Below, piece after piece: positions 1 through 25,934 of a stretch of DNA of 25,934 nucleotides (position 1 is its first letter; every line of letters begins with the position of its first letter). The translations under genes were made by a program, and so were the position numbers. The notes beneath the pieces were generated by a model that ran no database searches, was not told the origin of the DNA, and was given only the letters and a program-made list of their open reading frames with translations. Location: positions 1 through 25,934 of IMG/VR virus record IMGVR_UViG_3300028025_000353; one strand, 5' to 3'. This DNA comes from a virus.

Positions 1-23
1 GTATAATCACGTTTCATAGATTA

Positions 24-52
24 AGTATAACAAAGTTTGTAGGTTATTGCAA
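24..52 (-). promoter_or_regulatory. Candidate sigma70-type promoter at left edge
   Basis: On the - strand a TTGCAA box (47-52) and a TATACT box (24-29) are separated by 17 bases, 4/6 and 5/6 matches to consensus, just after the stop of the 163-aa gene. It would drive a gene lying mostly outside the window. An ATG at 15-17 (-) sits almost at the predicted transcription start, so it may not be the true start codon. Confidence 0.3.
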
Positions 53-56
53 CCGT

Positions 57-548
57 TTATTTGTCCGTACTAAATGGCCACGCATTACTAGGTTTTGGAC
101 GAGGCTTCAATTTAACGTTTTCTTCAATAACTTCGCCTGAGATTTCGTCACAGAGGCTAACTTGATATGGTCCATAGATATGGATAGCAGTATCTTCCTC
201 GCACCAATCATGTTCACCATCGAATAACCATCCGGCTCCGCCTTCGTAGTAGAGTTCTTTGATTTCTTGTTGTTCCATTTCGTTGATATCATCACTGAAT
301 TCCCATTCAATGCTGGTGCTATCATCTAACTCACATCCCCATCCACAATCTGCTCGAGCATAAGCAACATCGTCACCTTCCCAAGGAAGATTACAATCTA
401 AGTCCTCTTCAATGAACCCTTGTCCCCAACGATACGTTTCGTCTAGATTAAACCAGCTAATGCTGCCGTCTGGGTTACTACGATACATTTCTACATGGTA
501 GACAATGCTTTTCTTTTCAAGTGGTTTAATAAGGTATACTTTACTCAT
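57..548 (-). CDS. Acidic conserved hypothetical protein, paralogue of its upstream neighbour
   Basis: This 163-aa protein of unknown function is about 23% Asp/Glu. Its C-terminal half aligns with the next gene upstream (545-1054): the DWCEEDTAIHIYGPYQV stretch here corresponds to DWYLEDTEVYVWGPLEV there, so the two are tandem paralogues. The start is fixed by an ATGA overlap with the upstream stop, implying translational coupling. It is the last gene of the operon that begins with the sliding clamp and includes the TGT-like enzyme. There is no signal peptide or membrane segment. Several Cys residues (CGWGC near the middle) are not arranged as an obvious zinc site. The low pI would suit a DNA mimic or a partner of a basic protein, but that is only inference. 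Confidence 0.75.
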   Translation of the reverse strand: MSKVYLIKPLEKKSIVYHVEMYRSNPDGSISWFNLDETYRWGQGFIEEDLDCNLPWEGDDVAYARADCGWGCELDDSTSIEWEFSDDINEMEQQEIKELYYEGGAGWLFDGEHDWCEEDTAIHIYGPYQVSLCDEISGEVIEENVKLKPRPKPSNAWPFSTDK

Positions 549-1054
549 TCTTCACCTTCTTCATCGTTAAAAACAATCATTTTACCATCTTCGTTGGCAA
601 TAATAATACGAGTATTACCTTCCTCATCGGTAACTTCTAAAGGACCCCAAACATAAACTTCAGTATCTTCGAGATACCAATCGCCCTCGTCTTCGAGAGC
701 GTATGCACCGTTCTCGTTGATAAACTCTTCAAGTTCTGAAACTTCGTCTTCGTCTTCAATACCTTCTATTTCGATATCGCCCCAGCATCCGCCGTCAAAC
801 ATATCGATCATTTCAGAATTGATAATATTATTGGCTTCACAGGAGTACATGTCAATACTATCGCATTTTCCATCACCGCCGGGGACTTCTACAAATTCGA
901 ACTCTGGAAAGTTATCGTCTTCAGTTTCTACTCTAAAAGTACAGAAGCGATATCCGTCTGTTACTGTAATACGTCCTGTACCTTCGCGCTGAACATAGTG
1001 CTCATGTTGCTCGACAGATTTTTTATAATAGGTTTTAACAGTCCAGAATGCCAT
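545..1054 (-). CDS. Very acidic conserved hypothetical protein, tandem paralogue
   Basis: This 169-aa protein is roughly 28% Asp/Glu, with an especially dense run around residues 95-115 and an acidic tail (NDEEGEE). It shares with the downstream 163-aa protein a C-terminal motif of the form DWxxEDTxxxxxGPxxV and similar overall length, so the pair probably arose by duplication. A GTTAAGGAATAACC ribosome-binding region precedes ATG at 1054, three bases after the upstream stop. No catalytic motif, signal peptide or transmembrane helix is visible. The position behind a DNA-modifying-type enzyme and the strong negative charge make a DNA-mimic or anti-restriction role conceivable, but nothing in the sequence proves it. 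Confidence 0.75.
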   Translation of the reverse strand: MAFWTVKTYYKKSVEQHEHYVQREGTGRITVTDGYRFCTFRVETEDDNFPEFEFVEVPGGDGKCDSIDMYSCEANNIINSEMIDMFDGGCWGDIEIEGIEDEDEVSELEEFINENGAYALEDEGDWYLEDTEVYVWGPLEVTDEEGNTRIIIANEDGKMIVFNDEEGEE

Positions 1055-1056
1055 GG

Positions 1057-1317
1057 TTATTCCTTAACTTTCTTTGTACGTTTAGATTTAGTGCTTGTTG
1101 CAGGAAGTACACTTTCTGCTTTTAAGATTGCCTCTCTTACATCGCGTAGCAATGCATCATCATCCCATTCTAAAGTAGTCTTACCATCTGGGTGTGTAGT
1201 AACAGTTAAGTGACTGCCTTTAACAACTTTGGTCTCTGGTAAGATTATTTTAGCACTGCCAATAGTACCGGGCATATCGAGTACAATGCTATCTGATTTC
1301 TTTTTACGTGTTGCCAT
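1057..1317 (-). CDS. Small hypothetical protein with basic ends
   Basis: This is an 86-aa protein that I do not recognise. It has a Lys/Arg-rich N-terminus (MATRKKK), a central probable beta-rich part (residues about 10-50), one predicted amphipathic helix (ALLRDVREAILKAES) and a Lys-rich tail (KSKRTKKVKE). The start is supported by AGGAG six bases upstream of ATG, within the TAGGAGAATAATATG junction following the TGT-like gene. The charge pattern suggests nucleic-acid contact or binding to the very acidic proteins encoded just downstream; this is inference only. Confidence 0.7.
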   Translation of the reverse strand: MATRKKKSDSIVLDMPGTIGSAKIILPETKVVKGSHLTVTTHPDGKTTLEWDDDALLRDVREAILKAESVLPATSTKSKRTKKVKE

Positions 1318-1318
1318 A

Positions 1319-2869
1319 TTATTCTCCTAGTCCTTCCTCAAGAGCTCTTAGTTCGTCGTCATCTGGATTTTCTAGATCGACTTCATCTGAACTTGTTACT
1401 TCTTCAAAAGAGAACAAGTTTCTAAATTCATTCTGCTTTGGTCCGCCTTGTAAGCGAGCACCTTCTAAACTACGCAAGAAAGGACCTGCTTGATCAATCA
1501 TAGCAAATGCTTCTGCTTTGTCTTTGGTATTAAACAGGTCTTCAATGAAACTGTTAAAGTATAGGATGTTACGGGGAACCCAATCACTGTATTCATCGCT
1601 CATATCCTGCGCTTTAACTTTCTTCCAATGTTTCCAAGTTAACTTAGATTTAGTTTTAGCAATCTCAATGTCCATCAACTGTTGAGCACGTTGTACAGCA
1701 ACAATATGGCAGTAAACATTATGACCCATCATTAGAGCATAGGCAAAGCTATCCCACGAAGTCTTACCTTCCTTGCCGATCTTGTTTAACATGCCCGGAG
1801 CATAGTGACAGATATCTGCAAGTGTTAGTCTGCGGCCGATTTCGCTCTCGAAGGGAAACGGAATGTCTGATCCTGCAAGTGCTTTGTTATCTGGTGCCTT
1901 GTCCATAATAACACTCCACCTTTTGGGAGTGTGGACTGCGTTGGTGTAGACAAGTCCGTGCGCTGTTGCGATGAACGGGCTGGCGCAGTCAAAAGAGATG
2001 GTAAGTTCTTCATTGATATGTTTCCTGATTTGTCGTTGAATTAATGTTAGATAGCATGACCAATCTAATTGTGCTGTACCCAAGAAGTGGATCCAGTTTT
2101 TGCCTGTTAGCAACCCATCTTCTCTCAGCGTCATCATACGCTTAAGAGTAATATCCATTTTACACATGTTAGCGCCACCGAAGGCCCAACCTTCTGCTTC
2201 GCGACCGGCATACTTACCCTTAGGGTCGCTGAATTCTTTTACACCGTCGTACCATTGTTCTGCGGTATCCCAATCACTACCTTGTAAAACATTTAACCAT
2301 TTAGTCTGACCTAAACGATTCATTAGGAAGTAATCATTGTTATAGCGTGTCTTTTCTAGACAGTCTTCAAATGTTTTCAATCCTGTTTTAGGACTGTGAA
2401 TATGATCACAGGCCCATGTCGGAACGTCAAGCATCATTGACCAGTCAGCAGTTACTTCCAACCACTCTAGAATCTTTTGACGAGTCTTAGTAGCTTCTTT
2501 ACCTTCGAAGTCTAACCAATCAAACTTAAGAACACCCTTACCGATCTGGTATCCACCTGAGTCACCTAAGATCATTGTCTGGCCGCGATCTCGTTGTTGG
2601 ATCATAGATTCTTGTGTAAGACTCTTTTGTAGATCTAACTGTGCGTGACCTGCAGAATACAATCCATACTTGTAGGTAAAATAACCTTCTTCTGGATTAA
2701 GAAAGTTCATACCTTCAATACCGCGATCAAATCCTTTAGGAATACGCTCATCTGGAATAAACTTTTCTAATCGTTGTTTAGCAACATAGGTGCTGTAGAA
2801 AGAGCTAATAGCTGGCAAGTAGACAGCATAGTCTTTCTGTAATGGGGTTAGGTTAACTGGTGGATTCAT
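1319..2869 (-). CDS. TGT-superfamily base-exchange enzyme, DpdA-like (7-deazaguanine insertion)
   Basis: This 516-aa protein has the signature layout of tRNA-guanine transglycosylases. It shows GDSGGYQ at 102-108, with Asp103 matching the general-base Asp of the family's DSGG[FY]Q motif. GWAFGGA at 227-233 is a substrate-pocket-like glycine motif, HFLGT at 261-265 matches the usual [LM]GVGTP region, and ISFDCASP at 291-298 has Asp294 in the nucleophile position. The helix MGHNVYCHIVAVQR (381-394) matches the family's zinc-His helix, but a full CxCxxC set is not apparent. In phages, distant TGTs of this kind (DpdA) are known to insert 7-deazaguanines into DNA rather than tRNA. A C-terminal extension contains EFRNLFSFE (481-489), nearly identical to the DNA polymerase C-terminus. 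It overlaps its upstream neighbour by ATGA, in the clamp operon. No preQ0-synthesis gene is in the window. DNA as substrate is inferred. Confidence 0.75.
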   Translation of the reverse strand: MNPPVNLTPLQKDYAVYLPAISSFYSTYVAKQRLEKFIPDERIPKGFDRGIEGMNFLNPEEGYFTYKYGLYSAGHAQLDLQKSLTQESMIQQRDRGQTMILGDSGGYQIGKGVLKFDWLDFEGKEATKTRQKILEWLEVTADWSMMLDVPTWACDHIHSPKTGLKTFEDCLEKTRYNNDYFLMNRLGQTKWLNVLQGSDWDTAEQWYDGVKEFSDPKGKYAGREAEGWAFGGANMCKMDITLKRMMTLREDGLLTGKNWIHFLGTAQLDWSCYLTLIQRQIRKHINEELTISFDCASPFIATAHGLVYTNAVHTPKRWSVIMDKAPDNKALAGSDIPFPFESEIGRRLTLADICHYAPGMLNKIGKEGKTSWDSFAYALMMGHNVYCHIVAVQRAQQLMDIEIAKTKSKLTWKHWKKVKAQDMSDEYSDWVPRNILYFNSFIEDLFNTKDKAEAFAMIDQAGPFLRSLEGARLQGGPKQNEFRNLFSFEEVTSSDEVDLENPDDDELRALEEGLGE

Positions 2870-3249
2870 TGTTCTTCGCTTAATATTGATGTTATTTTTA
2901 ATTGCTCTTCTGCTTCTTTTAATGCCTGTTTTGCACGATTAACATTTTGTTTGGCAATTTTCATTGCAGGGTGATCACTTGGTAAAGATAACATTACTTC
3001 TTCCTCTACCATTTTTCTTTTAGCCCAATCTAATAAACGAATTGCATCGTCGTCTAATTGTATAGTAGCATACGAACTTTGTAAAGTTATCCAATTATTA
3101 CCATCCCATACTTCTACATTTTGGTTAGAAGTATTGAATCGCATATTACCAATGCCTTGGGCACCGCTATAGTTGTTGACATAATTACTGCCAGGGCTTC
3201 CGCCCGTGACAGTAATATATCTACCACCCTGCATTATACCTTTGATCAT
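2866..3249 (-). CDS. Small phage protein with fibre-like N-terminus and helical C-terminus
   Basis: This 127-aa protein has two parts. Residues 1-60 are Gly/Asn/Ser-rich, with a motif NMRFNTSNQNVEVWDGNNWI typical of short beta repeats in phage structural or fibre proteins. Residues 65-127 are predicted helical or coiled coil and Lys/Glu-rich. I recall similar small proteins in aquatic T4-like phages, but know no assigned function. It is translationally coupled on both sides (ATGA overlap with the clamp gene upstream and with the TGT-like gene downstream), so it is made together with the sliding clamp. That context is odd for a virion component and leaves open a replication-linked role. Confidence 0.7.
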   Translation of the reverse strand: MIKGIMQGGRYITVTGGSPGSNYVNNYSGAQGIGNMRFNTSNQNVEVWDGNNWITLQSSYATIQLDDDAIRLLDWAKRKMVEEEVMLSLPSDHPAMKIAKQNVNRAKQALKEAEEQLKITSILSEEQ

Positions 3250-3980
3250 GTCTGTGCAGGAATAATGTACTTGTATGTAGCAATACCGCTGTCTAATGTA
3301 ATTTGTAATGCGCCTTCATTAGACAGGCTCATTGTTGTATTATTAACATCAGCAATCTTTAAGATGCTCAATATCGGAGCAACGGGCCATGTCCATGCTT
3401 TGTTCAGTGTTCCAGTAACGCCTGTAGCAAAGATAAACTCACCACCATGTGAACTCATATCACCGAACGTAAACTTCAACTTGTCGCCATCTGTTTTAGC
3501 AAGGAAAGTTGCGTGTTCGCTGTTAGCAGCCGCTTGGAAACTAAAACGCTGTACACTACTTTGTGTAGGGTTAACTTCAACATCCCACTTGACACCACGG
3601 AACTTAGTTGTCTTAAGTTTCTCGTTGATAATTTCAGTGTTCATAAAACGGTAATCGTTTTTAAAGTCGCCTGCTTTGTTTTCAAAGTGCAAACCAATTG
3701 GAGTAGTTTCGCCGTTTCTGTCAGCAGTCATCAATTCGATCTTTGCATCCTCTTTGTATTCTGGACACTCGAGATTATACTTCAATTTGTTTAGTTGAGG
3801 CATACCAAATACACCAATCATCTCTGGTTGTGGATTTGCTGTCTCGCCAAACATAACTACAGTTCTGTCGTCTGCCATAGAGTCAATTTTTGTAGTTTCT
3901 TCAGTTCCTGTAATCTTTACGATGTTTAGGAAGCCTAGGTTGTGAGTATGACTCACGATGTCTTGTAGAATGTCTTTCAT
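3246..3980 (-). CDS. 45: DNA polymerase sliding clamp (T4 gp45-like)
   Basis: This 244-aa protein is identified as the gp45/PCNA-type clamp by its length (T4 gp45 is 228 aa), an all-beta composition with alternating hydrophobic strands, and a C-terminus (MSLSNEGALQITL then SGIATYKYIIPAQT) resembling the last strands and tail of PCNA-fold clamps. Its position next to the polymerase gene agrees. The ring would tether gp43 and, in T4-like phages, also activates late transcription. The start ATG at 3980 has AAAGGA eight bases upstream and is served by a promoter in the 55-bp gap behind the polymerase stop. It heads an operon with the TGT-like enzyme. Sequence divergence from T4 is large, so the call rests on fold-like pattern plus context. 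Confidence 0.75.
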   Translation of the reverse strand: MKDILQDIVSHTHNLGFLNIVKITGTEETTKIDSMADDRTVVMFGETANPQPEMIGVFGMPQLNKLKYNLECPEYKEDAKIELMTADRNGETTPIGLHFENKAGDFKNDYRFMNTEIINEKLKTTKFRGVKWDVEVNPTQSSVQRFSFQAAANSEHATFLAKTDGDKLKFTFGDMSSHGGEFIFATGVTGTLNKAWTWPVAPILSILKIADVNNTTMSLSNEGALQITLDSGIATYKYIIPAQT

Positions 3981-3998
3981 ATTAAAGTCCTTTGTATT

Positions 3999-4027
3999 AG
4001 TTTATTTAGATTTAGGGGAAAAGTCAA
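3999..4027 (-). promoter_or_regulatory. Sigma70-type promoter for the clamp operon
   Basis: On the - strand TTGACT (4022-4027) and TAAACT (3999-4004) are spaced by 17 bases, 5/6 and 4/6 matches to consensus. The -35 box begins eight bases after the polymerase stop codon. The predicted start leaves a short leader with AAAGGA ahead of the gp45 ATG. Confidence 0.55.
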
Positions 4028-4035
4028 GAAATATT

Positions 4036-6708
4036 TTAGTCAAAGCTGAATAATTTGCCAAACGTATTGTCTTGTGTTGTAGATTCTAGATCCCATTCCA
4101 GAACCCCAATGAGGTTATCAAGTTTGTTATTGATAATAGTTGTTTCCATTTCACTGTGATCGAATGGCAGATCTTGGAACCATTTAGGCAAGCGTAGTTC
4201 ATCAACTGGATAAGCTACGCTGGTAAAGCCTAGTGGATTGTCTTTGAGTTTACAAACAATAACTTTCATACCGTCAACAATCTGTTGGCTGTATTTGTCA
4301 CCGTTCATACGGCGTAGAGTGTTCCAGTTAATACTAGCACGAACGTGTCCGGGCATATTAGCTCTGCCCTTCTTTTCTTCCTGTGCCTGGTAGTCTGTAA
4401 TGTTATTAGCACGTTTTGGACTACCTTTCTCCCAACCAGGTCGGGCTTTGAATTCTGTACGGAACTCACTGATACGGTCTAGGATGTCCTTTTCTTCTGC
4501 ACCATTAAGTACATCAGTTAGAATTTCTTCTAAGAACTTCTGCATAAATTCAGGAGTATCGCTGCGCTTCAAATCCAATCCCATGGCCTTGATCTTGCCC
4601 GGCTTGCCGTTAACGTCTTGTCTCTTACCATCTTTATCGTAATACAATACAGCATAACGTTTCTTAGTAATGAACAGGCCTTTAACAGCAACAATCTCAC
4701 GACCACCTTTGATGACTTCGCCACGACTCTTAGGGCAGTGGAAAGCATCTAACATAAAGTCTGGAAATGTTGCGTTTACGTTTTCGGCAATCTGATCATA
4801 CAGCTGAATAACAACATCTCTATCCCAAGGAATAAGTTTCTTCTGGATATCGACTTTTAATGTGTTGTAAGCTGAAAAATAACAAGAGTCTGTGTCACCG
4901 TAGATAATAGCTTTACCGACGTGGTCTACTTCCCCAGTGATCATTTCATTGACCTTGCCTGCCATATGCTTGGCAATCTGCCGACCTACTAAAGTAGTAC
5001 TCTGACCGATACGCTTATCAAAAAAGCGACAACCGGCGTTAAGAATGGCACCATACAAACTGTTAAGGTTAATCTTTTTAACGAGCTGTCGCTTATCCCA
5101 ATATTCTTCTTCAATCTTATTTCCGGCATCAATAGCCGCCTTTAATTTCTTCTGCATGTCCTTACGTTCAGCATACCAACGTTTCAACAAGCCGGGGATA
5201 ATACCTTCATTCTCGTAGGTAAAGATTGTACCGTTAGCACTGAGCATCCAAGGTTGGTTGCTTTCAAAGATAAGTCTGTAAACTTCTGCGGCACTGAGAA
5301 CATCATTCTCACCATTCTCCCAGTCAACAGTGATTTCAAATGCACGATCTTGTCGCATAACTGCATCATACTCAAGACTGCCAAACACACCTTCCCATGC
5401 AGCCGCAAAGGACTTCTTGTGTACCAGCATCTGTTCTTGAATAAACTGATCAGTTCTATCCTGACGCAACTGGCCAACAATAGTTTCTGGACCCATGTTT
5501 AATGCACGAATCGCTGACGGATACAGTGAGTTAATATCGATTGAACCAATCCAGTCGTGAAGTCCTTTTTTAGGATATGCTACATAAGCACCTGCGGCCT
5601 GGTTATTAGCATCTTCATCTCTAGTAGGACGACTGGGAACAATCAGTCCACGATGGTGAGCTTCGTTTACAATAGCTTGTTCTGTAACAGCTACCGCACC
5701 CATTGTTGTTTGTAGCAATACAGTACATTCGTGTGCTAGTGTATTAGCAAGGTCTAAGAATTTTAATTTCTTATCAAGTTTATCCAACAATGCACAGTCT
5801 TGTCTGTTGTATTCGATAAACTTTTTAAAATCGTTGTTGTATAGTTGATCAAGTGTGCCTTCGTAGACAGTCTTTGATTCACCTATCTCCATTTCTCCAA
5901 TGGCATCCAACCTGTAGCTGTGACGTTCTTCATAGGTATATTTGCGGTACAACTCGAGACTGTCCAGATGAACACGACCAACCAAATCATAAGTAATAGC
6001 CGTTTTTCCATATTTTTCGTACTCCCGCTTCTTAGGCATTTGATCCCATAGACATAACCTACGAGTATCTTCTTTGCTCAATGCTTTAACAATTCTATTT
6101 ACCGTGTAGGGCATATCAAAGCCTTCACTGTTCCAACCACTCAATACGTCTGCATCTTCAATTAGTTGTAAGAACATTTCTAACATCTCTGCTTCAGTTT
6201 CAAACAAGTGCGTGTTAGGAAAGTCTTTAACTTGTTCTTCTGCTTGCGCCATTGTAAGAGTCTTTGGCGGAACTGCTAGACATACAAGTGTATCTAACCA
6301 CTGTAGGTGAACGGCGATAGCAGTAATTGGCATGAACGCATCATCCGGTGATGCGTAGCCACGTTCTGGATCGAAGTCCACCTCAATATCCCAAAATGCT
6401 ACGTTTAGCTTTGGGGCATCCTTGCCTAGATAGTTTTCTTCTAGGTTACGGAATATAGGGTTAATGTCGCTTTCATAAAGATTATGTCCACTGTGGATTT
6501 TCTTTTCCTTCATGAACTCTTTATAGCTTTTGGATGTTACCTTGCTTAGGTTATCTCCATAGATTGATTTGTACTTACCCCGTTGGTCGGGGTAGTAAAA
6601 AACATATTTTGCTGGGTATTCTTGATAGATCCTGCCTTTTTTAGGATCTCGTTCGACAACGTAGATGATGTCTTTATCGCGATTCCAGATCGCGTCTACA
6701 TAACTCAT
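4036..6708 (-). CDS. 43: Family B DNA polymerase with 3'-5' exonuclease (T4 gp43-like)
   Basis: This 890-aa replicative polymerase is close in length to T4 gp43 (898 aa). The exonuclease motifs are intact: Exo I FWDIEVD (DIE at 107-109), Exo II NSEGFD (193-198) and Exo III YNRQD (300-304). The polymerase motifs are also intact: DINSLYPS (391-398, motif A), KINLNSLYG (545-553, motif B) and YGDTDS (603-608, motif C with both metal Asp). The protein ends in TFGKLFSFD, positioned like the clamp-binding C-terminal peptide of T4 gp43. It is a single intact frame with no intein or split. It has its own leader with two hairpins and TAGGAG five bases ahead of ATG. Neighbours are a DsbA-like gene upstream and the clamp downstream. 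Neither gp62 nor regA is seen nearby. Confidence 0.97.
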   Translation of the reverse strand: MSYVDAIWNRDKDIIYVVERDPKKGRIYQEYPAKYVFYYPDQRGKYKSIYGDNLSKVTSKSYKEFMKEKKIHSGHNLYESDINPIFRNLEENYLGKDAPKLNVAFWDIEVDFDPERGYASPDDAFMPITAIAVHLQWLDTLVCLAVPPKTLTMAQAEEQVKDFPNTHLFETEAEMLEMFLQLIEDADVLSGWNSEGFDMPYTVNRIVKALSKEDTRRLCLWDQMPKKREYEKYGKTAITYDLVGRVHLDSLELYRKYTYEERHSYRLDAIGEMEIGESKTVYEGTLDQLYNNDFKKFIEYNRQDCALLDKLDKKLKFLDLANTLAHECTVLLQTTMGAVAVTEQAIVNEAHHRGLIVPSRPTRDEDANNQAAGAYVAYPKKGLHDWIGSIDINSLYPSAIRALNMGPETIVGQLRQDRTDQFIQEQMLVHKKSFAAAWEGVFGSLEYDAVMRQDRAFEITVDWENGENDVLSAAEVYRLIFESNQPWMLSANGTIFTYENEGIIPGLLKRWYAERKDMQKKLKAAIDAGNKIEEEYWDKRQLVKKINLNSLYGAILNAGCRFFDKRIGQSTTLVGRQIAKHMAGKVNEMITGEVDHVGKAIIYGDTDSCYFSAYNTLKVDIQKKLIPWDRDVVIQLYDQIAENVNATFPDFMLDAFHCPKSRGEVIKGGREIVAVKGLFITKKRYAVLYYDKDGKRQDVNGKPGKIKAMGLDLKRSDTPEFMQKFLEEILTDVLNGAEEKDILDRISEFRTEFKARPGWEKGSPKRANNITDYQAQEEKKGRANMPGHVRASINWNTLRRMNGDKYSQQIVDGMKVIVCKLKDNPLGFTSVAYPVDELRLPKWFQDLPFDHSEMETTIINNKLDNLIGVLEWDLESTTQDNTFGKLFSFD

Positions 6709-6717
6709 ATTTTTCTC

Positions 6718-6737
6718 CTACCGCTTATGGCCGGCAA
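6718..6737 (-). promoter_or_regulatory. Proximal leader hairpin of gene 43 (candidate gp43 translational operator)
   Basis: In the mRNA, UUGCCG and CGGUAG (6 bp including two G-U pairs) enclose the 8-nt loop GCCAUAAG. The 3' arm overlaps the Shine-Dalgarno TAGGAG, so a protein bound here would block initiation at the ATG at 6708. T4 gp43 represses its own translation by binding a hairpin with an 8-nt loop at the same place, so position and loop size match that precedent; the loop sequence differs. Confidence 0.65.
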
Positions 6738-6746
6738 CCTTCTCTG

Positions 6747-6766
6747 TGATCACTTATGGCTGATCA
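6747..6766 (-). promoter_or_regulatory. Distal leader hairpin of gene 43 with identical loop
   Basis: TGATCA and TGATCA (a perfect 6-bp stem) enclose exactly the same 8-nt loop, GCCAUAAG, as the proximal hairpin nine bases downstream. The stems are unrelated in sequence (TGATCA versus TTGCCG/CGGTAG) while the loops are identical. That indicates selection on loop sequence and on pairing, as expected for a repeated protein-binding site. Confidence 0.6.
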
Positions 6767-6774
6767 AACCTTTC

Positions 6775-6804
6775 TTTATATTAATTAATTATCATTCTAA
6801 TCAA
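6775..6804 (-). promoter_or_regulatory. Candidate promoter for gene 43
   Basis: On the - strand TTGATT (6799-6804), an 18-base spacer and TATAAA (6775-6780) lie at the end of the upstream membrane-protein gene. The predicted start would fall just before the distal hairpin, so the transcript would contain both leader hairpins. The match is moderate (4/6 and 5/6). Confidence 0.4.
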
Positions 6805-7071
6805 CCCGATAGTATCTATCGTGGTGAGAAGTATGTAATTAGCCAGCATACCAAAGGAACGCCGACTATAAGCACACCAAGCGTATATAGCACAACCTGC
6901 AATCCAAATGGGGTATAGAACCAATAGAGGTGGTGTTGGAACGGTGACTGCCATAGTGATAGAACAGCCAATGCTAATAGCCCAAGCAACGACCTCAAGA
7001 CAAAAACGAGTTCTATGACTTTGGTAGTCTTCTCGGATCCAACCGAATATCCCATATAGTATGTCGTTCAT
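6781..7071 (-). CDS. Small phage membrane protein
   Basis: This 96-aa protein has an amphipathic start (MNDILYGIFGWIREDYQSH), a long hydrophobic segment with a proline-rich turn (about 25-55, VPTPPLLVLYPIW), a second segment continuing to about residue 66 (AGCAIYAWCAY) and a weaker third hydrophobic stretch at 74-95. Two or three membrane passes are likely. I recall similar short membrane proteins in other T4-like aquatic phages, but no function is known to me. The start codon overlaps the stop of the DsbA-like gene (TAATG), so the two are coupled. It lies in the early-promoter operon ahead of DNA polymerase. Confidence 0.7.
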   Translation of the reverse strand: MNDILYGIFGWIREDYQSHRTRFCLEVVAWAISIGCSITMAVTVPTPPLLVLYPIWIAGCAIYAWCAYSRRSFGMLANYILLTTIDTIGLIRMIIN

Positions 7072-7340
7072 TAATCTTCCTTGCGGAAGCTGTGACCACT
7101 GATGTCAACAATAGTTTCGAGGTCGTCGAACTCGCGGAATACTTGATCCCATGTATCTTTCTGTGCAATTTTAATTGCTTTTTTAATAACACTAGGCTTG
7201 ACTTCTAGTTCTTCTGCTACTGCTTTAATTGTTTCATTCAATCCTTCTGTGAGGTCTTGAATTTCTTGCATGACTGTCATGCCTTCTGCAACAATTTGTT
7301 TAATCTTTGCTTGTTCTGGTGCGCCAAATGCTTTACCCAT
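7071..7340 (-). CDS. dsbA: DsbA-like dsDNA-binding protein (T4 late-transcription accessory)
   Basis: This 89-aa helical, Lys/Glu-rich protein has the same length as T4 DsbA, a double-stranded DNA-binding protein that enhances late transcription. The central helix-turn-helix-like part (AEELEVKPSVIKKAIKIAQKD) resembles the KDELGVDGKMFNRLLALYHKD region of T4 DsbA in spacing and pattern, and an acidic segment (FREFDDLETIVD) follows in both. It is not the disulfide oxidoreductase of the same name: there is no CxxC. ATG at 7340 has AGGAG nine bases upstream, and a perfect consensus promoter lies directly in front. Assignment rests on remembered similarity and could be wrong; it could be another small DNA-binding regulator. 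Confidence 0.5.
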   Translation of the reverse strand: MGKAFGAPEQAKIKQIVAEGMTVMQEIQDLTEGLNETIKAVAEELEVKPSVIKKAIKIAQKDTWDQVFREFDDLETIVDISGHSFRKED

Positions 7341-7361
7341 GAGTATCTCCTGTTAGTCTTT

Positions 7362-7390
7362 ATTATACACGCCTGTATGGTGTATGTCAA
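7362..7390 (-). promoter_or_regulatory. Perfect consensus sigma70 promoter
   Basis: On the - strand TTGACA (7385-7390), a 17-base spacer and TATAAT (7362-7367) match consensus at all 12 positions. The spacer begins TACACCA, close to the TTCACCA of the other perfect promoter in the window (17289-17317). It drives the dsbA-like gene, the membrane protein and possibly gene 43. An inverted repeat ATACAC/GTGTAT also lies in the spacer/-10 region. Confidence 0.8.
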
Positions 7391-7405
7391 TGGTTTTGAC
7401 AAAGA

Positions 7406-7642
7406 TTATTTAGGTTGGCGTGCCGCGTATAATGCCGCAGTTGCCATTTGGTCTTTCTTTTCTGGAGTCTTGTTTTTAAACTGACGATACTGATTTGGAT
7501 TAGCAGTTTGGAAACGTTCTTTCCAATAGTCTAGCGACATCTCTGGTTTTAGTTTTGGTTGCGGTCCAATTTTTTTAATTGGTTCTGTAGCAGGAGCCTG
7601 TGCTGGTTCGGCAGCAGGGTCTTGAGGTTCCTGCTCACTTAC
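7406..7642 (-). CDS. C-terminal extension reached by -1 frameshift from the upstream modular protein
   Basis: This open frame encodes 78 residues, starting VSEQEPQDPAAEP and ending MATAALYAARQPK. It has no ATG in its first 34 codons. It starts as a Pro/Ala-rich linker and ends in a compact charged domain (MSLDYWKERF onward). It lies in the -1 frame relative to the 455-aa gene and is entered exactly by slipping on the A_AAA_AAG heptamer before that gene's TAA, giving a 533-aa fusion. An internal ATG at 7540 could in principle start a 44-aa protein, but it has only weak AGAG directly adjacent. The alternative is a sequencing or real indel in the A6 run. Confidence 0.6.
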   Translation of the reverse strand, partial: VSEQEPQDPAAEPAQAPATEPIKKIGPQPKLKPEMSLDYWKERFQTANPNQYRQFKNKTPEKKDQMATAALYAARQPK

Positions 7643-7659
7643 TTTTTTGCAAGTTCCTC
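7613..7659 (-). promoter_or_regulatory. Programmed -1 frameshift signal
   Basis: The codons GCA AAA AAG TAA contain the in-phase slippery heptamer A_AAA_AAG (7642-7648), the same as in E. coli dnaX. A Shine-Dalgarno-like GAGG lies seven bases upstream (7656-7659). A stem AGCAGG/CCTGCT (7630-7635 with 7613-7618, 11-nt loop) starts six bases downstream. A second partner (TCCTGCT at 7589-7595) could form a 7-bp alternative stem. Confidence 0.65.
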
Positions 7660-9006
7660 AACTTTGGCTCTTAGAGATTCAAAATATGGATCTGCACTTT
7701 CTTTCTTGTGGCTCTTGTAGCCTTTGTTTTTCATGGACCATGCTAGTGCAAATGGATTATCGATTTCGTCGTGCTTCTTCATTGCCTTAACAGTTTTTTC
7801 CCAACCTGGAGGAGCAACTTCTGCTACACTCTCTGATGGGTTCTCACCTGTTGGATGAACAGTTGCGTTCTTACCTTTGGCCTTTAATGATCTAGCAATG
7901 TTTTCAGCTTGGCGTTGATCTGCAAATACTTTCCAAGTCTTTCCGTCGATTGCTACTGCATAGTTATTTGTTTCGTGTGCTAGTTCTTGTCCTAGCCCTC
8001 TATGATCTGGACCACGACCCATTCCACTTACACTACTTGCATAATCTCTATCATATGCTGATGAACTACCACGCATTCTACCAAAGCCTTCTACTTGTGG
8101 ATCAACACCCATTTCTTTTTGACTTTGTAGATAATCCCAAACGCCTACTAACATCATTTCTGCTTTGGCAATTTTCTCTTGAACCCATTCTGGTAGGTTG
8201 TCTTTATCATCAATGGTCTTTAACAATCCCATAACTGCTCTTGCTGAAGTTAGTAGGTTATTATGTGCCATGCCAGCTTCATCATCATACTCACCATTAA
8301 AGCCTTCCGCCACACCTTGGCCTAATACTTGTTTTACTAACAGTTGGGGAGCAAACTCCATACCACCTGCTAATTCTCTTGCGGCTGCTAATACTGCCTC
8401 TGGAGTAGGTTTTAATCTTTTTTCTTCGACATCTCTGCGAAGTTTTGTAATAAGGGACTGTGCGTCATAACCTAATCCGCCAATACCTTCTGCCACGCCT
8501 TCTTTATACGGCATTGGATTACGCATATCTCTTAACTTGCGGACCATAGTATTTAAGTCACTTAAATTTACGCTGCCAGCATCGGCAAGATCGTCATTTC
8601 TAATTAACCCAATAGAGAATTGTTTGCGGTTCTTGTAAAAATACAATTTATTAAAAGTTGTGCCAAAATAGTCAGCACCATAATGATTGAGGACCTTCTG
8701 AGCAGTTCGCATTGGCACAGTTTCTGCTACACCTTCTGCCATTTCTTTATTCTTATGCTTTACGTCACCTTGTTTAGCAGCCTTCTTCTTGTCCTTGTGC
8801 TGACCAGCACCGCCCATCTTAGCGTTTTTAGCAACAAAGTTGCGAGGCTTAGGTGTCTCTTTTTTCTCTTGTGCAAGAATACTATCACTGCGTTTTTTAC
8901 CTGGGGCTGTAGCAACAACTCCGGCACTAGTAGCACCCGCAGTGGCAGTTTCTAAAACATAACGTGTATCGTTATTATCTTTTATTTTTTTGAATTCGCT
9001 GGTCAT
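7639..9006 (-). CDS. Modular virion/head-associated protein with repeated VAE sites
   Basis: This 455-aa protein is built of short domains joined by linkers. The N-terminal region (1-90) has ATAGATSAG, PRNFVAKNAKMGGAG and a Lys-rich tail (KDKKKAAKQGDVKHKNK). Domains follow at about 99-160, 178-230 and 236-300 (a helical unit with LPEWVQEKIAKAEMML), then 346-390 (NNYAVAIDGKTWKVF) and 398-440 (PPGWEKTVKAMKKH). Boundaries carry VAE at 93-95, 171-173, 232-234 and 394-396, usually as (G)VAEG, resembling sites of a T4-type prohead protease, which cuts after (L/I)xE. I recall such modules in other aquatic phage proteins, without known function. ATG overlaps the upstream stop (ATGA). The gene ends on a slippery heptamer giving a 78-residue extension. 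A role as an internal head protein is inferred. Confidence 0.7.
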   Translation of the reverse strand: MTSEFKKIKDNNDTRYVLETATAGATSAGVVATAPGKKRSDSILAQEKKETPKPRNFVAKNAKMGGAGQHKDKKKAAKQGDVKHKNKEMAEGVAETVPMRTAQKVLNHYGADYFGTTFNKLYFYKNRKQFSIGLIRNDDLADAGSVNLSDLNTMVRKLRDMRNPMPYKEGVAEGIGGLGYDAQSLITKLRRDVEEKRLKPTPEAVLAAARELAGGMEFAPQLLVKQVLGQGVAEGFNGEYDDEAGMAHNNLLTSARAVMGLLKTIDDKDNLPEWVQEKIAKAEMMLVGVWDYLQSQKEMGVDPQVEGFGRMRGSSSAYDRDYASSVSGMGRGPDHRGLGQELAHETNNYAVAIDGKTWKVFADQRQAENIARSLKAKGKNATVHPTGENPSESVAEVAPPGWEKTVKAMKKHDEIDNPFALAWSMKNKGYKSHKKESADPYFESLRAKVEELAKK

Positions 9007-9371
9007 TTTGTTTTATTCCAATTTGATACAGGGCTTACTGTATTAGTACTGTTTAGTTCTTTACTACTCATGTCGCCGTGGTTAAGATCTTTATAATCAG
9101 CACCTGCAAGTTTGTATGCTTGTTTAAGCATATCGGCTTCTACTTTAGTATAGGGAGCGGTTAGTTTTCTCTTACCAATCCAGCTTAGGTAATCTACATC
9201 GGGATTGTTAGTGCCGTCACACATTGCGGCTGCAAGTCCTACCCTGTTAAAGGTGTAATCACTGTTAGCTTTTTCTGCATCGCTGAATACGTGCAGGCCC
9301 CGTGTAGAGTTTTGTTGTCTCTTTGACAACTTTCCTGCCTTACGTTCAGTGATAAGTTCGAGTATCTTCAT
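9003..9371 (-). CDS. Conserved phage protein with head-targeting-like N-terminus
   Basis: This 122-aa protein begins MKILELITE|RKAGKL, a short amphipathic helix ending in I-T-E, which resembles the capsid-targeting peptides of T4 internal head proteins cleaved after (L/I)xE by the prohead protease. The mature part is basic (KLSKRQQNSTRGLHVF) and mostly helical, with Asp/Gly-rich loops. No enzyme motif is visible. I recall related short proteins in T4-like phages, function unknown. It sits six bases downstream of the 86-aa gene and overlaps the next gene by ATGA, within the head-protein block. Packaging into the capsid is inferred from the N-terminus only. Confidence 0.7.
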   Translation of the reverse strand: MKILELITERKAGKLSKRQQNSTRGLHVFSDAEKANSDYTFNRVGLAAAMCDGTNNPDVDYLSWIGKRKLTAPYTKVEADMLKQAYKLAGADYKDLNHGDMSSKELNSTNTVSPVSNWNKTK

Positions 9372-9377
9372 AATGTA

Positions 9378-9638
9378 TTATTTACCACCGCCGAACCATA
9401 ACTTAAACCATTCATCGGTGCCCGGTTTAATGCCTTGTTCTCGCTGTATCTGTCCTTTACTACTACCTAAAACAGGCTGTTTAAGTGTAGCATTGTATTC
9501 TGCAAGCCGAGCTTGTCCACCTAATCCTCCCATAATACTAACAGCTTTTAAGGCATGTATAGGGTCATCTGCGGCAAGGTACGCATCATCTCCGCTGTCT
9601 TGCGGAACATCATTTGCGGTTATTCTGTACTGCTTCAT
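9378..9638 (-). CDS. Small hypothetical protein of the head block
   Basis: This 86-aa protein begins MKQYRITANDVPQD and carries an AYLAADDPIHALKA helix and a Gly-rich middle (IMGGLGGQARL). Its C-terminus, PGTDEWFKLWFGGGK, recalls the end of the Pol-beta-type nucleotidyltransferase in the same operon (EGSQEWFRFLIDHIL). It overlaps the end of the adenylyltransferase gene by 29 bases in another frame and has no strong ribosome-binding site, so it is probably expressed by coupling. Function is unknown. Confidence 0.6.
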   Translation of the reverse strand: MKQYRITANDVPQDSGDDAYLAADDPIHALKAVSIMGGLGGQARLAEYNATLKQPVLGSSKGQIQREQGIKPGTDEWFKLWFGGGK

Positions 9639-10827
9639 TGACGATAATCTTATTGATTAAGTTATCCATGATATTTTCCACGCCTTCGCTGACAGGAACG
9701 CAGTTGTTAACTCTAACCCCGCCCTTCATTTTTGTTCCAGACTTGCGATAACCCTTCCAGCATTTAGGATCTAATCGTTGTTTTTCTTCTGCTAATCCTG
9801 GAATAGGATGTAAGCCTTTAGGAACTTCGCCAGTCCAGTGTTGTGAGCCTGGTTTAGATGGTAAATCTCTTATAGCGTTATCTTCTGCTAGTTCGCATAA
9901 TTTAGTATGATGTAAGAATATTGTACTACCGCAATCATAACAAGGATAGTTATCTGTTGGATCTTCTCCGTCATCACCGCTGGCAAATTCATTCACACCT
10001 TTAGCATCGTTGGCAAACTGTTTCTTAGTTGCTTTAACAATGCCACTGAAGCGTTTGTTTGCACGTTCAGTATCGCCTGCCTTATCTGCGGCACTGGCAT
10101 CGGCAGCCGCTGCCTTTTTATAACGACCTAACAAGTCATTGGATAATTCGTTAACAGGAGCAGCCTTGGCTTTTTTAGGTTTAGGAGCACTCATAGCAGT
10201 CATGCGTTCTTTGGCCTTTGCCATTAGATCACGCACATCATCATCGCTGACCTGCGGATTCATAGCATCACGCCATACTTGGAATTGTTCTTCTTCACTC
10301 TTAGTAGGATCCATTAATACTGCTCTCATAGGAGTAGCACGTGGACCTTCTTCGCCTGCACTTGGATCACTGGTTTCTTGACGACTGATAACATCTAATG
10401 TATCAAACTTATAAGGAACATTACCTGCCTTGTCTGGCTTGCCGTTATAGTTCTTTAGGTATTGAAACGCTTTAACTTGATCAGCACCTAGTACAATAGT
10501 AGCACTGGTGTAACCTTGACGATTTAAATCTGATAGTACTCTAGTTAAATCTGGAATTTCATCTGTGGCAGTTTGGAAAATATGACCTTGTTCTGGGAAT
10601 ACTTTTTTATAGATGGCTAGTTTTTCTTCTGGAGTAATAGGGTCATCCTTGCCCACTGTACGACTAACAACAAAGTAAGGATCAGCACCTAATTGATTTG
10701 CATGAGTAATAACACTACTGGCTAGGTACATATGACCTTTGTGGCCCATACCTCTACCCCAACCAACAACTGCGGCCTTGCCTTCTCCGGTTCTCGCCAG
10801 TGCTTCAAAAATATTTCTTAAAAACAT
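9610..10827 (-). CDS. HxGH-type adenylyl/cytidylyltransferase fused to Cys-containing C-terminal region
   Basis: With ATG at 10827 the protein is 405 aa. This start lies one base after the upstream stop, has AGGAAAG ahead of it, and gives the N-terminus MFLRNIFE|AL with a head-targeting-like IFE site; an upstream start at 10971 would overlap the ligase-like gene by 143 bases. Residues 20-33 (VGWGRGMGHKGHMY) contain the nucleotide-binding HxGH motif (29-32). ATIVLGADQ and PRATPMRAV provide the later strand and SxTxxR-like motifs of NMNAT-type nucleotidyltransferases. The C-terminal third holds CYDCG, a further Cys (KLCEL) and DPKCWKGYRKSGTK with VNNCVP, possible metal or structural Cys sites. 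The substrate (NMN, pantetheine phosphate or other) cannot be told. It is the third nucleotidyl-transfer enzyme in a row. Confidence 0.75.
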   Translation of the reverse strand: MFLRNIFEALARTGEGKAAVVGWGRGMGHKGHMYLASSVITHANQLGADPYFVVSRTVGKDDPITPEEKLAIYKKVFPEQGHIFQTATDEIPDLTRVLSDLNRQGYTSATIVLGADQVKAFQYLKNYNGKPDKAGNVPYKFDTLDVISRQETSDPSAGEEGPRATPMRAVLMDPTKSEEEQFQVWRDAMNPQVSDDDVRDLMAKAKERMTAMSAPKPKKAKAAPVNELSNDLLGRYKKAAAADASAADKAGDTERANKRFSGIVKATKKQFANDAKGVNEFASGDDGEDPTDNYPCYDCGSTIFLHHTKLCELAEDNAIRDLPSKPGSQHWTGEVPKGLHPIPGLAEEKQRLDPKCWKGYRKSGTKMKGGVRVNNCVPVSEGVENIMDNLINKIIVNEAVQNNRK

Positions 10828-10828
10828 A

Positions 10829-11968
10829 TTAGTCTTTCCTTGGTGCCCAGTTTGCTTGGTCAATTGCTTTAACAAATTGTCCAGGTAGGTCACGTTTAAA
10901 CGGTGTCCCCGGATGTGCCTGTACATAACCTTCTGGCTTAGTTTGACGGATACCGCCGTGTGTACCTGCACTTAATTTATTGATCAATTGTAGTTTTTCT
11001 CTGCTTAATAAATCTACACTGTGTAGTACAGCGTTTAGTCCGTTTTGGTCTGCAAGAATCTTCTGTGCTTGACCTGCACTTACATTAGCAGTGACCCAGT
11101 CTTGGAACTTGTCCTTGACTCCTGGTATGCGTAGATTTTGATTATAGAATTTATAAAGGATATCACCTGGCTTGCTTAGTCCTGGCTTGGGTGCAAGGAA
11201 AGCATCAATAGCGGCAGCATTAGCAGTGATATACTGTTCAGCAGCCGCTAGTCCTTTGTCCTCTACGCCCGGCGCTTTCTCAACGTAGGTTGTACCTTGT
11301 ACAATAACATCTGGGGTACTTAGTGCTTCTGCATTTGGATAACGACCTTCTTCACTACTACCCAATGAATCATAGAAGCCTGTAACTGCAACCATAACTT
11401 TGGCATTCTTAATACGTTTGCCTAAGTCACTGGCTACAGGAATGTGGAAAGCTGTGATGTTGGGAGTAAAATCGTATTCTTGTGTTTGTGGATTTAACTG
11501 TGCAGGCTTGCTTGGGTAGAATAATAGTCCACCTTCAACATAACCTTTTTCTGGACTTACCTTTTCAAAGTAGGGCCATAAGTCCATCATCTCTTGTGCA
11601 AATGCTTGACGTTGCGGCATCTGTTCGGGAGTTGCTTTGCCTGTACCTAGTACAAAGTTCTTAATATCTTCTGGACTGTACATTGCTGTAGGAACACCTG
11701 GACTGACTTCGGTCTTACCGCGCTTTAAATATTCCCAAGCGTTCTTTGGAATCATTGAGAAGCGGCCTTGCTCATCCTTGCCCCAGTACATGACAGGACT
11801 GCCATCCCATTTCAATTCAATAGTGCTGCCTTGTGTCCCCATGCTTTGCAATCTTTCAACAGCATGTAGGCCTCCGGTACTACCGTTGGTAAACACCAAA
11901 TCTTCAATGTGCTGGTACTTGCGACCTATTGCGGCAGCGGCTTCAATGATTAGTTCACGTATCTTCAT
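10829..11968 (-). CDS. KxDG ligase/nucleotidyltransferase-like phage protein with head-targeting N-terminus
   Basis: This 379-aa protein begins MKIRELIIE|AAAAIG, an ideal T4-like capsid-targeting peptide ending in (L/I)xE. IELKWDGSPVMYWG (50-63) has the K-x-D-G arrangement (Lys53, Asp55, Gly56) of motif I of ATP-dependent DNA/RNA ligases. GYVEGGLLFYP (142-152) could supply the motif III glutamate, and NITAFHIPV (170-178) resembles the following strand. Later ligase motifs (IV, V) are not obvious, so it may be a divergent or repurposed nucleotidyltransferase. I recall this as a widespread phage family of unknown function. It is coupled on both sides: ATGA overlap with the Pol-beta-type gene upstream and one base before the HxGH enzyme. 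Activity is inferred from motif I only. Confidence 0.6.
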   Translation of the reverse strand: MKIRELIIEAAAAIGRKYQHIEDLVFTNGSTGGLHAVERLQSMGTQGSTIELKWDGSPVMYWGKDEQGRFSMIPKNAWEYLKRGKTEVSPGVPTAMYSPEDIKNFVLGTGKATPEQMPQRQAFAQEMMDLWPYFEKVSPEKGYVEGGLLFYPSKPAQLNPQTQEYDFTPNITAFHIPVASDLGKRIKNAKVMVAVTGFYDSLGSSEEGRYPNAEALSTPDVIVQGTTYVEKAPGVEDKGLAAAEQYITANAAAIDAFLAPKPGLSKPGDILYKFYNQNLRIPGVKDKFQDWVTANVSAGQAQKILADQNGLNAVLHSVDLLSREKLQLINKLSAGTHGGIRQTKPEGYVQAHPGTPFKRDLPGQFVKAIDQANWAPRKD

Positions 11969-12696
11969 AGGATGTGATCAATTAAGAATCTAAACCATTC
12001 TTGACTGCCTTCTTTAAGGTCAGCACCTGGGAAGTATTTGTCTCTAATGGCAACATACTTTTGTGGATATGGTTTAAGTGCGGCTAATACTCGTTGTGGA
12101 TTGCCCATGTCTGCGGCAGAGGCAGTTGGTCCAATAATGATTTTAGCAATCTCGTCTTTGTTATTTGTGACTAATTCTTTAGTTGTACGATCAACAAGTC
12201 CTTTATATGGACTCATCATAAGACTTTCATGGCCTTCAGCTTTACTCATATTGGCTAAGTCGGCCCATATACCATGAAGTGTGCCACCTTTCATGTTAGG
12301 ATCGCTGTAGTCATGTGTATGTAGTGGTTGAGCAGCAGCGGCATTTTCTACTGCCATTAAATCAACTTGTACTACGTCTTGTGTGCTACCAATTGGAATA
12401 CCAACGTGAATACTAACACCTGTACGTGCGGCAAATAAACCTTTGCTCTTAAAATAATCTTCTAAGGCTTTACGACTTAGTTTCAATTCTTTAGCTGGGA
12501 ACGCTGTCATCAATTCGCCAGCATCAATAAGTGCGTCAATATCACTGCTGACTTCTTTGTGTCCTGCTGATCCGATAGGGTATAGATTCAATCCCTGCGG
12601 AAGAATCTTTTTTAGGTTAGCCATTACTAAAGGAAAATTTGCCTTTTGTAATTCAACTGCGTTTGGTACTACGTTTCCGCCTTCATTTAATTGCAT
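11965..12696 (-). CDS. Pol-beta-superfamily nucleotidyltransferase
   Basis: The 243-aa protein shows the minimal signature of this superfamily. YPIGSAGHKEVSSDIDALID has Gly-Ser at 42-43 followed by Asp52 and Asp54 of the DxD metal pair, and QDVVQVDLM carries the third Asp (Asp112). Relatives add nucleotides to RNA or proteins or modify antibiotics, so the acceptor here is unknown. It begins MQLNE|GGN, an LNE site like that of a prohead-protease target placed at the very start. Its C-terminus contains GSQEWFRF, related to the end of the 86-aa protein in the same operon. It is coupled by ATGA to the ligase-like gene. Toxin-antitoxin membership is unlikely because no small partner lies beside it. 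Confidence 0.75.
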   Translation of the reverse strand: MQLNEGGNVVPNAVELQKANFPLVMANLKKILPQGLNLYPIGSAGHKEVSSDIDALIDAGELMTAFPAKELKLSRKALEDYFKSKGLFAARTGVSIHVGIPIGSTQDVVQVDLMAVENAAAAQPLHTHDYSDPNMKGGTLHGIWADLANMSKAEGHESLMMSPYKGLVDRTTKELVTNNKDEIAKIIIGPTASAADMGNPQRVLAALKPYPQKYVAIRDKYFPGADLKEGSQEWFRFLIDHIL

Positions 12697-12700
12697 GTTA

Positions 12701-13060
12701 TTACCCTAACTTATACTTGTCTGCTTGAATGTCATCATAGAAGTGGTCGTGTATACGTTGACATAAACTTTCTCTAACTTCTTTAGGAAACATCTTACCT
12801 AATTTTCCTGTCATCTTTTTATCTTGATAATATTCTTTACATCCCTTTTCGACCATAGGCATGTATAATTCTAAGACCATCTCCGGAGCGCACTCTTTTA
12901 AATTTTTTAATTTTTTAGCAATAGGAAAGAAATAGTCTTTATGTAATTTATCGTGGTCAAGAATATACCAGAATAATTCATCTTCAAATTTTGGATTATC
13001 CTTATTCTTTTTTTGATAATCCAAATCCATGGGCTTGTTAAAAAATTCGAGTAGTTTCAT
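12701..13060 (-). CDS. Hypothetical helical protein of the head block
   Basis: This 119-aa protein starts MKLLEFFNKPMDLD, similar in position and character to the head-targeting leaders of its neighbours but without a clear (L/I)xE site. The rest is predicted helical and rich in Lys, Asp, Met and aromatic residues (FWYILDHDKLHKDYFFPIAKKL, of which the His/Asp pairs have no recognised catalytic pattern). Two short Cys-containing helices follow. No strong ribosome-binding site is seen. It lies five bases or fewer from the genes on both sides. Function is unknown; virion association is inferred from neighbours. Confidence 0.65.
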   Translation of the reverse strand: MKLLEFFNKPMDLDYQKKNKDNPKFEDELFWYILDHDKLHKDYFFPIAKKLKNLKECAPEMVLELYMPMVEKGCKEYYQDKKMTGKLGKMFPKEVRESLCQRIHDHFYDDIQADKYKLG

Positions 13061-13066
13061 AAGATA

Positions 13067-13462
13067 TTAGTGATTATATTGGATTGATGTAACAGCGCCT
13101 TCTTCAATTTGTATGCAGCCTCTAACCCATACAAAGTTGCCTGTAAAATTAAAGAGATCAACACTGGATTGTGTTCTAGTATCAAATTCTGTATATCTTA
13201 CATCTGTATTTGATACTGTAAACCAGTCTGATGATACTGGCTCCGATGCCAGTGTGGCCTGCATAGTAACAGTACCAATAAAATATTGAGTAGTATTATA
13301 GGCTACTGTATGGAATCCGTCACTTCCGCCGAAGTATCCGTCTCCTTTAACTCGATCGCTGTAGTAGACAACGACACCTGTTCCGGTATTTGGATAATCT
13401 ACAAGAACCGTGTTGGTACCACTTGTAGTATGAAAAATGAGATTTTGACTTAGTGCTGGCAT
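13067..13462 (-). CDS. Probable virion structural protein (beta-rich)
   Basis: This 131-aa protein is dominated by Thr/Ser/Val-rich beta strands, with GDGYFGGSDGFHTV at about 40-53, a TVTMQATLA strand and NFTGNFVWVRG near the end. It resembles small beta-sandwich proteins found in T4-like and other tailed phages that I recall as structural, although I cannot name the exact family. There is no signal peptide or membrane segment. It lies at the head of the block of head/virion proteins, ten bases after the 228-aa unknown gene. A TATAAATA-like element overlaps the junction but is too close to the ATG to be convincing. Confidence 0.6.
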   Translation of the reverse strand: MPALSQNLIFHTTSGTNTVLVDYPNTGTGVVVYYSDRVKGDGYFGGSDGFHTVAYNTTQYFIGTVTMQATLASEPVSSDWFTVSNTDVRYTEFDTRTQSSVDLFNFTGNFVWVRGCIQIEEGAVTSIQYNH

Positions 13463-13472
13463 AATACGTTAT

Positions 13473-14159
13473 TTATGCCACTAATACGTTCTCCCGTAAG
13501 ATGAACTCTTCTGTCTTTTTAACGTATCCACTTAGATATAAACCTACCATACTCAGCATTTTATCGTCTATAACATACATAAACGGGTCTTGTGCATAGT
13601 GTCTAGCACCTACAAGCCATCGAAAGCTAGTTTCGCTGATTAACAAACTGTTCCCGTACTTGTTTGCCCATGTTACAAACGCTGATCTCTTGTCTGCAGG
13701 AAATCTACTCTTAAAAAATACCCTATATTTGTACATATCTTTAGGGTATGTATCGCATAGAATCTTCTTATGCCCGTTGCTCAACAAGAATTCGAGTTCT
13801 TCCTGTGTAGTTGGCCCGCTGATTTTCTTAACCCAGTAACTAACTGCATCATCAATTTCTTCAAGTACCTTAGGATCCTTACAGAATAAGTTGAAGTGAC
13901 TACCTTCAACTCTAATCTGTATATCCTCTTTTCTATCTAAAAATGGCTCTACAGCATCAATAAATGATAAAAACGTTTTAGCATCTAAGATTCTAGACTC
14001 ATACTGATTAAAGCGCATGCCTTTGCCAGTTTCGCACCACTGTCTGCAAAGACCTACACCACTATGTACTACCCTAGAAGCACCCGCTTGGATGCACTCT
14101 ACTTTGTAGGGCCATTTATTAAAGAATAGCTTACTGGACTTCAGCTTTTTGATTATCAT
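13473..14159 (-). CDS. Conserved hypothetical protein downstream of the ClpA-like gene
   Basis: This is a 228-aa protein with no motif I can assign. It begins with a Lys-rich strand (MIIKKLKSSKLFFNKWPYK) and contains CRQWCETGKG at about 38-47, then alternating helices and strands. The last 60 residues are well structured (SETSFRWLVGARHY, DDKMLSMVGLYLSGYVKK). I recall related proteins in aquatic phages, all uncharacterised. It overlaps the end of the ClpA-like gene by 29 bases in another frame, with AAAGG seven bases ahead of its ATG inside that gene, so it should be co-expressed with the chaperone pair. Candidate roles include an adaptor or substrate for the unfoldase, purely by position. Confidence 0.65.
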   Translation of the reverse strand: MIIKKLKSSKLFFNKWPYKVECIQAGASRVVHSGVGLCRQWCETGKGMRFNQYESRILDAKTFLSFIDAVEPFLDRKEDIQIRVEGSHFNLFCKDPKVLEEIDDAVSYWVKKISGPTTQEELEFLLSNGHKKILCDTYPKDMYKYRVFFKSRFPADKRSAFVTWANKYGNSLLISETSFRWLVGARHYAQDPFMYVIDDKMLSMVGLYLSGYVKKTEEFILRENVLVA

Positions 14160-16413
14160 CTACTACCTTTGCTTTTTCAATGGGCATTACATCAACTACA
14201 TGAAGTTTTAGATTATCGTTTTCAACACTAACTTCTACAACCCCACCGTTGGTTAACTTGCCAAACAAAATTTCTTTACTCAGTGGCTTCTTGATGTATT
14301 CATCAATAGTGCGTTGCAAAGGACGAGCGCCCATCTTACTGTTAAAGCCTTTGGCAATCAGATACTCAACTGCTTCTGTATTAGGCTTAATATGGATATT
14401 CTTATCTTTAACCAGTGCATTAAGTTCATCAATAAACTTCTTAACAACTTTGATCATGTTAATTTGATCTAACTTGCCAAACTTGATAATGCCGTCTAAG
14501 CGATTTCGGAACTCGGGAGCAAAGAACTTGTTAACAGCATCCTTGGGATCACTATCACGCTCTAGGCTACCAAATCCTACACCGTTCTTTTCAGCATCTG
14601 CGGCACCTAAGTTAGACGTCATAATAATAATAGCGTTACGACCGTCAGCTTTCTTGCCGTTACTGCCGGTAATAAAGCCATTGTCCATTAACTGCAACAT
14701 AACAGTTAGCACATCTGGGTGAGCTTTTTCTACTTCGTCGAGTAACAAGATGCAATTAGGATGTTCCTGCAGATTAGTGATTAACTGGCCAGCATTATCA
14801 TCAAACCCAACATAGCCCGGAGGAGCACCGATAAACTTGGCAACACTGTGTTTCTCTTGGAATTCACTCATATCAAAGCGTACAAGTTTAACACCCATGT
14901 TGTTGGCAAGCTGTTTAGCAACTTCAGTCTTACCTACACCGGTAGGACCAACAAACAAGAAACTACCTACAGGCTTATTAACTGCCTTAAGACCTGCTTG
15001 TGCAATAAACACTTTGTCTAACAAACTTTCAATGGCGCTTTCTTGACCAAATACCTTGTTACGTAGATTCTTTTCTAGGCCAGCAAGGTTAACGCCTTCT
15101 TTAGAATTAATTTGTTCTAAAGGCAAGTTGGCAATCTTGGCTACTTCGAATAAAATTTCATCATGATCAACAACACCGTTTTCTTCGTCTTTGATTTTAA
15201 AACGAGCACAGGCGCAGTCAATTAGGTCAATGGCCTTATCAGGTAATTTCTTGTCACTCATGTACTTCACTGAGTAAGTTACTGAGTCAATGATAGCCTG
15301 GTTAGTGATCTTAACACCGTGATGTTTTTCGTAATACTTCTTAAGTCCTTTAAGGATCTTAATTGCAGTTGCTTCACTGGGCTCGTCGACTGTAACACGT
15401 TGGAATCGACGCATTAGAGCACGATCCTTTTCGAAGTGCTTACGGAATTCTTCCCATGTAGTTGAAGCAATAACTTTCAATGTGCCTTTGCTAAGTGCAG
15501 GTTTAAGCATATTAGCCATGTCGTTACTACCGCCGCTAACAGCGCCAGCACCATTCATCATGTGTGCTTCGTCAATGAAGATAATACTCTTACCTTTCTT
15601 TTCAATGGCTCCGAGAACTGCTTTAAGTCGTTCTTCAAAATCACCGCGATACTTACTACCGGCAAGCATGGCGCTGATATCTAAACTATAAACATTATGA
15701 TCTTGAATGAATGCAGGAACACTGCCTTCTACAATCTTACGTGCTAGTCCTTCTGCAATGGCAGTCTTACCTACACCTGGATCACCGATTAACATGACGT
15801 TGGCTTTGTTTCTACGAGCAAGGACTAATTGTAGTTCTTCAATTTCTTTCTCACGCCCGATAACTGGGTCAATCTTTTTGGCTTTGGCCTTGGCAGTTAA
15901 GTTTGTGCAGAACTGATTGATCATACGCTCTGCTTGAGGATTTTTACCTTGCAGTTCGCGAGGTTCATCTGCTTCGTCTTTACTAGCTTCTTTTTGGATA
16001 AAGCTCAAGAATTTATCTTTATCGATATTGGCTTTTCTAATAAAGTATGTTGCATAACTTTTCTTTTCAGCAAACATACTAATAAAACAATCAATAGGTT
16101 CAATAACTTGTCTGCCTGAAAACAAGACATGAGTAAATGCACGATTCAAAACCTTGTCCACTGTATTAGTTTTTTTAGGCCTATCTACATTTGGATTAAC
16201 AATTTCTTTTAAATCTTCTTCGATAAACTTTGTTACATCCTTAGTCAGCGACTTAACATCTGCACCGAAACTTGTTAGTAATTTTGCAAATGGTTCGTTG
16301 GTAACTAAGCTGTGTAAAAAGTGTTCAAGCGTAACGTATTCGTGATTATGATCGTTGGCTAGACTAACGGCAGATTCAAAAATTTGTTCTAGGTCTTTAT
16401 TCGGTTGTAGCAT
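14131..16413 (-). CDS. clpA: ClpA/ClpC-type AAA+ unfoldase
   Basis: This 760-aa protein has the full class I Clp architecture. A Clp N-domain (1-145) is followed by AAA+ domain 1 with Walker A GDPGVGKT (210-217), Walker B DEAH (281-284) and the pore region AGSKYRGDFEER. AAA+ domain 2 has GPTGVGKT (489-496), LLLDEVEKAH (556-565), pore loop GYVG and the C-terminal GARPLQR. There is no long middle domain, so it is not ClpB. In the position of the ClpP-docking loop (IGL in ClpA, VGF in ClpC) it has VGF (612-614), so it could dock on host ClpP; no clpP is in the window. It follows dnaJ by 21 bases with AAGGAAA ahead of the ATG. Confidence 0.95.
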   Translation of the reverse strand: MLQPNKDLEQIFESAVSLANDHNHEYVTLEHFLHSLVTNEPFAKLLTSFGADVKSLTKDVTKFIEEDLKEIVNPNVDRPKKTNTVDKVLNRAFTHVLFSGRQVIEPIDCFISMFAEKKSYATYFIRKANIDKDKFLSFIQKEASKDEADEPRELQGKNPQAERMINQFCTNLTAKAKAKKIDPVIGREKEIEELQLVLARRNKANVMLIGDPGVGKTAIAEGLARKIVEGSVPAFIQDHNVYSLDISAMLAGSKYRGDFEERLKAVLGAIEKKGKSIIFIDEAHMMNGAGAVSGGSNDMANMLKPALSKGTLKVIASTTWEEFRKHFEKDRALMRRFQRVTVDEPSEATAIKILKGLKKYYEKHHGVKITNQAIIDSVTYSVKYMSDKKLPDKAIDLIDCACARFKIKDEENGVVDHDEILFEVAKIANLPLEQINSKEGVNLAGLEKNLRNKVFGQESAIESLLDKVFIAQAGLKAVNKPVGSFLFVGPTGVGKTEVAKQLANNMGVKLVRFDMSEFQEKHSVAKFIGAPPGYVGFDDNAGQLITNLQEHPNCILLLDEVEKAHPDVLTVMLQLMDNGFITGSNGKKADGRNAIIIMTSNLGAADAEKNGVGFGSLERDSDPKDAVNKFFAPEFRNRLDGIIKFGKLDQINMIKVVKKFIDELNALVKDKNIHIKPNTEAVEYLIAKGFNSKMGARPLQRTIDEYIKKPLSKEILFGKLTNGGVVEVSVENDNLKLHVVDVMPIEKAKVVDDNQKAEVQ

Positions 16414-16434
16414 TAAGTTTTCCTTCTTTAATAT

Positions 16435-17268
16435 TTAAGAAATTAATTGTTTAACAAGATCTTTTTGTTGTTGATTTAGATCAGTTGGAATAGTTATGTT
16501 GATTTCTAAAAGAAGTCTTCCTTTCATTCTCGGATCAGCCATATATGGCATACCGTATCCTTGTACTGCCAATGTCTGTCCTGGTTGTGTTCCTGGTGCA
16601 ACATTGACTTCTAGAGTCTTTCCGTCTAAAGTATCAAACTTAACAGTCTTACCTAGTATAGCATCAAAGCAACTAACGGTCAATGTCCTTAGTAAATCAT
16701 CACCTTGTCTTTGATAGATGTGATGTGGTTGTATATTAATAGTTAAGTGTATGTCTCCTCTAGGAACATTATTGTATGTGTCATCACCCATACCTGCTAG
16801 ACGCAACACTGTACCATCTCTAACGCCTGGGGGAATCTTAACTTCTAATACCTGCTCAAGCCCGCTAGGTAATCCTACATTGGCCATTAAGTTTTTGCCA
16901 AGATAGGCTTCTTCGAGTGTGATAGTAGTTTGTAAATTTAAATTTCGATTTCTTTGAGGTTGTCTAAAACCTTGTCCAAAGAAAGGATTTCCATTACCAA
17001 ATGCTTGAGCAAAAAAGTCTTCAAACCCTGGAGGAACACCTCCACCGAAATGGAATCCACCTCCTCCAAATTGAAGCTGGGGATTATCGTATTGTTGCCG
17101 TTTTTCTGGATCGCTTAGTGTAGCATAAGCAACCTGCACTTCTTGAAAAGTAGCAGTGTCTCCACCTCTATCTGGATGATGCTGTGCTGCCAATCTTCGA
17201 TAGGCCTGTTTAATTTCGTCTTGTCCAGCGCCTCTGGGTACGCCTAATGTTTGATAATAGTCTGTCAT
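16435..17268 (-). CDS. dnaJ: DnaJ/CbpA-type co-chaperone without zinc finger
   Basis: The 277-aa protein starts with a J domain (5-65) containing HHPDRGG, the Hsp70-stimulating HPD motif. It continues with a Gly/Phe-rich linker (about 66-100, FGGGGFHFGGG) and the two C-terminal substrate-binding domains (LEEAYLGKN onward, VKIPPGVRDG-like VKIPPGVRDGTVL). The CxxCxGxG zinc-finger repeats of canonical DnaJ are absent, so it is class II like E. coli CbpA. It probably works with host DnaK to fold phage proteins or to feed the ClpA-like enzyme encoded directly downstream. The ATG at 17268 has no Shine-Dalgarno: the predicted transcript from the adjacent promoter has only about 14 leader bases, rich in U. 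No earlier in-frame start is better. Confidence 0.95.
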   Translation of the reverse strand: MTDYYQTLGVPRGAGQDEIKQAYRRLAAQHHPDRGGDTATFQEVQVAYATLSDPEKRQQYDNPQLQFGGGGFHFGGGVPPGFEDFFAQAFGNGNPFFGQGFRQPQRNRNLNLQTTITLEEAYLGKNLMANVGLPSGLEQVLEVKIPPGVRDGTVLRLAGMGDDTYNNVPRGDIHLTINIQPHHIYQRQGDDLLRTLTVSCFDAILGKTVKFDTLDGKTLEVNVAPGTQPGQTLAVQGYGMPYMADPRMKGRLLLEINITIPTDLNQQQKDLVKQLIS

Positions 17269-17274
17269 AATAGA

Positions 17275-17305
17275 AAAAGGTATAGTAAATTATACTATAC
17301 CTTTT
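17275..17305 (-). terminator. Perfect 13-bp inverted repeat: intrinsic terminator and/or operator
   Basis: The arms AAAAGGTATAGTA and TACTATACCTTTT pair perfectly around a 5-base loop, followed on the - strand by a T5 run. Read-through RNA from the lysis operon would form a terminator hairpin 17 bases after the last stop. The repeat also contains the -10 box of the dnaJ promoter at its centre, so the DNA palindrome could equally be a repressor site. Confidence 0.7.
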
Positions 17306-17317
17306 GGTGAATGTCAA
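17289..17317 (-). promoter_or_regulatory. Perfect consensus sigma70 promoter of dnaJ-clpA
   Basis: On the - strand TTGACA (17312-17317), a 17-base spacer and TATAAT (17289-17294) match consensus at all positions. The -10 lies in the centre of the palindrome at 17275-17305. The transcript would start around 17282, so it contains only one arm and cannot form the hairpin, whereas transcripts arriving from upstream can. Confidence 0.8.
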
Positions 17318-17321
17318 CTAA

Positions 17322-17525
17322 TTATTTCTTCGCTGGCGGAACTTCTGTCCCCTCTAGCTTTTTATGTACTTTAATTTTCTTACATTCTTGGACAGGTTTG
17401 CCATCTTTACCGTTGACAACCTTTCCAGCTTTGTCCAATTTGTCTTTGCAGACTTCTTTTATTTCTCCACCTGCAAATGCTGTTCCAGCAAATGCAATGG
17501 TTAATAGTGCTAATAGTTTTTTCAT
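17322..17525 (-). CDS. Small exported protein with signal peptide
   Basis: This 67-aa protein has a clear Sec signal peptide (MKKLLALLTIAFAGTAFA, cleavage expected after AFA). The mature part is about 49 residues, with two Cys (EVCKDK and QECKKI) that could form a disulfide, and many Lys. I recall similar short periplasmic proteins in proteobacteria and their phages, without known function. It is the last gene of the lysis region, nine bases after the holin, with AAGGAA ahead of its ATG. It could act in the periplasm during lysis or superinfection exclusion; no direct evidence. Confidence 0.75.
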   Translation of the reverse strand: MKKLLALLTIAFAGTAFAGGEIKEVCKDKLDKAGKVVNGKDGKPVQECKKIKVHKKLEGTEVPPAKK

Positions 17526-17534
17526 GTTAATTCC

Positions 17535-18074
17535 TTATAGTAATGGTTGTGGTTCTTGAGCAGGAGCTGGCTTACCACCAAATCCTGTTACGACTGCTGG
17601 TGCTGATGAGACTGGAGTTGTTCCCCAACTTGGTCCGGCGTTGATTGGCCCAGACGCTGGCGCTCCAAATCCTGAACTGCTACCAAAGCTGCTCGGTGCT
17701 GATGAACTAAAACTGCTGGAGTTGCCGAATCCTCCTGCTGCCGGTTGGCTAAATGCTGTTGGGCTGCTTGGTGCCATTGATTGTAAACCGCCATTGTTTG
17801 CTCCTCCTAATTTTTCTTGTGTACGACCGAATGCCGCAATACCTAACACTGCACCCATTGCAATATGGAATAAGCCAGCACCTTGTAAGGTTAATGGATT
17901 CCACTGTGTAATTTGTGTGCCTGTGGTAGTTTGTAATAAGCTCCATAGGACAGGAAATACCACCATGTCCATCGTACAGACTAGCATATACATCCAGCCC
18001 ATCATTGGACGCCACTTGCTGTTCATCCAATCTTCTTTCTTTGTTTCGCTTGCGCTTTTTACTGCTTCTGTCAT
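17535..18074 (-). CDS. Holin of the 3TM type with Gly/Ser-rich tail
   Basis: In this 179-aa protein, residues 20-50 hold KWRPMMGWMYMLVCTMDMVVFPVLW and residues 60-82 hold LTLQGAGLFHIAMGAVLGIAAF. This combination matches phage holins of the 3TM holin family as I know them (KWRP start, then QW.P-LTLQG-GLFH-AMGA). RTQEKLGG follows, then a long low-complexity Gly/Ser/Pro/Ala tail (95-179), longer than usual for a holin. It would form inner-membrane lesions that release the GH19 endolysin, which has no signal peptide. AGGAG precedes the ATG. It lies between the lipase gene and the small exported protein. Confidence 0.8.
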   Translation of the reverse strand: MTEAVKSASETKKEDWMNSKWRPMMGWMYMLVCTMDMVVFPVLWSLLQTTTGTQITQWNPLTLQGAGLFHIAMGAVLGIAAFGRTQEKLGGANNGGLQSMAPSSPTAFSQPAAGGFGNSSSFSSSAPSSFGSSSGFGAPASGPINAGPSWGTTPVSSAPAVVTGFGGKPAPAQEPQPLL

Positions 18075-18095
18075 TTCTCGCTCCTAGTTGTCTTT

Positions 18096-18821
18096 TCAGT
18101 TGTTTCTTAATTTTTCTAACTTGGCAATATAGTTTGCCATCATGTGATCAAATACGCCAATGAACTTTTGTCCTTTTGCTCTAGCTCGTAATCTACTGCG
18201 AGCCATGTCTTTTACTCGCTGCCAAGGAGTTAGATTTCTAAACTCTCCGTAGTAGTTCATATATTTGTGGGTACCGTGATGATCAAATCCTATCAGTCTA
18301 AAAGGCACCTTAGTTACATCATCGCAGTTGTTCTGCACTCTGTAATGTTCAACAGCTAGACTCTTGACAAACTCTGTATTACCTACCCTTGGCGAACCAA
18401 ATGTAACCAATGCTGTTACACGATCCTGCATACGACTGGCAGCAATAGTGGCCATGGCAGCACCAAGACTGTGCCCAGTTACATATAAGTTACCCGGATT
18501 GGCTTCTAACTCTTTAGAGATATTGGGCCATAGTTTGTTGATCTCACCTTTAAACCCCACGTGTACTTTCCCACCGCAGGCTTCGATGTTCTTACCTGAC
18601 TTTAAGTCTGCCAACACATCTGACTTTTCAGTTACTTCGGTGCCTCTAAAGGACAGTACAGATATTGTGCCATTAGTTAATAGGTATGCCTGCGCACCAT
18701 CGATGTCAAAGAATTTAATAATTTTATACCCTAATGCCTTAAACTTGGCAGTTGATACATCAGGATTGTCGTAGGTAGTTGCAGATATTTTTGCAAATTC
18801 TAATAGTAGTTCTGTTTTCAT
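18096..18821 (-). CDS. Class 3 lipase-like alpha/beta hydrolase
   Basis: With ATG at 18821 (MKTELLLEF) the protein is 241 aa; the upstream alternative is a TTG inside the preceding gene. The nucleophile elbow is GHSLG in VTGHSLGAAMATIAA (Ser at about residue 119). FGSPRVGNTEF follows, then NNCDDVTKVP with the likely acid Asp, and HHGTHKY with the likely His. This order matches fungal-type class 3 lipases. An oxyanion-side motif SFRGTE is also present. No signal peptide is seen, so export would need the holin. Being inside a lysis operon it may attack membrane phospholipids during lysis, which is inference. Lipases are unusual phage cargo. Confidence 0.8.
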   Translation of the reverse strand: MKTELLLEFAKISATTYDNPDVSTAKFKALGYKIIKFFDIDGAQAYLLTNGTISVLSFRGTEVTEKSDVLADLKSGKNIEACGGKVHVGFKGEINKLWPNISKELEANPGNLYVTGHSLGAAMATIAASRMQDRVTALVTFGSPRVGNTEFVKSLAVEHYRVQNNCDDVTKVPFRLIGFDHHGTHKYMNYYGEFRNLTPWQRVKDMARSRLRARAKGQKFIGVFDHMMANYIAKLEKLRNN

Positions 18822-18823
18822 TT

Positions 18824-19387
18824 TTAAAACCAAAGGAATAAGCCGTTTAGGCTTAGTGCTACACCGACACCTGCTACAATAAAACTACCCCAGAACATGC
18901 CCATACTAACTGCAAGAATACTTGCTGATAGTACAACAATGGCTAACTGATAGGCTGTGCTTGCATAACCAATCCATGGACTGGACTTTTTAGCTTCTTC
19001 ACGAACTGCTTCCATAGCACGAGCTTTTTCGGCAATCTCTTTCTTGTCAGCGTCCATGCGTTCTTTCTCAGCTTGGAATTCTGCTTTTAGTTTTGGATCA
19101 GCTGTTGTCTTTGCGGCAATTTCGTATGTAACACCACGACCTGCCTTGGCTTGATACTGTGCCCATGTGTTATTAGCACCAAGTGTATTGTTTAATACTG
19201 TGCTACTTAATTTGCCACCATACCATGCGTTGACTGCTAATAACAAGGCAAATACAGAAATAACCATACCAGCTTTGTCTTTTAACTTAGCTTCACGCTC
19301 TGAACGTGATCCAACTGGCGGCTTTGGCGCATCTGGATCTTTTGGTGTTTTGTTTATTAATTTTAATACTGAATCAACTACTGACAT
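18824..19387 (-). CDS. DUF4337-like membrane protein
   Basis: This 187-aa protein has a basic cytosolic start (residues 1-38) and one membrane segment (MVISVFALLLAVNAWYGG). A periplasmic/coiled region contains NNTWAQYQAKAGRGVTYE and a charged helix (about 90-135, EKERMDADKKEIAEKARAMEAVREEAKK). Two further hydrophobic segments are at 140-187. The first segment followed by an N-W-A-x-Y-Q-A-K motif fits the DUF4337 family of bacterial membrane proteins of unknown function. AAGGAG precedes the ATG. It sits in the lysis region, two bases before the lipase, and might aid membrane disruption; that is positional inference. Confidence 0.65.
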   Translation of the reverse strand: MSVVDSVLKLINKTPKDPDAPKPPVGSRSEREAKLKDKAGMVISVFALLLAVNAWYGGKLSSTVLNNTLGANNTWAQYQAKAGRGVTYEIAAKTTADPKLKAEFQAEKERMDADKKEIAEKARAMEAVREEAKKSSPWIGYASTAYQLAIVVLSASILAVSMGMFWGSFIVAGVGVALSLNGLFLWF

Positions 19388-19401
19388 TATTGTACTCCTT
19401 G

Positions 19402-19590
19402 TTAAACTACGGCCATTGCAATGTTGCAGGCCTGTACGATATATCTAAATGCAACTTCGTTGCCTGCACATTCTTGAGCAGCACGAATATCTCTAATCTC
19501 TTGAAGCAGGTAGTTGCGCTCATCTAAACTAATATTGCCCATTTGGCATTGTTCAGATATTGTTTGAATTTCTTGTTCTAATGGATGCAT
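19402..19590 (-). CDS. Small hypothetical protein
   Basis: This 62-aa helical protein (MHPLEQEIQTISEQCQMG) contains four Cys and a C-terminal hydrophobic stretch (FRYIVQACNIAMAVV) too short and polar to be a sure membrane anchor. The start overlaps the stop of the upstream lipoprotein gene (TAATG). I do not recognise it. It is part of the lysis operon. Confidence 0.6.
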   Translation of the reverse strand: MHPLEQEIQTISEQCQMGNISLDERNYLLQEIRDIRAAQECAGNEVAFRYIVQACNIAMAVV

Positions 19591-19940
19591 TATCTACCCT
19601 CCCATGCAGTCTTGGCTGCATTAATTCTTTGCTTGGCTGTCTTCTTGCCTATTTCGCAGAAAGTTTTTGAGCCACCTTTGGCCATGCGTTCTACGTGCTT
19701 TTCTAATCCTCTTAGATTAGTAGCCTGCGGATCACTGCGCCACTCGCTGTATCTTGCTAATTGTTCTGCAACGGGATGTACTTCTTCCCAAGTTGGTTTC
19801 TCGCAATTTTGTTTTTCTATTGCAACATCTACTGCTACAAGTTGATTAAACATTACTGGATCGTGAGGCCTTGGCCAATATTCTTTAATAGTAGAACATC
19901 CACTGAGTGCTATTACTGCTATTAATAAAACGTGTTTCAT
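19590..19940 (-). CDS. Outer-membrane-type lipoprotein of the lysis region
   Basis: This 116-aa protein has a lipoprotein signal: MKHVLLIAVIALSGC with lipobox ALSG|C at 12-16. The mature domain of about 101 residues is helical, with paired Cys residues (QNCEKP and KTFCEI) and many Lys/Arg. It starts by TAATG overlap with the endolysin stop. It is too long and not Pro-rich enough to be a typical Rz1, and another better o-spanin candidate exists. It could be a lysis accessory or a superinfection-exclusion lipoprotein. Function is unknown. Confidence 0.7.
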   Translation of the reverse strand: MKHVLLIAVIALSGCSTIKEYWPRPHDPVMFNQLVAVDVAIEKQNCEKPTWEEVHPVAEQLARYSEWRSDPQATNLRGLEKHVERMAKGGSKTFCEIGKKTAKQRINAAKTAWEGR

Positions 19941-20563
19941 TATTCACCTAATACATGCAGAGCATGGTTGTAGTGTTTAATACGATCTTCTAAACCAATA
20001 GTACCACCATTAATACGTTTTGTTAATGTTAGAATATCGCTCTTGTCTGCCCACTGATTTAAATTGTTAGCTTCCCAGAACCAGCAAGCTGATTGTACAG
20101 CACCTTCAAATGTTGCTAAGAACTCTGGAATATCTTCAACCGGTGTTTCAATGCTGTCGGCAAAGTTTTGATAATTCTGTTTTCCAGTTAGTTGAATAAG
20201 TCCACGACCGCAATAACGGAAACCGTCACCTGATGCTTCGTCGCCGTTGCCCATGCGATTGCCATAAACACGATTAGCAATCATCTCTGGCTTCTGTGCG
20301 TATTGAGCGGCAATTTCATCATTAGGGAAATATTTAGGAAATACTTTGCGTAGTGTTACAGCGCGGTAGTTTAAGTTTTCTTTAAGTGCTCTGAAGCCGC
20401 CACTTTCGTGAGCGCACTGAGCAATAAAGGCTGCTACACGACGAGGTGTGTTAATATCATAGTCTGGCAGTGCTAGTTCTAAAGCATTATACCAATGATC
20501 TAAATATGGATTTCCTGGTAGTAATTGAGCTAACTGCTCTCTTGTTAAAATAAAATTTGACAT
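19940..20563 (-). CDS. GH19 chitinase-fold endolysin
   Basis: This 207-aa protein resembles GH19-family phage endolysins, which cleave peptidoglycan glycan strands. AFIAQCAHESGGFRA (about 46-60) carries the catalytic Glu in the typical H-E-[ST]-GG context, and GRGLIQLTGKQNY (about 118-130) is the family signature of the active-site cleft. LNYRA, ANRVYGNRMGN and ACWFWE are further typical landmarks. There is no signal peptide or SAR anchor, so release depends on the holin. AGAGGAAA lies ahead of the ATG. It lies between the spanin pair and two lipoproteins. Confidence 0.93.
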   Translation of the reverse strand: MSNFILTREQLAQLLPGNPYLDHWYNALELALPDYDINTPRRVAAFIAQCAHESGGFRALKENLNYRAVTLRKVFPKYFPNDEIAAQYAQKPEMIANRVYGNRMGNGDEASGDGFRYCGRGLIQLTGKQNYQNFADSIETPVEDIPEFLATFEGAVQSACWFWEANNLNQWADKSDILTLTKRINGGTIGLEDRIKHYNHALHVLGE

Positions 20564-20575
20564 TGTTTCCTCTTT

Positions 20576-20797
20576 TTAAAATCCGAATATATTTTTCTTT
20601 GGCTCTATTAAAAACTTTTCTGCTATGGCTGCACCTTTAGCTCTTACGTGAGCATCGGGGCTGTTTAACATATCATTTATTAATGCAGCCTTGGCCAACT
20701 TATCCATGGTTTGATCTTTGGATACTGATTTTTGTACTTCTGGATTAGTAGCACATCCTACTAATAGAACTGATGCAATAATTAATGCAATTTTCAT
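20576..20797 (-). CDS. Small lipoprotein between endolysin and spanins
   Basis: This 73-aa protein has signal MKIALIIASVLLVGC with lipobox LVG|C. The mature part (58 residues) starts ATNPEVQKS, then has a helical segment (MDKLAKAALINDMLNSPD) and ends FLIEPKKNIFGF. It overlaps the o-spanin-like gene upstream by ATGA. Ala and Lys content is high and there is no Cys besides the lipidated one. It is not recognised beyond being a lipoprotein. Confidence 0.7.
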   Translation of the reverse strand: MKIALIIASVLLVGCATNPEVQKSVSKDQTMDKLAKAALINDMLNSPDAHVRAKGAAIAEKFLIEPKKNIFGF

Positions 20798-21060
20798 TTG
20801 ACACCTTCATAAATTTTCTTTTGCGAATCATACCACTCTTGCCAACCTTCTACTTTAGTTGAACATTCGTGATACAATGTATAGTTGTGAATTACAACTT
20901 TTAACATTTCTGTTATAGCAACTTTGTCACCTTCGATCTTTTTAAGATTTTCGCATTTTTCTTTTAATATCTGAGGTACTTCTGGAAACTTAGGTTTGAT
21001 AGGAGCAGGAGTTGAACATCCTACTAATAGTGCAGTTAAGAATACAGCAAGGTATTTCAT
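20794..21060 (-). CDS. Outer-membrane lipoprotein spanin (o-spanin, Rz1-like)
   Basis: This 88-aa lipoprotein has MKYLAVFLTALLVGC with lipobox LVG|C, followed by a Pro/Lys-rich stretch (STPAPIKPKFPEVPQ) and a helix with two further Cys (KEKCENL, YHECSTK). This matches o-spanins that are lipidated in the outer membrane and bind the inner-membrane spanin across the periplasm. Its ATG overlaps the stop of the i-spanin-like gene (ATGA), the classical paired arrangement. The pair would fuse inner and outer membranes in the last step of lysis. The call rests on the lipobox and the pairing more than on sequence identity. Confidence 0.7.
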   Translation of the reverse strand: MKYLAVFLTALLVGCSTPAPIKPKFPEVPQILKEKCENLKKIEGDKVAITEMLKVVIHNYTLYHECSTKVEGWQEWYDSQKKIYEGVK

Positions 21061-21533
21061 TTCTTAACCTCCGTTGCTTTATTCAACTCTGTGGCTGCAT
21101 TGTGTAAGTCAATTATTTCTTTAGGAACGGGACATTGTTCAATATACTTGATAATTTCTTCTTTCTTAACAACTTCTCTATCAACATAGTTAATAATGTC
21201 TTTGCCTTTTTCTTTGATTACTTTAGTCTTTGTAACAACCTTTTCTTGAACTACAACATTTGTTTCTTTAGACCTAGCTTCTGCTTCAGCAATCTGTTTC
21301 TGTAGATCTGCAATCTTGTCTTGCCATTTTGTTTCATTGGCAATAACTCCTTGAAAATACACACCTACTATTAATGCAATAATTGAAGCTATCTGAATAG
21401 GTAATCTATAAGTGGAAACAAACGGAATAAACTTTAAAACCCATGTTGCTAGGGTTCCTACTATACCAGATATTAACACCAAAGTCCAAAACCAATCAGG
21501 TATGAGACTTAACATCCAAGTTATTTGTGACAT
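21057..21533 (-). CDS. Inner-membrane spanin-like protein (Rz-like)
   Basis: With ATG at 21533 (MSQITWML), three bases after the upstream stop, the protein has 158 aa; a TTG nine bases earlier is less likely. Hydrophobic segments at about 13-35 and 46-67 anchor it. It then has a long coiled coil (about 70-135, rich in Glu/Lys) and a C-terminus CPVPKEIIDLHNAATE typical of Rz-type spanins. Two N-terminal passes rather than one are unusual for Rz, so a holin-spanin combination cannot be excluded. It is followed at once by the o-spanin lipoprotein gene. Confidence 0.65.
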   Translation of the reverse strand: MSQITWMLSLIPDWFWTLVLISGIVGTLATWVLKFIPFVSTYRLPIQIASIIALIVGVYFQGVIANETKWQDKIADLQKQIAEAEARSKETNVVVQEKVVTKTKVIKEKGKDIINYVDREVVKKEEIIKYIEQCPVPKEIIDLHNAATELNKATEVKK

Positions 21534-21535
21534 AA

Positions 21536-22282
21536 TTACCAACGATCCTTTTCAATGACTATAGCCTTTGATCCGTTTCTAATTAAAAATTTATTTCCAA
21601 TTTTATTAATGTCGTAGTTTCCTAGATATTTTGTTAAGAAAAACATCTGACTCTGACTTGCTTCGTCTAAACTTAGCTTGCCTGGGACTGTGTCTTTTAC
21701 AACATCATAGTCACCTATAGCAATAAATTTAGCCTGGATATCTCCGGCATATGAACGTTTGAATGTTAACATGTTGTTTTCATCCAACTCAACATCTGTA
21801 GCACCTTGATCAAAGAATTCTTTAATATCGTTTTCTTTTATGGCAACTACTTTTGCTTGATAATCTTCTTTAGTTAGAGGAATGTTCTTGGCAATAGAGT
21901 CTTCATTGAACTCTACACTTTCTGGAGCTTTCTGATATCTAAATCTCCAGCTACGGCAATCACATAGTTGGCCAATCCCACTTAATAGATCTTTTAATTG
22001 TTCTGTTAGGCCAGGAGTTCTTTCGATCTCAACAAACACCTGATACTGTCCGTCATTTTCTTCACCTGAACTAATATCAGCATCAAGGATAAAAGGATAA
22101 CCTTTTTCGATAAATTCCATCATATCGATGGCAGGATTCTTTTCACGTACACGGAAACCGAGAACAACAATATCGCTGTCTTCGCCCATCTTGCTACTGT
22201 ATCTATCTACTGTAAAAACTTCTGATACGTAGTTTCTTAGATCGCCTGATCTAAGACCTTCATTAAGCTGCTGGTTCTGCAT
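21536..22282 (-). CDS. Conserved T4-like phage protein, probably virion-associated
   Basis: This 248-aa protein begins MQNQQLNE|GLRSGD and continues RNYVSEVFTVDRYSSKMGED. The latter stretch is recognisable to me from a conserved protein family of T4-like cyanophages and pelagiphages. It is a mixed alpha/beta protein with a repeated layout (ILDADISSGEENDGQYQVFVEIERTP). The ending YLGNYDINKIGNKFLIRNGS is also typical. Function is not established to my knowledge. It overlaps the preceding gene by 20 bases and lies behind a late-type promoter, so late, structural or assembly use is likely. The LNE site near the start resembles a prohead-protease target. Confidence 0.65.
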   Translation of the reverse strand: MQNQQLNEGLRSGDLRNYVSEVFTVDRYSSKMGEDSDIVVLGFRVREKNPAIDMMEFIEKGYPFILDADISSGEENDGQYQVFVEIERTPGLTEQLKDLLSGIGQLCDCRSWRFRYQKAPESVEFNEDSIAKNIPLTKEDYQAKVVAIKENDIKEFFDQGATDVELDENNMLTFKRSYAGDIQAKFIAIGDYDVVKDTVPGKLSLDEASQSQMFFLTKYLGNYDINKIGNKFLIRNGSKAIVIEKDRW

Positions 22283-22784
22283 CTATTGGTGCCTCCTGAG
22301 CTGCTGAGCTCGCATCTATATCTTGTTTGCTATATTTCATTAGCTCTGCCATTCTGTTATGTTCTTGATTTTCTTTGCCTGTGTGGACATCTTGCATCAG
22401 CTTTTTAGGCATAGTAATTTTTACAGTCCAAATAGGATGGGCATCAATTTTACCCTTTTTAGTTCCAGGACGGAAATCTCCTGGCTCTTTAATCTTGCGA
22501 GGAACTAGAATTTCTTCTTTGGCAAATACAACTTCGCAGCCGTAGTCTGAAAGACGTTTGCCACCTTCTGGATCGGGCATGTTACTACGATCCCACATTA
22601 GTTTACAGGTTACATCGTATCTATTAACTTCGGGACCGGCAATGATTTCACCATCTTCCCAGTTCTTAAAGACATAGATGTCTAACTCATCGAGCACTCT
22701 TTCAAAGTCTTTTAAGACTCTAAAAGCACTATTATTCTCGCTAAGTGTTTGTAGGTTTTTAATAACGTCAATTATGTCGTGCAT
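22263..22784 (-). CDS. Conserved T4-like phage protein at head of late operon
   Basis: I place the start at ATG 22784 (MHDIIDVIKNLQTL; 173 aa) instead of an in-frame ATG at 22814. The upstream ATG overlaps the TATAAATA promoter element, while the downstream one has AAAGAG ahead of it and lies after the expected transcription start. MHDIIDVIKNL, LKDFERVLDELDIYVF and HPIWTVKITMPKKLMQDV recall a conserved family of T4-like cyanophages, function unknown, paired with the following gene there too as far as I remember. An Ala/Pro-rich tail (SSAAQEAPIDAEPAA) ends the protein. A virion or assembly role is inferred. Confidence 0.65.
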   Translation of the reverse strand: MHDIIDVIKNLQTLSENNSAFRVLKDFERVLDELDIYVFKNWEDGEIIAGPEVNRYDVTCKLMWDRSNMPDPEGGKRLSDYGCEVVFAKEEILVPRKIKEPGDFRPGTKKGKIDAHPIWTVKITMPKKLMQDVHTGKENQEHNRMAELMKYSKQDIDASSAAQEAPIDAEPAA

Positions 22785-22803
22785 AGGCTTTCTCTTTATC
22801 AAA

Positions 22804-22811
22804 TATTTATA
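22804..22811 (-). promoter_or_regulatory. T4-type late promoter TATAAATA
   Basis: The - strand reads TATAAATA, the complete T4 late-promoter -10 element, and it is the only perfect copy I found in the window. It lies 19 bases before the reassigned start codon of the first gene of the virion/lysis operon. T4 late promoters have no -35 and need the sliding clamp, and a gp45-like clamp is encoded here. Confidence 0.55.
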
Positions 22812-22852
22812 CATTCCTATGCCTAGATCGTTGCTAACCGTGGGGTCCGTTT

Positions 22853-22880
22853 TTGGGGCATTTTAGGTGGGTTTTATAAT
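22853..22880 (+). promoter_or_regulatory. Candidate sigma70-type promoter for phoH
   Basis: A perfect TATAAT (22875-22880) is preceded at 16 bases by TTGGGG (22853-22858), a weak -35. It lies 50 bases ahead of the phoH start codon and diverges from the late promoter on the other strand. The 115-bp interval between the two genes holds nothing else I recognise apart from the repeat at 22904-22919. Confidence 0.5.
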
Positions 22881-22903
22881 TTCTTTTTAAATACCATGCA
22901 GGT

Positions 22904-22919
22904 TGATCATTTATGATCA
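22904..22919 (+). repeat. Inverted repeat abutting the phoH ribosome-binding site
   Basis: TGATCAT and ATGATCA form a perfect 16-base palindrome whose right end touches the strong Shine-Dalgarno AGGAGGT (22919-22925). As RNA the 7-bp stem has too small a loop to close fully, but 6 bp with a TTTA loop is possible and could hinder ribosome access. As DNA it is a possible operator. TGATCA is also the stem of the distal gene 43 hairpin. Confidence 0.45.
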
Positions 22920-22929
22920 GGAGGTAAAA

Positions 22930-23676
22930 TTGCCTAGAACCAAAAGAAAAGAACGGGACTTTAATATAGATCCCCGACTACAAAAAGAAGTTAGTAATAA
23001 TTTAATTCAAATTAAGCCTTACTTAAAAAGGAATCGCGAAGTTAATATAATTCCGCGAAACCTAAGTCAAGAGACTTATCTAGAACTGCTAAAAAATCCC
23101 AAGAAATACATTATATTCGCAATCGGTCCTGCCGGTACGGGTAAAACTATGCTTGCGGTGCAGATGGCCATTAAACTGTTTAAAGAGGGGGTGATTAGTA
23201 AAATCATAGTAACAAGGCCAGCAGTTAGCGTCGATGAAGAACATGGGTTCCTACCGGGAGATCTTAATGCTAAGATGGCTCCGTGGACTCGTCCAATCTT
23301 CGATGTATTTGAAGAGTATTACCATCCTAGAGAAATTGCAAGTATGCTTGAAGATGGCGCGATTGAGATTAGTCCACTTGCTTATATGCGTGGACGAACT
23401 TTTAAGAACGCTTTTGTTATTGCAGACGAAATGCAGAACGCCACACCGTCACAGATGAAGATGTTATTAACACGTATCGGCGATAATAGCCGTATGGTAG
23501 TTACAGGAGACTTGAACCAGGCTGACCGTCCACGTGAAAACGGTTTGCTAGAATTTTGCTCATTATACGGCCAAGGAGGTGATTATCGTATGATAGCCCT
23601 AGCGAGATTCGAGACTAAAGATGTCGAACGACACCCTGTAGTTAAAGAAGTTTTGAAAATTTATAACGAGGAGTAG
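22930..23676 (+). CDS. phoH: PhoH-like ATPase with TTG start
   Basis: This is the only + strand gene. The best start is TTG at 22930, five bases after a near-perfect AGGAGGT; an in-frame TTG at 22903 lies inside the upstream palindrome and lacks such a site. The 248-aa product has Walker A GPAGTGKT (66-73), the GFLPGDLNAKMAPW stretch, Walker B DEMQN (166-170) and VVTGDLNQ, all standard for the PhoH P-loop NTPase family. PhoH is common in aquatic phages. It is linked to phosphate starvation in bacteria, but the phage role is unsettled and may concern RNA. It is terminated by a hairpin shared with the convergent gp44 gene. Confidence 0.95.
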   Translation: MPRTKRKERDFNIDPRLQKEVSNNLIQIKPYLKRNREVNIIPRNLSQETYLELLKNPKKYIIFAIGPAGTGKTMLAVQMAIKLFKEGVISKIIVTRPAVSVDEEHGFLPGDLNAKMAPWTRPIFDVFEEYYHPREIASMLEDGAIEISPLAYMRGRTFKNAFVIADEMQNATPSQMKMLLTRIGDNSRMVVTGDLNQADRPRENGLLEFCSLYGQGGDYRMIALARFETKDVERHPVVKEVLKIYNEE

Positions 23677-23686
23677 TAACCGTAAT

Positions 23687-23737
23687 AGAGTGAGCAGGCC
23701 CGATCAACCTGCCCCCTACTGCTCACTCTGTTTTATT
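23687..23737 (+). terminator. Rho-independent terminator after phoH
   Basis: AGAGTGAGCAG (23687-23697) and CTGCTCACTCT (23719-23729) form a perfect 11-bp stem, extendable by three A-T/G-T pairs, with a 21-base loop and a GTTTTATT run after it. It begins ten bases past the phoH stop. The end of the convergent gp44 gene lies in the T-rich tail, so the hairpin also separates the two opposing transcripts. Confidence 0.85.
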
Positions 23738-24650
23738 GTAGTCTTGCTAATTTAATCAGCGTTGCCGCTAAATTAATTTCACTATCAGCACAGATAGTGT
23801 GATCAACTAGGCCTTGTTTAATAAGAACAACGGCTTGATCTTTACCCTCATCACTTTTTGCAATTAGATCTAAATTGTCGTACAACCAGCGATAGATTTC
23901 TTCCATCTCCTCTGGGCGAGCCCTGCCGCAGACTAATTTACGTGCTTCGGTGATTCTACCCTTTTTAAAGAGCTCGACCATTTCAATTTTATAATCGCTG
24001 GCACCTTCAATTGACTTAGGTGCTTCTAGTTTATTGTCTTTGACGTTTTGCTGTACAGTATTAATACACTTACGCAAATCTGGATAGGTTGCCTTAACAT
24101 AGGTATCTAATGTGTCAAGGTCAAAGTCGATATTTTCTTCAACTAAAATCGTAGCGACCCGAGCAGTGAATTCTGTTTGGTCAGTCTTCTCAACGTGAAA
24201 GCCTTGGCAACGACTATGCAAAGCAGGAATAATTCTATTTGGGTAATTGCAAGTAAGAATAAACCTACTATGGTTACTGTAGGTCTCCATAACTCCACGT
24301 AGGACCGCTTGTGCGTTGGGTGTGAGATAATCTGCTTCATCTAATAATACTACCTTGAAAGGACCAAACGGAATCATTTGCACAAAGTTAATGATCTTAT
24401 CACGAACTGTGTCTACGTTGTTTTCACGTGACGCATTAATTTCTAATACATCATAGTCTTCAATACCTAGTTCGTTGAGCAATACTTTTGCCAGTGTAGT
24501 TTTACCAATACCGGCACTACCACTGAATAGCAAGTGAGGAATGCTACCTTCCTTGACCCAAGACTGTACCTGTGACTTTTGATCACTGTCTTTAAAGACA
24601 TAATCTTTAATGTGTTTAGGTCGATACTTCTCTACCCATAGTTCTTTCAT
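23733..24650 (-). CDS. 44: Sliding-clamp loader ATPase subunit (T4 gp44-like)
   Basis: This 305-aa AAA+ protein (T4 gp44 is 319 aa) begins LWVEKYRPKHIKDYVF, the classic clamp-loader start. Walker A is GSAGIGKT (44-51), Walker B is LLDEAD (102-107), sensor 1 is LTCNYPNRI and the arginine-finger motif is SRC (146-148). It would assemble with a small subunit (gp62) to load the gp45-like clamp. No gp62 candidate is in the window, and gp44 is 20 kb away from the clamp gene, unlike the compact 45-44-62 order of T4. It overlaps the upstream 74-aa gene by ATGA. Confidence 0.96.
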   Translation of the reverse strand: MKELWVEKYRPKHIKDYVFKDSDQKSQVQSWVKEGSIPHLLFSGSAGIGKTTLAKVLLNELGIEDYDVLEINASRENNVDTVRDKIINFVQMIPFGPFKVVLLDEADYLTPNAQAVLRGVMETYSNHSRFILTCNYPNRIIPALHSRCQGFHVEKTDQTEFTARVATILVEENIDFDLDTLDTYVKATYPDLRKCINTVQQNVKDNKLEAPKSIEGASDYKIEMVELFKKGRITEARKLVCGRARPEEMEEIYRWLYDNLDLIAKSDEGKDQAVVLIKQGLVDHTICADSEINLAATLIKLARLQ

Positions 24651-24871
24651 ACAATTTTTCCTAGTCCTAACCAGATCAACTGATCTAGTTCTTGTTGATA
24701 ATCTTTATTCAATCTACGTTTTTCATAGATGACTTGCAGTATTTCTTTACCGTCACCGAACCCGGAATCAACTCCTGCACCGCGACTTTCGAGTTCCTCG
24801 ACTAGATCCTCAGTATCAAACTCAGACAAATCAACATCTACTTCGACTTCTGTGTAAATTGTTTTATACAT
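24647..24871 (-). CDS. Small acidic conserved hypothetical protein
   Basis: The 74-aa form starting at ATG 24871 (MYKTIYTEVEVDVD) is preferred because it overlaps the upstream stop as TAATG. A start at 24901 would add ten residues read inside the preceding gene. The sequence VEVDVDLSEFDTEDLVEELESRG, which includes DLVEELESRG, is recognisable from small proteins in T4-like cyanophages of unknown role. It is coupled by ATGA to gp44, which makes a replication-related function possible. No catalytic motif is visible. Confidence 0.65.
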   Translation of the reverse strand: MYKTIYTEVEVDVDLSEFDTEDLVEELESRGAGVDSGFGDGKEILQVIYEKRRLNKDYQQELDQLIWLGLGKIV

Positions 24872-25137
24872 TATATTGGTAACTTTACAAAAATGTGCCA
24901 AACAAGTGATTCCTGTTGAGCGGTATCTACGAATCTAAACTTTCCTGATACTTCAAATGGTTGACCTGTTCCAAAAATTCTAAATTCGCGATCTTCGAGC
25001 TCTGCCTCTGTATCAACTAATCCCCATACGCAAAGCTGGTCACCTTGAAATTGAGCAGAAAATACATCTGTATTTTTTGGCAATTTTAAGACCTGTATGT
25101 CTGTTACAGCTAACGGATATTTAAATATAGTTTTCAT
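24871..25137 (-). CDS. DUF7352-like small beta protein
   Basis: This 88-aa protein opens MKTIFKYPLAVTDIQVLKLPKN, with LCVWGLVDTEAELEDREFRIFGTGQPF in the middle. The pattern K-T-I-x-K-Y-P followed by a W-x-L-V-D and FRIFGTG is a widespread small family in phages and bacteria that I know as DUF7352; its function is unknown. All-beta composition and lack of signal or membrane segments suggest a cytosolic protein. It is one base from the previous gene and overlaps the next by one base. Confidence 0.75.
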   Translation of the reverse strand: MKTIFKYPLAVTDIQVLKLPKNTDVFSAQFQGDQLCVWGLVDTEAELEDREFRIFGTGQPFEVSGKFRFVDTAQQESLVWHIFVKLPI

Positions 25138-25138
25138 T

Positions 25139-25393
25139 TTACACTAGTTCCTCAACAATTCCTAGTACTTCTGCCATTATAAAGCACACACCTGCCATTA
25201 GCAAATTACCTGTAATCAAACAGCCGCCGGCTACAATACGAATAGCACTCTTTACAAGGCTAACATAAAAATGTCCTTTGCTGGTATCTTTTGGTTGTAT
25301 GTTTAGCATAGGAGGATGATGCGGGCATCGTCCTTGTTTATAATCGCATAAAGGGCTATATTCTTTATTACAAATTGTACAATTATCAGCCAC
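25139..25393 (-). CDS. Zinc-ribbon-like protein with hydrophobic C-terminus
   Basis: The 84-aa protein has CTICNKEYSPLC near the start and CPHHPPM shortly after, together a plausible CxxC...C...CxHH metal site (residues 5-26). Residues 46-80 are hydrophobic (AGGCLITGNLLMAGVCFIMAEVLGI), consistent with one membrane helix or hairpin. I recall similar short proteins in aquatic phages. The start overlaps the end of the upstream gene by eight bases. Function is unknown; a membrane-tethered metal-binding protein is the most that can be said. Confidence 0.65.
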   Translation of the reverse strand: MADNCTICNKEYSPLCDYKQGRCPHHPPMLNIQPKDTSKGHFYVSLVKSAIRIVAGGCLITGNLLMAGVCFIMAEVLGIVEELV

Positions 25394-25688
25394 GTAAACT
25401 CTCCATGGTAAGGATTTTATTTAAACTTTCACCTAAGTCTTGATCGTGTCTTACAATATGTAGTTGTTGAAAACTACGATCCTTTTGTCTATCATAGACA
25501 TGTGTTTGTACCACAGTACCACCGTTGGCTCTAAAGACGTTAAAGCGAATCGGCTCACCGTCTAGTTCGTGACTGTCTCTGGCGGCAACAAGTGTATTTC
25601 TTCTAGATTTAGAAGTAACATACGCATCTTCTGAACCATCGTTGACACTATCAAGCCAATTAAGAATTCGTCTTTTAAGCCATCTCAT
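25386..25688 (-). CDS. Small conserved hypothetical protein
   Basis: This 100-aa protein has a basic amphipathic N-terminal helix (MRWLKRRILNWLDSV) that could touch membrane or nucleic acid. A beta-rich core follows (IRFNVFRANGGTVVQTHVYDR), then a helical end (LGESLNKILTMESLRG). The core motif NGGxVVxxxxYDRxxDR is familiar to me from other T4-like phage hypotheticals. It overlaps both neighbours by a few bases. No function is known. Confidence 0.65.
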   Translation of the reverse strand: MRWLKRRILNWLDSVNDGSEDAYVTSKSRRNTLVAARDSHELDGEPIRFNVFRANGGTVVQTHVYDRQKDRSFQQLHIVRHDQDLGESLNKILTMESLRG

Positions 25689-25885
25689 GCTACTAGCCCT
25701 TGAGCCAATGTTTTCATTTCTTCGTCAGTCATAAAGAAGTTATACGTCGATGTTTCAATAACATCTCCGTCTTTAAGACTTTCTTGTATAAACTCAACAG
25801 AGTTTAGGTCTGATGGACTTAGACATTTCCAAGATTTAACTCTAAGTCTAAATGCTTGATTTTCTTTAACTGTAAAATTTTTCAT
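25685..25885 (-). CDS. Small hypothetical protein
   Basis: This 66-aa protein (MKNFTVKENQAFRLRVKSW) has a beta-rich first half and a C-terminal helix (MTDEEMKTLAQGLVA). AAGGAAT lies ten bases ahead of ATG 25885. It is coupled by ATGA to the 100-aa gene downstream. I do not recognise it. Confidence 0.6.
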   Translation of the reverse strand: MKNFTVKENQAFRLRVKSWKCLSPSDLNSVEFIQESLKDGDVIETSTYNFFMTDEEMKTLAQGLVA

Positions 25886-25934
25886 AATTTATTCCTTTCT
25901 GATTCTGCTACACGTTTTCGTAGACTGCTACTAC
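25882..25934 (-). CDS. C-terminal fragment of a gene cut by the window edge
   Basis: One - strand frame stays open from the window end to a TGA at 25882-25884 that overlaps the next ATG (ATGA). It reads SSSLRKRVAESERNKL then stop. The overlap matches the packing of all the other genes here, so a real 3' end is likely, but too little is visible to name it. Confidence 0.4.
   Translation of the reverse strand, partial: SSSLRKRVAESERNKL

Follow-up and report, generated by a model that had tools for sequence, protein, structure and literature searches.

Three coupled genes in a genome fragment of a lake phage (25,934 nucleotides, hereafter the window) encode a Pol-beta-superfamily nucleotidyltransferase (NTase), a ligase-superfamily nucleotidyltransferase of the DUF6267 family and a HIGH-superfamily protein with a modular tail. 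We give an even chance to the reading that they are internal head proteins of a T4-like phage, which would be targeted by leaders, cut and ejected, with genes 1 and 2 repairing nucleic acid and gene 3 adenylating a small molecule. The phage would probably deliver the trio into bacteria along with its DNA, since each protein starts with the type of tag that sends proteins to the head. The coordinates and coupling given in a preliminary description of the locus were borne out: genes 1 and 2 overlap by an ATGA, and gene 3 starts one base past the gene 2 stop, at an ATG at 10827 that yields MFLRNIFE (Table 1). A longer gene 3 frame (9610-10971, GTG start) is a mechanical extension. The claim of three different nucleotidyl-transfer folds is supported, with weak fold scores in the case of gene 2, and the catalytic residues named for them (GS...DxD with Asp112, Lys53 and HxGH) are present and conserved, rather than degraded, in alignments of relatives. 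All three genes show dN/dS of 0.02-0.13, indicating purifying selection, and thus are not degenerate. None of the three gene profiles has a significant match among PDB sequences, and defence-system models gave no match.

Table 1. Features of the locus; an arrow marks the boundary behind the glutamate of a leader, joint or capsid-type site
Feature	Position	Strand	Characteristics
Trio	9610-12696	-	three coupled genes
Gene 1, Pol-beta-superfamily NTase	11965-12696	-	243 aa; family-X-polymerase-like palm and thumb; GS 42-43, D52, D54, D112
Leader of gene 1	12682-12696	-	MQLNE↓GGN; residues 1-5 pLDDT <50
Gene 2, DUF6267 (PF19782, phrog_455), ligase-superfamily nucleotidyltransferase	10829-11968	-	379 aa; K53xDG56, E346GxV349, K367
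Leader of gene 2	11942-11968	-	MKIRELIIE↓AAAAIG; residues 1-16 unordered in model
Gene 3, HIGH-superfamily NMNAT/cytidylyltransferase-like protein with modular tail	9610-10827	-	405 aa
Leader of gene 3	10804-10827	-	MFLRNIFE↓ALARTG (from sequence); relatives MRLRELLIE, MLLRELFE, MKLRQIFE
Catalytic HIGH domain, gene 3	10183-10827	-	H29xGH32, R168; 40-sequence alignment
Hypervariable modular tail, gene 3	9613-10182	-	joints VNE↓L, VNE↓F, LAE↓E, VSE↓G, VNE↓A
Companion gene with leader	9003-9371	-	MKILELITE (from sequence); leader kept in relatives
Companion gene, modular protein	7639-9006	-	455 aa; residues 12-33 (RYVLE↓TATAGATSAGVVAT) match capsid-protein cleavage region; GVAE joints

In an alignment of 44 diverse gene 1 sequences D52 and D54 are invariant, and D112 and G42 are conserved in at least 90%. 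The AlphaFold2 model (pLDDT 89.5) drew Pol mu, lambda and beta as its best Foldseek matches (E 6e-6) and aligned with family-X polymerases in VIA with Z 10.7 over ~165 residues; by alignment, Foldseek and VIA, a palm with three aspartates and a thumb are present at the fold level. The earlier assignment to the Pol-beta superfamily stands, but the fold has the look of a family-X polymerase and not that of a minimal nucleotidyltransferase. We call gene 1 'Pol X-like' rather than Pol X because the Pfam Pol X models recognised none of the 44 members and the pairwise profile comparison with bacterial Pol X (trimmed alignments, hhalign) was weak (E 0.03); the RlaP side of the profile comparison was poorer than this. 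An identity as RlaP (PF10127) was rejected, as no member matches a model that bacterial RlaPs themselves match with E 1e-65 or better, and model matches to MNT or CCA-type enzymes were not convincing.

Gene 2 is recognised as DUF6267 by Pfam (E 8e-17). All 54 aligned sequences keep its Lys53 (KWDG), E346 of EGxV and K325 are invariant too, and motifs I (KxDG), IV (EGxV) and V (Lys) occur in order, each invariant or at least 90% conserved; a conserved H20-x-E22-D23 lies ahead of the nucleophile. With the model (pLDDT 89), the best 50 VIA rows are all RNA or DNA ligases, with weak scores (Z at most 6.5, the top match being NgrRnl with Z 6.5 over 181 residues), and the Foldseek ligase match is also weak (E 0.02). 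Such weak scores are expected from an insertion of roughly 190 residues and are not decisive. DUF6267 is found in 464 phage records and is widespread among T4-like cyanophages together with gene 3. The nine cellular hits comprise one 4-kb MAG contig and partial matches at 20-29% identity, none a true homologue, and on these a cellular origin was rejected. No paper mentioning DUF6267 by name came up in a full-text search.

Among 40 aligned gene 3 sequences G24, R25, G31, H32 and R168 are invariant and H29 is conserved in at least 90%, which constitutes the GR..(H)xGH and C-terminal Arg motif of HIGH-superfamily NMNAT-like proteins. The protein matches phrog_3041 (E 7.5e-22); its relatives match CTP_transf_like and NMNAT models, the latter only in a few divergent relatives and not in the window protein. 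The 'additional Cys-containing part' noted earlier is a set of promiscuous modules rather than one fixed domain: tail lengths and modules (phrog_4359, 9737 and others) vary even between close relatives. In one relative a tail module is sigma-70 region 4. Module joints lie near [VILA]xE in 43% of cases, against 26% by chance. Gene 3-type proteins have been detected by virion mass spectrometry as S-SZBM1_140 (PMC9146016 Table 1), S-SCSM1 ORF91 (PMC9602691) and S-CREM2 ORF154 (PMC10665884), a result for which the proteomics authors themselves caution of possible carry-over. S-SZBM1_140 and S-SCSM1 ORF91 are homologues of the gene 3 HIGH domain, and the virion-detected homologues begin with MRFRQFIIE↓A and MKSFLQFLKE↓A (PMC9146016, PMC9602691).

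Each protein of the trio starts with a leader of 5-19 residues ending in [L/I]xE, as in T4-type capsid-targeted internal proteins. The three leaders singled out in the preliminary description (MQLNE, MKIRELIIE, MFLRNIFE) are real, and their pattern is kept in relatives though the letters vary: it is seen in 26 of 29 distinct DUF6267 N-termini and in 43 of 47 distinct NTase N-termini, the remaining four being two 5'-truncated sequences and two leader variants. The gene 1 form [LIVM]xE↓GG is found at 23/24 distinct N-termini of single proteins and at 20/23 of fused ones, and in fusions the leader sits at the new front N-terminus. Furthermore, leaders of the form M(K/R)xxE(L/F)(I/L)xE recur on unrelated genes of the cluster. 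With patterns picked after the data were seen, leader-type N-termini are concentrated in the cluster relative to the remaining genes in the relatives G001 (5/10 vs 5/139, P = 1e-4) and G003 (5/12 vs 3/98, P = 3e-4) and in the window itself (4/8 vs 2/31, P = 0.01).

Three long relatives encode a gp21-type protease (Peptidase_S77; E 1e-26 to 2e-28), the 26-kb window being a fragment without that region. The leader ends match the capsid-protein cleavage site of relatives, and in three small genes of relatives (L044, L014, L036) a trio-type leader is joined to the sequence of that site (MKIRELIE↓TATAGGTSAGNVA compared with KYLAE↓SATAGATSAGNVA). The 455-residue companion likewise matches the gp23 N-terminus of G003 (15/22 identical, BLASTP E 1e-4). 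In T4, the first 10 residues of IPIII are enough for targeting and Alt is cut at ITE-6 (PMC9026906, PMC5694885). DUF6267 is leaderless in several T4-like cyanophages, among them S-SZBM1, where it is absent from the published virion proteomics (PMC9146016). Across all S-SZBM1 proteins leader patterns did not significantly predict virion detection, S-SCSM1 offers too few cases for a link, and one small leader-bearing protein was missed by virion proteomics in both. The T4-type head targeting proposed at the outset appears well supported, if indirectly, by the gene 3 homologues in cyanophage virions, the protease in relatives and the capsid-type leader ends.

Gene 1 is adjacent to or fused with gene 2 in 72 of 79 viral DUF6267 loci, gene 3 is adjacent in 65 of the 73 that could be evaluated, and natural fusion frames join genes 1 and 2 (NTase+Lig, 35), genes 2 and 3 (Lig+CyT, 5) or all three (2), redundant loci counted. 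A survey of whether the genes travel together, as suggested earlier, hence shows strong co-occurrence, but T4-like cyanophages keep DUF6267 and gene 3 without gene 1. No family-X-like gene was matched beside DUF6267 in P-HM1, HTVC008M, DSL-LC02, Melnitz or S-SZBM1, and the genes upstream of it there match no Pfam family; by eye, some of these have a PD-(D/E)xK look. The label of an undescribed system holds for the set and for DUF6267 but not for its third member, because genes 2 and 3 occur widely among T4-like cyanophages and a virion-borne NMNAT-like protein is already known.

For packaging in this phage, cleavage, ejection, substrates and reaction order we infer the following scheme. Each protein or fusion would be built into the prohead core via its T4-type capsid-targeting leader, a gp21-type protease would cut after [L/I]xE, and ejection of the trio proteins would accompany that of the DNA. 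Once in the new host, gene 1 and then gene 2 would act on the same nucleic acid, either incoming phage DNA or host or phage RNA, so that the missing nucleotide(s) would be filled in and the break closed; such gap filling and sealing is our best guess for the reaction of the set. Gene 3 would adenylate NMN or a related small molecule, with NAD+ as the simplest product, and its tail would carry exchangeable small payload modules. Tentatively, the trio might be a head-borne repair machine, in which a polymerase of the family-X type, together with a ligase and an enzyme that makes a cofactor, is packaged by leaders and delivered with the genome, and the exchangeable modules of polyprotein-like tails are freed by the head protease. 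The predicted folds are the one argument for the AMPylation suggested earlier.

The leaders might instead be ordinary gene starts, inherited by descent or duplication, on soluble enzymes of the early or middle class. The [L/I]xE motif is short, with an internal background of 7-9% per comparable sequence window, and S-SZBM1 shows no enrichment of the leader pattern; however, the pattern occurs on genes of a single cluster that are not homologous and is significantly enriched in that cluster, three small genes connect it to the capsid-protein site, it survives letter changes and it moves to the new N-terminus in fusions, and we consider this account quite improbable. Somewhat better placed, though still unlikely, is an RlaP/Rnl-type RNA repair set made in the cell, where gene 1 would restore nucleotides and gene 2 religate defence-cut tRNAs, with the leaders incidental or serving a few head copies. 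Pairs of a Pol-beta enzyme and an RNA ligase with such logic have been described (RlaP, PMC7824862), RNA ligases have the folds closest to gene 2, and the PF09414 RNA ligase is absent from five related records. Yet none of the 44 gene 1 sequences matches RlaP or other RNA-repair NTase models above chance, and the Pol X profile fits better; neither an end-healing kinase/phosphatase nor a tRNA or Rfam element was seen in the window, and the leaders and the virion detection of gene 3 homologues would be left unexplained.

An NAD-centred counter-defence, in which gene 3 would rebuild NAD+ after a host NADase attack and gene 2, along with gene 1, would nucleotidylate a host target with NAD+ or ATP, takes as its model the packaged T4 Alt, which ADP-ribosylates RNA polymerase. 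The NMNAT matches of gene 3 relatives are consistent with it, as are the NAD-linked enzymes often packaged by myoviruses (PMC9503650) and the known NMNAT-like virion proteins (PMC9602691). It is given a slim probability, however, as no NadV/NAD-salvage partner was seen in the window, neither a NadM-type Nudix nor a NadR-type kinase domain was found in gene 3, and the Pol X palm and thumb of gene 1 are suited to nucleic-acid ends.

T4-like phages are very abundant in water. Once DUF6267 is seen as ligase-type and linked with a polymerase-like neighbour and head leaders, this widespread family acquires testable roles, and the trio suggests delivery of repair or NAD enzymes by phages at the very start of infection. 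As a possible sequence predictor of injected proteins, the rule of leader plus site reads M(K/R)xxE(L/F)(I/L)xE followed by ↓A or ↓TATAGATSAG.

Gene 1 resembles family X DNA polymerases (Pol beta, lambda, mu and bacterial PolX) in its predicted palm/thumb fold, GS..DxD..D site and QVDL strand, but lacks the 8-kDa lyase and PHP domains and is only 8-18% identical to them. Gene 2 shares the order of KxDG, EGxV and the motif V Lys with its best fold matches, Naegleria RNA ligase (NgrRnl), T4 Rnl1 and fungal Trl1, but differs in its weak fold scores, the long helical stretch inserted between motifs III and IV and the H20-x-E22-D23. The cyanophage virion proteins S-SZBM1_140 and S-SCSM1 ORF91 are like gene 3 in HIGH domain and leader, whereas they and S-CREM2 ORF154 have no family-X-like partner beside them, carry other tail modules and have a speculative role. 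With RlaP pairs the trio shares the genetic association of a Pol-beta-fold enzyme with one of the ligase superfamily, though its gene 2 is DUF6267, not Rnl1/Rnl2, and it adds a HIGH enzyme and head leaders. The trio would be a variation on the internal-protein strategy of T4. Like Alt and IPI-IPIII, it has short leaders ending in [L/I]xE, a gp21-type protease in relatives and genes that vary between related phages; whereas Alt works as an ADP-ribosyltransferase and the IPs are of small size, the trio comprises three nucleotidyltransferases in one operon, sometimes fused, with modular payload tails.

The window, a virus record of 25.9 kb, is from a T4-like phage, with ORFs whose sequences point to a PhoH-like protein, a clamp loader, a family-B polymerase, a Clp ATPase and a DnaJ-like protein. 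ORF reading and alignments of each gene bore out the preliminary description of a trio of coupled genes in its coordinates, catalytic residues and leaders (short N-terminal peptides ending in (L/I)xE). Upstream of the trio lies a conserved 119-aa companion (12701-13060) with a leader-like start, MKLLEFFNK.., and without [L/I]xE at the usual distance.

Positions of the three coupled genes in the window
Gene	Product	Coordinates	Strand	Order
1	NTase	11965-12696	-	first
2	DUF6267	10829-11968	-	second
3	HIGH protein	9610-10827	-	third

In gene 1, an alignment of 44 diverse sequences revealed invariant D52 and D54 and nearly invariant G42 and D112. Its AlphaFold2 model (pLDDT 89.5), in which the sole segment below 50 is the leader (residues 1-5), matched Pol mu, lambda and beta in Foldseek (E 6e-6), and the palm plus thumb of Pol beta aligned with it over 165 residues (VIA Z 10.7). 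Pfam, RlaP and PHROG families gave no confident match. When profiles were compared, bacterial Pol X matched weakly (E 0.03), with GS..DxD, QVDL and the thumb region aligned in the same order, and RlaP scored worse (E 0.18). On these grounds we call the modeled protein Pol X-like at the level of the fold, a term that stops short of proven membership in Pol X.

Gene 2 belongs to PF19782/DUF6267 (E 8e-17), a family matched by all 54 of 54 alignment members. KWDG, E346 of EGxV and K325 are invariant, as are H20, E22 and D23 upstream of KWDG, while K367 is kept in at least 90%. Divergent members display ..KWDG..FGDLLY..EGYV..FKLIDR, the classic ligase motif order. Foldseek alone was weak (E 0.02) for the gene 2 model (pLDDT 89; residues 1-16 disordered); the best 50 VIA matches were all RNA or DNA ligases, the top one being the RNA ligase of Naegleria, with Z 6.5 across 181 residues. 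This consistency and the motif order underlie the ligase-type reading.

The HIGH domain of gene 3 conserves GR..GHxGH and an Arg motif, and some relatives matched CTP_transf_like and NMNAT models. The tail that follows is made up of exchangeable modules, and its length differs even between close relatives, complete ORFs spanning 333-880 aa. Of 508 junctions between modules (not independent of each other), 43% fall close to [VILA]xE, against 26% for random positions, and GVAE is enriched about 7-fold; the tail is possibly a polyprotein from which the head protease would release payload modules. One homolog carries sigma-70 region 4 in its tail (L014:7142-8692; Pfam E 5.6e-18), possibly a packaged piece of a transcription factor. 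Other such tails contain LysM with a weak VanY match (L035:4964-7663) or a cytidine deaminase domain (L050:7128-9398). (Q)GVAE↓G joints (the arrow marks a putative cleavage position) recur in the modular protein encoded at 7639-9006 of the window and in the gene 3 tails of loci L012, L014, L022, L032 and L035. Their near-identical DNA (GAGCAAGGTGTGGCGGAAGGC in L022) suggests module shuffling at this sequence, which may double as a protease site.

The preliminary description had asked whether the three genes travel together. They do: among 79 DUF6267 loci collected without regard to neighbors, gene 1 was adjacent or fused in 72, and gene 3 adjoined in 65 of the 73 evaluable loci. Natural fusions join genes 1 and 2, genes 2 and 3, or all three, and dN/dS of the trio genes is 0.02-0.13. 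We counted 464 phage records with DUF6267, most of them from T4-like cyanophages. A gene 3 homolog lies directly beside it in P-HM1, DSL-LC02 and S-SZBM1; in Melnitz and HTVC008M one or two genes separate them. A gene 1 homolog is missing beside DUF6267 in all five, which makes the pair of ligase and HIGH genes look like the more widespread core, with the Pol X-like partner confined to a subset. The gene preceding DUF6267 in HTVC008M (L002:2517-3575), Melnitz (L004:3257-4342) and DSL-LC02 (L003:5119-5928) is not Pol X-like; by eye it resembles PD-(D/E)xK nucleases (TDxxIGNxxxSLK), and Pfam returned no match for it.

The preliminary interpretation is supported in part, for the linkage and the head-targeting leaders, and gene 1 is now Pol X-like by fold. 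Head packaging of the trio, taken alone, we consider quite probable. For the fuller proposal, our leading explanation, of a head-packaged nucleotidyl-transfer module, in which the polymerase-like and ligase-like parts would act on one nucleic acid and the HIGH enzyme would supply or use an adenylated cofactor, the chances appear even. Its main rivals are RNA repair inside the cell and an NAD-centered counter-defense. Gene-3-type proteins are reported in virion proteomes of S-SZBM1, S-SCSM1 and S-CREM2, detections that may reflect carry-over; those of S-SZBM1 and S-SCSM1 are homologous to gene 3 and begin with leaders (MRFRQFIIEA and MKSFLQFLKEA). The S-SZBM1 DUF6267 protein, which has no leader, is absent from the published virion list of that phage. 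In S-SCSM1, five consecutive genes, an NMNAT gene among them, are annotated as virion proteins (L135:5185-10663), and the entire cluster may therefore encode packaged proteins.

The leader pattern is kept while its letters vary (MKIRELIIE, MRILELITE, MRLRELFE, MKLSDVLLFE), being found at 26 of 29 DUF6267 and 43 of 47 NTase N-termini. In fused proteins the leader sits at the new N-terminus, and [LIVM]xE still precedes GGN in most. Non-homologous neighbors also bear it, and leader-bearing genes concentrate in the trio's cluster, by patterns and cluster borders chosen after looking at the data. Genome-wide leader tests reached only modest significance and were null in S-SZBM1. Two further window proteins (21536-22282 and 22263-22814) resemble phrog_13138 and phrog_12928, filed by PHROG under 'virion structural, head and packaging', and have QLNE↓G and TLSE↓N close to their starts. 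Long relatives encode the gp21 protease, and the capsid protein of relative G003 (PF07068, E 1e-96) contains KYLAE↓SATAGATSAGNVAT, where alignment with other gp23 proteins predicts cleavage. The companion gene at 7639-9006 has RYVLE↓TATAGATSAGVVAT (E 1e-4), and in three small genes of relatives, with MKIRELIE↓TATAGGTSAGNVA, MKIKELLE↓TATAGATSAG and MKIYDIIKE↓TATAGATSAGN, a leader of the trio's type runs straight into the capsid site sequence. For head targeting in T4, 10 residues of IPIII are enough, and gp21 cleaves after L/I-X-E, Alt being trimmed by six residues at ITE (PMC9026906, PMC5694885).
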